Below are positions 1 through 64,000 of a stretch of 64,000 nucleotides of DNA, in pieces (within the stretch, counting starts at the first letter, position 1; each line of letters opens with the position of its first letter). The notes beneath the pieces are model-generated. The model worked only from the letters and a program-made list of their open reading frames with translations. It was not told where the DNA came from and did no database searches. Source of the stretch: Arboricoccus pini (GTDB lineage Bacteria > Pseudomonadota > Alphaproteobacteria > Geminicoccales > Geminicoccaceae). The position numbers and the translations under genes are program-made. The stretch spans positions 62,001 to 126,000 of the forward strand of contig NZ_FYEH01000001.1 in the NCBI RefSeq assembly GCF_900187945.1, in the 5' to 3' direction.

Positions 1-299
1 ATGCGGTTCAGCTCCGAGCCGTCCCTTGCCCAATGCACATGGCCGCCTGCCGCCGTCACGTTGGCTTCGAGCTCGACCAGATAGGTGTCGAGATTGGCCA
101 AGGTGTGCGCCTTGATGGCGCGGCCGCGCTCGCGCAGGTCCTCCCAGTCGTCGACCTCGCCGACCCGGAGCCGACGCTTGGCGCGAATGGTCTGCGTCGC
201 CTTGCGGATATTGCGCCTGAGCTGACTATTGGCGACCGCCCGGTGGGCGGCCTCGGGAAACGCCTCGCCGGTGATCGAGGGACCGTCTGTTCTAGCCAT
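1..299 (-). CDS. lutB: LutB, lactate utilisation iron-sulfur protein (partial, runs off left edge)
   Basis: This is the amino-terminal part, about 99 codons, of the LutB/LldF/YkgF iron-sulfur protein. With LutA and LutC the family forms the cytoplasmic complex that oxidises L-lactate to pyruvate. The translated start, with its FPEAAHRAV stretch and a helical basic region, resembles the family amino terminus. The ferredoxin cysteines lie outside the window, so assignment rests on this region and on lutA next door. The ATG at 299 lies inside the last codons of lutA (8-base overlap), which indicates translational coupling. LutC is not visible; it may lie to the left. Confidence 0.85.
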   Translation of the reverse strand, partial: MARTDGPSITGEAFPEAAHRAVANSQLRRNIRKATQTIRAKRRLRVGEVDDWEDLRERGRAIKAHTLANLDTYLVELEANVTAAGGHVHWARDGSELNR

Positions 300-1077
300 G
301 GGAAACACCTGCCGGATGCATGGGCTCCGCCTTTGCCTGGGGCGGCTGATCCTCGGTGGATGCCAGGATTTCCGCCAGATGGATGGCACGCACGCCCGTC
401 CGCAGACGGTGCAGGCCACCTTCCATGTGCATCAGGCAGGAATTGTCGAGGGCCGTTACGGCCTCGCTCTCGGTACGCTGGATGCAGGCGATCTTGTCGG
501 CCAGCATGGCCGAGGAGACGTCGCTGTTCTTGACCGCGAAAGTGCCGCCAAAGCCGCAGCACTCGGTGGCTTCCGGCAATTCGACGAGGTCCAGGCCGCG
601 CACGGCCTTGAGAAGAGCCATCGCATCCTCGGTGACTTTTAAAGCCCGCAACGACGAACATGTCGGATGATACGTGACGCGATGAGGATAATAGGCGCCG
701 CAATCGGTGACGCCCAGCCTCCGAACGAGGAACTCGGCAAACTCGAAGACCCGGGGAACGAGTGCCTCAATGGCTGCGGCCAGTGAGGCGTCGCCGCTTT
801 CCCGGGCAAGCTTTGGATAGTGCGCGCGGATCATGTTGACGCATGAGGAGGACGGGCAGACGACGGCCTCGGCGCTGTCGAAGCCGTTTACGAAGCGTCG
901 CAGCAGGGGAGCCAGGCCCTCCTGGTAGCCCGAGTTGAAATGCATCTGGCCGCAACAGGTCTGCTCCATGGGGAAGTCGACCTCATGGCCCAGCCGCTCC
1001 AGGACGTTAACGACGGCTTTGCCCGTGGATGGAAAGAGCGTGTCGTTGAAACAGGCGATGAAAAGCGAGACGCGCAT
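292..1077 (-). CDS. lutA: LutA, lactate utilisation cysteine-rich protein
   Basis: LutA/YkgE family subunit, 261 residues, of the L-lactate oxidising iron-sulfur complex. It carries the two CCG cysteine-rich modules of the family: CCG at residues 41-43 with a downstream Cys pair around 74-79, and CCG at 173-175 with a preceding Cys near 140. Such modules bind an iron-sulfur or heterodisulfide-reductase-type cluster. I chose the ATG at 1077 (MRVSLFIACF) because the family begins with this strand; an upstream in-frame ATG at 1107 adds ten atypical residues. It is first in the visible lut operon and overlaps lutB by 8 bases. Confidence 0.92.
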   Translation of the reverse strand: MRVSLFIACFNDTLFPSTGKAVVNVLERLGHEVDFPMEQTCCGQMHFNSGYQEGLAPLLRRFVNGFDSAEAVVCPSSSCVNMIRAHYPKLARESGDASLAAAIEALVPRVFEFAEFLVRRLGVTDCGAYYPHRVTYHPTCSSLRALKVTEDAMALLKAVRGLDLVELPEATECCGFGGTFAVKNSDVSSAMLADKIACIQRTESEAVTALDNSCLMHMEGGLHRLRTGVRAIHLAEILASTEDQPPQAKAEPMHPAGVSHG

Positions 1078-1332
1078 CTTGTTCGTCTTTATTATGTCTG
1101 GTGGCATTTAGAGCCATTCTCGTCCATTTCCAAAGCCTCAGGGCGCCGATAAATCCCTTGCCGGCCCAGTACCGATCCTGCTGCCGTCCTTGCGTGCCCT
1201 GCTACCCGCGCCAAGGTGCGGCCCGATCGGGCCTGCTACGGGTATCATGTGGCGGCCAGCTAAGGGCCGCCGGCGGGCCGGGGCCGTTGACAGCATGACG
1301 GCGGCTAAGTATGAACCGCCCGCACCGAGTAC

Positions 1333-1409
1333 GGGGATGTAGCTCAGTCGGTTAGAGTGCCGGCCTGTCACGCCGGAGGTCGCGGGTTCAAGTCCCGTCA
1401 TCCTCGCCA
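1333..1409 (+). tRNA. tRNA-Asp (GTC)
   Basis: A full cloverleaf can be folded: acceptor GGGGATG with CATCCTC (one G-T pair), D arm GCTC/GAGT, anticodon stem CCGGC/GCCGG around loop CTGTCAC with anticodon GTC, T arm GCGGG/CCCGT with TTCAAGT loop, and an encoded CCA end. The tRNA is unlinked to the nuo operon that starts 410 bases downstream. Confidence 0.97.
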
Positions 1410-1819
1410 CCGCTTCACGGAGCTTTGACGAACGAGCCTCCATGCTTCGCGCATGCGGGCCCTTTGTCGATTCCACCGGGCGGACCTCGTGAGCGCCATC
1501 AATCGAATCTGCGTGATCGTGATGTAGGATCCGGCGCCTGGACTATGCTCAGCATTCGGCCAGTTCTGGATTTCGAAAAGCTCGCGTCAAGCGTCGAAGT
1601 CGCTGATCTTGCAAGCGTGCCTGCCGTCTATGGCAGAGCGGGGGTGCTTGGCTTTTGCAATGCAGCGACCTATGGTCCGCCGCGTTCGAGGATCCTTGGG
1701 CGCCGAGCCCGCCAGCCTACTCATCGGCAGGCGACATGGCAGGTGCCCTTGGGGTCGACGGGCTCGGGAGCTACGTCAAACGCGGCCAATCTCGACCGCG
1801 ACGAGGTTCGGGCGGATAC
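1410..1819. other. Intergenic region upstream of nuoA
   Basis: These 410 bases lie between tRNA-Asp and nuoA and should hold the nuo promoter. Open frames here translate into unrecognisable, composition-driven peptides. A small partial dyad, TTGCAATGCAGC, lies near 1654-1665, but I cannot assign a promoter or regulator site with confidence. Confidence 0.4.
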
Positions 1820-2185
1820 ATGCAAGGCTATCTCTTCGACTACTTGCCGATCCTGATCTTTTTGGGCATCGCCATCGGGCTTGCCTTCGTGATCATCACC
1901 GCATCGATGGTCGTGGCACGGCAGCGTCCCGACGCCGAGAAGCTATCGGCCTACGAATGTGGCTTCGAGCCCTTCGATGATACGCGCGGCAAGTTCGACG
2001 TCAGGTTTTACCTGGTAGCCATTCTGTTCATCATCTTCGACCTTGAGGTCGCCTTCCTCTTTCCCTGGGCCGTTTCGCTGGGTGCGATCGGGGTGGCGGG
2101 GTTCTGGTCGATGATGCTGTTTTTGGGCGTGCTTACCGTCGGTTTCATCTATGAATGGAAGAAGGGAGCGCTCGAATGGGAATGA
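1820..2185 (+). CDS. nuoA: NADH-quinone oxidoreductase subunit A
   Basis: Membrane subunit of respiratory complex I, 121 residues, with three transmembrane helices at about residues 8-30, 62-84 and 90-110. The loop after helix 1 contains the family motif [10 protein letters not shown], with the conserved cysteine that contacts the quinone-cavity region. The start is the ATG giving [10 protein letters not shown]; longer in-frame readings upstream add a non-conserved 55-residue tail. It is the first gene of the nuoA-N operon, and its end overlaps the start of nuoB. Confidence 0.97.
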
Positions 2186-2748
2186 TCGAGAGCGGCGGCT
2201 CAGGCGAGCCTAAGAGCTTGGCGCTTTCCCGGACGACGCCGCCTGGCGCGCCCGATCCCGCGTTCTTCAACGACCTTCAGGGCGAAGTCGACAATAAGGG
2301 CTTCATCGTCACCAAGATGAATGACCTCGTCTCATGGGCGCGGTCGGGCTCGCTCTGGCCGATGACCTTCGGGCTCGCCTGTTGCGCGGTCGAGATGATG
2401 CATGCCGCCGCCGCCCGCTACGACATGGATCGCTACGGCGTCGTCTTCCGTCCGAGCCCGCGCTCGGCAGACGTGATGATCGTCGCCGGCACGCTCTGCA
2501 ACAAGATGGCGCCGGCTCTGCGCAAGGTTTATGACCAGATGGCGGAGCCCCGCTACGTCATCTCGATGGGCAGCTGCGCCAATGGTGGCGGCTATTACCA
2601 TTACTCCTACTCGGTCGTGCGTGGTTGCGACCGAGTAGTGCCGATTGACGTCTATGTGCCCGGCTGCCCACCCACGGCCGAGGCGCTGATCTATGGCGTC
2701 TTGATGTTGCAACGGAAGATTCGCCGCACGGGCACGATCGATCGCTGA
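2176..2748 (+). CDS. nuoB: NADH-quinone oxidoreductase subunit B
   Basis: Peripheral-arm subunit carrying terminal cluster N2, which hands electrons to ubiquinone; 190 residues. The four N2 ligands are visible as the tandem Cys69-Cys70 in LACCAVEM, Cys134 in MGSCANGG and Cys164 in [10 protein letters not shown]. The ATG at 2176 sits about ten bases after an AAGAAGGGA ribosome site inside nuoA; an ATG at 2182 that overlaps the nuoA stop is an equally possible start. Confidence 0.97.
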
Positions 2749-2847
2749 TGATTGTCTTGGGCCTGCGGCATCGCTTCTGGCTGGAGCCAGGGAGCAGGGT
2801 TGGGGTCGTTATTCCGCGTGCGCGGTTATAAGCGTCTTGGAGATTGC

Positions 2848-3498
2848 ATGGCGACGGACGTAGAGGAGGCTGTCGGGCCCGCAGCGGCACTTTTGCAGAC
2901 TCTCCAGGAGCGGTTCCCTTGTCCAATCGCCGAGGGCGTAGCCGCTCTGGGCGAAGTGACGCTGACTCTTGATGTTGCGGTGCTCTTGGAGGCCGTGCGC
3001 TTCCTTCGCGACGATCCGGCCATGCTCTTTAAGGTCTTGGTCGACATTTGCGGCGTCGATTATCCAGACCGCGAACAGCGCTTCGAGGTCGTCTACCATC
3101 TGCTCTCGCTCAAGCATAATCGCCGCCTGCGTCTCAAGGTCGTGACCGACGAGATGACGCCGGTTCCCTCGATTGTCGGCGTCTATAGCAGTGCCGGCTG
3201 GTTCGAGCGCGAGGCGTGGGACATGTACGGCATTCTCTTCGCCGACAACCCGGACCTTCGTCGCATCCTCACCGATTACGGTTTCGAGGGGCATCCGCTG
3301 CGCAAGGACTTCCCGCTCACCGGCTTTGTCGAGGTCCGCTACGACGATGAGCAAAAGCGGGTCGTCTACGAGCCGGTGAAGTTGCGCCAGGATTTCCGCA
3401 GCTGGGACTTTCTCAGCCCCTGGGAGGGCGAGGGCGGCCTCCTGCCGGGCGACGAGAAGGCAAAGCTGCCGGACGGTGGCGCGGGTGGCGCGCCTTGA
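2848..3498 (+). CDS. nuoC: NADH-quinone oxidoreductase subunit C
   Basis: Hydrophilic 30-kDa-type subunit of complex I, 216 residues, which packs against NuoD around the quinone site. The family signature, with [10 protein letters not shown] followed by [20 protein letters not shown], is clear in the centre. It is separate from nuoD, as in most alphaproteobacteria, and not fused as in E. coli. The start is ATG 2848; the in-frame extension back to 2752 is poorly conserved in character. The tail after the core is glycine and proline rich. Confidence 0.96.
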
Positions 3499-3570
3499 GC
3501 CGGCGGCGCGGGGAAACTCTCAAGGGCCGTGTCTTGACGTTGCGGCCAGCAGGGCGAGGGTAACAGGGCC

Positions 3571-4749
3571 ATGCCCGATATCGAGATGAAGAACTACGCC
3601 ATCAATTTCGGGCCGCAGCATCCGGCTGCGCACGGGGTCTTGCGCCTTGTGCTCGAAATGGACGGTGAGGTGGTGGAGCGCGCCGATCCGCATATCGGGC
3701 TTCTCCACCGCGGCACGGAAAAGCTGATCGAGTATCGGCCCTACCTGCAGAACATCCCCTATTTCGACCGGCTCGACTATTGCGCCATGCTCATGCAGGA
3801 GCATGCCTATGTGCTGGCGGTCGAAAAGCTCCTCGAGATCACGCCGCCCGCCCGCGCCCTCTGGATTCGCACGCTCCTGGACGAGCTGACGCGGATCATG
3901 AACCATCTCTTGAATCTGACGACGATGGCGCTCGACATCGGCGCCATGACCCCGCTCCTTTGGATGTTCGAGGAGCGGGAAAAGCTGATGACCTTCCACG
4001 AGGCCATCACCGGCGCGCGCATGCATGCGAATTACTATCGCTTTGGCGGCGTCAATCGCGACCTGCCGGCCGACATGGTGGCGCGTCTCTATCAGTGGCT
4101 GGACGAGTTTCCCAAGGCCTTTGACGATTTCGACAATCTTTTGACCGAGAACCGCATCTTCAAGCAGCGGACGGTCGATATCGGCATCGTCGAGCCGGAC
4201 CAGGCGCTGGACTGGGGCTTCTCAGGACCGATGTTGCGCGGCTCGGGCGTGGCCTGGGACCTGCGTAAGGCGCAGCCCTACGCGGCCTACGACCAGGTCG
4301 AGTTCGACATCCCGGTCGGTCGCAACGGCGACTGCTATGATCGCTATCTGGTGCGCATGCTGGAAGTGCGCGAATCGCTCAAGATCATGCGCCAGTGCCT
4401 GGACAAGATGCCCGAAGGGCCGGTGCGCATCCAGGACCAGAAGATCACGCCGCCCAGGCGTGCCGAGATGAAACGCTCGATGGAAGCACTCATCCATCAC
4501 TTCAAACTCTACACCGAAGGCGTGCATGTGCCGCCCGGCGAGAGCTACGGTGCCGTCGAGAGCGCCAAGGGCGAATTCGGCGTCTATCTGGTCTCCGACG
4601 GCACCAACAAGCCTTATCGCTGCAAGATCCGCTCGCCTGGCTATGTCCATCTCCAGGCCATGGACTTCATGGGCAAGGGGCACATGCTGGCGGACATCGT
4701 CTCCATCATCGCTTCGCTCGACATCGTCTTTGGGGAGATCGACCGATGA
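3571..4749 (+). CDS. nuoD: NADH-quinone oxidoreductase subunit D
   Basis: The 49-kDa subunit of complex I, 392 residues, homologous to the large subunit of [NiFe] hydrogenases and forming most of the quinone-binding pocket with NuoB. The family start [14 protein letters not shown] and the carboxyl end, terminating in FGEIDR, are intact, so the gene looks full length. It starts 72 bases after nuoC, and its stop overlaps the ATG of the small gene that follows by four bases. Confidence 0.97.
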
Positions 4750-4958
4750 GCAAGCTCGGGACCCTTATGAAACTGGCTCCTTTGGCGGTCGCGGCGTTGA
4801 CGATCGTCAAGGGCAACCAGATACGCGAGCGCTACCGGCCGCGCACCGCCGCCGGCCCGGCCGGTCAGGCAGCGGACGGCTATAGCCGTCCCTCGAGCAC
4901 GGCCAGCCAGGTATTGCGCAAGGTGGCCGACATGCTGGACAAGGGTCGCCGCGCATGA
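4746..4958 (+). CDS. Small unrecognised protein inside the nuo operon
   Basis: A 70-codon gene lies exactly between nuoD and nuoE. Its ATG overlaps the nuoD stop (ATGA), and its own stop overlaps the nuoE ATG (ATGA), so it is embedded in a translational relay and is very probably translated. The product starts with a short hydrophobic stretch (about residues 4-22), followed by a basic RERYRPR segment and an Ala/Gly/Ser-rich linker, and ends in a basic amphipathic helix ([13 protein letters not shown]). I do not recognise a family. It could be a lineage-specific accessory or assembly subunit of complex I, but that is inference from position only. Confidence 0.75.
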
Positions 4959-5641
4959 GTGGTCACGGTCTACCCGGCGCGCCGCACGGCGAGATGGCAC
5001 CCGATATTGAGAGCTTCGCCTTCACAGAGGCCAATCTCGAGCATGCCAAGGTGGTGCTGGCCAAATACCCGGAACCACGCAGGGCCAGCGCCATCCTGCC
5101 GCTTTTGCACGTCGCCCAGGCGCAGCATGGCGGCTGGCTGCCGCGCGCGGCACTCGATTATCTGGCCGATTTCCTCGGCATGCCCAAGATCCGGGTCTAC
5201 GAGGTGGCCTCGTTCTACGACATGTACAACACCGAGCCGGTCGGCCGGATTCAGGTGCGGGTCTGCACGACCACGCCCTGCTGGCTCTGCGGCTCGGACG
5301 ACATTGTACGTGCCTGCAAGGACGAGCTCGGCTGCGACATCGGCGAGAGCTCCGCGGACGGCAAGTTCTTCCTGCGTGAGTTCGAATGCCTGGGGGCCTG
5401 CGCCAATGCCCCGGTCCTTTGGATCGATGACGAATTTTATGAGGACCTGAGCTACGACGACGCACGTGCGATCGTGCAGGCCCTCAAGCGCGGCGAGCAG
5501 CCGAAGCCCGGGTCGAAGAAGCGCAAGGCCTCCATGCCGGAGGGCGGCAAGACGACGCTGCTCGAGCCGGTCAAGCCCTGGAAGCGCTCGCTTGACGAGA
5601 CGCCCAAGGACGAGGCCGCCGGCGAGGGGAAGGGGAGCTGA
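4955..5641 (+). CDS. nuoE: NADH-quinone oxidoreductase subunit E
   Basis: The 24-kDa subunit of the NADH dehydrogenase module, 228 residues, carrying [2Fe-2S] cluster N1a. The ligands are Cys104 and Cys109 (VCTTTPC) and Cys145 and Cys149 (ECLGAC). The thioredoxin-like core ends near residue 185. The last 45 residues form a Lys/Pro/Glu-rich tail that is longer than in E. coli and typical of alphaproteobacterial forms. Start and stop both overlap neighbouring genes. Confidence 0.96.
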
Positions 5642-6927
5642 TGCTGCAGGATCGCGACCGCATCTTCACCAATCTTTATGGCGAGCATGATCCGGGGCTC
5701 GACGCCGCTAAGTCGCGCGGCGATTGGGATTCGACCAAGCAGATCCTCTTGAAGGGTCGCGACTGGATTATCGACGAGATGAAGGCCAGCGGGCTCAGGG
5801 GGCGCGGCGGTGCCGGCTTTCCGACCGGGCTCAAATGGTCGTTCATGCCCAAGAAGAGCGATGGCGGGCCGGCCTATCTGGTCGTCAATGCCGATGAATC
5901 CGAGCCTGGCACCTGCAAGGACCGGGAGATCATGCGCCACGACCCGCATAAGCTGGTCGAGGGCTGCCTGATCGCCGGCTTCGCCATGGGGGCCACAGCC
6001 GCCTACATCTATATCCGGGGCGAGTTCATCTCCGAGGCCCTGGCCTTGGACGGCGCCATCGCCGAGGCGTACGAGGCCGGCCTGATCGGCCGCAATGCCT
6101 GTGGGTCCGGTTATGATTTCGATGTTTTCCTGCATCGCGGTGCCGGTGCCTATATCTGCGGCGAAGAGACGGCGCTCATCGAGAGCCTGGAGGGCAAGAA
6201 GGGCCAGCCACGGCTAAAGCCGCCTTTTCCGGCCGCCGTCGGTCTCTATGGGCGTCCGACCACAGTTAACAATGTTGAATCGATTTCGGTCGCCCCGACG
6301 ATCCTTCGTCGCGGCGCATCCTGGTTCGCCGGCATCGGCCGCGAGAAGAACACAGGCACCAAGCTTTATTGCTTCTCGGGTCACGTGAACAAACCCTGCG
6401 TCGTCGAGGATGCCCTGGGCCTGCCGCTCAAGGAGCTGATCGAGCGGCATGCGGGCGGCGTGCGCGGCGGCTGGGACAATCTCATGGCAGTCATTCCGGG
6501 TGGCTCATCCGTTCCCTTGATGCCAAAGCATGTCTGCGACGACGTGCTCATGGATTTCGACAGCTTGCGTGCGCAGGGCTCTGGCCTGGGCACGGCCGGC
6601 GTCATCGTCATGGATAAGTCCACCGACATTGTCTACGCCATCGCCCGCCTCTCGAAATTCTACATGCACGAGAGCTGCGGCCAGTGCACGCCATGCCGGG
6701 AAGGCACGGGGTGGATGTGGCGAATCATGATGCGGATGGTGCGGGGCGAGGCAAGGCTCGAGGAGATCGATATGCTCCTTGATGTCACCAAAGAGATCGA
6801 GGGCCACACGATCTGTGCGCTCGGCGATGCCGCCGCTTGGCCCATCCAGGGGTTGATGCGCCATTTCCGGCCCGAGGTCGAACGTCGCATCAAGGAATAC
6901 GCAGCGCGCCTGCCGAGGGCGGCCTGA
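5641..6927 (+). CDS. nuoF: NADH-quinone oxidoreductase subunit F
   Basis: The NADH-binding 51-kDa subunit of complex I, 428 residues, with FMN and [4Fe-4S] cluster N3. The FMN/NADH glycine loop [10 protein letters not shown] is at residues 54-63. A second glycine-rich stretch with [13 protein letters not shown] follows, and the N3 ligands are in [12 protein letters not shown] at about 344-355, with a further Cys in HTICALGD. The ATG shares one base with the nuoE stop. Confidence 0.98.
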
Positions 6928-6946
6928 CCAGCGGAATAGAGTAGTC

Positions 6947-9034
6947 ATGCCCAAGCTTACGATCGATGGTCAGGAAGTCGAGGTACCGCCGGGTTCCACC
7001 GTGCTCCAGGCCTGCGAGGCCGCGGGCCGCGAGATCCCCGTCTTCTGCTACCATCCAAGGCTGAACATTGCCGGCAACTGCCGGATGTGTCTGGTCGAGA
7101 TGGAAAAGTCGCCCAAGCCGGTGGCTTCCTGTGCCATGCCGGCCGCCGATGGCATGGTGATCAAGACCGACACGCCCATGGTGCACAAGGCACGCAAGGG
7201 CGTGCTCGAGATGCTCTTGATCAACCATCCGCTGGATTGCCCGATCTGTGATCAGGGCGGTGAGTGCGACCTTCAGGACATCACGCTCTTCTACGGGCCT
7301 GATCACTCGCGCTACCAGGAGAACAAGCGGCCGGTCACCGACAAATATCTGGGCCCGCTCATCTCGACGCACATGACGCGCTGCATCCATTGCACGCGCT
7401 GCATCCGCTTCATCAACGAGGTGGCCGGCGTCGAGGAACTGGGTGCCGTCCAGCGCGGCGAGCACATGGAGATCACGACCTGGGTCGAGAAGGCGCTTAC
7501 CTCCGAGATGAGCGGCAATATCGTCGATCTCTGCCCGGTGGGTGCGCTCAATTCCAAGCCTTATGAGTACAAGGCCAGGACCTGGGAGCTGAAGAAGACC
7601 GAATCGATCGACGTCATGGACGCCGTCGGTGCCAATATCCGACTCGACTCGCGCGGGCCCGAGGTCATGCGCGTGCTGCCGCGCCTGAACGAGGACGTCA
7701 ACGAGGAATGGATCTCGGACAAGACGCGCTTCAATTATGACGGCTTGAAGCGTCGCCGCCTCGACGTGCCGATGACGAAGAAGGAGGGCAAGCTCCAGCC
7801 GACCGACTGGCGGGGTGCCTTCGGCGCCATTCGCGAAGGGCTGGACGGCGTGCCGGGCCAGCAGGTCGGCTTTATCCTGGGCGACCTCGTCGATGCCGAA
7901 ACCATGGTCCTGGTCAAGGAACTGGCCTCGGCTCTGGGTTCGCCGAACGTCGATTGCCGGCAGGACGGCGCCAAGCTCACGAGCGGCGATCGCGCTTCTT
8001 ATCTCTTCAATACCGGGATCGGCCGGCTCGAGGAATCGGATGCCGTGCTGCTGGTGGGCGCCAACCCGCGCTGGGAGGCGCCGCTCGTCAATACCCGGCT
8101 GCGTAAGCGCTATCGGCAGGGTGGCTTCAAGGTTGGGCGCGTCGGCCCCGCCTTCGATCTCACCTATCCGGTCGAGGAGTTGGGCGCCGGCCCGGAGACG
8201 CTGACGGCGATGATCGATCAGGGCCTTGGCTCGCAGATCGCCTTCGCCGACGTACTGCGCGCAGCCAGCAAGCCCGCGATGATCGTCGGGCCCGGCGCCT
8301 ATGCACGGGCGGATGGCGGCGCCGTCCTAGCCTTGGCCCATCGTTTCGCCGCGGCCTTCAACATCGTCCGTCCGGATGCCGGGTGGAACGGCTTCAACAT
8401 TCTCCACACGGCGGCCTCCCGCGTGGGCGGCCTCGAACTCGGCCTGGTGCCGGGCGAGGGTGGCCTGGACGTGGCGGGCATGCTGGCGGCCGCGCGCTCG
8501 GGCGAGATCAAGGTCCTCTTCCTGGTCGGCGCCGACGAGGTCGATCTTTCCGGTCTCGAAAAGAGTTTCGTCATCTATGTGGGCAGCCACGGCGACGCCG
8601 GCGCCAAGGTGGCCGATGTCATTCTTCCCGGTGCCGCCTATGCCGAGAAGAACGCCACGTATGTGAACATGGAAGGACGGCCGCAGCGCTCCAAGCTCGC
8701 CATCTTCCCGCCCGGCGAAGCCAAGGAGGATTGGAAGATCTTCCGGGCGCTCTCAGAGGTGTTGGGACATACGATCCCGCTGAACGCGCTGCCGGAGGTA
8801 CGCGGTCGGATGGCCGAACTGGCGCCGACGCTGGCCCGGATCGACGAGGTCGTCCCGGCTGCGTGGACCGGGGCGATCCCGGTTGGCGGCGACGTCGTCA
8901 ACCAGGCCTTCGCGCCGGCCATCGAGGACTTCTATCTCACCAACCCCATCGCGAGGGCGTCGGGCATCCTGCAGGAATGCTCCAGGCTCTTCGTCGATGG
9001 CCATGACGTGAAGGCGACCGGTACCCATGGCTGA
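6947..9034 (+). CDS. nuoG: NADH-quinone oxidoreductase subunit G
   Basis: Large iron-sulfur subunit of the NADH dehydrogenase arm, 695 residues. In order it has an N-terminal [2Fe-2S] domain ([15 protein letters not shown], about 33-48), the [15 protein letters not shown] cluster region, two further Cys motifs (CIHCTRC and DLCPVGAL), and a molybdopterin-oxidoreductase-like domain that binds no molybdenum in this family. The length is usual for the shorter alphaproteobacterial/mitochondrial type. Its last 8 bases overlap nuoH. Confidence 0.97.
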
Positions 9035-10043
9035 GGGCGGCTTCCTGACAGGCGTCTATAACGTCGTCATCTATGCGATCTTGACGCTTTGCATCGTCCT
9101 GCCGCTTCTGGGCGCGGTTGCGTACCTGACGCTGGCCGAGCGCAAGGTGATCGGCGCCATGCAGCTGCGCCAGGGACCGATGACTGTCGGACCGTTCGGG
9201 CTGCTCCAGCCATTGGCGGACGGGCTGAAGCTGTTCTTGAAGGAAACGATCATTCCTTCGGGATCGAACCGCTTCATCTTCCTTCTGGCGCCGATGGTGA
9301 CCTTCATCCTGGCGATGATCGGCTGGGCGGTCATTCCGTTCGGTGACGGCTATGTGCTGGCCGACATCAATGTGGGCATCCTCTATCTCTTTGCCGTCAG
9401 CTCGCTTGGCGTCTATGGCGTCATCATGGCGGGCTGGGCCTCCAATTCGCGCTACGCATTTCTGGGCGCGATGCGGTCCTCGGCGCAGATGGTCTCCTAC
9501 GAGATCTCGATCGGCCTCATCATCATTTCCGTCATCCTGACCGCGGGCTCGCAGAATCTTTCCGACATCGTCAGGGCTCAGAGTCATTACGGGTGGTTCG
9601 CCTTTTGGCACTTCCCGATGTTCATGCTCTTCATCGTCTCGATGCTGGCTGAGACCAACCGGCATCCCTTCGATCTGCCGGAAGACGAGGCGGCTCTCGT
9701 CTCGGGCTTCAACATCGAATATTCTTCGATGGGCTACGCCCTCTTCTTCCTCGGCGAATATGCCAACATGATCCTCATGAGCGGGATCGCCTCGATCCTG
9801 TTCCTGGGCGGCTGGCTTTCGCCCTTGCCTTTCTGGCCGTTCACCTGGGTTCCCGGCTTCGTCTGGTTCCTTTTGAAGATCTGCTTCATGCTGTTCATCT
9901 TCATCTGGGCCCGCGCCACGCTGCCGCGCTATCGCTACGACCAACTGATGCGGCTGGGGTGGAAGATCTTCCTTCCCTTCTCGCTCGTCTGGGTCGTCCT
10001 CACGGCGGGTGTCCTCGTCTCTTTCGGTCTGGTCAGCCCATGA
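9027..10043 (+). CDS. nuoH: NADH-quinone oxidoreductase subunit H
   Basis: Membrane subunit, 338 residues, with about eight transmembrane helices, forming the junction between the peripheral arm and the proton-pumping arm and lining the quinone channel. The conserved loop [14 protein letters not shown] (from about residue 38) and the acidic [16 protein letters not shown] loop are present. The start overlaps the nuoG end. Confidence 0.97.
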
Positions 10044-10079
10044 CCGCTCCCTTCCTCTCCTACCTTCGCTGAGGTTCCG

Positions 10080-10568
10080 ATGCTGGCTCTCGACCGCGTC
10101 GCGCGCACCGTTCTCTGGCAGGAACTCGTCACGGGTTTCCTCATGACGCTGCGCTACATGTTCAAGCGCAAGGTCACGCTGAACTATCCCTACGAGAAGA
10201 GCCCGCTCAGTCCGCGCTTTCGCGGCGAGCACGCGCTGCGCCGCTATCCCAACGGGGAGGAGCGCTGCATTGCCTGCAAGCTTTGCGAGGCCATCTGCCC
10301 GGCCCAGGCGATCACCATCGAGAGCGAGCCCCGGGCGGACGGCAGCCGGCGGACGACCCGCTACGACATCGACATGACGAAATGCATCTATTGCGGATTT
10401 TGCGAGGAAGCCTGCCCTGTCGATGCGATCGTCGAGGGCCCGAATCTCGAGTTCGCCACGGAGACGCGCGCCGAGCTCTTCTACAGCAAGGAAAAGCTGC
10501 TCGCGAACGGCGAGCGCTGGGAGCGGGAGATCGCCGCCAATCTCGCCGCCGACGCGCCTTATCGCTAG
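10080..10568 (+). CDS. nuoI: NADH-quinone oxidoreductase subunit I
   Basis: Ferredoxin-like subunit, 162 residues, with two [4Fe-4S] clusters (N6a, N6b) that carry electrons towards N2. The motifs [12 protein letters not shown] (from residue 63) and [12 protein letters not shown] (from 102) supply all eight ligands. The amino-terminal amphipathic helix and the segment [16 protein letters not shown] are typical of the alphaproteobacterial/mitochondrial TYKY form. Confidence 0.97.
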
Positions 10569-10631
10569 GACGAGGCCTGTTTTAAGAATGGACAGAGAGA
10601 TGCCCGGCGCACTGGTAAGGGACGGCCTCGC

Positions 10632-11252
10632 ATGACGGTCGAGCTTTTCATCTTTTATATCTTCTCGATCGTGACCGTCGCCTCCTCGGTGATGGTGATC
10701 AGTTCGAAGAACCCGGTGCATTCGGTGCTCTTCCTGATCTTGGCCTTCTTCAACGCGGCCGGCCTCTTCATTCTGATCGGCGTCGAGTTCCTGGCGATGG
10801 TACTGGTCGTCGTTTATGTGGGGGCTGTGGCTGTTCTCTTCATGTTCGTCGTCATGATGCTGGACATCAATTTCGTCGAACTCCGCGAAGGGTTCCTGCA
10901 ATATCTGCCGATCGGTGCCTTGATCGGCGTCATTCTTCTGGTCGAGCTGATCCTGGTCGGTACGAGTTGGGCGGTCAGCAGCGGCACCGACCTTGCCGTG
11001 CAGGCAGCCGGCATCAACGCGACGCCGACGGGCATCCCCAACACCAAGGCCTTGGGGATGCTGATCTATACAAACTACTTCTACCTCTTCCAGTCGGCGG
11101 GGCTGATCCTCCTGGTCTCGATCATCGGCGCCATTACGCTGACGCTGCGCGAACGCGTGGGCGTGCGCCGGCAGAACATTTCGCGCCAGGTGAACCGCAA
11201 GCCCAGCGAGACCGTGCAACTGGTCAAGGTGAAGAGCGGAGAGGGCATATGA
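10632..11252 (+). CDS. nuoJ: NADH-quinone oxidoreductase subunit J
   Basis: Membrane subunit, 206 residues, with five predicted transmembrane helices and the family helix 3 ([19 protein letters not shown]) that takes part in conformational coupling. A basic, soluble tail follows the last helix. Its TGA overlaps the ATG of nuoK by four bases. Confidence 0.96.
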
Positions 11253-11563
11253 CGAGCACCATTCCCCTGTCGCATTATCTGACGTTGGCGGCTGTCATCT
11301 TCACGATCGGCGTCTTTGGCATCTTTCTGAACCGCAAGAACGTCATCATCATCATGATGTCGATCGAGCTGATTCTCTTGGCGGTGAACATCAATTTCGT
11401 CGCCTTTAGCGCCTATCTGCACGATCTCGCGGGTCAGATCTTCACGATGTTCGTTTTGACCGTGGCCGCCGGCGAGGCGGCGATCGGACTTGCTATCGTC
11501 GTCGTCTATTTCCGTAATCGCGGCACGATCGAGGTTGCCGACATCAACCTGATGAAGGGTTGA
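11249..11563 (+). CDS. nuoK: NADH-quinone oxidoreductase subunit K
   Basis: Small MrpC-like membrane subunit, 104 residues, three transmembrane helices. The conserved membrane glutamates of the E-channel are visible in the [11 protein letters not shown] and [10 protein letters not shown] helices. The start ATG overlaps the nuoJ stop (ATGA). Confidence 0.96.
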
Positions 11564-11574
11564 GGACAAGGGAC

Positions 11575-13512
11575 ATGCTGCACACCATCCTCGTCCTCTG
11601 TCCGGCACTGGGTGCCCTGATCGTTGGCCTGTTTGGCCGCTATCTGGGCGACAGGGCCAGCCAGATCATCACCTGCGGCCTGATGGCGATCACCGCCCTT
11701 TGCGCCTGGATCGGCGTCTTCACCTACATGGGCGAGCCCGCCTTCAAGGTGCACTGGTTCACCTGGATCAGCGTCGGCGGCCTTGAGGCGGACTGGTCGC
11801 TCAGGATCGACAGCCTCTCCACGATCATGATGCTGGTCGTTGGCTTCATCAGTTTTCTGATCCACGTCTACTCGGTCGGCTATATGAGCCATGATCCGAG
11901 CAAGCCGCGCTTCATGGCTTATCTCTCGCTCTTCACCTTCGCCATGCTGATGCTGGTGACCTCGGACAACATCATCCAGCTCTTCTTCGGCTGGGAGGGA
12001 GTGGGCGTCGCTTCCTATCTGCTGATCGGTTTCTGGTACACGCGGCCTTCGGCCTGCGCTGCCGCCATGAAGGCCTTCATCGTCAACCGCGTCGGCGACT
12101 TCGCCTTGATGCTGGGCATCGGCGCGCTCTTCCTGGTCTTCGACAGCGTCTCCTACGACGTCATCTTCAATAAGGCGGCCTCGCTAGCCGACACGCAGAT
12201 CGTTCTCTTCGGCGGCACGTTCCAGACGCTCAACATCATCACGCTGCTGCTCTTCATCGGCGCCATGGGCAAGTCGGCACAGATCGGCCTTCACACCTGG
12301 CTGCCTGATGCCATGGAGGGCCCGACACCTGTCTCGGCCCTGATCCATGCGGCCACCATGGTGACGGCCGGCGTGTTCCTGGTGGCGCGCTTCTCGCCGG
12401 TCTTCGAATTCGCGCCGTCCACCTTGGCCTTCGTCACCTTCATCGGCGCCACGACCTGCATCTTCGCCGCGACCGTCGGCATGACCCAGTTCGACATCAA
12501 GCGGGTCATCGCCTACTCGACCTGCTCGCAGCTGGGCTACATGTTCTTCGCCTGCGGAGTCGGGGCCTATCAGGCGGGCGTCTTCCACCTGATGACGCAC
12601 GCCTTCTTCAAAGCCCTCCTCTTCCTGGGTGCGGGTTCGGTCATCCATGCGATGTCTGACGAGCAGGACATGCGCAAGATGGGCGGCATCTGGAAGAAGA
12701 TCCCGCTCACCTACGCCATGATGTGGATCGGCACCCTGGCGCTGATCGGCTTTGGCATTCCGGGCATTGGCGGCTTTGCCGGCTTCTACTCCAAGGATGC
12801 GATCTTGGAGGCCGCCTATGCCTCGAACGGCAGCTTCCACCTCTATGCATTCTGGATGGGCGTGCTGGCCGCGGTGCTGACCGCCTTTTATTCGGGCCGC
12901 CTCATCTTCCTCTCCTTCCATGGGGAGCCGCGTGCCGACCATCATACGATGGAGCATGTGCACGAGAGCCCGCCCATCATGACGGTGCCGTTGATGGTGC
13001 TGGGCGTGGGTGCGGTGATTGCGGGCTTCGTCGCCTTCGGCATGGTCGAGCCCGAGGGTAACTGGTGGGGCGGGGCGATCTTCACCGGCCCGGAGAACCA
13101 CGTGCTGCACGCCATGCACGAGGTGCCGCTCTGGGTGTCGTTGGCACCGTTCTTCGCCATGGCGTTCGGGCTTGGGCTCTCCTGGGTCTTCTATATCGCC
13201 ATGCCTGGCACGGCGCCGAAAATTGCTGCAGCGGTTCGCCCGCTCGACAATTTCCTGCGCAACAAATGGTATTTCGACGAACTCTACGACCGGATCTTCG
13301 TTCGTCCCGCCCTGGCGCTGGGCCGCGGGCTCTGGCATGGCGGCGACCAGGGGATCATCGACCGGTTCGGCCCCGACGGCGTCGCCGGAACGACCTGGGG
13401 CACGGCCCTCAGGATCGCGCGGCTGCAGACCGGTTATGTCTATCACTATGCCTTCGTCATGCTGATCGGCGTTGCCGTCTTCGTCAGCTGGTATCTGTTC
13501 CTGCAGCGTTAG
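11575..13512 (+). CDS. nuoL: NADH-quinone oxidoreductase subunit L
   Basis: Distal antiporter-like proton-pumping subunit, 645 residues, with about 14 core helices followed by the long lateral helix and carboxyl anchor. Signature stretches include GWEGVGVASYLLIGFWY, the lysine helix in MGKSAQIGLHTWLPDAM and the TMVTAGVFLVAR helix. ATG 11575 is chosen because it follows a GAGGACAAGGGAC ribosome site; an in-frame ATG 15 bases upstream adds five residues. Confidence 0.97.
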   Translation: MLHTILVLCPALGALIVGLFGRYLGDRASQIITCGLMAITALCAWIGVFTYMGEPAFKVHWFTWISVGGLEADWSLRIDSLSTIMMLVVGFISFLIHVYSVGYMSHDPSKPRFMAYLSLFTFAMLMLVTSDNIIQLFFGWEGVGVASYLLIGFWYTRPSACAAAMKAFIVNRVGDFALMLGIGALFLVFDSVSYDVIFNKAASLADTQIVLFGGTFQTLNIITLLLFIGAMGKSAQIGLHTWLPDAMEGPTPVSALIHAATMVTAGVFLVARFSPVFEFAPSTLAFVTFIGATTCIFAATVGMTQFDIKRVIAYSTCSQLGYMFFACGVGAYQAGVFHLMTHAFFKALLFLGAGSVIHAMSDEQDMRKMGGIWKKIPLTYAMMWIGTLALIGFGIPGIGGFAGFYSKDAILEAAYASNGSFHLYAFWMGVLAAVLTAFYSGRLIFLSFHGEPRADHHTMEHVHESPPIMTVPLMVLGVGAVIAGFVAFGMVEPEGNWWGGAIFTGPENHVLHAMHEVPLWVSLAPFFAMAFGLGLSWVFYIAMPGTAPKIAAAVRPLDNFLRNKWYFDELYDRIFVRPALALGRGLWHGGDQGIIDRFGPDGVAGTTWGTALRIARLQTGYVYHYAFVMLIGVAVFVSWYLFLQR

Positions 13513-13521
13513 GTGGAATCC

Positions 13522-15069
13522 ATGGGCGATTGGCCTCTTCTCTCGCTCGTCACCTTCCTGCCTCTGGTCGGTGCCGGCTTCATCTTCTTCATTCGCGGCG
13601 ACGAGGAAACGGTCGCGCGCAATGCGCGTGGCGTGGCCCTCTGGACCTCGCTCGTCACCTTCATCCTCTCGCTGATGATCTGGGCCAATTTCGACTACGC
13701 CCAGGCAGGGTTCCAGTTCGTCGAACGGGCTGACTGGTTCGAGGGACTGGGCATCAGCTACCGGATGGGGATCGACGGGATCTCGCTCTGGTTCGTGCTC
13801 CTCTCGACCTTGTTGACCGTCGTCGTCGTCATCGGCTCCTGGTTCTCGGTGCATGTCCGGGTCAAGGAGTTCATGATCGCGTTCTTGGTCATGGACACGC
13901 TGATGGTGGGCGTCTTCTGCGCGCTCGACCTCGTCCTCTTCTATATCTTCTTTGAGGGCATCTTGATCCCGATGTACCTCATCATCGGGATCTGGGGCGG
14001 CAAGCGGCGCATCTACGCGAGCTTCAAGTTCTTCCTCTACACGCTCCTGGGCTCGCTGCTCTTCCTGATCGCCGTCGTCACCATGTACGTGCAGGCGGGA
14101 ACCACCGACATTCCCAGCCTGATGGTCTATGGCTTCGATCCGACGCTGCAGAAATGGCTCTGGATCGCGATGTTCGCCTCCTTTGCCGTCAAGGTGCCGA
14201 TGTGGCCCTTCCATACCTGGCTGCCGGATGCGCATGTCGAGGCGCCGACGGCGGGCTCCGTGCTCCTGGCGGGCGTGCTGCTGAAGCTCGGCGGCTATGG
14301 CTTCCTCCGCTTCTCGCTACCGATGCTGCCCGACGCCTCGGCCTATTTCGCGCCTCTTATCTACACGCTCTCGGCGGTAGCGGTCGTCTACACCTCGCTC
14401 GTGGCCCTCGTGCAGAGCGACATGAAGAAGCTCATCGCCTATTCCTCGATTGCTCATATGGGCATCGTGACGATCGGCTGCTTCACGCCGAACTCCCTGG
14501 GCATTCAGGGCTCAATCGTGCAGATGCTGAGCCACGGCGTCGTCTCGGCGGCACTCTTCATGTGCGTGGGTGTCGTCTATGATCGCCTCCATACGCGCGA
14601 CATCGACGCTTATGGCGGCCTTGCGCAGAACATGCCCTTCTACGCCTTGATCTTCCTCTTCTTCACCTTCGCCGCCGTAGGCGTGCCTGGAACCTCGGGT
14701 TTCGTCGGTGAGCTCATGGTGATTGTCGGCATCTTCCAGTTCAATCAGTGGGTGTCGTTCTTTGCCGCCACGGGCCTGATCCTGGGAGCCGCCTATATGC
14801 TCTGGCTCTATCGCCGGGTGGTCTTTGGCGCGTTGACCAAGGAAAATCTTAAGGCGCTCAAGGACGTGCGGTTGAACGAGGTCGTGGCCTTTGCCCCGCT
14901 CATCATTCTGGCCGTCGTTATGGGCATCTATCCCTCGATCTTCACGGCGCCGATGAATGCTTCGGTCGACGCCCTGGTGAGCCATGTCTCGACCGCCTTC
15001 GAGCAGGCCCCGAACGCGCCGCATTTGGCTTTGGGTGCGAGCGCACCCGCATCTCTGGCAGCACGATGA
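13522..15069 (+). CDS. nuoM: NADH-quinone oxidoreductase subunit M
   Basis: Antiporter-like proton-pumping subunit, 515 residues, about 14 transmembrane helices. The conserved glutamate helix (FFEGILIPMYLIIGIWG) and lysine helix (AVKVPMWPFHTWLPDAH) are present. I prefer ATG 13522 over an in-frame GTG at 13513 because TAGGTGG lies just upstream of the ATG. The carboxyl tail beyond the last helix is Ala/Pro rich. Confidence 0.97.
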   Translation: MGDWPLLSLVTFLPLVGAGFIFFIRGDEETVARNARGVALWTSLVTFILSLMIWANFDYAQAGFQFVERADWFEGLGISYRMGIDGISLWFVLLSTLLTVVVVIGSWFSVHVRVKEFMIAFLVMDTLMVGVFCALDLVLFYIFFEGILIPMYLIIGIWGGKRRIYASFKFFLYTLLGSLLFLIAVVTMYVQAGTTDIPSLMVYGFDPTLQKWLWIAMFASFAVKVPMWPFHTWLPDAHVEAPTAGSVLLAGVLLKLGGYGFLRFSLPMLPDASAYFAPLIYTLSAVAVVYTSLVALVQSDMKKLIAYSSIAHMGIVTIGCFTPNSLGIQGSIVQMLSHGVVSAALFMCVGVVYDRLHTRDIDAYGGLAQNMPFYALIFLFFTFAAVGVPGTSGFVGELMVIVGIFQFNQWVSFFAATGLILGAAYMLWLYRRVVFGALTKENLKALKDVRLNEVVAFAPLIILAVVMGIYPSIFTAPMNASVDALVSHVSTAFEQAPNAPHLALGASAPASLAAR

Positions 15070-15094
15070 GCAACTTCTCTCGAAAGTCCGCGCG

Positions 15095-16600
15095 ATGACC
15101 GATGGCCTGGCCTTGAACCTCACGCCGCTCTTGCCCGAGATCGTGCTCTTTCTGGCGGCCCTGGCGTTACTCGTCGTGGGTGCCTTTAAAGATAAGGAAG
15201 GCGCGCGCATCGTCACGGTGCTGGCCGTGATCTCGCTGATCCTGGCTGCACTCCTGACGCTGGCACTTAGCCGGACCACGGTCTTGGCAATGGGCGGGCA
15301 TTTCGTCGAGGACGGCTTTGCCGCCTTCTTCAAGATGCTGATCTTCCTTGGTGCAGCTGGCAGCCTCATCGTCGCCAACGGCTATATGCGCGATGCGGGC
15401 ATCGAGCGCTTTGAATACCCGGTCCTGGCCCTCTTCAGCACGCTCGGCATGAGCATGATGGTCTCGGCCAACAGCCTTCTTGCCCTCTACATGGCGCTGG
15501 AGCTGACCTCGCTGCCGCTCTACGTCATGGCGGCCTTCAACCGTGACACGGTCCGCTCCTCCGAGGCTGGCCTGAAATATTTCATCCTTGGGGCGCTGGC
15601 CTCGGGCATGCTTCTTTATGGCTGCTCCTTGGTTTACGGCTTCAACGGAAGCTTGATGTTCGGCGAACTCGGCCGCGCCCTCAGTGTCGATGGGCGCCTC
15701 CCGGTCGGTACGGTGGTCGGCATCGTGTTCATCCTGGCGGGTCTGGCCTTCAAGCTGGGTGCGGTGCCCTTCCACATGTGGACGCCCGACGTCTATGAGG
15801 GCTCGCCGACGCCAGTCTCGACCTTCTTCGCCTCGGCCCCCAAGATCGCCGCCATGGGACTGCTCATCCGGGTGCTCATGCAGCCCTTTGGTCATCACGT
15901 GGTCGAGTGGCAGCAGGTCGTCATCCTGATCTCCGTCCTCTCGATGCTCCTTGGTGCATTTGCCGCCATCGGCCAGACCAACATCAAGCGGCTGATGGCT
16001 TATTCTTCGATCGGCCATATCGGCTACGCCTTCGTCGGCCTTTCCGCCGGCACCGAGAAGGGCGTCGTCGCCGTCCTGGTCTACATGGCGATCTATGTCG
16101 TCATGACCGTGGGCACATTTGCCTGCATTCTCAAGATGCGGCGCGACGGACGCTATATCGAGACGATCGCCGACTTGGCCGGGCTCTCGGCCAGTCGGCC
16201 GATGATGGCTGCCTGCTTTGCCATCTTCATGTTCTCCCTGGCCGGCATCCCGCCCCTGGCCGGCTTCTTCGGCAAGCTCTATGTCTTCATGGCGGCCGTC
16301 GACGCGGGCTATCTCTGGCTGGCGCTTTTCGGCGCGCTCACGAGTGTTGTTGGCGCCTATTACTACTTGCGCATCGTTAAGATCATCTATTTTGACGATC
16401 CAGCTGCTGCCTTCGATAACACGCCCCATCCGGCACTCAATGCCGTCTCGGTGATCGCGGCCGCCTTGATCCTCTTCTTCATCGTGGTGCCGGGGCCGGT
16501 GACGAGGGCAGCCGGTTCGGCGGCGGCATCGCTGGTAACGCCGGCGTCTGGTGCCGCAAATGTCCCCGCACCCGCCAGCCGGGTGACCGCGCTGCGGTGA
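15095..16600 (+). CDS. nuoN: NADH-quinone oxidoreductase subunit N
   Basis: Third antiporter-like subunit of complex I, 501 residues, completing the 14-gene set. The helix with MALELTSLPLYVMAAFNRD and the FKLGAVPFHMWTPDVYEG lysine segment identify it. The start is the ATG giving MTDGLALNLTP. Its TGA overlaps the GTG of birA, so the operon continues into the biotin ligase gene. Confidence 0.97.
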   Translation: MTDGLALNLTPLLPEIVLFLAALALLVVGAFKDKEGARIVTVLAVISLILAALLTLALSRTTVLAMGGHFVEDGFAAFFKMLIFLGAAGSLIVANGYMRDAGIERFEYPVLALFSTLGMSMMVSANSLLALYMALELTSLPLYVMAAFNRDTVRSSEAGLKYFILGALASGMLLYGCSLVYGFNGSLMFGELGRALSVDGRLPVGTVVGIVFILAGLAFKLGAVPFHMWTPDVYEGSPTPVSTFFASAPKIAAMGLLIRVLMQPFGHHVVEWQQVVILISVLSMLLGAFAAIGQTNIKRLMAYSSIGHIGYAFVGLSAGTEKGVVAVLVYMAIYVVMTVGTFACILKMRRDGRYIETIADLAGLSASRPMMAACFAIFMFSLAGIPPLAGFFGKLYVFMAAVDAGYLWLALFGALTSVVGAYYYLRIVKIIYFDDPAAAFDNTPHPALNAVSVIAAALILFFIVVPGPVTRAAGSAAASLVTPASGAANVPAPASRVTALR

Positions 16601-17331
16601 GCGCGCCCTATCGGCTTCGCCTCCTCGAGGAGGCAAGCAGCACCAACGATCTGGCGCGCGAGGCGGCCCTGGCTGGCGAGCCCGCCGACCTTTGGATCGT
16701 TGCCCGCAGCCAGTCGGGCGGGCGGGGCCGGCTGGGGCGGCCTTGGCGCTCGCCGCCGGGAAATTTCTACGGCTCGCTCATCCTTCGACTGGAGGCCGAT
16801 CTGGCCACTGCGTCGACCTTGTCGCTGGTGGCCGGCTTGGCCGTGGCCGAAACGATCCATGAGCTATCGGGCGGCCGGCTCGCTCCCCGTCTCAAATGGC
16901 CGAACGATGTCTTGATCGATGGCGCCAAGTTGGCCGGCATCCTCGTCGAGGGTGCGATGGACGGGCAGGGATGCTGGCTGGTGATCGGCATCGGGGTCAA
17001 TCTTGAGAGTGCGCCTGCGGATCTGCCTTATCCCGCGACCTCGCTGCGGGCCGCGGGGCTGCCCGCCTTGTCGCCCGAGGCCTTTCTGGCCGTCCTCGAC
17101 GGATGCTTCCGCGGCCGGCTGCGCCAATGGCGGGAGGGTGGATTTCCGGCGCTGCGCGAAGCCTGGCTGACAGCGGCCATGGGCATTGGCCAACTCGTAA
17201 AGATCCGCCAAGGCGAGCGTGAGCGCGAGGGGAGGCTGGCCGATCTCGCCGGTGACGGCGCCATACTGGTTGAATTCGACGGCGGAGCCATGGAGCATTT
17301 CACGGCCGGTGAAATCGTCTTCCAGCACTGA
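16597..17331 (+). CDS. birA: Biotin--[acetyl-CoA-carboxylase] ligase (no DNA-binding domain)
   Basis: Biotin protein ligase, 244 residues, which makes biotinyl-AMP and attaches biotin to the carrier domain of acetyl-CoA and similar carboxylases. The biotin/ATP loop is visible as SGGRGRLGRPW at about residues 38-48, with LKWPNDVLIDGAKLAGILVE further on and a small SH3-like carboxyl domain. It lacks the N-terminal helix-turn-helix of E. coli BirA, so it should not act as a repressor. Its GTG start overlaps the nuoN stop; nuoN-birA coupling is common in alphaproteobacteria. Confidence 0.95.
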   Translation: MSAPYRLRLLEEASSTNDLAREAALAGEPADLWIVARSQSGGRGRLGRPWRSPPGNFYGSLILRLEADLATASTLSLVAGLAVAETIHELSGGRLAPRLKWPNDVLIDGAKLAGILVEGAMDGQGCWLVIGIGVNLESAPADLPYPATSLRAAGLPALSPEAFLAVLDGCFRGRLRQWREGGFPALREAWLTAAMGIGQLVKIRQGEREREGRLADLAGDGAILVEFDGGAMEHFTAGEIVFQH

Positions 17332-17430
17332 GGCTTGGAAGTTCCTTTCGTCGTGTGCTGGACTTGCGGGAGAGATCGGACGCGGCCGGGAGGCTGTGTC
17401 TTAGGAGATTTCGAAGAGGAGGCATCGATC

Positions 17431-18177
17431 ATGTTCCTCGATTTCAGCCGTCTCGAGATGCGCTATGATCCTTTTCCGATTGGCGCCGTCTGCCCCGTGA
17501 TGGACGAGACGCTGTATCGTGAATTAGTGGCCGACTATCCGCCGCGCGAACTCTTTGCGGACATGTCCAAAGTCGGCAACAAACTGGCGCTCAACCCTTA
17601 CTGGAATGGGCGGCAGTTCAAGGAGTTCGTCGCCGGCCATCCGCGCTGGCGCGCGTTCAATCGCTGGATCATCAGCGCTGACTTTATCGAGACCGTGCTG
17701 CAGAGCTTGCGCGAGCGTCATGTCGATCTCGGCTTTAAGGCGCGAACGAACCCGCTAAAGAAGCTTTTGCGCAATCTGCGACGGGGACGCATTCATACAG
17801 GTCAGGCGCCCCTCACCTCGAGGATGGAGTTCTCGATGCTGCCGGCCGATGGTGGCTCGGTCATCCCGCATACCGATGCGCCGGGCAAGATCGTGACCCT
17901 CGTCGTGACGATGGTGTCGCCGGGGGAGTGGAATGCCGAATTTGGCGGTGGCACCGACGTCAATCGGCCGAAGAACGATCGGCATCGCTATAATCAGCGT
18001 AACCAACAGGCCGGTTTCGAGGAAATGGACGTGCTCGCAACCTACGATTTCGTGCCGAATCAGGCGGTCGTCTTCGTCAAGACGTTCAATTCATGGCATT
18101 CCGTCCGGCCCATGACCGGTCGTGGCAGCCCGTTGATGCGGCGCACCCTGACGATCAATATCGAGGCGCAGCAATAA
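17431..18177 (+). CDS. 2OG-Fe(II) oxygenase-like protein
   Basis: A 248-residue protein with the facial triad expected of 2-oxoglutarate/Fe(II) dioxygenases: His147-x-Asp149 (PHTDAPGK), His223 (NSWHSV) and a basic RR at 237-238 to hold 2-oxoglutarate. The fold resembles the prolyl-hydroxylase-type group; the substrate is unknown. GAGGAGG precedes the ATG at 17431 with good spacing. The gene sits between birA and coaX, which are usually adjacent, and is less GC rich in places (for example GAATTAGTG), so it may be an insertion. It appears to be followed by a new promoter region before coaX. Confidence 0.8.
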   Translation: MFLDFSRLEMRYDPFPIGAVCPVMDETLYRELVADYPPRELFADMSKVGNKLALNPYWNGRQFKEFVAGHPRWRAFNRWIISADFIETVLQSLRERHVDLGFKARTNPLKKLLRNLRRGRIHTGQAPLTSRMEFSMLPADGGSVIPHTDAPGKIVTLVVTMVSPGEWNAEFGGGTDVNRPKNDRHRYNQRNQQAGFEEMDVLATYDFVPNQAVVFVKTFNSWHSVRPMTGRGSPLMRRTLTINIEAQQ

Positions 18178-18311
18178 GCTCTGGCGCCTACGCATCCAGC
18201 CATCTTCTCAGCGCGACGAAGATAACTAATTAAGGCAGCTTCGGTCATTATTGTGGCCGGCGCGGCTGGCGCTTTGCCCGCCGTGCGCTGTTTCTTATTG
18301 GGAAGGTGTCG

Positions 18312-19121
18312 ATGCTGCTGGCGATCGACGTAGGCAACACCAACACGGTCTTCGCGCTTTATCGCGGCCGGCAGTCGATCGGGCAGTGGCGGCTCTCCAC
18401 CGTGCGCGATCGCACGGCCGAGGAATATGCCGTGGCCCTGATCCAGCTGATGCAGCTCAAGGGCCTGGCTCATGGCGAGGTCGGCGCGGTCCTGATCTCG
18501 AGCGTTGTGCCGCAGGCGGTGATGCCGCTCCGCTGGATGAGCCGGGACTTCTTCAACCGCAGGGCTTTCGTCGTCGGAGAGGACCTGGACTATCCAATCC
18601 GCATCCTCCTTTCGGACCCACGCGAAATCGGTGCTGATCGCGTCGTCAACGCGGTGGCGGCACTCAGCCGCTACCAGCCACCCCTGATCGTCGTCGATTT
18701 CGGCACGGCCACGACGTTCGATGTCGTCGACGCCGAGGGTGCCTATCGGGGTGGCGTCATCGCGCCGGGGATCAATCTTTCCATCGAGGCCCTGCACAGG
18801 GCTGCGGCCAAGCTGCCGCGTATCGCCATCGAGCCGCCGCCTCGGGTCATCGGCCAGTCGACGGTAGGCGCCATGCAATCGGGAATTTTTTGGGGTTATG
18901 TTGGACTCATCGAAGGACTCGTCCGCAGGATCGAGGAAGAGTACGGTACGTCTATGAAAGTTATTGCTACCGGCGGCCTCGCCCCGCTATTCGCCAGGCG
19001 CGCCCCCGTGCTCGCCCATATTGATCGCGATCTGACGATGGCGGGATTGCTCGAACTCTACGAGCGATATCGTCCTCAGATCGACCAGCAAAGCGATCTC
19101 GCGGCCGGAGGTGCGCGATGA
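18312..19121 (+). CDS. coaX: Type III pantothenate kinase
   Basis: Catalyses the first step of coenzyme A synthesis, ATP-dependent phosphorylation of pantothenate; 269 residues, ASKHA fold. The phosphate-binding motif AIDVGNTNT is at the amino end, GADRVVNAVAAL and VDFGTATTFDVVD in the middle, and the carboxyl GGLAPLF segment closes the fold. GGAAGG sits five bases before ATG 18312; a GTG at 18306 is also in frame. The stop overlaps rnj. It should function without feedback by CoA, as type III enzymes do. Confidence 0.95.
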   Translation: MLLAIDVGNTNTVFALYRGRQSIGQWRLSTVRDRTAEEYAVALIQLMQLKGLAHGEVGAVLISSVVPQAVMPLRWMSRDFFNRRAFVVGEDLDYPIRILLSDPREIGADRVVNAVAALSRYQPPLIVVDFGTATTFDVVDAEGAYRGGVIAPGINLSIEALHRAAAKLPRIAIEPPPRVIGQSTVGAMQSGIFWGYVGLIEGLVRRIEEEYGTSMKVIATGGLAPLFARRAPVLAHIDRDLTMAGLLELYERYRPQIDQQSDLAAGGAR

Positions 19122-20857
19122 GCCGCCACGTCAAGACATCGGCCAAGGTCGCCGCCTGGGGCGAGGGGGGCGACGAACTCCTGTTCGTGCCGCTGGGCGG
19201 CGTCGGTGAGATCGGCATGAATGTCTATCTCTATGGCATGAGCGGCCGCTGGATGATGGTGGATCTCGGGCTGACCTTTCCCGACGAGCGTTTGCCCGGC
19301 GTCGAGATCGTGCTCCCCGATATCGGCTTTGCCGAGGGGCTGGGCGACGATCTCGAGGGTCTCGTGCTGACGCATGCGCACGAGGACCATCTGGGCGCCA
19401 TGCCGCATCTTTGGCCCAGGCTCAAATGCCCGATCTGGTGTACGCCCTTCACCGCTGCCGTCCTCAGGCGCAAGCTGGCCGAGGAAGGCGTCGATGTGCG
19501 TAACCTCATTCACGTCGTCGGCGATGGCGAGAGCTTCAAGGTGGGGCCCTTCGAGTGCCGGTTCATCCATGTGACGCACTCGATTCCCGAGGCTGCGGCC
19601 CTCGTCATCGACACACCCTACGGCAAGATCTTCCATTCCGGCGATTGGAAGCTCGATCCCATGCCGATGGTGGGTCCGAAGACCGATGCCCAGGCACTGG
19701 CCAAGCTCGGCAGCGAGAAGGTGCTGGCGATGCTCTGCGACAGCACCAACATCCTGGCACCGGGTACGTCGGGCTCGGAGGCCGAGGTCCGCGACAGCCT
19801 CATCGCGCTGATGAAGACGCTGCCGAACCGCATCGTCTTCACCACCTTCGCTTCCAACATAGCAAGGCTCGAGACGGCGATCATCGCCGGCCATCGGGCC
19901 GGTCGTGAGGTCTGTGTCGTCGGCCGCTCGATGCGCCGCATGCTGGAGGCCGCCAAGGAGGTGGGCTACCTCAAGGACCTGCCGCCACTGGTCGACGAGC
20001 GCGACGCCGGGTCGCTGCCGCGCAACAAGGTCTTTTATCTGACCACCGGCAGCCAGGGCGAAAGCCGGGCGGCTCTCTCGCGCATCGCCACGGGGCAGCA
20101 TCCCCGCGTGCGCCTCGAGCCCGGCGATACGGCGATCTTCAGCTCCAAGATCATCCCGGGCAACGAGCGCGTCCTCTACAATCTCCATAATATGCTGGTC
20201 ACGGCCGGGGTCGAGGTGATCACCGAGGAAGACCATTTCATCCACGTCTCGGGACACCCCTGCCGCGACGAGGTGGAGCAGATGTATAAATGGGTGCGGC
20301 CCAGGATCGCCGTACCCATCCATGGAGAGGCGCGGCATCTGGCGGCGCATGGCCGGCTCGCCCTCAAGATGGGGGTGGAGCAGGCCCTGGTCATCCGCAA
20401 TGGCGACATGGTCCAGTTGGCCCCTGGGCCGGCTGCTGTGGTCGATGAAGTGCCCGTGGGCCGCCGTGTCAAGGAAAGCATGGAGCTGGTCGATGCCGAG
20501 GACGAGCTCTTCAGGCAGCGTCGCCGACTGTCCAGCCATGGTACGATCTTCGTCTCGATCGTCCTGGACGGGTTCGGCAGCGTCCTGACGGCCCCCTTGC
20601 TGACCGGCCTTGGCGTCGTCGACGCGGATCGTTTCGAGCGGCTTCGGCCACGCCTTGGCGAGTCCATCACGCGGGCGGTCGAGCAGCTCGACGACAGGCT
20701 CGTCATGGATGATGGCCGGGTCGCCGATACGGTGCGGGCGACCGTGCGGCAGGGTCTCGATCTGGCGCGGGAGCGGCGGCCGTTGATCGAGGTGCAGCTC
20801 ACTCGCCTGACCCAGGACGTGCTCGATCAGCTCGAAGAGGAGACGGCCGTCCGGTGA
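19118..20857 (+). CDS. rnj: Ribonuclease J
   Basis: Metallo-beta-lactamase/beta-CASP ribonuclease with 5'-3' exo and endo activity, acting in rRNA maturation and mRNA decay; 579 residues. Zinc ligands are in THAHEDHLGA (His86, His88, Asp90, His91); further ligands are in HVTHSIPEA and the CDSTN segment, and the beta-CASP HVSGHP motif is present. The order coaX-rnj-mce is a conserved alphaproteobacterial arrangement. It overlaps coaX at the start and mce at the end by four bases each. Confidence 0.96.
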   Translation: MSRHVKTSAKVAAWGEGGDELLFVPLGGVGEIGMNVYLYGMSGRWMMVDLGLTFPDERLPGVEIVLPDIGFAEGLGDDLEGLVLTHAHEDHLGAMPHLWPRLKCPIWCTPFTAAVLRRKLAEEGVDVRNLIHVVGDGESFKVGPFECRFIHVTHSIPEAAALVIDTPYGKIFHSGDWKLDPMPMVGPKTDAQALAKLGSEKVLAMLCDSTNILAPGTSGSEAEVRDSLIALMKTLPNRIVFTTFASNIARLETAIIAGHRAGREVCVVGRSMRRMLEAAKEVGYLKDLPPLVDERDAGSLPRNKVFYLTTGSQGESRAALSRIATGQHPRVRLEPGDTAIFSSKIIPGNERVLYNLHNMLVTAGVEVITEEDHFIHVSGHPCRDEVEQMYKWVRPRIAVPIHGEARHLAAHGRLALKMGVEQALVIRNGDMVQLAPGPAAVVDEVPVGRRVKESMELVDAEDELFRQRRRLSSHGTIFVSIVLDGFGSVLTAPLLTGLGVVDADRFERLRPRLGESITRAVEQLDDRLVMDDGRVADTVRATVRQGLDLARERRPLIEVQLTRLTQDVLDQLEEETAVR

Positions 20858-21258
20858 TCGGGCGTCTCAATCATGTGGCCATCGCCGTACCGGACCTGGA
20901 CGCGGCCGCAGCGGTCTATCGCGACCAGCTGGGTGCCAGCGTCTCCGTCCCGGTCGACCAGAAAGACCATGGCGTCACCACGGTCTTCGTGACGCTGGCC
21001 AACACCAGGATCGAGCTTCTGTCCCCCCTGGGGCCAGCCTCGCCGATCGCGGGTTTCCTTGCCCGCCAGCCCAGCGGCGGCATTCATCATCTCTGCTACG
21101 AGGTGGCCGACATCGAGGCCGCCAGGCAAAGCCTGGTCGCCGCCGGCGCCAGGGTCCTGGGCGATGGCAAGCCTTTGCCTGGCGCCCACGGCAAGCCAGT
21201 CCTCTTTCTCCACCCCAAGGATTTCATGGGGACCCTGATCGAGCTCGAGGAGGCCTGA
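20854..21258 (+). CDS. mce: Methylmalonyl-CoA epimerase
   Basis: Vicinal-oxygen-chelate family enzyme, 134 residues, interconverting the 2R and 2S forms of methylmalonyl-CoA in propionyl-CoA metabolism. The metal ligands fit: His in LNHVAIAV near the start, His in GGIHHLCYEV, and Glu in TLIELEE at the end. The GTG start overlaps the rnj stop. It is the last gene of the coupled coaX-rnj-mce run. Confidence 0.94.
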   Translation: MIGRLNHVAIAVPDLDAAAAVYRDQLGASVSVPVDQKDHGVTTVFVTLANTRIELLSPLGPASPIAGFLARQPSGGIHHLCYEVADIEAARQSLVAAGARVLGDGKPLPGAHGKPVLFLHPKDFMGTLIELEEA

Positions 21259-21318
21259 GTCCGGCCCCGCCGGCCGCTCGAGGCGGGTGGGGGCGGAGAC
21301 CAGCGGACGCCACGCTGA

Positions 21319-21336
21319 CGAGAATTATCTTTTCTC
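21319..21336. promoter_or_regulatory. Inverted repeat upstream of gbcA (possible operator)
   Basis: CGAGAA and TTCTCG form a perfect 6-bp dyad with a 6-base spacer in the 228-base gap between mce and gbcA. It could be a regulator site for the demethylase genes. No regulator gene is adjacent, and the arms are short. Confidence 0.3.
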
Positions 21337-21486
21337 GCTAAATCTTCACGCGCCGAGCACGCCGCTGTCGCGAAAAGAACGATTCCAGTCGCGTCCGCTT
21401 GCGACGGGCCAGGGCCACGCAAACGAGCATGCGCCTCGTCGTTATCGGACGGATGAGCCGGTGCTGCGGCTCTGGGGTGAGGTGCC

Positions 21487-22779
21487 ATGTTGGACACGAT
21501 CGAACGCTCGCTCATCGATTCTGCGTCGCTTGCGGGGCCGGATATCCGCTCGCTCGTCGCAAGGCGGCGCAAGGGCTACAGCCTGGAGGCGCCTTTCTAC
21601 ACCTCGCCTGAGATCTTCAAGGCCGACATGGATCTGATCTTCCATCGGCACTGGATCTATGTGGGCGTCGAGCCCGACGTGCCGGAGCCGGGCGACGCCA
21701 TGACCGTGCAGTTGGGCGAGGATTCGATCGTCATCGTGCGCGACGACGACAATGCGGTCCGCGCCTTCCACAATGTCTGCCGCCATCGCGGCGCCCGGTT
21801 GATCCACGACTACAAGACGACGGTCGGCAATATCGTCTGCCGCTATCATCAGTGGACCTACAAGCTGGATGGCGAACTCGTCTTCGCCGAGCATATGGGG
21901 GAGGGCTTCAATCTTGGCTGCCACAGCTTGAAGCCCGTCCATCTGAAGTCGCTGGCGGGGCTGCTCTTCGTCTGTCTGGCCGCCGAGCCGCCAGCCGACT
22001 TCGATGCCATGGCCGAGCGAATGTCGCCCTATCTGGCACCGCATCGGATCGCCGATACGAAGGTGGCCCATGAGGAAGACATCATCGAGCCCGGCAACTG
22101 GAAGCTCACGATGGAGAATAACCGCGAGTGCTATCACTGCGCGGGCAATCATCCTGAGCTTACCGTGCCGCTCTATGCCTATGGCTTCGGCTTCGCGCCA
22201 CAGGAACTGGACGAGGTCGGCCGGGAGGAGGTCGAGCGCTATAGCGCCATGGTCGAGAGCCTCCACAATCAGTGGGAGGCCGCGGGCTTCCCGGCCCGGC
22301 CGGTCGAGCATCTGGACGACATGATCACGGGCTATCGGACCGAACGCCTGCCGCTGGCCGGGGCTGGCGAATCGCATACCCACAACACTGAGGTCGCCTG
22401 CACGCGGCTGCTGGGCGACATCCAGGAGCGTCGCCTGGGCGGCCTTACCTTCCATACCCAGCCCAATAGCTGGCACCATTTCATGAGCGATCATATCGTC
22501 ACCTTCTCGGTGATCCCGCTCGATGCCGAGCGCTCGCTGCTGCGCACGAAATGGCTGGTGCACAAGGATGCACGCCAGGGCATCGACTATGACGTCGACA
22601 ATCTCAAGAGCGTCTGGAACGTCACCAACGCCCAGGACAGCGAACTCGTTGGGTTTTGTCAGGCGGGGGCCCGCAGCCAGGCCTACGAGCCTGGCCCCTA
22701 CTCGGTGCACACCGAGGACATGGTGGACCGATTCTGCAATTGGTATATCGGCCGCATGGCAGCGCAGCTCGGTGTCTGA
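21487..22779 (+). CDS. gbcA: Rieske-type oxygenase, glycine betaine demethylase subunit GbcA
   Basis: Aromatic-ring-hydroxylase-type alpha subunit, 430 residues, close in layout to GbcA, which removes one methyl group from glycine betaine to give dimethylglycine and formaldehyde. The Rieske [2Fe-2S] ligands are Cys98/His100 and Cys118/His121 (CRHRGA, CRYHQW). The mononuclear iron region reads NRECYHCAGNHPE, with His217 and His222. The reductase gbcB follows immediately. Related quaternary-amine demethylases (stachydrine, carnitine) cannot be excluded. No dimethylglycine or sarcosine oxidase gene is visible in this window. Confidence 0.85.
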   Translation: MLDTIERSLIDSASLAGPDIRSLVARRRKGYSLEAPFYTSPEIFKADMDLIFHRHWIYVGVEPDVPEPGDAMTVQLGEDSIVIVRDDDNAVRAFHNVCRHRGARLIHDYKTTVGNIVCRYHQWTYKLDGELVFAEHMGEGFNLGCHSLKPVHLKSLAGLLFVCLAAEPPADFDAMAERMSPYLAPHRIADTKVAHEEDIIEPGNWKLTMENNRECYHCAGNHPELTVPLYAYGFGFAPQELDEVGREEVERYSAMVESLHNQWEAAGFPARPVEHLDDMITGYRTERLPLAGAGESHTHNTEVACTRLLGDIQERRLGGLTFHTQPNSWHHFMSDHIVTFSVIPLDAERSLLRTKWLVHKDARQGIDYDVDNLKSVWNVTNAQDSELVGFCQAGARSQAYEPGPYSVHTEDMVDRFCNWYIGRMAAQLGV

Positions 22780-22783
22780 TCGG

Positions 22784-23893
22784 ATGGTCGTCGCTTCCGC
22801 CGCCTTCAGCCTCGCCGCCCATCTTGCCGAGCGACCGCCGGTCTGGTCGTCGGAGGAGGACGACATCCTCCTCTGCCGGGCCGTAATTCAGGAGACGCAC
22901 GATGTTCGTACGTTCGTCTTTTCGGCGAGGCAGCCGCGCAGCTTTCGCTATGAACCCGGCCAGTTCTTGACCTTTGAGCTCGAGATCGACGGCCAGCCGA
23001 TCAACCGCTGCTATACGATCGCCTCGACGCCGACTAGGCCGGACCTTCTCTCGATCACCGTCAAGCGGGTGCCGGGCGGCCCCGTATCCAACTGGCTGCA
23101 CGACAATCTGCGTCCCGGTATGGCCTTAAGGGCGGTCGGACCCATGGGCGAGTTCAGCAGCCTGCGGCATCCGGCCGGAAAGTATCTTTTTCTCTCGGGC
23201 GGCAGCGGCATCACCCCCCTCATGTCGATGGCGCGCGCCTATTACGATCTGGCATTGGGCCAGGATATTGTCTTCCTGCATTCGGCGCGCTCGCCTGACG
23301 ATCTTATTTTCCGCCATGAACTGGAGCTGATGGCCAGCCGGGATCGCCATTTCTCCTTCGTGCCGGTCTGCGAGGGTCCGGGCACCGGTCAGCCCTGGCA
23401 CGGCTATCGCGGGCGGCTGCAGCTGCTGATGCTGCGGCTGGCGGTACCCGACTTCATGGAGCGCACGGTCTTCACCTGCGGGCCGGCGCCCTACATGGCG
23501 GCGGTCCGTGCGATGCTGCAGTCGGCGGCATTCGACATGCAGCGCTACCACGAGGAGAGCTTCGACTTCGGCAGCACCGAGGGGCAACTTGCGCCCGAGC
23601 CTGAGACGCTTCCGGCGGCACCGGTCGCTGCGACCTTCAAGGTGGCCTTCACCAAGTCCGGCAAGACCCTTGAGGTGCGCGCCGACCAGACCGTCCTGGA
23701 CGCGGCGCGCAAGGGCGGCGTGCGCCTGCCCTCATCCTGCAGCAAGGGGCTTTGCGGGACCTGCAAGTCGAAGCTGCTCGAGGGAGAGGTCGACATGAAA
23801 CACCAAGGCGGTATCCGCCAGCGCGAGATCGATTCCGGGCTGGTGCTGCTCTGCTGCTCGAGGCCAAAGAGCGACCTCGTGGTCGATCGCTGA
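22784..23893 (+). CDS. gbcB: Glycine betaine demethylase reductase subunit GbcB
   Basis: Electron-transfer partner of GbcA, 369 residues: FAD domain (INRCYTIAST at about 73-82), NAD(P) domain (FLSGGSGITPLMSMARA), then a plant-type [2Fe-2S] ferredoxin domain with Cys319, Cys324 and Cys327 (CSKGLCGTC) and a final Cys near residue 358. It passes electrons from NAD(P)H to the Rieske centre. The start may be ATG 22784 or GTG 22772, which overlaps the gbcA stop. The last 23 coding bases are the first copy of a 31-base tandem repeat that runs past the stop codon. Confidence 0.88.
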   Translation: MVVASAAFSLAAHLAERPPVWSSEEDDILLCRAVIQETHDVRTFVFSARQPRSFRYEPGQFLTFELEIDGQPINRCYTIASTPTRPDLLSITVKRVPGGPVSNWLHDNLRPGMALRAVGPMGEFSSLRHPAGKYLFLSGGSGITPLMSMARAYYDLALGQDIVFLHSARSPDDLIFRHELELMASRDRHFSFVPVCEGPGTGQPWHGYRGRLQLLMLRLAVPDFMERTVFTCGPAPYMAAVRAMLQSAAFDMQRYHEESFDFGSTEGQLAPEPETLPAAPVAATFKVAFTKSGKTLEVRADQTVLDAARKGGVRLPSSCSKGLCGTCKSKLLEGEVDMKHQGGIRQREIDSGLVLLCCSRPKSDLVVDR

Positions 23894-23963
23894 GGAAAGC
23901 CGCGACCTCGTGGTCGATCGCTGAACGAAATCGCGACCTTGTAATTGATCACTGAGGCGCCGC
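23871..23963 (+). repeat. 31-base tandem repeat, three copies, copied from the gbcB 3' end
   Basis: Copies start at 23871, 23902 and 23933. The first 23 bases, including the TGA, are identical in copies 1 and 2; copy 3 has diverged. Each of the first two copies can fold CGACC-TCGT-GGTCG into a small hairpin, and copy 3 has lost the stem. Copy 1 encodes the last residues of GbcB; the others lie downstream of the stop. The pattern suggests tandem duplication followed by decay. Confidence 0.9.
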
Positions 23964-24087
23964 TGCGATCCGGGACGCGCGGCCGGGCTCTGGAGCTGAA
24001 GTCTTCTCCATGCGCCTTCGTCCGGCTTGCCAGGCGAGGGAGCGGCGTGGATGGTGCCGGCCCGACGCTGGCGCGAGAAGAGGCCCG

Positions 24088-24357
24088 ATGACTTGGTACG
24101 AGATGCTGGTGACCTACGTGGTCACCTGGTGGCTGGTCGTCTTCATGGTGCTGCCTTTCGGCGCGCAGCCTGTGGAGAAGCCGGAGCCGGGTCATGATCC
24201 GGGCGCCCCGGCCAAGCCACGCCTCTTCATCAAGTTCGTCATCACGAGCGTTCTTTCGGCGTTGATCACGGCTGCGATCTATTACGGGATCGAATTTCGG
24301 CTGGTCGACTTCCGGCCTGATCCCAGCAGTATCCCGGGCGCTTCCGCGACCGAGTAG
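24088..24357 (+). CDS. DUF1467 family membrane protein
   Basis: An 89-residue protein with two transmembrane helices (about residues 5-25 and 48-70) and a short Pro-rich loop between them, matching the DUF1467 family of unknown function. In many alphaproteobacteria this gene directly follows mce and precedes proS and the lol genes. Here gbcAB separates it from mce, and a cell-wall gene follows. ATG 24088 is chosen because the conserved WYEMLVTYVVTWW segment begins there. Confidence 0.8.
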   Translation: MTWYEMLVTYVVTWWLVVFMVLPFGAQPVEKPEPGHDPGAPAKPRLFIKFVITSVLSALITAAIYYGIEFRLVDFRPDPSSIPGASATE

Positions 24358-24473
24358 CGGGCCGCGACAATGTTAACCGGGGGTTGATTTTCTTCTTGAG
24401 ATCCTCGCGCTTCTTTGGAAGTATCTACGTACGTGGCCTAGTGGCGCGTTCTAGAGGCGTTTCCTCCTTGCTT

Positions 24474-24503
24474 GCGCCGGGGCTTGGCCCCGGCGCCTTT
24501 CTT
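24474..24503 (+). terminator. Rho-independent-like terminator
   Basis: A perfect 10-bp GC stem (GCGCCGGGGC and its complement) with a TTG loop is followed by CTTTCTT. It ends the DUF1467 transcript, about 117 bases after the stop. The T tract is broken by C residues, so efficiency is uncertain. Confidence 0.7.
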
Positions 24504-24573
24504 CGCTGGCCCCATGAGTGCACGGCGCAAATGAAGCTTCATGCAAGACTCTGCCGATAATCTATTGATAAAG

Positions 24574-24601
24574 GGTCATTCTTGATCCAAAGATAATGAC
24601 C
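24574..24601. promoter_or_regulatory. Inverted repeat upstream of the transglycosylase gene
   Basis: GGTCATT and AATGACC form a perfect 7-bp dyad separated by 14 bases, about 100 bases before the start at 24701, in an AT-richer stretch containing GATAAT-like hexamers. It could be an operator overlapping a promoter; no regulator is identified. Confidence 0.3.
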
Positions 24602-24700
24602 TTACAGGTCGCTGTCGGCGGCTCGCTCGCCACGTCGTCGCGCGCCTGTAGCGCTTGATCAAAGGGTCGTACGCAAGCGGCGGCGACGCCATGCTTTAGA

Positions 24701-25696
24701 ATGGGATCAATCTTGCCCTTGGCTCTCGGACGGCGCGAGATCATCAGAGCCCTTGTTGCCGGCAGCACCGCCCTGCTGCCGCTTCCCGTCCGGGCGGAGG
24801 ATTGGAGCAGCTGGCTTTCGGCCTTCAGACAGCGTGCGCTACGCGAAGGAATCCAGCCGGTCGTGGCCGAGCGGGTATTGGGTGGCATGCGCCCCATCGA
24901 CAAGGTGATCGAACTCGACCAGCGTCAGGCAGGCGGCAAGCCCAGTTGGGCGACCTATCGCGACCGGGTCGTCAGCGCGCAGCGAATCAATGCCGGTATT
25001 CGCAAGCTGCAGGATAATCGTGTCACGCTCGACATGATCCGGACCCGCTACAATATCGCACCCTCGGTGGTCTGTGCCCTCTGGGGCGTGGAATCAAGTT
25101 ATGGCAGCTTCACGGGCGGTTTTTCCGTCCCGAATGCGCTGGCGACCCTCGCGTGGGAAGGACGCCGGCAGGAGCTGTTCGAGCGCGAGCTCGTGGCCGC
25201 CATGAAGATCATCCAGCGCGGCGACATCAGCTATGGCGGCATGCTGGGCTCCTGGGCGGGTGCCATGGGCCAGTGCCAGTTCATGCCGACCACGTATCTG
25301 AACTACGCTGTCGATTTCGATGGCGATGGGCGCCGCGACATCTGGAACAGCACCCCCGACGTCCTGGCGTCGATCGCCAACTACATCACGCAAGCCGGCT
25401 GGAACGGGCGCTATATCTGGGGCCGCGAGGTGGCCGTGCCGCGCGGACTGCCGACCGGCCTCGACCGTGGCATGAGCCTTGCCGCCTGGCACAGCCGAGG
25501 TGTACGGCCCATCGAAGGCGACAATCTGCCGACGGACGACATCAACGCCTGGATCGTGACGACGGATGATGGGCTCGGTCAGTCCTACCTCGTCTACCAG
25601 AATTTCAAGACGCTCATGGTCTGGAACAGGTCGACCTATTTTGCCCTGTCGGTCGGTCTCCTGGCGGATGAGATATCGGCGGCGACGAATTCTTGA
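24701..25696 (+). CDS. Lytic murein transglycosylase (MltB-type, SLT_2)
   Basis: A 331-residue periplasmic enzyme cleaving peptidoglycan glycan strands to 1,6-anhydromuramyl products. A signal peptide with an N-terminal RR pair ends near the ARA/AED junction (about residue 32). The catalytic glutamate lies in the WGVESSYGSF motif, followed by GSWAGAMGQCQFMPTTY, typical of the MltB group. There is no lipobox, so it is probably soluble in the periplasm. It heads a group of three wall enzymes with rlpA and a carboxypeptidase. Confidence 0.92.
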   Translation: MGSILPLALGRREIIRALVAGSTALLPLPVRAEDWSSWLSAFRQRALREGIQPVVAERVLGGMRPIDKVIELDQRQAGGKPSWATYRDRVVSAQRINAGIRKLQDNRVTLDMIRTRYNIAPSVVCALWGVESSYGSFTGGFSVPNALATLAWEGRRQELFERELVAAMKIIQRGDISYGGMLGSWAGAMGQCQFMPTTYLNYAVDFDGDGRRDIWNSTPDVLASIANYITQAGWNGRYIWGREVAVPRGLPTGLDRGMSLAAWHSRGVRPIEGDNLPTDDINAWIVTTDDGLGQSYLVYQNFKTLMVWNRSTYFALSVGLLADEISAATNS

Positions 25697-25818
25697 GGTC
25701 TGGGCCCGAGACGGCTCGAAAATGCCTTGCGGGCGGTAGCCGAAGAGCTGTCCCCGCCGGGTGAAGGACGACGGCTCCTCTTGCCCGGGGAGCTGCAATT
25801 TGGAGGAGAGGGCGTCAG

Positions 25819-26886
25819 ATGAAGCCCCGTCATATCGGCATGGCCTTCGGCCTTCTGGGGTTGCTGGCGATGGTCGGCTGCTCGTCCAGCGACACGTCGA
25901 CGCAACCCGATCCAGCCAAGCTGGCCGAGGCGCAAGCGAGCCAAAAGCGCTTGCCCAGCGGTTTCAAGCTGGGCAAGCCCTATCAGATCAAGGGTAAATG
26001 GTATTACCCGGAATATGATCCCAATTATCAGAAGATCGGGATTGCGTCCTGGTATGGCGACCAGTTCCAAGGACTGGCGACCGCCAACGGCGAGATCTTC
26101 GACAAGAACCAGATCACCGCCGCCCACCCGACCTTGCCGATCCCGAGCAATGTCCGGGTCACCGATCTTGATACGGGCCGCTCGATCGTCGTCCGCGTCA
26201 ATGATCGTGGCCCCTATCATGGGGATCGCGAGATCGATCTCAGTCAGGCAGCGGCGCGTGAGCTCGGCTACGAGCGCGAAGGCGTGGCCAGGGTCAAGGT
26301 CGAATTCCTAGGCTTGGCCGACGGCATCCAGCCGCCTCCGGGCCTTGTCTATGCCAGCGCGAAGTCGCCGGGGGCTCAGCCGGGCCGATCGGTCCTCACC
26401 GCGACAGCACTCCCCGCGCGAAGCACCCCCAAACCGCCCTTGAACCCTTCCGTACCGGCCTATCAGGAGGCGAGCTATCCTGAGGCGGCAACGGCGCTCG
26501 ACATTCAGCCCCGAAGCGAGCGTAATTTCGCGAGGGCCGCGGTCAATCCTGCCAAAGGCGACCTGACGCGCTCGACACCCGGCATGGTGGCGGCCGTCGA
26601 CGATGGGCGCCAGCGCCGCATGTGTGTCTCCGGGCCGCAATTCGTCCAGATTGGGGCTTTCGCCGACACCGAGCGCGTGCGCATGGCGCAAGATGCTTTG
26701 GAGGGCCTGGGCGACGTGCGCACCGACCCGGTCTTCGTCAACCAGAGAGCGGCGATGCGCGTCCGGGTCGGTCCGCTCAAGGACCACCAGAGCGCCGATC
26801 GCATCCTTTCCGTTGTGCAGAGCAAGGGCTATGGCAATGCCTTCGTGGTACCGGCTGTCGCCAGCGCCCAGAATGTCCCATGCTGA
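25819..26886 (+). CDS. rlpA: RlpA-type septal lipoprotein with SPOR domain
   Basis: A 355-residue outer-membrane lipoprotein: signal peptide with lipobox ending at Cys21 (LAMVGC), a double-psi beta-barrel at about 72-165 (IGIASWYGDQFQGLATANGE and VRVNDRGPY motifs), a low-complexity linker, and a carboxyl SPOR domain (about 272-350) that binds denuded glycan at the division septum. In the characterised Pseudomonas enzyme RlpA is a transglycosylase acting on such strands. It starts 122 bases after the MltB-type gene. Confidence 0.93.
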   Translation: MKPRHIGMAFGLLGLLAMVGCSSSDTSTQPDPAKLAEAQASQKRLPSGFKLGKPYQIKGKWYYPEYDPNYQKIGIASWYGDQFQGLATANGEIFDKNQITAAHPTLPIPSNVRVTDLDTGRSIVVRVNDRGPYHGDREIDLSQAAARELGYEREGVARVKVEFLGLADGIQPPPGLVYASAKSPGAQPGRSVLTATALPARSTPKPPLNPSVPAYQEASYPEAATALDIQPRSERNFARAAVNPAKGDLTRSTPGMVAAVDDGRQRRMCVSGPQFVQIGAFADTERVRMAQDALEGLGDVRTDPVFVNQRAAMRVRVGPLKDHQSADRILSVVQSKGYGNAFVVPAVASAQNVPC

Positions 26887-26915
26887 CGCTTCGGTCCCCT
26901 AGAAGGTATCCCGCC

Positions 26916-28049
26916 ATGTGCAAGAGCCGGCTGACGCTGCTCGTTATGTTGCTGGTGGCCGTGTTGGCGCGTCCGGCCCTGGCCTTCGACACGGTCGCCA
27001 AGGCGGCCATCCTGATCGATTATCCCTCGGGCCAGGTGCTGATGGAGAAGAATGCGGACGATCGCATTCCGCCTGCCTCCCTGAGCAAGTTGATGACGGC
27101 CTATCTGATCTTCGAGCGGCTGAAATCGGGCAAGCTCAAGATGGATGACGAGATGCCCGTCTCCGAGCTCGCCTGGCGCACGCAGGGCTCCAAGATGTTC
27201 GTCGAGCTGGGCTCGCGCATCAAGGTCGAGGACCTTCTACGCGGTATCATCATCCAGTCGGGCAACGATGCCTGCATCGTGATGGCCGAGGGCATCTCCG
27301 GCAGCGTCGACGAGTTCGTCAAGCTGATGAACCAGAAGGCGCAGGATCTTGGGCTGACCAATAGTCATTTCGCCAATCCCGACGGATTGGACGACCCGCA
27401 GCATTACATGTCGGTGCGCGACCTGGCCAAGCTCGCATCCGCGATCATCCGCGACTTTCCCGAATATTACGGCCTCTACTCGGAAAAGGAGTTTGTCTGG
27501 CACAATATCAAGCAGAACAATCGCAACCCGCTCCTGCAGATGGGCATTCCCGGCGTCGACGGGATGAAGACCGGCCATACCAGCGTCGCCGGGTTCGGCC
27601 TCGTGGCCTCGGCCATGCGCGACAATCACCGCTTGATCATGGTGCTTGCTGGCATGAATTCGGAGAAGGAGCGTCGCGACGAGGCGCAAAAGGTGCTGGA
27701 ATACGGTTTTCGTGCCTTTGAGACCTATAAGCTCTTCGACGCCGGCCAGACGGCGGCCGAGGTGCCGGTCTGGCTGGGTGCGGAGAGCAAGGTCGCAGCC
27801 GTGCCGCTCGAGCCGGTGACGGCGACGATGACAGCCGATCTGCGCCCCACGCTTGAGGTCAAGGCCCGCTACGACGAGCCGGTGGCCGCACCGATCACCA
27901 AGGGCCAAAAGCTGGGCGAACTCGTCATCACCTCGCAGGGTGCCGAGCCAAGAACGGTGCCGCTTGTGGCCGGCGCTGATGTGCAAAAAGCCGGCATGCT
28001 TGGCCGCCTGACCGGCATTGTCGGCTACTATACGGGCATCGGCTCATGA
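26916..28049 (+). CDS. D-alanyl-D-alanine carboxypeptidase (PBP5/DacC family)
   Basis: A 377-residue penicillin-binding protein removing the terminal D-Ala from peptidoglycan stem peptides. A signal peptide ends after PALA (about residue 23). The active-site motifs are SLSK (Ser55, Lys58), SGN near 115 and KTG near 218. The peptidase core is followed by the PBP5 C-terminal beta domain and a weakly amphipathic end that would anchor it to the membrane. AGAAGG sits nine bases before ATG 26916; another ATG at 26880 would overlap rlpA. Confidence 0.94.
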
Positions 28050-28065
28050 CGAAGTTCCTTCGGCG

Positions 28066-28524
28066 GTGAGCGATCCCTCGAATTTGAGCCAGCTCGGTCG
28101 GCCCGCGGCCCCGGCCGCCAGCCCCGAGCAGGCCGTCCTGGAGCGGGTCCCCAATCCGCACCCGGGCACCGTCTATCTGGTGCGCTTCACGGCACCGGAG
28201 TTCACCTCGCTCTGTCCGGTCACGGGCCAGCCTGACTTTGCCCATCTGGTGCTGGACTATGTGCCTGGCGACTGGCTGGTCGAGAGCAAGTCGCTCAAGC
28301 TCTATCTGACCTCATTTCGCAATCATGGCGCCTTTCACGAGGATTGCACGGTCGGCATCGCCAAGCGGCTGATCGCCGAGATCATGCCAACCTGGCTCCG
28401 CATCGGTGGCTACTGGTACCCGAGGGGCGGCATACCGATCGACGTCTTCTATCAGAGCGGCCGGCCGCCGACCGGCCTCTGGCTGCCCGAACAGGGCGTG
28501 CCCGCTTATCGTGGCCGGGGCTAA
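28066..28524 (+). CDS. queF: NADPH-dependent 7-cyano-7-deazaguanine reductase QueF
   Basis: Reduces preQ0 to preQ1 in queuosine biosynthesis; 152 residues, unimodular form. The nucleophile Cys50 ([13 protein letters not shown]) and the family signature ESKSLKLY at about 73-80, followed by RNHGAFHED, are visible. The start is taken as the GTG at 28066; an in-frame TTG at 28018 would overlap the carboxypeptidase gene. No other queuosine genes are present here. Confidence 0.94.
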
Positions 28525-28671
28525 CCTCCCTTCAATATTGCTCCGGCGGCTTTATCGATGTCGGGCGATGGGGTAGGGGTGCAAGGCTGGCGACGGACGG
28601 CCAGGTCGATGCTGTGCTGACCGGCTGTTTGCCGGTTGCTGGATGACGCGCTTTGGGAGCGTTCCTTACTC

Positions 28672-29304
28672 ATGGCCTATGGCAGGCTGATCACCTTCGA
28701 GGGCGGCGAGGGTGCCGGCAAATCGACTCAGGTCGGGCGGCTGGCGGACCGGTTGCGCGCGGCCAATCTCGACGTCGTCGTGACGCGCGAGCCGGGCGGT
28801 ACGCCCGGGGCGGAGAGCATTCGCCGTCTGCTGGTCGAGGGTGCGGCTGATCGCTGGAGCGCTGCTACCGAGCTCATGCTCATCAATGCGGCCCGCATGG
28901 AGCATGTGGAACGGCTGCTGGCGCCAGCCATCCATCGCGGCGCCTGGGTGATATGCGATCGCTTCGTCGATTCCACACGCGTCTATCAGGGCCTGGTCGG
29001 CGGAGTGGGGATCGATCTGATCGACCGGCTGCATAGCGATTTCTTGGGCCTGCCTTGGCCGGATCTTACCATCCTTCTCGATCTGGATGCCCGGGCCGGG
29101 CTCGATCGACGCCACCAGGAGGGCGGCGGCAGCCGTTTTGAAGCCAAGGGCGAGAATTTTCACGAACAGGTGCGCGAAGGCTTCCTGACGCTGGCCGCGA
29201 GCGAACCCGACCGGATCATCGTGGTCGATGCCGAGCCGGCTGCGGCGGCGGTCGAATCGGAGATCGCCAACGTCGTCACCGGGCGTCTCGGCCATCTTCT
29301 TTGA
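28672..29304 (+). CDS. tmk: Thymidylate kinase
   Basis: Phosphorylates dTMP to dTDP; 210 residues. The P loop GGEGAGKST is at 11-19, the DRF motif in ICDRFVDSTRVYQG, and the LID-region arginines follow near LDRRHQEG. ATG 28672 is chosen because the conserved RLITFEGGEG start follows directly. It is the first gene of a tmk-holB-metG-tatD-MBL run that is conserved in many bacteria, and its stop overlaps the holB TTG. Confidence 0.96.
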   Translation: MAYGRLITFEGGEGAGKSTQVGRLADRLRAANLDVVVTREPGGTPGAESIRRLLVEGAADRWSAATELMLINAARMEHVERLLAPAIHRGAWVICDRFVDSTRVYQGLVGGVGIDLIDRLHSDFLGLPWPDLTILLDLDARAGLDRRHQEGGGSRFEAKGENFHEQVREGFLTLAASEPDRIIVVDAEPAAAAVESEIANVVTGRLGHLL

Positions 29305-30350
29305 GCGAGAGTCCCCTAATCGAGCCGAGGCTCAATCCGCACCTCTTCGGCCATGCGGCGGCACTGGCGGCAATCCAGGATCTCGATGCGCGCCGGCGTC
29401 TGGCGCATGGCTGGATGCTGACGGGCGCGCCAGGTATCGGCAAGGCAACTGCTGCCTATCACATAGCCCGCCTTCTCCTGGCGATTGGCGGCGGCGACGT
29501 CCAAGATCCCGCCCATCCGGTCTTTCGCATGGTGGCCGCCAATGCCCACCCGGACCTCAAGGTGATCACGCGCGAGACCGCCAAGAGTGGACGGCTGCGC
29601 ACCGAGATCGTCGTCGATCAGATCCGCGAGGTCGGGGCGAGCTTTCGCACGACGGCCGCCATCGCCCGGCACCGGGTCCTGCTCATTGATGCAGCCGACG
29701 AGCTTAACACGGAGGCCGCCAACGCCCTTTTGAAGCTCTTGGAAGAGCCGCCGCCGGACGTGGTCATCCTCCTGGTCGTGCAGCGGCCAGGCCGCCTGCC
29801 GCGCACGCTGGCCTCCCGCTGCGCCATTATGCGCCTCAAGCCGCTGGACGCCCCAGCCATGGCCGAAGCGCTTGCGACACTGCTCCCCGGCTTGAATGAT
29901 GAGGATTTGGCGAGGCTGAGCCTTCTGGCCGAAGGCAGTCCCGGCCGTGTGCTCAGGCTCCATGCGACCGGTTGGCTCGCGGATTACCAGGCTCTCCTCC
30001 AGATCTTCGGGGCATCGAGCGATTCCGACAGGCTTTTCGCCTTTGCCGAGATCCTCCAGCGGCGCGTGCAGGCCCATGGTTTGGAGCAGGGGCTGGATCC
30101 CCTGACGACCCTCCTGCGCCGTGCCGCCACCTTGCACGCGACGCCGGACATGCCCCTTCTTAGCCCCGAGGAAGCGCCGGCGCTCTCGACGCTTGCCGCG
30201 CGCGGGCTTGATCCCTTGCTGGCTTCGTGGGATTCGCTGCGTATCCAGGCCCTGCGCATCGAGGCCTTGAATCTCGATGCGTTGCAGAGCTTCCTCCTGC
30301 TGGCCGATGCCTTGCTCCCGCCGGGCCGCCCTCTGCCGCAGGCGGGTTGA
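29301..30350 (+). CDS. holB: DNA polymerase III subunit delta'
   Basis: Clamp-loader subunit of the replicase, 349 residues, AAA+ fold. The amino end carries a Walker-A-like loop GAPGIGKAT (42-50), and the sensor region has LLKLLEEPPPDVVILLV, typical of delta' and gamma subunits. The four-cysteine zinc module of E. coli HolB is not present between the P loop and the next strand, as in many alphaproteobacteria. The TTG start overlaps tmk. Confidence 0.93.
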   Translation: MSESPLIEPRLNPHLFGHAAALAAIQDLDARRRLAHGWMLTGAPGIGKATAAYHIARLLLAIGGGDVQDPAHPVFRMVAANAHPDLKVITRETAKSGRLRTEIVVDQIREVGASFRTTAAIARHRVLLIDAADELNTEAANALLKLLEEPPPDVVILLVVQRPGRLPRTLASRCAIMRLKPLDAPAMAEALATLLPGLNDEDLARLSLLAEGSPGRVLRLHATGWLADYQALLQIFGASSDSDRLFAFAEILQRRVQAHGLEQGLDPLTTLLRRAATLHATPDMPLLSPEEAPALSTLAARGLDPLLASWDSLRIQALRIEALNLDALQSFLLLADALLPPGRPLPQAG

Positions 30351-30403
30351 ACCGAAGATCGGTCTGTTCCACATATCCGGACCGTCAGCCGCTGGAGTGC
30401 CGC

Positions 30404-31975
30404 ATGGCCGAGCGTAGCGCTTTCTACGTCACGACGCCCATCTACTACGTCAATGACAGCCCCCATATCGGCCATGCCTACACGACGCTGGCCTGCGATG
30501 CGCTGGCGCGCTTCATGCGGCTCGATGGCCGGGATGTCCGTTTTTTGACCGGCACCGACGAGCACGGCCAGAAGGTGCAGAAGGCTGCGGAGATAAAAGG
30601 CGTCGCGCCCCTGATCTTTACCGACGAGGTCTCGCAGCGCTTTCGCGATCTCGTCGTCACCATGGGCAACCAGGTGGACGATTTCATCCGCACGACCGAA
30701 GCTCGGCACAAGGCCGCCTGCGTCGCGCTGTGGGAAAAGCTGGTGGCCTCCGGCGACATCTATCTGGGCAAATATGCCGGCTGGTACGCGGTGCGTGACG
30801 AGGCCTTCTATGCCGAATCCGAACTGGTCGACGGCAAGGCGCCGACGGGCGCACCGGTCGAATGGGTGGAGGAGGAATCCTATTTCTTCCGCCTCTCGGC
30901 CTGGGGCGACCGCCTTTTGGACTTCTACGCGGCGCACCCGGACTTCGTCATGCCGCAGAGCCGCTACAACGAGGTCTTGAGCTTCGTGAAGGGCGGCTTG
31001 CAGGACCTCTCGGTCAGCCGGACGACCTTCGACTGGGGTGTGCCCGTGCCTGGCGATCCCAAGCACGTGATGTATGTCTGGTTGGACGCGCTCACCAATT
31101 ATATCTCCGCCCTGGGCTGGCCCGACGACAAAGAGGGGCTTTATGCCCGCTATTGGCCGGCTGATTTCCACGTCGTCGGCAAGGACATTCTCCGCTTCCA
31201 CGCCGTCTATTGGCCAGCCTTCCTCATGAGTGCCGGCCTGCCGGTGCCTCGGCATATCTTCGCGCACGGCTGGTGGACGGTCGAGGGCCAAAAGATGTCG
31301 AAATCGCTGGGCAACGCCATACCGCCGTCCGCGCTGGTCGACACTTACGGCCTCGATCAGACGCGCTACTTTCTCCTGCGCGAGGTGCCCTTCGGCAATG
31401 ATGGGGATTTCAGCCACGCCTCGATGGCAAGGCGGATGAACCATGATCTCGCCAATGATTTCGGCAATCTCGCCCAGCGTACCCTCTCGATGATCCAAAA
31501 GAACTGTGGGGGCGCGGTGCCGGAGCCAGGGCCGCTGACACCCGAGGACGAGGCGCTCCTTGGCGCCGCGCGGGACCTTTTGGGCAGGCTTCGACCCCTC
31601 ATGGCCAAGTTGCAGCCGCACCGGGCCCTGGAGGTGATCTGGGAGGTCGTCGGTGCCGCCAATCGCTATGTCGACGCGCAAGCGCCCTGGGCGCTCCGGA
31701 AGACCGATCCGGCAAGGATGCGAACCGTCCTTTGGGTCGTGGCCGAGACGATCCGACATCTGGCCATCGTCACGGCGCCCTTCGTGCCGGGCTCGGCCGG
31801 GGCGATGCTGGACCAGCTGGCGATACCTTTGCACCAGCGGGCCTTCGACCAGATCGGCCCGGAAATTGCTGGTTTAGTGCCGGGCACGATGCTGCCGGCG
31901 CCAGTACCCATCTTCAAGAAGTTCGACGTGCCGGCCGAGGCCAGCGTTGTCGACGTCGTAGGACCGCAGACGTGA
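30404..31975 (+). CDS. metG: Methionyl-tRNA synthetase
   Basis: Class I synthetase charging tRNA-Met, 523 residues. The HIGH motif is at 21-24, and KMSKS at 297-301 lies in GQKMSKSLGN. The insert between them lacks the CxxC zinc knuckles of the E. coli enzyme, and there is no C-terminal Trbp111-like dimerisation domain, so this is the short zinc-free form. CTGGAG precedes ATG 30404. Its stop overlaps tatD. Confidence 0.96.
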   Translation: MAERSAFYVTTPIYYVNDSPHIGHAYTTLACDALARFMRLDGRDVRFLTGTDEHGQKVQKAAEIKGVAPLIFTDEVSQRFRDLVVTMGNQVDDFIRTTEARHKAACVALWEKLVASGDIYLGKYAGWYAVRDEAFYAESELVDGKAPTGAPVEWVEEESYFFRLSAWGDRLLDFYAAHPDFVMPQSRYNEVLSFVKGGLQDLSVSRTTFDWGVPVPGDPKHVMYVWLDALTNYISALGWPDDKEGLYARYWPADFHVVGKDILRFHAVYWPAFLMSAGLPVPRHIFAHGWWTVEGQKMSKSLGNAIPPSALVDTYGLDQTRYFLLREVPFGNDGDFSHASMARRMNHDLANDFGNLAQRTLSMIQKNCGGAVPEPGPLTPEDEALLGAARDLLGRLRPLMAKLQPHRALEVIWEVVGAANRYVDAQAPWALRKTDPARMRTVLWVVAETIRHLAIVTAPFVPGSAGAMLDQLAIPLHQRAFDQIGPEIAGLVPGTMLPAPVPIFKKFDVPAEASVVDVVGPQT

Positions 31976-32775
31976 TCGTCGATAGTCATTGCCATCTGGA
32001 TTTTCCGCAGTTCGCCGACGACGAGGCAGGGGTCGTGGCGCGCGCGGCGGCGGCCGGTGTCGAGCTTATGGTGACGATCGCCACGAGCCGGCCCAAATGG
32101 GACAGCGTCCTGGCGCTCGCCCACCGGCACGACGCTGTTCTGGCGGCGATCGGCGTGCATCCCAACGAGGCAGGCAATGACGGGCTGGAGGGGCCGGAAC
32201 CGCTTCTGGCCGCCCTGGGCGATGAGAAGATCGTCGCCATCGGCGAGACCGGGCTCGACTATTTCTACGATTATGCGCCGCGCGACCGGCAGGCGCTGAG
32301 CTTCAGAGCGCATATCGCCGCCTGTCGGACAACGGGGCTGCCGCTCATCGTCCATACGCGCGATGCCGACGACGACACGGTCCGCATCCTCGAGGAGGAG
32401 ATGGAGAAAGGCCCCTTCAAGGGGGTCATCCATTGCTACAGCTCGGGCCGCGCGCTGGCCGAGCGGGCAGTGGCGATGGGCTTTTACCTGGGCATTGGTG
32501 GCATGCTGACCTTCAACAATGCCGAGGCCATCCGGGCGACGGTGGCCGACATGCCAAGGGATCGCCTCCTGCTCGAGACCGATTCGCCCTATCTGGCACC
32601 CGTGCCCAAGCGCGGCAAGACGAACGAGCCGGCCTTCACTGTTCATGTGGCCGACCGTCTGGCGGCACTGCTCGGAATCGAGCGCCCTGAGGTCGAGCGG
32701 CTGACCACCGCCAATTTCTTCCGACTGTTCGATCGCGCCGCCAGCGCGCGGCCCGATCTGGCGTCGGCCCGTTGA
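31972..32775 (+). CDS. tatD: TatD family metal-dependent hydrolase
   Basis: TIM-barrel metallohydrolase, 267 residues, of the TatD DNase group. Metal ligands are in DSHCHLD at the amino end (His6, His8), the GETGLDY glutamate, the VHTRDA and IHCYSS histidines, and the ETDSPYLAP aspartate. Family members have 3'-5' DNA/RNA exonuclease activity. The GTG start overlaps the metG stop, and its own stop overlaps the next gene. Confidence 0.94.
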   Translation: MIVDSHCHLDFPQFADDEAGVVARAAAAGVELMVTIATSRPKWDSVLALAHRHDAVLAAIGVHPNEAGNDGLEGPEPLLAALGDEKIVAIGETGLDYFYDYAPRDRQALSFRAHIAACRTTGLPLIVHTRDADDDTVRILEEEMEKGPFKGVIHCYSSGRALAERAVAMGFYLGIGGMLTFNNAEAIRATVADMPRDRLLLETDSPYLAPVPKRGKTNEPAFTVHVADRLAALLGIERPEVERLTTANFFRLFDRAASARPDLASAR

Positions 32776-33539
32776 AGGTCACGATTCTCGGCTGCGGCAC
32801 CTCGGCGGGGGTGCCCCAGATCGGCTGCCGCTGCCCCGTCTGCACCTCGCCCGATCGGCGCAACAAGCGGCGGCGACAGTCGATCTTCGTCGAGACGGGC
32901 GAGGAGAAGATCCTCTTCGACACCGGCCCTGACCTGCGCATGCAGTGCGTCGATGCCGGGATCGATCGGGTGACCGGCCTCATCTATACCCACGCCCATG
33001 CCGACCACGTGCACGGCATCGACGACTTGCGCTCGATCAATAACGTCATGATGACGTCGATCGACGCCTATGCGCACCAGAGCGTCTTCGATCGCATCCG
33101 CCACCGGTTCGACTATGCCTTCGAGGGCGGTCGCGACGCCTTCGGCTATTTTCGCCCGGAGATCACGCCGCACCCGATCAAGGCTGGGCCCTTCCAGATC
33201 GGCGAGGTCGAGATTCGGGCTTTCCGCCAGCGGCACGGCAAGGGCGAGAGCTGGGGCTTTCGCATCGGCGATTTCGCCTATTCGACCGACACGGACTGGT
33301 TGGACGATGCCGCCCTCGCAGTCCTCGAAGGGGTCGAGGTCTGGGTCGTCGATGCCTTGCGTGACCGGCCGCATCCGAGCCACGCGCATCTGGAGCTAGC
33401 GCTCTCCTGGGTCGAGCGGTTGCGTCCGCGTCTGACCTATCTCACCCACATGAACCACGAAGTCGACTATGCGGACTGGGCGGCAAGGCTGCCGCCGCAT
33501 GTCCGCCCGGCCCATGACGGGCTCGTCATCGAGCTCTAG
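32772..33539 (+). CDS. MBL-fold hydrolase, PhnP-like
   Basis: Metallo-beta-lactamase-fold protein, 255 residues, with zinc ligands His74, His76, Asp78 and His79 (HAHADHVHG). A zinc-knuckle-like GCRCPVC near the start resembles PhnP, a cyclic phosphodiesterase. The gene follows tatD in many alphaproteobacteria, but no phn genes are nearby, so its substrate is open. The TTG start overlaps tatD. The 3' end overlaps the convergent transporter gene by 14 bases. Confidence 0.88.
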   Translation: MKVTILGCGTSAGVPQIGCRCPVCTSPDRRNKRRRQSIFVETGEEKILFDTGPDLRMQCVDAGIDRVTGLIYTHAHADHVHGIDDLRSINNVMMTSIDAYAHQSVFDRIRHRFDYAFEGGRDAFGYFRPEITPHPIKAGPFQIGEVEIRAFRQRHGKGESWGFRIGDFAYSTDTDWLDDAALAVLEGVEVWVVDALRDRPHPSHAHLELALSWVERLRPRLTYLTHMNHEVDYADWAARLPPHVRPAHDGLVIEL

Positions 33540-34854
33540 CAGCAAGGGCCACCTCGGCGCTGCGCCGCGGCCCGACCAGGAGGGTGATGCCGACCAGGAC
33601 GGCGATGGCGCAGGTCAGAAGAACATAATGCGCGTGCGCCAGGGGGTCGACGCGCAATCCCAGCGTTACCAGAAGCGGAGTGAGGCCTCCGAAGATCGCG
33701 TAGGCCAAATTGTAGGAGAAGGAGATGCCGGTGAAGCGGATGGCCGGCGGGAAACTGTTGATCATCACATAGGGGACGCCGCCCACCACGCCGACGCAGA
33801 GCCCGACCAGGCCGTAGAGCCAAAAGAGCATCTCCGGATGCACCGGCAGCCACGTATAGAAAAGATAGCTGGCCGCCCCCAGCACCAAACCACCTAGGAC
33901 GAAGAAGCGGCCGCCGCCGATCCGGTCCACAAGGCGGCCGGCCAGGACGCAGCCCACCGACAGGCACAAGGTCGCAAAGCTGTTGGCGATGAAGGCCGTG
34001 GTCGCGTCGATCGTGTAGAGGGTCTGGAGGAGCGTGGGCGTCATCAAGATGACGACGACGATCGCCGCCGAGAGCAGCCAGGTCAGCGCCACGGAGACCA
34101 GGACGCCCGCGAGATGCCCCTTCAGCACGACCAGCAGGGGCAGTTCGGCAGCCAGCGCCTTCTTGGCCTTGAGTTCCTGGAAGATCGGCGTCTCGGCCAG
34201 CCAGCGGCGCAGATAGACCGCGACCAGGCCAAAGCCGCCGCCCAGGAAGAAGGGCAGGCGCCAGCCAAATTCCAGGATCTCAATAGCCGTGAAGCTCTTG
34301 TTGATGAGGACGGCCACCAACGAGCCCAGGAGGATGCCGGCCGTCAGCCCGCTCGTGAGGATGCCGCAAGCAAGGCCCGTGCGGCTGGCCGGCACGTGCT
34401 CGGCCACGAAGGTCCAGGCACCGGGCACCTCGCCGCCGATGGCGGCACCTTGGAGGATGCGCAGCGAAAGGAGGAGGATGGGCGCCGCTATGCCGATCGA
34501 GCGATAGGTCGGCAGAAGGGCGATGCCCAGGGTCGAGAGCGCCATCATGAGGATGCTGAGCGTGAACATCTTCTTGCGCCCCAGCATGTCGCCATAATGG
34601 GCCAGCACGATGCCGCCCAGGGGCCTTGCCAGATAGCCGGCGGCGAAGATGCCGAATGCCTGGAGCTGTTGCAGCCAGTCTGGAATGTCCGGGGGAAAGA
34701 AAAGTTGTCCAAGGACGGTGACGAAAAAGACGAAGATGACGAAGTCGTAGAATTCGAGCGCCCCGCCCAGGGCGGAGAGGACAAGCGTGCGATAATCATC
34801 GCGATTCAGGGCGCGGGCGACGGGAAAATCGGTGCTGGCGGCGGTCTGGGTCAT
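33526..34854 (-). CDS. MFS transporter, metabolite:H+ symporter type
   Basis: A 442-residue carrier with twelve predicted helices. The amino end (ALGGALEFYDFVIF) and the loop-2 sequence GDMLGRKK match the metabolite:proton symporter group (ProP, KgtP, citrate carriers). The substrate is unknown. ATG 34854 (MTQTAASTDF) is chosen because the upstream in-frame extension is not transporter-like. It is a single gene facing the MBL gene tail to tail and sharing 14 bases with it. Confidence 0.9.
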   Translation of the reverse strand: MTQTAASTDFPVARALNRDDYRTLVLSALGGALEFYDFVIFVFFVTVLGQLFFPPDIPDWLQQLQAFGIFAAGYLARPLGGIVLAHYGDMLGRKKMFTLSILMMALSTLGIALLPTYRSIGIAAPILLLSLRILQGAAIGGEVPGAWTFVAEHVPASRTGLACGILTSGLTAGILLGSLVAVLINKSFTAIEILEFGWRLPFFLGGGFGLVAVYLRRWLAETPIFQELKAKKALAAELPLLVVLKGHLAGVLVSVALTWLLSAAIVVVILMTPTLLQTLYTIDATTAFIANSFATLCLSVGCVLAGRLVDRIGGGRFFVLGGLVLGAASYLFYTWLPVHPEMLFWLYGLVGLCVGVVGGVPYVMINSFPPAIRFTGISFSYNLAYAIFGGLTPLLVTLGLRVDPLAHAHYVLLTCAIAVLVGITLLVGPRRSAEVALAARAR

Positions 34855-35046
34855 CGCTCGAAGTTCATGGTTGTGCCGGGATCGTCCGTCTGAACGACGA
34901 AGCGGCGATGTGCCGCCAACCTCCCGCCCTTGGCAAGCGCTGGCCGCGGCCCCGGCGCACTCATGCGGCGAACGTTGCTCTCCTGCGTGCCCGACGCTAG
35001 AGCGATGGTCGGCCCGAAGGGACAAAGGCGGACTCCCGCCCGTGCC

Positions 35047-35066
35047 GGCCGCAGGGCCCTGCGGCC
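35047..35066. promoter_or_regulatory. Perfect 20-base palindrome in an intergenic region
   Basis: The half-site GGCCGCAGGG is followed directly by its reverse complement, in the 254-base divergent gap between the transporter at 34854 and the acetyltransferase at 35109. It could be an operator or a cruciform or simply a GC-rich coincidence. Confidence 0.3.
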
Positions 35067-35108
35067 TCGCGCTTCAGGGACCATCAAGGCAAGGATGCTA
35101 TCTCGCCC

Positions 35109-35705
35109 ATGCAGCTCGATCGCGACGGCTACCACGACGTTCCCAACGACAAGCTGGTCTCGGTCGTCACCTATCTCGAGATGAGCGCCCCGCCGACGGC
35201 GGGCCCGGCCGAACGGCCCGAATTCGCCCTTCGTCGCGTCGATCGGCCCGATCTTGGCTGGTATCGCGACCTTTATGGCCGGGTCGGCCTCGAGTGGCTT
35301 TGGGTCTCGCGCCTGAACGCACCCGACCGCTTGCTGCGCGACGAGCTCGACGACCCCCTGGTGGAGGTCTACGCCCTCTCGATCGACGGCCGTGACGAGG
35401 GTCTGGCCGAGCTCGACCGGCGCCGCTCCCCCGAGGTCGAGATCGTCTATTTCGGCCTGACCGCCGCCATGATCGGCAAGGGTGCCGGCAGCTGGCTCAT
35501 GGCCCGCACGCTCCAGGAGGCCTGGCGCTACGGCACCCGCCGAGTCTGGCTGCACACCTGCACGCTGGACCACCCGAACGCGATCGATTTTTATCGCCGG
35601 ATGGGCTTTCGTCCCTATAAGCGCGCGGTCGAAATCGTGCCTGATCCACGGGTCAAGGGAGACATCAGCCGGGACGTGGCACCGCATTTCCCGCCGCTCG
35701 CCTAA
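35109..35705 (+). CDS. GNAT family N-acetyltransferase
   Basis: A 198-residue acetyl-CoA-dependent acyltransferase. The GNAT core lies at about residues 70-175: a beta strand ending in EIVYFGLTAAMIGKGAGSWL (the pyrophosphate loop is the modified GKGAGSW) and the late HPNAIDFYRRMGFRPY strand-helix that is typical of the fold. The substrate is not predictable. Its stop overlaps the convergent lipoprotein gene by four bases. Confidence 0.87.
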   Translation: MQLDRDGYHDVPNDKLVSVVTYLEMSAPPTAGPAERPEFALRRVDRPDLGWYRDLYGRVGLEWLWVSRLNAPDRLLRDELDDPLVEVYALSIDGRDEGLAELDRRRSPEVEIVYFGLTAAMIGKGAGSWLMARTLQEAWRYGTRRVWLHTCTLDHPNAIDFYRRMGFRPYKRAVEIVPDPRVKGDISRDVAPHFPPLA

Positions 35706-36457
35706 GCGGGCCGGTCGCGCGCCAGAAGGGCCGCGACAGCTCCTTGGATGCGCGCTCGGTCGGCCGGCTTGAGCGGTAGCATCCCGGCTTCGGCCAGCGA
35801 TGCCTGGTCGGCGAGGAGCCCGTGCGGGGCCACCAGCGCCTCGAGCAGCCGCCGCGCCGTCGGACTCTCTGCCAGCCGATCCTCCTTCAGCAGCAGGACG
35901 GCCGGGCAGATGCCGCTCTCGCAGCGGATCAGCCCCAGCGTCAGCTCCCGATAGACGATTCCGGCTTTGGCACAGGCGTCCCGCGCCGCCCGGTCAGGCC
36001 GCGTCGTCAGGAGCGCCATGCTCGCATCATAGAGATAGGCCGGATGCGCCAGTGCGTAGCGGACCGCCACGGCGGCCGGATCGGTGGCGGAAAGCCCTGC
36101 CGTGGCGGCCTTGAGGCTGGCGGCATCGGGCGGCGGCCCGGCGCGACAGAAGAGGCTGAGGCCACCCTGGTCGCCCGTCGTCGCATAAATGAGCGAGGCA
36201 TCCTCCGGATCGAGGCCCGCCGCCTTGATCCAGAGGTCGAGAAAGGGACTGGCCGGCGGGGCCACGTCGCTTGCCGTGCGGATGAGCCAGGCCGAGCCCA
36301 CGATGTCCAGGACGGCTGGATCGCGCGCGCCCGCGGCCGTGGACGAGGCGGGTCCGGCCAGCGGAGCCGTCGGTGCCGGTGTTGGGGGCGGTGTCGGCCC
36401 GGGGCCGGCGCAGGCGGCCAGCAGGGCCGCCCCGAGGAGAACCAGCCATGGCCTCAT
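35702..36457 (-). CDS. Hypothetical lipoprotein
   Basis: A 251-residue protein with a lipoprotein signal (LLAAC, acylated Cys16), then a Pro/Thr-rich tether and an Ala/Leu-rich globular part with several cysteines. I recognise no domain. The ATG overlaps the end of the sulfurtransferase gene by four bases, so it is the third gene of a coupled cysK-sseA-lipoprotein operon. Its position suggests co-expression with sulfur metabolism, but no function can be read from it. Confidence 0.75.
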   Translation of the reverse strand: MRPWLVLLGAALLAACAGPGPTPPPTPAPTAPLAGPASSTAAGARDPAVLDIVGSAWLIRTASDVAPPASPFLDLWIKAAGLDPEDASLIYATTGDQGGLSLFCRAGPPPDAASLKAATAGLSATDPAAVAVRYALAHPAYLYDASMALLTTRPDRAARDACAKAGIVYRELTLGLIRCESGICPAVLLLKEDRLAESPTARRLLEALVAPHGLLADQASLAEAGMLPLKPADRARIQGAVAALLARDRPA

Positions 36458-37287
36458 GTGGCGACCGGCGTGTCGTCACGCGCACCCCATTCGCTCCAGG
36501 AGCCGTCATAGATCGGCACATCGGGCAGACCCAGTTCAAAGAGCGCCAGCGCCGCCACGGCAGCACTCACCCCCGAGCCGCAGGTGGTGGCGATCGGGCG
36601 ATCCAGGGCGACGCCGGCAGCGGTGAAGATCTCCCTCGCGGCCGGCCCGCGCTTGAGCGTGCCATCGGCTTCGACCAGCGTGCTGGAGGGCACGTTCGCC
36701 GAGCCCGGGATATGGCCGCCGCGCAGGCTTGGCCTGGGCTCGGGATCGATGCCCTTGAAGCGCCCGGCCGGGCGCATGTCGACCACCTGCTCATGCCCAG
36801 TCGAGAGATTTTCCCTTATCTGTTCGAGGTCGCGATAAAGCAGGCTGTTCTCGCGCGCCGTGAAATGCCGCTCGACCGGGCGCACGGGCGCATCGGTCAC
36901 CGGCCGTCCCTCGGCCAGCCATTTCTCCAGCCCGCCATCCAGGACGACGACGTCCTGGTGCCCCATCAGCCGGAACATCCACCAGGCCCTGGCCGAGGCC
37001 AGGAATTTGTTGGCGTCATAAAGGACGATTCGCACGCCATCGCCCAGCCCCAGCCGCCGCACCATGGCGCTGAACCGCGTGGCGGTGGGCAGCATGTGCG
37101 GCAGCGGGTTCTCCGTGTCGGCGATCGCGTCAACATCGAAGAAGACAGCATTTTCCAGATGCTGGCGCGCATAATGCTGTGCCCCGGTCTGGCCGGCATT
37201 GGGCAGGAAGAAAGTGGCATCGGCGATGCGCACGTCGGGCGCCTTGGCGTGGGCCGCCAGCCATTCGGTCGTGACAAGGGCGCTCAT
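36454..37287 (-). CDS. sseA: 3-mercaptopyruvate/thiosulfate sulfurtransferase
   Basis: Two-domain rhodanese, 277 residues. The active-site cysteine is Cys236 in TTCGSGVSAAV. The CGSGV loop is typical of 3-mercaptopyruvate sulfurtransferases; thiosulfate sulfurtransferases usually have CRxGxT. It transfers sulfur from 3-mercaptopyruvate to thiols or cyanide. It is coupled by four-base overlaps to cysK upstream and to the lipoprotein gene downstream. Confidence 0.92.
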   Translation of the reverse strand: MSALVTTEWLAAHAKAPDVRIADATFFLPNAGQTGAQHYARQHLENAVFFDVDAIADTENPLPHMLPTATRFSAMVRRLGLGDGVRIVLYDANKFLASARAWWMFRLMGHQDVVVLDGGLEKWLAEGRPVTDAPVRPVERHFTARENSLLYRDLEQIRENLSTGHEQVVDMRPAGRFKGIDPEPRPSLRGGHIPGSANVPSSTLVEADGTLKRGPAAREIFTAAGVALDRPIATTCGSGVSAAVAALALFELGLPDVPIYDGSWSEWGARDDTPVAT

Positions 37288-38300
37288 GTGGCCACTCCAT
37301 CCTTCATCCAGGCCGGCACCGGCAGACCCTTTTCTTCAAGGAAGGCGGGATTGAAGAGCTTGCTTTGATAACGTGCCCCGCCGTCGCAGAGGATCGTCAC
37401 GATCGTATGGCCCGGTCCCAGGGCGCGCGCCACCGCCACCGCACCGGCTATGTTGATCCCCGATGAGCCGCCCAGAACCAGCCCCTCCTCGCGGATCAGA
37501 TCGAAGATCCAGGGCAGAGCCTCCTCGTCCTTGATCCTCACCGCATCGTCGATCGGTGCACCCTCAAGATTGGCGGTGACCCGTCCCTGGCCAATGCCCT
37601 CGGTGATCGAGCTGCCCTCCGCCTTGAGCTCGCCATGCTTGTAATACTCGTAGAGTGCCGCCCCCATGGGGTCGGCGCAGACGATGCGGATCTCGGGCTT
37701 TTGCTCCTTCAGGTAGAGCGCCACACCGGCCAGCGTGCCGCCCGAGCCCACGGCACAGGTGAAGGCATCGATCCGCCCCTCCGTCTGCGCCCAGATCTCG
37801 GGACCGGTGGTCTGATAGTGTCCTTGCCGGTTGGCGACATTGTCGAACTGGTTGGCCCAGATCGCCCCAGCCGGCTCGCTGGTCGCCAGCTCGGCCGCGA
37901 GCCGGCCCGAATATTTCACGTAATTGTTGGGATCGGCATAGGGCAGTGCCGGCACTAGGCGCAGATCGGCGCCACAGAGCCTGAGCATGTCCTTTTTCTC
38001 CTGGCTTTGCGTCTCCGGCATGACGATGACGCTACGATAACCCAGCGCATTGCCGACCAGGGCCAGACCGATGCCGGTATTGCCTGCCGTGCCCTCGACG
38101 ATGACCCCGCCCGGTCGCAGCGTGCCCCTGGCCTCGGCATCGCGGATGATCGCCAGGGCCGCCCTGTCTTTGACGCTGCCACCCGGGTTGAGAAACTCGC
38201 ATTTGCCCAAAATCAGGCACCCCGTGGCCGCCGATGCTTTCTTGAGCTTGACCATCGGCGTGTTGCCGATCAGCTCGATGAAATCACCTCGGACCTGCAT
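37284..38300 (-). CDS. cysK: Cysteine synthase A (O-acetylserine sulfhydrylase)
   Basis: PLP enzyme making cysteine from O-acetylserine and sulfide, 338 residues. The PLP lysine is Lys44 in NPGGSVKDRAA; the TAGNTGIGLA phosphate loop and GSGGTLAG follow. A near-perfect GGAGGT ribosome site precedes the ATG. Members of this group that pair with a sulfurtransferase could also be cystathionine beta-synthase-like, but length and motifs fit CysK. Confidence 0.93.
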   Translation of the reverse strand: MQVRGDFIELIGNTPMVKLKKASAATGCLILGKCEFLNPGGSVKDRAALAIIRDAEARGTLRPGGVIVEGTAGNTGIGLALVGNALGYRSVIVMPETQSQEKKDMLRLCGADLRLVPALPYADPNNYVKYSGRLAAELATSEPAGAIWANQFDNVANRQGHYQTTGPEIWAQTEGRIDAFTCAVGSGGTLAGVALYLKEQKPEIRIVCADPMGAALYEYYKHGELKAEGSSITEGIGQGRVTANLEGAPIDDAVRIKDEEALPWIFDLIREEGLVLGGSSGINIAGAVAVARALGPGHTIVTILCDGGARYQSKLFNPAFLEEKGLPVPAWMKDGVAT

Positions 38301-38447
38301 GACACCTCCTGCACTATGGGCACCCCTCTAGTGTGGGCCGCCTGGGCAGGATCGCCAAGGTTCGGGCGGATAATTGCGGTTTCCTCGGGCTACCGCGCTT
38401 CGCGCTGCTTGAGCGGTTCCCTCGGGCAATCGCGCCAGCCGGGCCGG

Positions 38448-39224
38448 CTAGCCGCTCGGGCGGGGTATGGGGAGGATGTTGCCCTTGCGAATCTCGCGGC
38501 GATAGCGATCGAGCCGCTCGGCTGCGACGAAGCCTTGCGCCGGGCGGTCCTGGTAGTGGCGGGCGACCGCGCGGATCTCGGCATCCGCCCGCAGCCGCTC
38601 GGGGCTGATCGTGCCGGCGCGCTCGGCTTCGCCAGCCAGCCTGTCGGCCAGCCGGCCAAGCGTGCGGCGATGCGCCAAGGCCAGCGACCGCGCATCGGCC
38701 AGAGCCTGCGCCTCGGCTTCCTCCATCGTCGCCTTGGTGCCGGCGCAATGGGCGAAATCGTCGATTCCGGCCGGCCTGACACCGGTCGGCGATCCGGCCG
38801 CCGCGACGGGCGGCCGATGCAGGGGTCGTGGCGCCTGCCGGCCGGCCTCGTCCTCCATCAGGCGGGTGACGTGCGAGGCCACGCTCCGGGCGGGATCGCG
38901 GCCGGACTTGCCCTCGGCCAGGCAGAACATGGCGACCCTGAGATCACCGCTCTCGACCGCCAGCTCCAGGAGCTGCAGGGCCTGGCCCATCAGCCGGTCG
39001 ATGCGTGCCGCATGCGGCAGGTGGGCGACGGCCCGATAGTGGCCAAGCAGCGCCTTGAAGCCCTCGTCGCGAAGCAGCGCCTCGACTTCGATCGGCGAGA
39101 CCCGCTCGATGGCCGCGACCTCGGCCACCCCGCGACCCGCGGCCAGAGCCTGCGCCGCCCGCCGCCGATCACGCCTCGCGTGAAAGGCGTAGCGGGCGCG
39201 CGCGGATGTGGAGCTGTTCAGCAT
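38448..39224 (-). CDS. Unrecognised protein with helix-turn-helix-like amino end
   Basis: A 258-residue Ala/Arg-rich protein. The first 60 residues (AAQALAAGRGVAEVAAIERV and following) resemble a helix-turn-helix of the sort seen in terminase small subunits and transposase-like recruiters; residues 60-120 form further helices, and the rest is a low-complexity linker plus an acidic/basic helical tail. The family is not recognised, and no phage gene is nearby. An AT-rich promoter-like stretch (TATTATT, TATAC) lies just upstream on its strand. This is moderate evidence for a real gene. Confidence 0.6.
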   Translation of the reverse strand: MLNSSTSARARYAFHARRDRRRAAQALAAGRGVAEVAAIERVSPIEVEALLRDEGFKALLGHYRAVAHLPHAARIDRLMGQALQLLELAVESGDLRVAMFCLAEGKSGRDPARSVASHVTRLMEDEAGRQAPRPLHRPPVAAAGSPTGVRPAGIDDFAHCAGTKATMEEAEAQALADARSLALAHRRTLGRLADRLAGEAERAGTISPERLRADAEIRAVARHYQDRPAQGFVAAERLDRYRREIRKGNILPIPRPSG

Positions 39225-39393
39225 GCGAGAAGTATATAGGAATAATATCTTACAAGCAAGAGCGGGATCGCCCGGTTGGTTCGCTCAAACACCCGGCTCG
39301 CCATGCGGCACGCGCGTCGGACGTCCTGGCACGCCTGCGTCCTTTGCGCTACTTCGGGCCTGAACCGAGCTGGCATAGGAGCGAAGTTCGCGC

Positions 39394-39948
39394 ATGACTT
39401 TTCTATCCAGGCTGGATGCGGTCGTCAGCCACTATCTGGCGAGCGTGGCCGAGCCCCGCGAATATCTCTCCCTCCTGCGCTGGCAGATCGCGGAGCGGCA
39501 CGCGCTCGATGATCGCCGCACGCTGCCCGGCCATCTGACGACCAGCGCCATCATCGTCTCGCCGGACCGCTCGCAGGTCCTGATGATCGACCACAGGACG
39601 ATCGGCCGGTGGCTGCAGCCGGGCGGCCATTATGAACCGGCGGCGCATTTCTTCGAGTCGGCCGCGCGCGAGGCGGTGGAGGAGACGGGTGTGGCCGGGC
39701 TCCGCCTGCATCCCTGGCATGACGGGCAGGATCTGCCCTTCAACATTGACAGCCACGACGTGCCGGGCAAGGCCGCGCGGGGCGAGGGCCCGCACGTGCA
39801 CCACGATCTGCATTATCTCTTCCTGGCCGACCCGGGGGCGCCGCTCGTCGCCCAGGAGGAAGAGGTCAAGGCCGCGCGCTGGTTCCCGTGCGAGGCGCTG
39901 GCGGACGTGGCCCCCCGGGCACTCGCTCGCCTTCGCAAACTGGGCTGA
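39394..39948 (+). CDS. Nudix hydrolase with a degenerate Nudix box
   Basis: A 184-residue Nudix-fold protein. The box runs from Gly78 to Val100 and keeps REAVEETGV, but the first glutamate of the canonical GX5E part is Ala84. In family members the catalytic metal is held mainly by the REUXEE glutamates, which remain, so activity is possible. The substrate (a nucleoside diphosphate derivative) is unknown. An AGGAGCGAAG ribosome site precedes ATG 39394. Confidence 0.88.
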   Translation: MTFLSRLDAVVSHYLASVAEPREYLSLLRWQIAERHALDDRRTLPGHLTTSAIIVSPDRSQVLMIDHRTIGRWLQPGGHYEPAAHFFESAAREAVEETGVAGLRLHPWHDGQDLPFNIDSHDVPGKAARGEGPHVHHDLHYLFLADPGAPLVAQEEEVKAARWFPCEALADVAPRALARLRKLG

Positions 39949-39987
39949 GGAGCAAGCGCGCCATCCAGGCTGGCGTCGCATTCGGGC

Positions 39988-41235
39988 TCACGGGAGCTCG
40001 CTGCCGCGCCGCTCCGGGATCAGCGTCCACATCGCCACTATGTCGAGAAAATAGAGGGCGGCCAGCAGGCCGATCGCCGCCTGGACGCTCCAGGCGGCGG
40101 CGATGGCGCCGACGATGAGCTGCCCGAAGCCACCGACGGCCCGGCCGATATTGAAGAGGACGTTTTGCGCCGTGGCACGGGCCGCCGTCGGATAGAGCTC
40201 GCTGATGAGCGCGCCATAGCCGCCCAGCATGCCGTTGACGAAGAAGCCCATGACCGCCCCGCCGAGAAGGAGGTGAAACGGTGCCGTCAGCTGCGCGTAG
40301 ACCAGCACGGTCAAGGCGGCCATGGCCATGTAGCCAAGGAAGGCCGGGCGGCGGCCGAGCCGGTCGGCGACGTGGCCAAAGGCAAAGATGCCAAGAGCCA
40401 TGCCGAGGATCGTGACGGCGGTCCAGGCAGCCGACTGGGTGAGCGCGAAGCCGAAGCGCTGCGCCAGGTAGTTCGGCATCCAGATCATGACCCCGTAATA
40501 GCCGAAATTCTGCACCGAGCAGAGCACGACCATGCCAAGGCTCGTCCGGGCCGTCCGGCCATCGGCGACCAGCAACCCGAGCGCTGATTCCTTGGGCGCG
40601 TTGCGCCTCCTGGCGAGGAACAGGTCGGGCTCGTGCAGTGCCCGGCGGATCGCGTAGGCCGCCAATGCCGGGAAGACGCCCAGCGTGAACATGCCGCGCC
40701 AGCCGATCACGGGGAGGAGCAGGGGTGTCAGGATGGCGGCCGCCAGCACGCCCGCCTGCCAGCCCAGCGCCACGTAGGAAGAGGCGCGCGCCCGCTTGTG
40801 GGCGGGCCATGCCTCCGCCGCCAGCGCCATGCCGATGCCGAACTCGCCGCCCAGGCCCATGCCGGCCACGGTCCGATAGGCCAGGAGATCCCAATAGCCG
40901 CGTGCGAGCGCGCAGAGCCCGGTGAAGACGGCAAAGAGCACGATCGTCCAGGTCAGGACGCGAACGCGGCCGAGCCTGTCGGAGAGCATGCCAAAGCCGA
41001 TGCCGCCCATGACGGCGCCGACCAGGGTGGCGGTGACCAGCGAGGCCGCCTCTGGCGGCGACAGGCCGAGATCGGCGCCGATGGGGCGCAGCATGAATCC
41101 GAGGATCAGGAGGTCGAACCCGTCCATCGCATAGCCGACGGCCGCACCCAGGACCGCTTTCAAGGCCGTTCGATCTACCTCCGCGGGCGTGGCGATGGTT
41201 CCCTTGTCGGGGCTGGTTTGGCTGGACACGACCAT
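39988..41235 (-). CDS. MFS transporter, aromatic-acid:H+ symporter-like
   Basis: A 415-residue twelve-helix carrier. The amino region has the GYAMDGFDLLILGF signature and the GMLSDRLGRVRV loop of the aromatic-acid/H+ symporter group, whose members take up benzoates, protocatechuate or sialic acid. The substrate is unknown. A strong GGGAGGAGATCA ribosome site precedes the ATG. It is divergent from a second MFS gene at 41523. Confidence 0.9.
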   Translation of the reverse strand: MVVSSQTSPDKGTIATPAEVDRTALKAVLGAAVGYAMDGFDLLILGFMLRPIGADLGLSPPEAASLVTATLVGAVMGGIGFGMLSDRLGRVRVLTWTIVLFAVFTGLCALARGYWDLLAYRTVAGMGLGGEFGIGMALAAEAWPAHKRARASSYVALGWQAGVLAAAILTPLLLPVIGWRGMFTLGVFPALAAYAIRRALHEPDLFLARRRNAPKESALGLLVADGRTARTSLGMVVLCSVQNFGYYGVMIWMPNYLAQRFGFALTQSAAWTAVTILGMALGIFAFGHVADRLGRRPAFLGYMAMAALTVLVYAQLTAPFHLLLGGAVMGFFVNGMLGGYGALISELYPTAARATAQNVLFNIGRAVGGFGQLIVGAIAAAWSVQAAIGLLAALYFLDIVAMWTLIPERRGSELP

Positions 41236-41522
41236 TGATCTCCTCCCGCTGATATTTTGCGGCCGGGCGGCGGTTGGCGGGCGGCCTGCGTTCCGCTCCA
41301 GTTGCCGCCTTGAAGCGCCGTGACACCGAGCCTCGGCAGTCTCCCGGCCAGGAGCGCGAACGTTCGGGAAGCAACACTCGCGCCACTCTCTGGCCGGGCC
41401 GTGCCTGCCGGCCCGCTATCCCGCCTTTAGCCTATTGACGGCTACATGCGAGGGGGGCTTCGTCGTCTTCTGGGGATGGGGGCTGGCGCCTTTGTCCAGC
41501 CCGGCTTGGAGACTCCAAAGAC

Positions 41523-42806
41523 ATGCGAGTGGAACGACCGGACGCGCCGATGAGCGAGCGGCGCACGGCGTTGATCGGCGCTCTGATCGTGGCCCTGGGC
41601 CCGGTCAGCCTGTCGCTCTACAGCCCGGCGCTGCCGATGCTGACGGGGATCTTCCACACCTCGATGGCAGCGCTCAGCCTGACGATCACGGTTTATTTCC
41701 TGGGCTTTGCCTTCGCCCAACTCGCCTGCGGTCCGCTCTCTGATGCCTATGGCCGAAGGCCCGTCGCGATTGGCTTCTATGCGGTCTACCTGCTTGGCAG
41801 CCTGATCGCCATCCTGGCCCCGACGATCGGCATCCTCATGGTGGGTCGCGTCCTGCAAGGCGTGGGCGTGGCCGCGGGAATCACCATCTCGCGCGCCTTC
41901 GTCCGCGATCAGTTCACCGGCGCCGCCGCTGCCCGCATCATGAACCTGATCGGTCTCATGTTGGCGATCGGCCCCGGCATCTCGCCCACGCTGGGCGGCC
42001 TCATTCTGACCTTCCTCGGCTGGCACGCCATCTTCGTCGTCATGGCGCTCTATGGGGTCCTGGCGATCCTGGTCCTCATCTTCTGGACGCGCGAGACCAA
42101 TCGCCGGCCCGATCCCGGTGCCGCCCGGCCGGCCCGCGTCATGCGCAACTACCTGACCCTCGCCACATCGCGCCGCTTCATGCGCCCGGGCCTTCTTCTA
42201 GCGCTGACCGTGGGCGGCTACTACACTTTCGCTCCGCTGATGCCCTTCGTCCTCATCCAGCGCGTCGGCCTGAGCCCTCCCCAGTTCGGCCTCGCCATGG
42301 CCATGCAATCCGTGGCCTACGGAGTGGGCTCGGTCCTGACAGGGCGGCTGCTCCGCCGCTTTGATTACGCGATGGTCCTCGCGCTCGGTCTTTGGATGGT
42401 AGCCTTGAGCGGTGCCGCCTTCGCGATCTGCCTCCTCTGCCTGCCGCTCTGCCTGCCGGTGGTCATGATTCCCTCGGTGATCTGGGCCTTTGGCATCTCG
42501 CTCGTGACCCCCGGGGCGACGACGGCGGCCCTGGCGGGCTTTCCCTTGATGGCGGGCTCGGCCTCGGCGCTCGCGGGTTTCTTGCAGATGGGCGGCGGCC
42601 TCCTGGGCTCCTGGCTCGCAAGCTCGCTCTTCGCCGACCCTGCCGTCGCCATCGGCCTCTCGATGCCTATCATGGCCTTCCTGGCACTCCTCGTGCAGTA
42701 CGGGCTGCGAACGCCGGGCGAGGGCGATCCGCAGTCCCAGGACGAGCCCTTGGAACGTGCGCCAGCACCATCGGCAGGCCCCTTGGGCGATGCGCGATCG
42801 GCCTAG
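41523..42806 (+). CDS. MFS drug-resistance transporter, Bcr/CflA type
   Basis: A 427-residue twelve-helix exporter. The starting segment with SLYSPALPML, the loop GPLSDAYGRRPV and the mid-membrane GRVLQGVGVAAG motif match the Bcr/CflA (14.3.1-type) multidrug group. ATG 41523 or ATG 41550 may be used; the latter starts nearer the conserved part. It is likely an efflux pump, with unknown substrates. Confidence 0.9.
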   Translation: MRVERPDAPMSERRTALIGALIVALGPVSLSLYSPALPMLTGIFHTSMAALSLTITVYFLGFAFAQLACGPLSDAYGRRPVAIGFYAVYLLGSLIAILAPTIGILMVGRVLQGVGVAAGITISRAFVRDQFTGAAAARIMNLIGLMLAIGPGISPTLGGLILTFLGWHAIFVVMALYGVLAILVLIFWTRETNRRPDPGAARPARVMRNYLTLATSRRFMRPGLLLALTVGGYYTFAPLMPFVLIQRVGLSPPQFGLAMAMQSVAYGVGSVLTGRLLRRFDYAMVLALGLWMVALSGAAFAICLLCLPLCLPVVMIPSVIWAFGISLVTPGATTAALAGFPLMAGSASALAGFLQMGGGLLGSWLASSLFADPAVAIGLSMPIMAFLALLVQYGLRTPGEGDPQSQDEPLERAPAPSAGPLGDARSA

Positions 42807-42918
42807 CCCGCCAGAGAAGAGCGCCTCTCGGCGCGCTCGACACGATGAGTGCGACCCTGGCTCGGCCGTCGCAGGGGGGCGATCTGCCTCGACGCCTGCC
42901 CGCTGCCGCCGGGGTGGA

Positions 42919-43434
42919 TCAGATGCGATCCGTCGTCGCGTCCTTCAAGGGTGGTATCGTGAAGGGCTTGATGGCGACGAGCCTGGCCGTCCGACGGCTG
43001 TCGCACCGGCGCAAAAGCGGGTTCGCCGTTGCCGGCGAGCGAGCGAGCCTGCCAACTTCCTCGCGGTTATCCGCGCGCAGGCCACGTACGCTGGCCAGCG
43101 CCTGCGCGTCATCCTTGCCTGTGGCCCGCTCCACCACATAGGCGGCATAGAGCGTGAATTGCGCCTGGGCGATGAGGTCGGCCGCGGCCTCCTGCGCCTC
43201 GCCGGCGATGCTGGCTGCTACCTCGATATAGGCGATGTAGCAGCGCACCTCGTCCCGGGCCAGATCCGGATCGGCCACCGCCTGGCCGCCATAGCCCTTG
43301 GCCACCGCCGCGCGGGCAATTCCGGGATCGGCCGGCGCGGTCACGGGCGACTCCCCGTCCGGCAGCGCGCAGGCCAGCAGCATGCTGCAGGCCGAAAGCC
43401 CGGCCAGGAGAACTGCCGGGACTCTGGCCGTCAC
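42919..43434 (-). CDS. Small hypothetical lipoprotein coupled to suhB
   Basis: A 171-residue product with a lipobox LLAC (Cys22) and a helical Ala-rich body containing DEVRCYIAYIEVAAS, then a basic tail. The GTG at 43434 overlaps the suhB TGA, so it is coupled to suhB. No family is recognised. The longer in-frame reading upstream of the GTG is inside suhB and not credible. Confidence 0.65.
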   Translation of the reverse strand: MTARVPAVLLAGLSACSMLLACALPDGESPVTAPADPGIARAAVAKGYGGQAVADPDLARDEVRCYIAYIEVAASIAGEAQEAAADLIAQAQFTLYAAYVVERATGKDDAQALASVRGLRADNREEVGRLARSPATANPLLRRCDSRRTARLVAIKPFTIPPLKDATTDRI

Positions 43435-44237
43435 AGGCCGGGGGTTACCGGCTCGAGCAGGTGGCGCATCTTGTCGTAGATATCGGGATTGCCCGCCACG
43501 ATCGTCCCCGGCTCCCACATCTCGTCGTCGCCCTCGAGGCGCCCGACGCGGCCGCCCGCCTCGCGCACGAGGATGAGGCCACCCGCCAGGTCCCAGGGCT
43601 TCAGGCCATATTCCCAAAAGGCCTCGAAGCGCCCAGCGGCGATCCAGGCGAGGTCCAGGGCAGCAGCCCCGTTGCGGCGCAGGCCCGCCACCTCGTCGGC
43701 CACCTTTTCCATCTGCTGGGAAAAGCCCTTCTCGCGCGCCTTCCAGTTCAGCACCGGCAGGCCGCAGGCGACCATGGCCTCGTTCATCTCCTTGCGTCGC
43801 GAGACACGCAGCCGGCGCTCGTTCAGATAGGTGCCCTTGCCCTTCTCGGCTGTGAACATCTCGTCCTTGATCGGGTCATAGACGAGGCCCGCCGTCACCT
43901 CGCCATGCTGCTCCAGGCCGATCGAGATCGCCCAGTGCGGATGGCCGTGCAGGAAGTTGGAGGTGCCATCCAGGGGATCGACGATGAAGCGGTTATGCCT
44001 GGAGGCACCCTCGATCGTCCCGCCTTCCTCAAGGAGGAAGCCGTAATCCGGCCTGGCCCGCTGCAATTCGGTGACGATGATTTTCTCGGCCGCCTGATCG
44101 GCACGACTGACGAAGTCGCCCGGTCCCTTCACCGAGACCTGCAATTGCTCGACTTCGTTGAAGTCGCGTACCAGCGAACGGGCTGCGGCACGGGCCGCGC
44201 GGATCATGATATTAAGATTGGCGCTGGGCAGCGGCAT
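43431..44237 (-). CDS. suhB: Inositol-1-monophosphatase family protein
   Basis: Magnesium-dependent phosphatase, 268 residues, of the IMPase/SuhB family. Metal ligands: EE at 70-71 and the DPLDGTSNF motif (87-95), with Asp in KPWDLAGG near the end. It acts on inositol phosphates or, in the SuhB type, helps rRNA transcription/processing; I cannot decide between the two. In this lineage it closes a run with efp. ATG 44237 starts the conserved part; an earlier in-frame ATG at 44297 is less likely. Confidence 0.92.
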   Translation of the reverse strand: MPLPSANLNIMIRAARAAARSLVRDFNEVEQLQVSVKGPGDFVSRADQAAEKIIVTELQRARPDYGFLLEEGGTIEGASRHNRFIVDPLDGTSNFLHGHPHWAISIGLEQHGEVTAGLVYDPIKDEMFTAEKGKGTYLNERRLRVSRRKEMNEAMVACGLPVLNWKAREKGFSQQMEKVADEVAGLRRNGAAALDLAWIAAGRFEAFWEYGLKPWDLAGGLILVREAGGRVGRLEGDDEMWEPGTIVAGNPDIYDKMRHLLEPVTPGL

Positions 44238-44343
44238 AGGGCGGATCTCGATCGGTTGAAAGAGCGGGAGAGCAGGCGACAGGCATAGCTCAGCCATGCC
44301 TTGTCCACCTAGCCCCTAAGCTTGCGGGGCTGAAATCTCGAAA

Positions 44344-44913
44344 CTAGGCCTTGGCCCGTTCGATATAGGCTCCGTCAGCCGTGTTGACGACGATGCGCGT
44401 GCCACTTTCGACATGCGGGGGCACGAGGACGCGCAGTCCGTTATCGAGGATGGCGTGCTTATAGGAGGAAGCGGCCGTCTGCCCCTTCACCACCGGATCG
44501 GCCTCGACGATCGTGCAGGTGACCTTGTCAGGCAGCACGACAATGAGCGGCTGGCCGTCATGGCTCTTCACCTTGACCACCATGCCTTCCTGCAGGAAGA
44601 CCACGCCCTCGCCGATGATGGCCTTGGAGAGCGTGATCTGCTCGAACGTCTCCTGGTTCATGAACACCAGCTGGTCCTCGCCCTCGGCGTAGAGGAACTG
44701 GTGGTCCGCCTGGTCGAGCTCGACATTGTCGACGGTCTCGGAGGTGTTGAAGCGTTGATTGAGCTTGGTGCCCTCGGGGATCGCCTTCAGCTCGGCCTGC
44801 AGATAAGCCGGCCCCTTGCCTGGTTTGACATGGTCGCCCTTCACGAGCGCCCAGAGCTTGCCCTTGTATTCGATGATGTAGCCGGGCTTGAGCTCGTTGA
44901 CGTTGATCTTCAT
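44344..44913 (-). CDS. efp: Elongation factor P
   Basis: Translation factor that relieves ribosome stalling at polyproline, 189 residues, three beta-barrel domains. Lys33 in HVKPGKGPAY corresponds to the lysine modified (Lys34) in E. coli; no modification gene (epmA/epmB, earP) is in this window. The family end with a DGAYIERA segment is present. The start overlaps the ThiE-like gene by four bases. Confidence 0.97.
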   Translation of the reverse strand: MKINVNELKPGYIIEYKGKLWALVKGDHVKPGKGPAYLQAELKAIPEGTKLNQRFNTSETVDNVELDQADHQFLYAEGEDQLVFMNQETFEQITLSKAIIGEGVVFLQEGMVVKVKSHDGQPLIVVLPDKVTCTIVEADPVVKGQTAASSYKHAILDNGLRVLVPPHVESGTRIVVNTADGAYIERAKA

Positions 44914-45602
44914 GGAACCGATTTTTTGGTGGAGGAAAGAAGGCTGGCCACCTCCGCGAGAAAGACGTCCAGCGACGGCGTCGCCCAAAGCGGGCCGCCC
45001 AGTGTGATGAAATCGGCCCCGGCCTCAGCGATCGTCCGGATCGCCGCGACGTTCGGAGGGGCCGCGATCGCCACCGGCAGGACGAAGAGCTCCGACCACC
45101 AGCTGGCGAGCTCGGCCAGCTCATCGATGCTGGCCTGGCTGTCGACCGCGCCCAGACGCACGAAGTCGGCTCCGGCCTCGCCGGCGCTCATGGCATCGTG
45201 CCGGCTGAACTTGCAGGCGGCCCCAAGGAGACGCTCGGCGCCCAGGACCTGGCGCGCCCGCAAGAGCCCGTCCGCTCCCTCCAGCTCGGCCCCATCCGCC
45301 CCGGTCGCGATGACGCCTTGCGCATCGTCGGCCAGGAGGAAGGCGGCCTCGGCTGCATGACACGCGGTCTTGATGGCCGAGATAGCCTCCAGGCGGTCCT
45401 CGCTCGGCAGCGCGTTCGGCGCCAGGACGAAGGCAGCCGGACGGGCTGCCTTCAGCATGACGTCCAGGCTGGCCGCAAAGGCCGGATCGATTCCGGCCGG
45501 CGCCACCAGGATCAACCTGGGGGGCGCCTCGGCAGGATCGATCCAGGGACCGTCCGGCTCGCGGCTTTCCGTCTTGCGCTTCTTAGAGTCTCGGCGGCTC
45601 AC
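44910..45602 (-). CDS. ThiE-like protein (degenerate thiamine-phosphate synthase)
   Basis: A 230-residue TIM-barrel protein weakly like thiamine-phosphate synthase/TenI: the barrel order is kept (IATGADGAEL, FVRLGAV, FITLGGPLW), but the pyrophosphate and HMP-binding motifs of true ThiE enzymes are not recognisable. It starts with a Lys/Arg-rich segment. The GTG overlaps the fba stop, and its stop overlaps efp, so it is translated between the two. Its present role is uncertain. Confidence 0.75.
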   Translation of the reverse strand: MSRRDSKKRKTESREPDGPWIDPAEAPPRLILVAPAGIDPAFAASLDVMLKAARPAAFVLAPNALPSEDRLEAISAIKTACHAAEAAFLLADDAQGVIATGADGAELEGADGLLRARQVLGAERLLGAACKFSRHDAMSAGEAGADFVRLGAVDSQASIDELAELASWWSELFVLPVAIAAPPNVAAIRTIAEAGADFITLGGPLWATPSLDVFLAEVASLLSSTKKSVP

Positions 45603-46528
45603 GCAGCGTTCGCATAAACCTGGACGATGCGGCTCAACAACTCGAGCGCCTCGGCCTTTGGTCGCTGGAAGGCGTTGCGGCCGACGATCGAGCCGTTGGC
45701 GCCACCCTTGGCGATCTGGCTGATCTCGTCCACCAGCGCATCGGTACCCTTGGCCTCGCCGCCCGAGAAGACGACGATGCGCTTGCCGGCAAAGCAGGCC
45801 TGCATGACATGCTCGATCCGCTGGGCCAGCGTCTCCATCGGCACGCGCGCCTTCTCGTAGGTGGCCTTGGCGGCGTCGAGATCGATCATCGCCTTGGGCG
45901 GCTTCACCTTGATGATGTTGGCACCCATCAAGGCCGCCATGTGCGCGGCATAGGCCACGATATCGAGAGCCGTCTCGCCTTCCTTGCTGATCTTGCCGCC
46001 GCGCGGATAGGACCAGACGACGGTCGCCAGACCCTTGGCCTTGGCCTCCTTCGACATCTCCGCCAGCTCTTCCTGCATGCCGTAGAAGGAATCCGAGCCT
46101 GGATACATCGTGAAGCCGATGGCGCAGCAGCCAAGACGCAGCGCGTCGTCGACCGAGGCCGTCACCGCCTGATCGCCGATGTTGCCCGAGGTCAGGCTGT
46201 TGGCGCTGTTGACTTTCAAGATCAACGGAATCTGGCCGGCAAAGGTCTCGGCGCCCTGCTCGATGGAGCCGATGGGAGCTGCATAGGCATTAAGGCCCGC
46301 CTCGATCGCCAGCTTGTAGAGATAATGCGGATCGTAGGCGTCCGGATTGGAGGCAAAGCTCCTGGCCGGCCCATGTTCAAAGCCCTGGTCAACGGGGAGG
46401 ATCACGAGCTTGCCCGTGCCAGCGAGCTTCCCGGTGGTCAGCAGCCGGAACAGATTCGCTTTAACGCCAGGATTCTCGCTCTCGTACCACGAAAGGATTT
46501 CTTTCACCTTCGGCGTGATCGTTGTCAT
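45599..46528 (-). CDS. fba: Class I fructose-bisphosphate aldolase (FbaB/DhnA type)
   Basis: Cleaves fructose-1,6-bisphosphate to the triose phosphates, 309 residues, by a Schiff-base lysine. The fold landmarks are GKLVILPVDQGFEHGP, the KVKPPKAM lysine segment and GRNAFQRP near the end. There is no zinc site, so it is the archaeal/DhnA-type class I enzyme. It heads the fba-thiE-like-efp-suhB run on the minus strand. Confidence 0.94.
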   Translation of the reverse strand: MTTITPKVKEILSWYESENPGVKANLFRLLTTGKLAGTGKLVILPVDQGFEHGPARSFASNPDAYDPHYLYKLAIEAGLNAYAAPIGSIEQGAETFAGQIPLILKVNSANSLTSGNIGDQAVTASVDDALRLGCCAIGFTMYPGSDSFYGMQEELAEMSKEAKAKGLATVVWSYPRGGKISKEGETALDIVAYAAHMAALMGANIIKVKPPKAMIDLDAAKATYEKARVPMETLAQRIEHVMQACFAGKRIVVFSGGEAKGTDALVDEISQIAKGGANGSIVGRNAFQRPKAEALELLSRIVQVYANAA

Positions 46529-46742
46529 ACAACACTCCCTCTATCCGCGTTTCGCAGTTTTCTACACGAGGCACCTATACCCGACCACCGGCGCTGCTGC
46601 TGGCTGGCTCCGCGTGACGCACATGGCATAGAAATTACCGTGTCGCGCGACACCTCACGCCGCCCACACAGAGGGAAATCCGCGTTCTCGATCGGTGCCG
46701 AACGGATCATTTGCCTAAGATTTCAACGTGGAGGGGAACGAA

Positions 46743-48161
46743 ATGGATGATAATTTATCTTACGACCTGTTTGCCAGAGCGGCAAGGCTCGTGGCCGACT
46801 ATCGCGAAGGCGTCGCGGCAGGCCCCCAGTGTCCTGCGCACGACTATAAGGCCGCGCTCGCCAGTTTCGCCGGGCCGACACCCGAGACGGGTGAGCCCGC
46901 GCGCGATGTCATCGACGACCTGGCAAAGCGGGCCACCCCCGGCCTCCACGCCGTCACCGGCGATCGCTTCTTTGGCTGGGTGATGGGTGCCTCGCATCCG
47001 GTCGGCGTGGCGGCCGACATGCTGACCTCGGGCTGGGGCCAGAATGCCGGCAACCATCTGGCAGCCCCGGCGACGGCGGCGGCCGAGACCGTGTCGGCCG
47101 GCTGGCTGCTCGACATTCTGGGACTACCGGCAGAGGCCTCGGTCGGTTTCGTCACCGGCGCCAGCGTCGCCAACAGCGTGGCCCTGGCGGCCGCCCGCCA
47201 GGAATTGTTGCGGCGTCTTGGCTACGATCTCGCCAAGAAGGGCCAGTTCGGCGCGCCACCCATCCGTGTCCTCCTGGGAGAAGAGGCGCACGCCACTGTC
47301 CTCTCGGCCCTGCGCTATCTGGGCTTTGGCGAGGCGCAACTGCAAAGGGTGGCCACGGACGCTCAGGGCTCGATGCTCCCCCAGGCAGCCGAGGCCGCCA
47401 TCCGTGCCGCCCATGACTGGCCGGCTTTGATCGTCGTCACCCAGGCGGGTCAGATCAATACAGGTGCCTTCGACCCCCATCCGGCCATCATCGCGATAGC
47501 GCGCCGCCATCCGAACGCCTGGGTGCATGTCGATGGCGCCTTCGGCCTCTGGGCGCGTGCGACACCCCGCTATCGCCATCTGGCGCAGGCCGTGGACGAG
47601 GCGGATTCCTGGGCCACAGACGGCCATAAATGGCTCCAGCTGCCCTTCGACAGCGGCTTTGCCATCGTCCGCGACGCGGTCGCACACGGCCGCGCCCTGA
47701 CGACGGCTGCCAGCTACCTGCCGACCAGCGAGGCCGGCGATCGCGATCCTTCGCACTATGTTCCCGAGCTGTCGCGTCGCGCGCGCGGTTTTGCGACCTT
47801 CGCCATGCTTCGCCATCTGGGTCGGGCCGGGATCGCCCGCATGGTCGAGCGCCATTGCAGCCTTGCCCACGCCATGGCGGCAAGGCTGGCCGCCGAGCCC
47901 GGCATCACGATCCTGAACGAGGTTGTCTTGAACCAGGTGGCTGTCCGCTTCGGCGACGCTGAGCCCGGGATTACGGGCGATGAAGCAACCAGGCGGACAA
48001 TCGCGCGCGTGCAGGCGCAGGGCCGATGCTTCGCCGGCGGCGCGCTCTGGCGGGACCGCTGGATCATGCGACTCTCGCTGATCAGCTTTCCGATCTCGAC
48101 CCAATCGATCGCCGTAGCGGCGGACGCGATCATCGCCGCCTGGCGCGAGGTGCAAGGCTAA
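46743..48161 (+). CDS. Group II PLP-dependent decarboxylase
   Basis: A 472-residue PLP enzyme of the aromatic-amino-acid/glutamate decarboxylase superfamily. The PLP lysine is Lys296 in DGHKWLQLPFD, preceded by HVDGAFGLWA. The substrate (for example tyrosine, tryptophan or a dicarboxylic amino acid) is not evident. GGAGGGGAACGAA precedes ATG 46743. It is divergent from fba with 214 bases between them, and stands alone. Confidence 0.9.
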   Translation: MDDNLSYDLFARAARLVADYREGVAAGPQCPAHDYKAALASFAGPTPETGEPARDVIDDLAKRATPGLHAVTGDRFFGWVMGASHPVGVAADMLTSGWGQNAGNHLAAPATAAAETVSAGWLLDILGLPAEASVGFVTGASVANSVALAAARQELLRRLGYDLAKKGQFGAPPIRVLLGEEAHATVLSALRYLGFGEAQLQRVATDAQGSMLPQAAEAAIRAAHDWPALIVVTQAGQINTGAFDPHPAIIAIARRHPNAWVHVDGAFGLWARATPRYRHLAQAVDEADSWATDGHKWLQLPFDSGFAIVRDAVAHGRALTTAASYLPTSEAGDRDPSHYVPELSRRARGFATFAMLRHLGRAGIARMVERHCSLAHAMAARLAAEPGITILNEVVLNQVAVRFGDAEPGITGDEATRRTIARVQAQGRCFAGGALWRDRWIMRLSLISFPISTQSIAVAADAIIAAWREVQG

Positions 48162-48536
48162 GGTGAGATTTGCCCTCGACTGCTGATCCCGGCCGCCCCG
48201 TTTGAGCTCAGGGACGCCCAGGCAAGTTGTCGCCGAGGACGTACCGGCCGACGCGCGGCCGGTCGAGGAGTGGAACCGCTGGCTTGGGGAAAATTCGGCG
48301 CTCTCCGCCAGCTGCCCGACAACCGTGATCGTGCCCGGTCCGAACGACGCCCGGAAGACCTGCCGTCTTGCGTGTTCCGCGCTCGCCGAATCCCGCGAAA
48401 CCGGCCAACGGCGAAGCTGCCAGCCGGCAAGGATCGGCCCCCGCCGATGGCGAGGAAGGGGACAATTTGACTACTCGCGGCGATGGCGGCGGGTTGATTA
48501 GACGCTTCGGGGCGTGCCCAGGCCGACGATACCTGC
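48162..48536. other. Intergenic region downstream of the PLP decarboxylase
   Basis: This 375-base gap lies between the converging ends of the decarboxylase gene and the secreted-protein gene. Frames on both strands are composition-driven. I see no clear terminator, repeat or promoter here. Confidence 0.5.
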
Positions 48537-49223
48537 TCAGTGTTTGGCCAGCAGGCTGCGCCGGTAGAAGCCGGTGAAGGTCACGTTTGCCCCGCCACAC
48601 TGATCATTGTCCCGGACCAGGAGATAGGGGCCGCGCCGGACCATGTTCACCCGGCAGTCGAGTTCGTCGCCGGCTTCGAAGGGGAGCGTCTCGCCATCGC
48701 CCACCGTGAAGGCGATGGCGCCATTAACAGGACTGGCCACACCGTCGAGATTGCCGGTGTGGACGCTGCCGCCGCGCCATACAGCATCGCCGTGGATCGC
48801 GAAGCCGTTGCCCTTGGACTGGATGACGATGTCGTTATCGTACATCGTCCATGTTCCCACCCAGTCCCGGGGACGCTGCACATCAGCAGGGGCGGTCTCC
48901 AAGGCCGCCATCGGCAGCCATTCATTCAGAGCCTTGCCGTTGGCTGTGACGTAGCCCGTGCAGACATAGGCCCCCTGCGCATCGCCGGTCAGCACAACGT
49001 CGCCTTTGACGAGATAGCTTTTCGACTGACATCCCGCACTCTCGTTGGGACAGCCTTTGACGAGTGCATCGTCCTCGACGAAGTGCAGCTTGGCGGGCTC
49101 CACGATCGCGACATTAGCATTCGTCGCATTGATGTCGCCAAAACCACATCCGGCCGATACCGCCGTCGGCATGACGGCTGCCGCGACCAAGAATAGACTG
49201 ATCGACGCCAGGCAAAGCTTCAT
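48537..49223 (-). CDS. Secreted cysteine-rich unknown protein
   Basis: A 228-residue protein with a classical signal peptide (cleavage after AVSA, about residue 24) and six cysteines in the mature part (GCGF, GCPN, GCQS, VCTG, DCRV, QCGG), which could form three disulfides in the periplasm. A central VKGDVVLTG...YVTANGKALNEW region resembles a bacterial SH3-like module. No family is recognised. Its upstream region carries the three 30-base hairpin repeats at 49280. Confidence 0.7.
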   Translation of the reverse strand: MKLCLASISLFLVAAAVMPTAVSAGCGFGDINATNANVAIVEPAKLHFVEDDALVKGCPNESAGCQSKSYLVKGDVVLTGDAQGAYVCTGYVTANGKALNEWLPMAALETAPADVQRPRDWVGTWTMYDNDIVIQSKGNGFAIHGDAVWRGGSVHTGNLDGVASPVNGAIAFTVGDGETLPFEAGDELDCRVNMVRRGPYLLVRDNDQCGGANVTFTGFYRRSLLAKH

Positions 49224-49279
49224 ATTCGCTCATGGTCCGGTTTCGAGGATCAGTTGGGCACGATGTTCGGCGCAGTCCC

Positions 49280-49369
49280 CGAAGATGGGCCTCACGGCCT
49301 ATCCTGCCCCGAAAATGGGTCTTGTAGCCCATTTTCCCTCGAAAATGGGTCTTGCATCCCATTCGCCTC
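49280..49369. repeat. Three 30-base hairpin repeats
   Basis: Units start at 49280, 49310 and 49340. Each folds on itself: unit 1 GATGGGC/GCCTATC, unit 2 AAAATGGG/CCCATTTT (49312-49319 with 49328-49335), unit 3 AATGGG/CCCATT. The right arm of unit 2 also pairs perfectly with the left arm of unit 3 (49328-49335 with 49342-49349), so two folds compete. The repeats sit upstream of the secreted-protein gene and downstream of the hydrolase gene. The 30-base period equals ten codons, but the translated frames are not credible. Confidence 0.85.
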
Positions 49370-49462
49370 ATGGATCACAGGCCGACCATCACCGTCAAGC
49401 CAGTTCCTCTGACGGAAGTTTCCTCCGCCGCCCATGCCGTCGGTAGGTCCCCGGCACTGCAG

Positions 49463-50290
49463 CTAGGCGGCGGCCTCGATGATGAGGTCGCTCACTTCCC
49501 GCGCATGCGAGATCAGCGACAGATGTGAGGCCCGCAGCTCGATGGTCTTGGCCTTCATGCGGGCGGCAAGGAAGCGCTCGAACTCGGGTGAGATCGTCCG
49601 GTCGTTGGTCGAGACGGCATACCAGGACGGCTTCGAGTGCCAGGCTGCCTCGGTGGTCCTGGCATCAAAGAGCGTGTCAGCGATCCTGCCCTGACAGGCA
49701 TAGAGGACGCGTGCCCTGGCAGGCTCGATGTCACCGGCGAAATCCTCGAGGAAGGCAGCCTCGCTCAGTTGGGCAAAGCCGCCCGCATGGACGAGCCCGG
49801 CACTGGCTGGCGGCTTTGGATAGCGTGCCGCCAGGGACGCGAAGTCCTCGCCGGCGTCCGGCGCGCGCGCCGCCACATAGACCAGCGAGGCCACCTTCGG
49901 GTGGACGCCCGCCTCGCTGATCACCGTGCCGCCCCAGGAATGGGCGACCAGGACCGTCGGGCCGTCCTGGAGATCGAGGATGCGCCGCGTGGCGGCGACG
50001 TCGTCGGCCAGCGAGGTCAGCGGGTTCTGCACGGCTGTGGCATTCAGGCCCGCTCGCTGCAGCCGACCGATGACGTCGCTCCAGCAGGAGCCGTCGGCAT
50101 AGGCGCCGTGCACCAGGACCGCGTTCTTGATGCCGTGCCCGGCGGATGCCGGCCTTGCCGCATGGGCGGTGCCGGCATCCAGGGCGAGAAGGCCGCTAAG
50201 TCCAGCCAGCGCCAGGCCAAAGCCGCGCCGGCTGGCACGGATGCCATCTGTTGCCTGGCCGGGCGCGGGGATGGTGTCGATCGGGGTCAT
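49463..50290 (-). CDS. Tat-exported alpha/beta hydrolase
   Basis: A 275-residue alpha/beta hydrolase with a twin-arginine signal (SRRGFGLALAG, Arg21-Arg22). The nucleophile is Ser118 in AHSWGG, the oxyanion HG is in VHGAYADG, and the catalytic His is near HLSLISHA close to the end. The closest known relatives are esterase-like (EstC/RutD-type) proteins; the substrate is unknown. It faces away from the ECF sigma gene, 170 bases between the starts, so both may share a promoter region. Confidence 0.85.
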   Translation of the reverse strand: MTPIDTIPAPGQATDGIRASRRGFGLALAGLSGLLALDAGTAHAARPASAGHGIKNAVLVHGAYADGSCWSDVIGRLQRAGLNATAVQNPLTSLADDVAATRRILDLQDGPTVLVAHSWGGTVISEAGVHPKVASLVYVAARAPDAGEDFASLAARYPKPPASAGLVHAGGFAQLSEAAFLEDFAGDIEPARARVLYACQGRIADTLFDARTTEAAWHSKPSWYAVSTNDRTISPEFERFLAARMKAKTIELRASHLSLISHAREVSDLIIEAAA

Positions 50291-50460
50291 GCGCTCTACT
50301 TCCATGGGTTCACGTGCGAGCGGCCGCCAAGTGCGGTCCGAATGCCTATTCGCGCCGGCAGCGGCGATCGCACGGGTCTCACGCGTTCGTGATCGATCCT
50401 GACCCGGCCGCGCCGGCTTGGCGCATTGCGTGACGGGGCCGGGCGGCGAATGGGTGGTCC

Positions 50461-51036
50461 ATGGATGACTGGGAGCAGAGCTGGTCGGCGGCGATGCGGG
50501 CCGAGCGACGGGGCGATGCCGCCACCTATGCCTGGCTGTTGGGCGAGGTGGCGGCCTATCTGCGGCCGCGCCTTTGCCAGCGCCTTGCCCGACTGGGGCA
50601 GGGGCCGGACCTCGCGGAGGACATCCTGCAGGAGGTGCTCTTGGGCATTCACCTGAAGCGCCACACCTGGGAGGTGGACCGGCCCTTCACGCCCTGGCTG
50701 GCCGGCATCGTCCGCTACAAGCTCATGGATGTGACGCGCCGCGTGCGGCGCGAGGCCGGGCGCCGCTACGTGCCCGAGGTGGCGGAGTGGTTCGAGGCGA
50801 TCGCAGCACCGATCGAGGACCTGGACGCTCGGCTCATCGACAAGGAGAAGCCCTTGGCCGACCTGCCGCACAAGGAGAGCGACGTCGTTCGGGCGTTGGC
50901 GATCGAGGGCGCTTCGGTCGGGACCACGGCCCGGCGTCTGTCGATCAGCGACGGTGCCGTGCGCCTTCTCTTCCATCGGGCGCTCGCGCGCATCCGCGGC
51001 CGTGCTGTCCAGGCGCTCAAGGATATCGGTTCATGA
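50461..51036 (+). CDS. ECF RNA polymerase sigma factor
   Basis: A 191-residue extracytoplasmic-function sigma factor with region 2 (EDILQEVLLGIHLKRHTW, then PWLAGIVRYKLMD) and region 4 (LSISDGAVRLLFHRALARIR). It overlaps the next gene, a NrsF-type anti-sigma factor, by four bases; this pairing is that of the SigF/ECF16-like group known from Caulobacter, where it answers metal and oxidative stress. I cannot identify its target promoter here. Confidence 0.9.
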   Translation: MDDWEQSWSAAMRAERRGDAATYAWLLGEVAAYLRPRLCQRLARLGQGPDLAEDILQEVLLGIHLKRHTWEVDRPFTPWLAGIVRYKLMDVTRRVRREAGRRYVPEVAEWFEAIAAPIEDLDARLIDKEKPLADLPHKESDVVRALAIEGASVGTTARRLSISDGAVRLLFHRALARIRGRAVQALKDIGS

Positions 51037-51671
51037 GCACGCCCGAGGCGACCGACCAGCTGATGGCCAAGCTGGCCGCCCAGTCGGGCCAAGCCGTCCA
51101 GCCCTGGCCGCTTTGCCGCCGCCTTTGCCTCGCGGCTTTGGTCTCGCTGGGCGGCGTGGCGCTGCTGGCGGCCTCCCTCCTGGGCGTGCGGCCGGATTTC
51201 ATGGCCAGCCTTGCGACGACAAGGCAGATTTTCAAGATCGGCGCGGTCCTGGCCCTGGCGCTGGGGGCGCTGACGCTGGCCCTGGCGGCCGCCCGGCCGG
51301 AGCGCGGTCGTCCGGTCATTCAGGCACTTCTGCCCGGGCTCGTCTTGCTCCTTCTGGGGGCAGCCCTCGACCCGTCTGGCTCGCTCTGGGGGCGCGGGCC
51401 GACCTCGCCGCTCTTTTGCCTCGGGGCAATCCTGGGGCTGGCGCTCCTGCCCTTCGTCCTGATCTTCATCACCTTGCGCCACGAGGCGCCGGCCCGGCCC
51501 GGTTACGCCGGTGGCGCGGCCGGCCTCCTGGCAGGCCTTCTCAGCGCGCTTGGCTATACGATCGCCTGCCGGGCGGATTCAGGCCTCTTCGTTGCCGTCT
51601 GGTATGGGCTGGCGATCCTGCTCGTGACCCTGGCGGGCACCGTTCTCGGCCGGCGCCTGCTCGCCTGGTAG
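51033..51671 (+). CDS. nrsF: NrsF (DUF1109) membrane anti-sigma factor
   Basis: A 212-residue inner-membrane protein with six predicted helices, matching DUF1109/NrsF. The carboxyl half (GGAAGLLAGLLSALGYTIAC, then VAVWYGLAILLV) is typical of the family. The cysteine in IACRADSG fits the conserved redox/metal cysteine. It should hold the sigma factor inactive until the stress signal arrives. The ATG overlaps the sigma stop. The last 93 bases lie over the end of the convergent gene at 51579. Confidence 0.88.
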   Translation: MSTPEATDQLMAKLAAQSGQAVQPWPLCRRLCLAALVSLGGVALLAASLLGVRPDFMASLATTRQIFKIGAVLALALGALTLALAAARPERGRPVIQALLPGLVLLLLGAALDPSGSLWGRGPTSPLFCLGAILGLALLPFVLIFITLRHEAPARPGYAGGAAGLLAGLLSALGYTIACRADSGLFVAVWYGLAILLVTLAGTVLGRRLLAW

Positions 51672-52049
51672 CGCCGCCAGATAGAGGGCAAGGCGTCTGG
51701 CCCCTCGGTCGCGCGCCTCGAGGGCCATGACGGGCTCGGGGATCGCGTCCAGGACAAGAGCACCCTTTTGGGCTGCCATGTCCCGCAGCCGCGCCAGGAT
51801 CGCTGGCTGGCCCTTATAGCAAAGCCAGGCAAGGCCGGTGCGCAGGCCCGCCATGAGGGTGCCGGCCTCGTCGCCGCAATCAGCCAGGAGGGGGACACCC
51901 AGCGCCTCTTCCAAGGCTCGGACATAACCGACGCCCAGATAGGAGAGGGCGCCCTCGGCCGTCGCCAGCCGCACCGTGGTACCCCTGGCCGCTGCTAGGT
52001 CCAGGACGGCCCGGCCCTGCTCGAGATCATGGATACGAACGGTGAGCAT
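51579..52049 (-). CDS. Hypothetical protein downstream of pgk
   Basis: A 156-residue protein whose first 125 residues are compact and alpha/beta-like (TVRIHDLEQGRAVLDLAAAR, with PLLADCGDEAGTLMAGLRTG). No family is recognised by me. The carboxyl tail of about 30 residues is Gln/Glu-rich and lies antisense to nrsF, so it may be a chance read-through. It follows pgk by 18 bases and is probably co-transcribed with it. Confidence 0.65.
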   Translation of the reverse strand: MLTVRIHDLEQGRAVLDLAAARGTTVRLATAEGALSYLGVGYVRALEEALGVPLLADCGDEAGTLMAGLRTGLAWLCYKGQPAILARLRDMAAQKGALVLDAIPEPVMALEARDRGARRLALYLAALPGEQAPAENGARQGHEQDRQPIPDGNEEA

Positions 52050-52067
52050 AAGGCGACCTTGATCGGG

Positions 52068-53267
52068 TCAGTCCTGCCGCAGGGCGGTGATGCCCGGCAA
52101 TTCCTTGCCTTCCAGCCATTCGAGGAAAGCGCCGCCGGCTGTCGAGACGTAGGAGAATTTATGGAGCACGCCCGCATGGGCCAGGGCCGCCACCGTGTCG
52201 CCGCCGCCGGCCACGGTGGTCAGCTTGCCCTCCTCGGTCAGCCTCGCCGCCGTCTGGGCCACCGCCACCGTCGCCTTGTCGAAAGGCGGGATCTCGAAGG
52301 CGCCAAGCGGTCCGTTCCAAAGCAGCGTCTTGCAGGCCAGGAGCGTCTTCTCGATCGCATCGATCGACACCTGGCCGACATCCAAGATCATGTCGTCCGC
52401 ACCGACCTCGCTGACCGAGACCGTCTTGGAGGGTGCGTTCGCCTCGAATTTGGTGGCGACGACGCCATCAGACGGGAGCACGAGCTCGACACTCCGGCTC
52501 TTGGCCTGGGCCGCGATCTCGTTGGCCTTCGCCGTCAGATCCTTCTCCGCCAGCGACTTGCCGATCGAGAGCCCCTCGGCCAGGAGGAAGGTATTGGCCA
52601 TGCCGCCGCCGATGATGATCTTGTCGACGCGGTCCAGGAGATTGCCCAAGACATCGAGCTTGGTCGAGACCTTGGCCCCGCCGACCAGGGCCGCCGCCGG
52701 GCGGGCGGCACCACCCAGCGCCTTCTCCAGCGCCTCGAGCTCGGTCTGCAACAGCCGGCCGGCATAGGCCGGTAGATCCGCCGTGATGCCGACGACCGAG
52801 GCGTGCGCCCGGTGCGAGCAGGAGAAGGCATCGTTGACATAGATGTCGCCCAGCGAGGCCAGCGCCTTGGCGAAGGCCGGGTCGTTCTTCTCCTCGCCCG
52901 CATGGAAGCGGAGATTCTCAAGCAGCGCGATCTCCCCGTCCTTCAGCGCGCCGACCACGGCCTCCGCCGCAGGGCCGACGCAATCATCGGCGAAGGCCAC
53001 CTTCGTGCCGGCCAGGACCTGTGAGAGGGTCTCGGCAATGGGCCTCAGGCTCATCGAGCTCTCGACGCGGCCCTTGGGCCGGCCGAAATGCGAGATGACG
53101 ATGACCTTGGCCCCCTTGCCGGCCAATTCCTTCAAGGTTTGGGCGCCGCGCTCGATGCGGGTGGCATCGGTCACCCGGCCATCGGCCATCGGCACGTTGA
53201 AATCGACGCGCACGATGACGCGCTTGCCCTTGGCGTCCAGCCCGTCCAGCTTCTTGAAATCGGCCAT
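52068..53267 (-). CDS. pgk: Phosphoglycerate kinase
   Basis: Glycolytic/gluconeogenic kinase, 399 residues, interconverting 1,3-bisphosphoglycerate and 3-phosphoglycerate with ATP. Conserved segments: [11 protein letters not shown] near the start, ISHFGRPKG, and a GGGDTVAAL nucleotide loop near the end. ATG 53267 is chosen as the family start. It is separated from gap by about 3.5 kb of membrane-protein genes, though pgk usually follows gap in related genomes. Confidence 0.97.
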
Positions 53268-53376
53268 ATTTCCTATTCTCCGAACACCTGTTCTTGGCAA
53301 AAGGGCGTAGGCGCTAGCCCCGCCCGTGTCCATGTGACTGGCGACCCCACTGCCCGAACGGGCGGCATTCCTGACC

Positions 53377-53703
53377 TCAGGACCAGCGCGCGCCTGAAAG
53401 AATGATCCCGGCGCCGGCCAGGCAAAGGAGGGCGCCCAGCAGGTCCGGCCGCTCTGGCCGCACGCCCTCGACGGCCCAGAGCCAGAGGAGTGAGGTGGCG
53501 ATATAGATGCCGCCATAGGCGGCAAAGGCGCGGCCGGCAAGCTCGCTCCCGGCCAGAGTGAGAAGGCAGGCGAAGAGCACCAGCGCCACTATGCCGGGCA
53601 CGATCCAAAGGGGCGAGCGGTCCAGCCGCAGCCACGACCAGAAGGCAAAGCAGCCGGCGATCTCGAGCAGGGCCGCCGCCACGAAGACAAGACTAGTGCG
53701 CAT
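53377..53703 (-). CDS. ynfA: YnfA family membrane protein
   Basis: A 108-residue, four-helix inner-membrane protein of the YnfA/UPF0060 family: [15 protein letters not shown] at the start, [19 protein letters not shown] in the middle, and [11 protein letters not shown] at the end. Some members are small drug efflux pumps; the function here is unproven. Confidence 0.92.
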
Positions 53704-53786
53704 GGCTTCCCTTTTTCCGCCGCGGCCGACTAAGCTTTGGCGCTCCGAGCTTGCCTCGGCCGCCGGCTTCTGGCGAGATCGCCCGC

Positions 53787-54461
53787 ATGTCCGACTTATT
53801 CATCCTCATGCCCTATTACGTGGGCGTGGTCGCACTCGGCATTCTGCCGATCATGAATCCCTTCAGTACCGTGCCCCTGGTGATCGCCCTGACGCGCGAC
53901 GCCTCGCCCGAGGAGCGGTCGCGTCAGATCCGCATGGCGGTTTTCTACGCGGCCGCGATCCTGGTCTGCTTTCTCCTGGCGGGCAATGCGATCATCGCCC
54001 TCTTTGGCATCTCGCTGGCCGGCATCCGCATCGCTGGCGGCCTCATCATCATGGCGCTGGGCTTTCGCATGCTCTTTTCGGGCGAGAATGCGAGCCATCC
54101 CTCCGAGGAGACGGCCCAGGCCGCCAAGCGGAATGATCAGCCGGACATCGCCTTCACACCCCTGGCCATGCCCAGCATGTCGGGGCCGGGCTCGATCGCG
54201 GCCGTGCTCAGCTATGGCTCGCAGATTCCAGCCGATCACGAGATCTTTGGCTATGTCGTCATCATCCTGGGCATCGCCCTCACGCTCCTCGTCGCGTGGC
54301 TGATCCTGGCTTCCTCCTTCAGCATCGCCCGCGTCCTCGGCCGCAACGGCGTCCTGGCGCTGACCAAGATCATGGGCTTTCTCTTGATGTGCATCGCCGT
54401 TCAGTTCGTGGCCTCGGGCGTGCACGATTTCATCATAAGCTGGGGCTTTAGTACGACCTGA
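53787..54461 (+). CDS. MarC family integral membrane protein
   Basis: A 224-residue, six-helix inner-membrane protein of the MarC/UPF0056 family. The [15 protein letters not shown] start and the [18 protein letters not shown] central segment, conserved in the family, are present. The role is unknown; MarC is no longer thought to be an antibiotic-resistance protein. ATG 53787 starts the conserved part. Confidence 0.9.
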
Positions 54462-54491
54462 GTCCCCCGTTCGAGCCCAAGGAGAATAATT

Positions 54492-56138
54492 CTGGAGTCG
54501 ATCACGATCATTTTGGGCCTGCTCGCGGCGGTCGTCGCCAGCGGCACGATCGCCCGCATGCTACCGGCTGCACTGCCCTTGCCCGTGTCGCTCGTGCAGA
54601 TCGCGCTTGGGGCACTGATCGGCTCCTTCGGCGCGCTACGCGTCGAGCTCGACCCCGAGGTCTTCTTCCTGGCCTTCCTGCCGCCGCTTCTCTTCGCCGA
54701 TAGCTGGCAGATCCCAAGGGAAGGTCTCCTGCGCGACAAATGGACGATCTTGAAGCTGGCGCTGGGCCTCGTCGTCTTTACCGTTCTAGGTCTCGGCCCC
54801 CTCATCCATTGGATGCTCCCGGTAATGCCCCTGGCCGTCTGCTTCGCGCTGGCCGCCAGTGTCTCGCCGACCGACCCGGTCTCGGTCCAGGCGATCGCCG
54901 GAAGGATCAAGGTGCCCACGCGAATGCTGCGTATTCTCGAGGGCGAAGCCCTCCTGAACGATGCCTCCGGCCTGGTCTGCATGCGCGTGGCCGTGATCGC
55001 CGCGCTGACCGGCGGCTTCTCCTTGAGCTCGGCGTTGAGCCTGTTTCTCTGGCTTTCGCTGGTCGGTATCGCGCTCGGCATCGGCGTCACCCTTCTGATC
55101 ACCAGGGTCGCCGCCTGGATCAGGCGCCATTTTGGCGAGGAGAGCGGCAGCCATATCCTGATCAGCGTTCTCACTCCTTTCGCCGTCTATCTCCTGGCGG
55201 AACATTTTGGGGGCTCGGGCATCCTCGCGGTCGTCGCTGCGGGCATAACGATGAGCTATGCCGAACTCATGGGCGACCAGGGCGCCGGTACGCGCATACG
55301 CAGCCTCGCCGTCTGGGACGCCATCCGGTTTGCTACCAACGGCGTCATGTTCGTGCTTCTGGGTGAGCAGATGCCCGGCATCTTCACGGCCGCTCTCTCG
55401 CAGAGCCGTGATCATATCGGCTGGCCGCTGCCCCTCGTAGCGCTGATCATCGTCCTGGCGCTGGCAGCGCTGCGGTTCACGTGGGTATGGTCGTCGTTGC
55501 GCATTACGGTGTTTCGTTCCCGTCGACGGGGCGTCCCGGCGCCGCAACCGCCCGTCTTTCTCCTCCTCGCGGCCTCGGTGGCCGGCGTGCGCGGGGCCGT
55601 CACACTGGCCGGCATCCTCACCTTGCCGCTGACCCTGCCGGACGGGTCGCCCTTTCCGGCGCGCGAGCTGGCGATCTTCCTGGCCGCCGCCGTGATCCTG
55701 CTCACGCTCGTCGCGGCGAGCTTCCTCCTGCCGCCGCTCATCCGCCATCTCCATCTGCCGGAGGAGAATGAACTCGCAGCGCAGGAGGCAGCCATGCGCG
55801 TGCAGGCAGCCGAGGCGGCGATCCAGGCGATCGGCAAGGAGCAGCACGCGATGGCGGAGGGCCGGCAGGACACCGACCTCTATGCCGAGGTCAGCGCCCG
55901 GCTGATGGATCTCTATCGTCGCCGGCTGGAAGGGACCGCTGCCAGCGAGACGGACGCGGCGACTAACCGGCGCCTCGTCGAGATCGAGCGTGAACTGCGC
56001 CTGGCCGCTGTCCGCGCCGAGCGCGAGACGATCCTGCGCGCCGCACGTCGTCGCCGCATCAATGACGAGGTCCGCCGCAAGCTCATTCGCGAGCTCGACA
56101 TCCAGGAGGTTCGCTTCCTCTCCATGGCCGGCCGCTAG
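54492..56138 (+). CDS. Na+/H+ antiporter, CPA1 family (probable CTG start)
   Basis: A membrane antiporter of about 548 residues, with twelve predicted helices and a charged carboxyl tail (from about 420) that is long and helical. The cation-site stretch ASVSPTDPVSVQAI and the LNDASGLVCMRVAV helix match CPA1 (NhaP-type). No ATG or GTG lies near the start. A perfect AAGGAG (54479-54484) stands 7 bases before CTG 54492, and that reading restores a full first helix; a TTG at 54513 would lose seven residues of it and has no ribosome site. Confidence 0.85.
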   Translation: MESITIILGLLAAVVASGTIARMLPAALPLPVSLVQIALGALIGSFGALRVELDPEVFFLAFLPPLLFADSWQIPREGLLRDKWTILKLALGLVVFTVLGLGPLIHWMLPVMPLAVCFALAASVSPTDPVSVQAIAGRIKVPTRMLRILEGEALLNDASGLVCMRVAVIAALTGGFSLSSALSLFLWLSLVGIALGIGVTLLITRVAAWIRRHFGEESGSHILISVLTPFAVYLLAEHFGGSGILAVVAAGITMSYAELMGDQGAGTRIRSLAVWDAIRFATNGVMFVLLGEQMPGIFTAALSQSRDHIGWPLPLVALIIVLALAALRFTWVWSSLRITVFRSRRRGVPAPQPPVFLLLAASVAGVRGAVTLAGILTLPLTLPDGSPFPARELAIFLAAAVILLTLVAASFLLPPLIRHLHLPEENELAAQEAAMRVQAAEAAIQAIGKEQHAMAEGRQDTDLYAEVSARLMDLYRRRLEGTAASETDAATNRRLVEIERELRLAAVRAERETILRAARRRRINDEVRRKLIRELDIQEVRFLSMAGR

Positions 56139-56166
56139 ACTAAGTTTCTAGCCGTCCCAGCCGCTT

Positions 56167-56679
56167 TCAGAAGAGGATAGTGCCCGTCAGCCCGCCTTTG
56201 GGCTTCAAGGCGAAGTCGGGTATCGCGCCGGCCTTTACATAGCCCAGCCTGGCGTAGAGGGGGGCGGCACCGCCCTCCTCGGCAGTGTCTAGGACGAGGA
56301 GAGTCTTGCCGCGCTCGCGCGCGATCGTCTCGGCTGTTCGCATCAGCGCGGAGGCGATGCCGCGATTCCGGAACGCAACCAGAATCATCAATTTGGCGAT
56401 TTCCGCGCGATGGGGCTGGTTGGGCGGAAAACTGAGCATAAGAGTGACCGTGCCCACCAACTGGTCGTCGATGAAGGCGCCAAGGACGACGCGCTCGCCG
56501 CGCGCAGCCGCCGCCAGCGAGCCGCGCCAGAATTCTCGGGCGTCGGCCTCGGCCATGGGATACATGAAATTGACCGAACCGCCGCTGGCGACCGTCTCGA
56601 CTAGCAGCCCTGCCAGCGCCTCCAGATGGTCAAGCGAGGTGAGGGGCCGGATCGCCGGTGTCGAGAGGGGGGCCGTCAT
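56167..56679 (-). CDS. GNAT family N-acetyltransferase
   Basis: A 170-residue acetyltransferase. The acetyl-CoA pyrophosphate loop RNRGIASALM (motif A) and the later TAEEGGAAPLYARLGY segment (motif B) identify the fold. The substrate is unknown. ATG 56679 is chosen since the conserved region starts about 20 residues on; the upstream in-frame extension is not GNAT-like. It is a stand-alone gene 49 bases downstream of gap and probably co-transcribed with it. Confidence 0.87.
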   Translation of the reverse strand: MTAPLSTPAIRPLTSLDHLEALAGLLVETVASGGSVNFMYPMAEADAREFWRGSLAAAARGERVVLGAFIDDQLVGTVTLMLSFPPNQPHRAEIAKLMILVAFRNRGIASALMRTAETIARERGKTLLVLDTAEEGGAAPLYARLGYVKAGAIPDFALKPKGGLTGTILF

Positions 56680-56728
56680 TCGTTTGGGTCCCGGCCTCTC
56701 GCGCGAGGAGCCGGGTTCCACAAGATGG

Positions 56729-57733
56729 TCAGAGCTTGCCGATGGCGACCGAGGTATCGACCATGCGGTTGGAGAAGCCCCACTCATTGTCATACCAGGA
56801 CGACACGCGCACGAGCTTGCCCTCGAGGACCTTGATGTTCTTGAGGTCAACGGTCGAGCTGACCGGGGCGTGGTTGAAGTCGATCGAGACCAAGGGTTCC
56901 TCGTGATAGTCGAGGATGCCTTTGAGCGAACCCTCGGCCGCCGTCTTGATCAGGCCCTGGATCTCCTCGACCGTGGTCTCGCGCTTGGGCACGAAAGTGA
57001 GATCGACCAGGCTGACATTGGGGGTCGGCACGCGAATCGCTACGCCGTCGAGCTTGCCCTTGAGCTCGGGGAGGACGAGACCCACGGCCTTGGCGGCGCC
57101 GGTCGAGGTCGGAATCTGCGAGAGAGCCGCGGCGCGAGCCCGGTGCAGATCCTTGTGGAACACGTCCAGGAGATGCTGGTCGTTCGTGTAGGAGTGGATC
57201 GTGGTCATGTGACCGCGCTCGATGCCCACGCCGTCATTGAGGACCTTCGCGACCGGTGCCAGGCAATTGGTCGTGCAGGACGCGTTCGAAATGACCTGCA
57301 TCTCGGGCGAAAGCCTGTCCTGGTTCACGCCATAGACGACCGTGAGGTCGGCACCGTCCGCTGGTGCTGAAACGAGAACGCGCTTGGCCCCGGCCCTGAT
57401 ATGCCCGGATGCCTTTTCCTTGCTTGCGAAGATGCCAGTGCATTCCAGCACGAGGTCGATGCCCATATCCTTCCAGGGCAGATTGTCGAGCGAGCGCTCG
57501 GCCAGCAGCTTGATCGGCCCATGGCCGACATCAACCGTGTCGCCCTCGAACTTGATCTGGCCTTTGAAACGACCATGGACACTGTCATATTTGAGCAGGT
57601 GCACGTTCGTGGCCGGCGGTGCCAGATCGTTAACCGCTACGACCTGAAGGTCAGTGCGGTTGTTCTCAACAATGGCGCGCAGCACGGCGCGCCCGATACG
57701 CCCAAATCCGTTGATCGCGACCTTTAGTGCCAT
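56729..57733 (-). CDS. gap: Glyceraldehyde-3-phosphate dehydrogenase, type I
   Basis: NAD(P)-dependent dehydrogenase, 334 residues, converting glyceraldehyde-3-phosphate to 1,3-bisphosphoglycerate. The amino GFGRIGR loop binds the cofactor, and the catalytic Cys153 lies in [12 protein letters not shown]. It is separated from tkt by a 135-base gap holding a strong hairpin, and is co-directional with tkt upstream. Confidence 0.97.
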
Positions 57734-57820
57734 CGATAGATCTCCCGTTTACTTTCTCTCGCCCGCCGCCCTGAAAGCCGCGTGTCGTCACTTGCCCAGC
57801 AGTATTCGCTAGGCCTGCCG

Positions 57821-57860
57821 CCATCCCTCCAGGCGGGCTCAATCCCGCCTGGAGGGATGG
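57821..57860. promoter_or_regulatory. Perfect 17-bp hairpin between tkt and gap
   Basis: The arms at 57821-57837 and 57844-57860 are fully complementary, with a 6-base loop. It sits 8 bases after the tkt stop on the minus strand, before gap. No T run follows on the transcribed strand, so it is not a standard terminator. It may protect or cut the bicistronic mRNA, or be an extragenic palindrome. Confidence 0.75.
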
Positions 57861-57868
57861 TTAGCCTC

Positions 57869-59863
57869 TCAGTTTTTGGCGACTTTCAAACCGAGCTCGG
57901 CCACCGCCTCGCCGGTGATGCCGAAATGCTTGTAGACCTTGTCGATCGGTCCGCTGGCCCCGAAGCTGCGCATGCCGATCACGTGCTTGTCGGTCTCGAC
58001 ATAGCGGGTCCAGCCAAAGGTCGAGGCAGCCTCGATGGCGATCCTGGGTGCCTTGCCCAGCACCTGCGCGCGGTAGTCCTCGTCCTGCTCGTCGAACAGT
58101 TCGAAAGAGGGCAGCGAGACGACGGCCACCTTCAGGCCCTTCTCTTCGAGCAGCTTCGCCCCGGCGATGGCAATCGTCACCTCCGTGCCGGTCGAAAGGA
58201 TCGTCAGCTCGCGATCGTCCTTCTTGCCGTAGATCACATAGCCGCCCTTGCGGGACAGATTTTCCGTCCCGGGCTCGGTGCGCAGCGTCGGCACTTCCTG
58301 GCGCGAGAGTGCCAGGATGCTCGGCCGCTTCGTCGATTCCAGCGCGATCTGCCAGCACTCCGCCGTCTCGACGGCATCCGCCGGCCTGAGCATCAAGACG
58401 TTGGGCATGGCGCGGAAGGAGGCCAACTGCTCGATCGGCTGATGCGTCGGCCCGTCCTCGCCGAGGCCGATCGAATCATGCGTCGCGACGACGATCGTCC
58501 TAATGCCCATCAAGGCCGCAAGGCGGATCGCCGAACGGGCGTAATCGGTGAAGATGAAGAAGGTGCCGCCGTAGGGGATGACGCCGCCATGCAGCGTCAG
58601 GCCGTTCAGGGCAGCCACCATGCCGAACTCGCGCACACCGTAGCTCACATACCGGCCCTTGAAGGTCGGCAGCTCGAGCGGCGTGGTCGAGGGCGTGTTC
58701 GTCAGGTTCGAATGCGTGAGGTCGGCCGAGCCGCCGATCATCTCCGGGATCGCCGCGGTCAGCACCTTGAGAGCTTCCTGGCTGGCCTTGCGGGTCGCCC
58801 ATTTGGGCTTGTCCGCCTTCAGCTTGGCCACATAGTCGGCGATCGTCTTATCCGTGCCCTCGGGCAGGCCGCCAGCGATACGCCGCTCGAACTCGGCCTT
58901 CCGGTCGAATTTGGCCAGCCGCTGCGCCCACTCTTCGTGGATCTGCCTGTTGCGGCTGATTGGTGCCCGCCAGGCGGCATAGATCTTCTCGGGAATCTCC
59001 CAAGGTGCGTAGTGCCAGTGCGCGGCCTCGCGCCAGCCCTTGATCTCGTCCGGTCCGAGCGCCGCACCGTGCGACTTCTCCGATCCCGCCTTGGTGGGCG
59101 CGCCCTTGCCGATGATCGTCTTGCAGGCGATCAGGGTCGGCCGGTCCGAGTTCTTGGCGGTGGCGATCGCCCGGTCGATCGCGTCGGCGTCGTGGCCGTT
59201 GATGCGCACGGCGGCCCAGCCATAGGCGTTGAAGCGCTCGACCACATCGTCGGTGAAGGCCAGCGCCGTCGACCCGTCGATCGAGATGTCGTTGTCGTCA
59301 TAGAGGACGATTAGCTTGGAGAGCTTCAGATGCCCGGCCAGCGAGCAGGCCTCGTGGCTGATGCCCTCCATGAGACAGCCATCGCCAGCAAAGACGTAGG
59401 TATAATGGTCGACCAGGTCCTCGCCATACTCGGCAGCCATGAGCCGCTCGGCCAGCGCCATGCCAACCGCCGTGGCCAGGCCCTGCCCCAGGGGGCCGGT
59501 CGTGGTCTCGATGCCGTCCGCGTGGCCGTATTCGGGATGGCCTGCCGTCCGGTAGCCGAGCTGACGGAAATTCTTGAGCTCCTCGGTCGTGATCTGCGGA
59601 TAGCCCGTCAGGTGCAAGAGCGAATAGAGCAGCATCGAGCCGTGGCCGTTCGAGAGCACGAAGCGGTCGCGGTCGGGCCAATGCGGATCAGCAGGATCGA
59701 ACTTCAGATGCTTGGTGAAGAGGACGGTGGCGATGTCGGCCATGCCCATGGGCATGCCAGGATGACCCGAATTGGCCTTCTCGACCGAGTCCATGGCCAG
59801 CGCGCGAATTGAATTTGCCAGCTCGTCATGGGTGACGACCGTTCCGTTTGTTGGCGCGCTCAT
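57869..59863 (-). CDS. tkt: Transketolase
   Basis: Thiamine-diphosphate enzyme of the pentose phosphate pathway, 664 residues, transferring two-carbon units between sugar phosphates. The ThDP motif runs from GDG (FAGDGCLMEG) to the NDISIDG region, and GLGEDGPTHQPIEQ is the active-site histidine stretch. The length is normal. It is the first gene of the tkt-gap unit. Confidence 0.96.
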   Translation of the reverse strand: MSAPTNGTVVTHDELANSIRALAMDSVEKANSGHPGMPMGMADIATVLFTKHLKFDPADPHWPDRDRFVLSNGHGSMLLYSLLHLTGYPQITTEELKNFRQLGYRTAGHPEYGHADGIETTTGPLGQGLATAVGMALAERLMAAEYGEDLVDHYTYVFAGDGCLMEGISHEACSLAGHLKLSKLIVLYDDNDISIDGSTALAFTDDVVERFNAYGWAAVRINGHDADAIDRAIATAKNSDRPTLIACKTIIGKGAPTKAGSEKSHGAALGPDEIKGWREAAHWHYAPWEIPEKIYAAWRAPISRNRQIHEEWAQRLAKFDRKAEFERRIAGGLPEGTDKTIADYVAKLKADKPKWATRKASQEALKVLTAAIPEMIGGSADLTHSNLTNTPSTTPLELPTFKGRYVSYGVREFGMVAALNGLTLHGGVIPYGGTFFIFTDYARSAIRLAALMGIRTIVVATHDSIGLGEDGPTHQPIEQLASFRAMPNVLMLRPADAVETAECWQIALESTKRPSILALSRQEVPTLRTEPGTENLSRKGGYVIYGKKDDRELTILSTGTEVTIAIAGAKLLEEKGLKVAVVSLPSFELFDEQDEDYRAQVLGKAPRIAIEAASTFGWTRYVETDKHVIGMRSFGASGPIDKVYKHFGITGEAVAELGLKVAKN

Positions 59864-60117
59864 CGCACTCTCCCTTTAATCATATCGTCGGTAACTCCGC
59901 TTGCGGCCGGGGACTGTGGGCCAGATGAGGATAAAATCAACTGCCCGAAATGACGGGTCAGGTATCAATGAAATGCGGCTGACCCGCATCTCGGGCTCGT
60001 GATCGCGCCGCTCATTGATCAGATCGCGTCGCATTCGCGTCGCTCATCGGCCAATTGACGGAGAGCGGCGGCGATGCGAGGACTGGCCTTGGCGGAATTT
60101 CTCGGACGAGCAAGGAC

Positions 60118-60414
60118 TTGAGCAAAGGCCAGACCAGCCAGGCCCTCATGCGGGCGGAAACGCGGCTCCAGGCTGCGGTGGCGCGGATCGAAGCGGCCGT
60201 GCGCAAGAGCCGGACTACGCCTGGAGGGCAGATCCGGGCGGAGCGAGATGCCTATGCACGGGACTGTGAGTTGCTGCGTGCCGAATGCGATGGGTTGCGG
60301 CGGGAGCTTTCGGGCGTGATCGAGCGGCATGCCAAGCTCGAGACCGCGTCCCGTGAGGTTGAGCGCCGGCTGGACCGGGTCATTGGCGAACTTGGCGAGA
60401 TGAGCGATGAATGA
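60118..60414 (+). CDS. DUF4164 family coiled-coil protein
   Basis: A small acidic/basic helical protein of about 98 residues, mostly coiled coil (LQAAVARIEAAVRKSR, then ERHAKLETASREVERRL). DUF4164 proteins precede zapA in many alphaproteobacteria and may help division. The start is uncertain: TTG 60118 preserves the first helix, ATG 60148 begins inside it. zapA follows 42 bases on. Confidence 0.7.
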   Translation: MSKGQTSQALMRAETRLQAAVARIEAAVRKSRTTPGGQIRAERDAYARDCELLRAECDGLRRELSGVIERHAKLETASREVERRLDRVIGELGEMSDE

Positions 60415-60456
60415 TCGTTTTCGCCGCGTGGCGCCAAAAAAGGGAGTAGGCCCAGC

Positions 60457-60789
60457 ATGCCGTTGATCGAGATCTCGATCGCCGGGCGGCGTCATCAGGT
60501 GCAATGCGGCGATGGCGAGGAGCCTCGCGTCAGGAAGCTTGCCGCCTATATCGACAGCAAGGCCACCGAGATCGCCAGAGGCACGCCCAAGGCCGGCGGT
60601 AGCGAGCTCTTGATGCTGACGGGCCTCTTCATCACCGACGAGCTCTTTGATCTCTATGCCGAGTTGCAGCGCTGGCGAAGCGGCGGCGAGGGCGGTCCGC
60701 CCGACGGGCTGAGCGAGGAGGCCGCGTCGGTCATCGATCGTGTGGCGGCCCGTCTGGAACAGCTTGCAGTAGCTCTCGAGAATACCTAA
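60457..60789 (+). CDS. zapA: Cell division protein ZapA
   Basis: A 110-residue FtsZ-associated protein promoting Z-ring bundling. The amino beta-strand with VEISIAGRRHQ-like spacing (IEISIAGRRHQVQCG) and the later helix (LLMLTGLFITDELFDLYAE) fit the ZapA fold and coiled-coil dimer. The gene order DUF4164-zapA-6S RNA-cyclo-ligase is characteristic of alphaproteobacteria. Confidence 0.93.
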   Translation: MPLIEISIAGRRHQVQCGDGEEPRVRKLAAYIDSKATEIARGTPKAGGSELLMLTGLFITDELFDLYAELQRWRSGGEGGPPDGLSEEAASVIDRVAARLEQLAVALENT

Positions 60790-60794
60790 CTGAT

Positions 60795-60955
60795 CGCTCG
60801 GGGCTGCCCGGTTTGTCCGGTATCCACATTAATGCTCTGGGCCTAATTCGTTCCTAAGGGAGCTGTTCCTGCCCTGACCGTGGTCAGGGCAAACGGCGCC
60901 CACCTGCTGAGCAGGTCCCAGGGATGAGCGGGATGCAAACGGCCATGGTGGCTCC
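60795..60955 (+). ncRNA. ssrS: 6S RNA
   Basis: The 240-base gap between zapA and the cyclo-ligase gene is the conserved home of 6S RNA, which mimics an open promoter and sequesters sigma-70 RNA polymerase. The expected central rod is visible: an apical stem GCCCTGACC-GT-GGTCAGGGC, a second hairpin ACCTGC-TGA-GCAGGT, and flanking AATTCGTTCC/TCCCAGGGA regions that can close the long imperfect helix. Ends are approximate, and I could not run a covariance model. Confidence 0.75.
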
Positions 60956-61029
60956 ACCCCTTTCATTGGCATGCCGACGGGCAGCGCATGCCGGTCGCTA
61001 TGAACGTCTTTCCGGCACAGGTTCTGCCC

Positions 61030-61614
61030 ATGTCTGACGATCAAGCCGCTGCGAAGGCGGCCGCGCGACGAATTCTGCGAGCCCGGCGCCGCACGATCGC
61101 CGCGGAAGAGCGTGCCATGGCGAGCCGTCAGGCCGCCCAGCATCTCGTCGAGGCCCTGGCGGACTTCCTGCCTGCCACCGTCGCCGTCTTCCACGCGCTT
61201 CCTGAGGAGATAGATGCCGGCCCTCTGATCGCCTGCCTGCGCGCCAGGAGCTGCAACATCGCCCTGCCCCGCCAGATCCGGCCGGGCGAGGCGCTGGCCC
61301 TCCATCTCACGGAGCCGGACACGGAGCTGCGGCCCGGCCCCTTCGGCGTTCACGAGCCCCTGCCCGATGCCGCGGCGGCGCATCCCAAGATCATCATCGT
61401 CCCGCTGCTTGGTTATGACTTCAAGGGCAATCGCCTGGGCTATGGTGCCGGTTTTTACGACCGGACGCTCGCCCATTGGCGTAAGGTCGAGCCGAACCTC
61501 AAGGCCATCGGCTACGGCTACGCGCTCCAATGGATGGATCAACTGCCGGTCGGAGCGGCGGACGAGACCCTGGATGGCGTCTGCACCGAACAGGGCTTCA
61601 CCTGGATTCGTTAA
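61030..61614 (+). CDS. ygfA: 5-formyltetrahydrofolate cyclo-ligase
   Basis: A 194-residue enzyme converting 5-formyl-THF to 5,10-methenyl-THF with ATP. The family segments are visible: a basic amino helix (RRILRARRRTIAAEERA), the IIVPLLGYDFKGNRLGYGAG loop with GGGYYD-like GAGFYDRTL, and a carboxyl DETLDGVCTE. ATG 61030 is chosen over in-frame 60988 because the latter lies in the 6S RNA region. It is linked to the next gene by 21 bases. Confidence 0.93.
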   Translation: MSDDQAAAKAAARRILRARRRTIAAEERAMASRQAAQHLVEALADFLPATVAVFHALPEEIDAGPLIACLRARSCNIALPRQIRPGEALALHLTEPDTELRPGPFGVHEPLPDAAAAHPKIIIVPLLGYDFKGNRLGYGAGFYDRTLAHWRKVEPNLKAIGYGYALQWMDQLPVGAADETLDGVCTEQGFTWIR

Positions 61615-61635
61615 GGCCGGAAGGAACGGACGGAT

Positions 61636-62445
61636 TTGCGCATTCTCTATGTGGGCGACGTTGTCGGCAGGGCCGGGCGCACAGCCTTGCTTGAGCACCT
61701 GCCCGACCTACGCAGCCGCCTCAAGCTCGATGCGGCTGTGGTCAATGGCGAGAACGCGGCCGGAGGCTATGGCCTGACCGCCGCCATCGCTGACGAGTTT
61801 CTCAAGGCCGGTACGGATATCTTGACGCTGGGCAACCATGCCTGGGACCAGCGCGACCTCATCAACCATATCAATGGCGAGCCCCGCATCGTCCGGCCGC
61901 TCAACATGGCGCCGGGCGTTCCCGGCAAGGGTACGGCCACGCTGCAGACGGCGCGGGGCAAGCGGCTGGTCGTCATCCAGGTCCTGGGCCGGCTGTTCAT
62001 GAAGCCGGCCGATGATCCGTTTCGCGCCCTGGAGGTCGAATTACGCCGTAATATCCTGGGCGGCACGGCGGATGCCATCCTCGTCGACATTCATGCCGAA
62101 GCCACGAGCGAGAAAATGGCGATCGGCCATTTCTGTGATGGCCGCGTCTCCTTGGTGGCTGGCACGCACACCCACGTGCCGACAGCGGACGCGCACATCA
62201 TGGCCAGGGGGACGGCCTACATGACCGATGTCGGCATGACCGGCGACTATGACAGCGTCATCGGTATGGACAAAGCAGCCTCCCTGCATCGATGGACCAC
62301 CGACCTTCCCGGCCCGAAGCTCGAGCCCGCCAGTGGTGAGGCCACTCTCTGCGCCGTCCTCGTCGAGACCGACGACAAGACCGGCCTCGCACTGCGCGTC
62401 GAGCCGTTGCGCCTTGGCGGGCGCCTGTCGCCCGCCATGCCCTGA
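61636..62445 (+). CDS. YmdB-like metallophosphoesterase (TIGR00282 type)
   Basis: A 269-residue calcineurin-like phosphodiesterase. The metal motifs are GDVVGR at the start, GENAAGG, LGNHAWD and the late GTHTHVPTAD pair. In Bacillus the homologue cleaves cyclic nucleotides and affects biofilm switching; the substrate here is not shown. A TTG start follows AAGGAACGG. It forms a unit with the cyclo-ligase upstream. Confidence 0.9.
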   Translation: MRILYVGDVVGRAGRTALLEHLPDLRSRLKLDAAVVNGENAAGGYGLTAAIADEFLKAGTDILTLGNHAWDQRDLINHINGEPRIVRPLNMAPGVPGKGTATLQTARGKRLVVIQVLGRLFMKPADDPFRALEVELRRNILGGTADAILVDIHAEATSEKMAIGHFCDGRVSLVAGTHTHVPTADAHIMARGTAYMTDVGMTGDYDSVIGMDKAASLHRWTTDLPGPKLEPASGEATLCAVLVETDDKTGLALRVEPLRLGGRLSPAMP

Positions 62446-62551
62446 TGATCGGGCATCTTCGTCCGACGCGGGCCTGCCATCGGCGGGCGCGGGTGGCGGG
62501 GCGACGTAACGCGGCCCATATCTGACCTAGAAAGTCCAGGGAGGCTCCAAG

Positions 62552-63160
62552 ATGAAGCGCCGACACAGCTTGCTGATGGGCTTGATCCTTTGTCTCACGG
62601 CGAGTGCGACGGCAATCGCGGCCCCGCCGCCCGTGCGTCTACGCGGCACGATCGAGGACGTCTCCACCGCCAGTCTGACGATCGCCGCCCGGGACGGCAG
62701 CCATCCCGTCGTCGCCATCGATCCGTCGACCAGCATCAACACGCTGGTGCGGGCTGACCTGGCGGACATCAAGAGCGGCGATTTCATTGGCACGGCTGCC
62801 ATGCCGGGCAACGGCAACGAGTTGCGCGCCATGGAGGTCGTGATTTTTCCAGAGGCGGCGCGCGGCACGGGTGAGGGCCATTATGACTGGGACCTAGCTC
62901 CAGGCAGCAGCATGACCAATGCGACGGTCCAGGCGGCCGTCCAGGGTGTCGATGGCCGTTCCTTGAAGCTGGCCTACAAAGGCGGTGAGACCACCGTCAA
63001 CGTGCCGCCCGGTGTGCCGATCGTGCGGCCCGTGCCGGCCAGTACGGCGGATCTGGTGGCGGGTGCGGCCGTCTTTGTCGTGGCCGAGAGAAGCGCAGAG
63101 GGCGCTTTCAAGGCAAGGCGCATCGTTGTCGAGAAGGGCGGCGTCGTGCCGCCGATGTAG
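62552..63160 (+). CDS. Secreted unknown protein
   Basis: A 202-residue protein with a signal peptide (cleavage near residue 24) and a beta-rich mature part with two related halves (RGTIEDVSTASLTIAARDG and VQAAVQGVDGRSLKLAYKGG), as in DUF5666-like repeats. No catalytic motif is seen. It is upstream of a convergent cytochrome b561 gene, and these families are often neighbours. The role is unknown. Confidence 0.75.
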   Translation: MKRRHSLLMGLILCLTASATAIAAPPPVRLRGTIEDVSTASLTIAARDGSHPVVAIDPSTSINTLVRADLADIKSGDFIGTAAMPGNGNELRAMEVVIFPEAARGTGEGHYDWDLAPGSSMTNATVQAAVQGVDGRSLKLAYKGGETTVNVPPGVPIVRPVPASTADLVAGAAVFVVAERSAEGAFKARRIVVEKGGVVPPM

Positions 63161-63497
63161 GCTCACGACAGACCCTGGATTTTGTCGGGATCCTGGAAGG
63201 GCGCTCCCCCAAAAGCTCTAGCTGTCCGAGTGAATTCCGGCTGTCATTGATGACAGGGCACGCTGGCTGCCCATCAAGTTTCTCCGCCACCGCAGTTTCG
63301 CCGCGTCCCACTCCGCTATCAGCGACGCGTTGATGCTTGCCGACGTTGGATCCGATGGCGGACGGCAATGTGGGTTTGCCTCCACACGGACCCTCCGGCT
63401 CAGACGCAAAAGCGTCCCATCGGCCGAACACCGGCTTTGTTGAGTGATGCGTGGGCCGGATGCGGCGGCCGAAGCTTCTGAGGCCCTGGTCGCCCCC
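63161..63497. other. Intergenic region between convergent genes
   Basis: This 337-base gap lies between the secreted-protein gene and cytochrome b561. It carries several short hairpins, such as GACGC-AAAA-GCGTC at 63403-63416 and TGTCA-TTGA-TGACA near 63242. Frames across it are not credible proteins. The dense small dyads suggest a dispersed intergenic element, which I cannot confirm from one copy. Confidence 0.4.
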
Positions 63498-64000
63498 TCA
63501 GCGCTGCGGGGGCAGGATGCGATTGAGCGTACCGTCGCGGCGGACGGCCACATGCCAGATGGCGGCCAGGATGTGCACGGCCACGAAGAGATAGACCAGG
63601 AAGCGGCCGAGGACGTGCAGGGTATCGGCTACGTTCGCCAACGTCTCATACTTGCCGAAGCCCGGCACGTCGAAGAGCCCGAAATAGCTGAGTGGGTAAC
63701 CGGCGGCGACGGTGAGCAGGTAGCCGCTCAGCGCCATGACGAGCAGAATCGCATAGAGCAGCCAGTGATTGATACGCGCTGCTAGCGCCTGCCAGGGCGG
63801 AATGTCATGCGGCAGGTCCGGCGCGGGCTTGATGGCGCGCCAGAGGAGCCGCAGGACGACGAGGACGAAGATCGTGACACCCAGGGATTTGTGGATCGTG
63901 AAATAGGTGTCGGCGCGGGGGTCGTTATCGGGCAGCGAGCTCATGATCCAGGCGACAGGCAGTGTCGCCATGACCAGGATCGCCGTCAGCCAGTGCAGCC
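63498..64000 (-). CDS. Cytochrome b561 (partial, runs off right edge)
   Basis: A four-helix di-heme b-type cytochrome of the prokaryotic b561 family, likely quinol:superoxide oxidoreductase-like, missing its first residues beyond 64000. Helix segments with heme histidines are visible: LHWLTAILVM at the edge, FTIHKSLGVTIF, INHWLLYAILL and VHILAAIWHVAV. The true start lies outside the window, so the first in-frame ATG at 63971 is not the start. Confidence 0.85.
   Translation of the reverse strand, partial: LHWLTAILVMATLPVAWIMSSLPDNDPRADTYFTIHKSLGVTIFVLVVLRLLWRAIKPAPDLPHDIPPWQALAARINHWLLYAILLVMALSGYLLTVAAGYPLSYFGLFDVPGFGKYETLANVADTLHVLGRFLVYLFVAVHILAAIWHVAVRRDGTLNRILPPQR

Follow-up and report, generated by a model that had tools for sequence, protein, structure and literature searches.

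Structure of the locus

The window, a stretch of 64,000 nucleotides from the forward strand of Arboricoccus pini contig NZ_FYEH01000001.1 (positions 62,001 to 126,000), carries at 49280-49369 three abutting imperfect palindromes of 30 bases each, as read directly from the sequence. This array lies inside a 239-base spacer between two minus-strand genes, a hydrolase gene (49463-50305) and a secreted-protein gene (48537-49223). The three units were characterized by sequence, folding and column comparison, while the short downstream segment listed with them comes from prediction only.

49463..50305, minus strand: alpha/beta hydrolase gene (Abhydrolase_6), upstream, its stop 93 bases from the array
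49340..49369, no strand: unit 3, CGAAAATGGGTCTTGCATCCCATTCGCCTC, in which the palindrome's outer pairs are gone (CCCATTCG)
49310..49339, no strand: unit 2, CGAAAATGGGTCTTGTAGCCCATTTTCCCT, palindrome GAAAATGGG-TCTTGTAG-CCCATTTTC
49280..49309, no strand: unit 1, CGAAGATGGGCCTCACGGCCTATCCTGCCC, the most diverged, hairpin GATGGGCC-TCAC-GGCCTATC
49241..49248, minus strand: segment CCTCGAAA, predicted to pair with the unit 2/3 junction and to flip the minus-strand fold
48537..49223, minus strand: gene for a secreted Cys-containing protein, downstream, its start 56 bases from the array; signal peptide identified by eye

Sixteen of the 30 columns of the unit are invariant, 11 of these within the first 13 columns, and a left block, CGAARATGGGYCT (11 of 13 columns), is common to all three units. 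The original prediction of three 30-base hairpin repeats was borne out, and the array exceeds chance, with a local tandem score of 18 against a best score of 15 among 20 Markov-resampled windows. When the best triple repeat in the window was taken for each period from 15 to 60, the array ranked second by fraction of matching positions. Neither TRF nor a second repeat finder listed it, despite the identity of the first 15 bases of units 2 and 3. A CRISPR array was ruled out, as the units abut and have no unique spacers between them. A coding repeat was also dropped, the 85-aa minus-strand and 133-aa plus-strand ORFs that run through the array being without a Pfam match. No Rfam family matched over the array, and no description of it was found in those parts of the literature that the search reached.

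The position just upstream of a gene for a secreted cysteine-containing protein was confirmed, and of the ECF sigma pair said to lie nearby one ECF-type sigma gene was confirmed (50461-51036, plus strand). The secreted protein belongs to no Pfam or NCBIfam family, its single PDB match was insignificant (E 0.06), and one weak match was found in 59 other genomes. Distant homologues (26-34% identity) are encoded on plasmids of Methylobacterium, Rhizobium, Devosia and Edwardsiella. Relatives of the hydrolase at 48-49% identity occur in three of 30 other family genomes (limit 1e-30). Searches for the hydrolase in these 30 genomes and for the secreted protein in the 59 revealed no syntenic locus.

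Predicted pairing within and between units

Folded singly as RNA, units 1, 2 and 3 gave energies of -13.4, -13.3 and -7.6 kcal/mol on the plus strand and -11.9, -12.3 and -8.0 kcal/mol on the minus strand. Between units 2 and 3, pairing of right arm R2 with left arm L3 (R2-L3) was predicted at -13.1 (plus) and -12.8 (minus) kcal/mol, against -13.3 and -12.3 kcal/mol within unit 2, which upholds the claim that the unit 2 arm pairs equally well with its neighbor. Units 1 and 2 do not share this near-equality, R1-L2 pairing being weaker (-5.4 and -4.3 kcal/mol). Among 300 random tandem palindromes, the within-unit minus between-unit energy averaged -0.2 kcal/mol (sd 1.8), and 78% fell within 2 kcal/mol. 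Because near-equal rival folds are common in such random constructs, the near-equality is expected from the architecture itself.

The units had also been said to differ by changes that keep pairing. One base pair is indeed altered on both sides between units (A-U to G-C), but no excess of such changes over shuffles is seen among the three units. Unpaired cells numbered 5 of 30 on the plus strand (10 pairs) and 3 of 27 on the minus strand (9 pairs); paired cells over the three units thus came to 83.3% (plus) and 88.9% (minus), compared with 81.1% and 86.4% in shuffles. In this comparison of three units only, the observed pairing was reached by 169 of 500 shuffles on the plus strand and by 170 of 500 on the minus strand. 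The fold energy excess was z -3.4 on the plus strand and z -2.0 on the minus strand.

Ensemble predictions for the array placed between random flanks favored R2-L3 (probability >0.5) in 179 of 200 cases on the minus strand and 191 of 200 on the plus strand. Plus-strand stretches containing the whole array kept R2-L3 in 23 of 25, the two exceptions beginning at 49240. On the minus strand, the predicted fold depended on the stretch chosen. With 5' ends at 49372-49500, R2-L3 led (probability >0.5) in 44 of 49 stretches with 3' ends at 49310-49250, while the unit 2 hairpin led in all 28 stretches with 3' ends at 49240-49200 (probability at least 0.93) and in six of seven with the 3' end at 49150. 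When the 5' end lay at 49600, the unit 2 hairpin led in six of seven shorter stretches and in all five longer ones. Two mutually exclusive folds, as originally proposed, are borne out in prediction on this strand (44/49 against 28/28), less clearly so with the 5' end at 49600. The view that the folds do not compete, drawn from minus-strand stretches that all ended at or below 49230, was dropped, being contradicted by the centroid of the stretch ending at 49270.

The predicted minus-strand flip can be traced to segment 49241-49248. With the real 56 downstream bases (49224-49279), the unit 2 hairpin had a probability of 0.998, and six bases of the segment paired with the array part 49325-49359 at 0.95 or more; masking the segment brought R2-L3 back to 0.84. 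Among 300 dinucleotide shuffles of 49224-49279, the unit 2 hairpin exceeded 0.5 in 19 and 0.9 in four, and some 8-base complement to the array was present in 96 of 1000 shuffles. The flip caused by 49241-49248 therefore appears somewhat unusual, on a test that was chosen post hoc, after the stretches had been seen to differ in fold. Accessibility of the start region was little altered by one crude mask, which broke a unit 2 arm and so did not give a clean two-state comparison.

Occurrence of the unit and of other tandem repeats

Three copies of the unit motif are present in the 4.07-Mb genome (99.3% complete), each of them in the array, and the whole-genome search proposed earlier thus yielded no second locus. 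Looser palindromes with one mismatch stand singly at five other places in the genome, and more appear with two mismatches. The exact palindrome with its 8-base loop was found in one of 31 family genomes, namely A. pini itself, the one genome representing its genus. In the class it was found in 10 of 385 genomes, once in each and counting A. pini; the other nine had no clear array, two of them giving weak tandem scores of 9. Among the blastn matches listed for the spacer, all were short, with E about 3 or more (for plasmids, the best 20 of 300 records), and a phage or plasmid origin was dropped. The sequence ATGGGTCTTGNANCCCAT had one match in each of eight viral stretches, and these were taken for chance, without a computed expectation. 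A likeness in Sphingobium fluviale (L038) was judged by eye to be chance, its surroundings being another repeat cluster.

A tandem-repeat scan of 1,257,789 bases, or 31% of the genome, gave 27 rows that were merged by hand into 16 places. Five of the 16 have a period of 29-31, with unrelated sequences, and three of these five cross the stop codon of a gene. The array is one of the five, and the other four are as follows.

Window 23871-23955: tandem repeat of period 31, crossing the stop codon (23891-23893) of a ferredoxin-reductase gene
L168:10860-10919: hairpin in two 31-base copies (GTCGGCGCCAGCCGAC), across the stop of a gene for an M20 peptidase
L191:6490-6616: perfect repeat of period 29 between convergent ORFs, in 4.4 copies that cross the 3' end of a FUSC-type gene with its stop codon (GALTPA*)
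L196:18899-18952: hairpin of 30 bases duplicated in frame (GDGTSPTLPAGDGTSPTL) at the 3' end of yidD, in the C-terminal tail

In the first of these, three copies of 30-31 bases repeat the last codons and the stop (DLVVDR*), the third copy reading DLVIDH*. A length-specific duplication tendency, at periods of 29-31, is possible in the scanned 31% of the genome. An out-of-family genome (G058) has tandem hairpins with periods of 34 and 56, besides a repeat of period 31; because it also carries such repeats, they are not special to A. pini. Another genome, G005, was excluded from the comparison, 86 of its 100 rows coming from one repeat cluster. Elsewhere in the A. pini genome, at L176:6610-7830, about nine iterons resembling TCGGTACATCATTCACA (by eye) come after a gene for a replication initiator of the RPA type (PF10134, E 5e-73). 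With a gene for shikimate dehydrogenase close by, this is an origin of plasmid type in an apparently chromosomal place.

Origin and possible roles of the array

The array most likely arose by local tandem duplication of a small palindrome, a reading held with moderate confidence. A short, imperfectly symmetric sequence between the two minus-strand genes would have been copied in tandem, probably by replication slippage or misalignment, which a hairpin can help, and the three resulting 30-base units would have diverged afterwards. The array would then have no dedicated function, and its two folds would be a by-product of repeating a palindrome. The copies are adjacent, diverged and confined to one locus. 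Local duplication is favored because of this single locus, the lack of a visible excess of pair-keeping changes among the three units, and the duplications of similar period elsewhere in the genome. Counted against it are the conservation of the left block, which could mean selection, the unusual flip segment (4 of 300 shuffles), and the looser single palindromes at five other places, which make a palindrome of this type less than unique to the array. Bacterial intergenic tandem repeats with an inverted-repeat core likewise consist of head-to-tail, diverged units at one locus; nothing tested clearly separates the array from them, and the flip predicted to depend on 49241-49248 adds a feature of uncertain weight.

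Other explanations would give the array a function or a different origin. The six alternating half-sites, with centers 16 and 14 bases apart, might form an operator array for a putative regulator of the secreted-protein gene. The position upstream of 49223, the left block kept in every unit, and the AT-rich symmetric half-sites in a window of 65% G+C point that way. Tandem operators and iterons likewise consist of symmetric half-sites set at regular intervals before a gene. However, the unit, found at a single locus, could serve only one spacer, no regulator was identified, and a scan of 48400-50600 found no sigma-70-type promoter. Nothing array-like lies upstream of the three plasmid homologues of the secreted-protein gene that were read, of eight. 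The array further differs from known operators and iterons in its diverged, poorly kept right halves and in having no known binding protein, whereas the clear iterons at L176 adjoin an RPA initiator. An operator array is unlikely. A role of the hairpins in marking or protecting the hydrolase transcript at its 3' end is doubtful: they lie on the transcribed strand 93 bases past the hydrolase stop, and unit 2 has an A-tract, a short G+C core and a T-tract, but the terminator scan of 48400-50600 was empty at its threshold, the core is small, the loop is 8 bases, the T-tract has just four T, and the next gene is co-directional. A dispersed element of the REP/BIME type, mobilized by a RAYT transposase, is highly improbable. 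REP/BIME elements, which are linked to RAYT, are likewise short intergenic palindromes, paired or in tandem. A looser array pattern, AAATGGG..CCCATTT..AAATGGG, matched 107 stretches in wider genome contigs; many of these are dispersed palindromes in Massilia, Duganella and relatives, but mostly with a different core (GGGGTCAGACCCC, GGGGACGTACCCC and similar, by eye). The array differs in standing at one locus of a nearly complete genome, where it failed the copy-number test. As the genome has no further copy of the unit motif, and none of the 30 other family genomes has the exact palindrome, it was concluded that this is not a REP-type dispersed element. Separately, many paired palindromes with a REP/BIME look, for example AAATGGGGTCAGACCCCATTT and AAATGGGGACGTACCCCATTT, occur among L013-L119 (Massilia sp. 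TS11, Duganella, Pseudoduganella and others).

The original prediction likened the array to a switch. Such an RNA switch would have the minus-strand transcript form the nested R2-L3 stem first, after which pairing of 49241-49248 at the unit 2/3 junction would lead to the unit hairpins. Tandem palindromes often have rival folds, and these alone are therefore weak evidence of a switch. The dependence of the predicted minus-strand fold on the stretch nevertheless raised this reading from very unlikely to unlikely and lowered local duplication and two of the rivals. In its favor, the array alone prefers R2-L3, and the predicted flip falls between 3' ends at 49250 and 49240, is undone by masking the segment, and is matched by few shuffled downstream sequences. 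Against it, the flip is a prediction examined post hoc, the unit hairpins are already ahead in most shorter stretches when the 5' end is 49600, the three units show no covariation, an Rfam match is lacking, and the fold energy excess is larger on the plus strand although both flanking genes are on the minus strand. The two predicted folds of the earlier proposal thus stand, but the analysis found no signal, no conserved relative and no predicted influence on the start region to accompany them. Attenuators and riboswitches also have mutually exclusive folds decided by a downstream segment; unlike them, the array, whose folds are predicted, has no conservation, ligand or terminator. In a related model, quite unlikely, the array would act within leader or spacer RNA as a nested stem (R2-L3 inside L2-R3) flipped by the segment 17-26 bases upstream of the start of the secreted-protein gene, and transcript length or a factor bound to the segment would set the fold.

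The array mainly provides a worked caution against taking the equal-strength rival folds of tandem palindromes for a switch. Should the flip at 49241-49248 also take place in the cell, the locus would illustrate how an RNA switch can arise de novo through simple local duplication.
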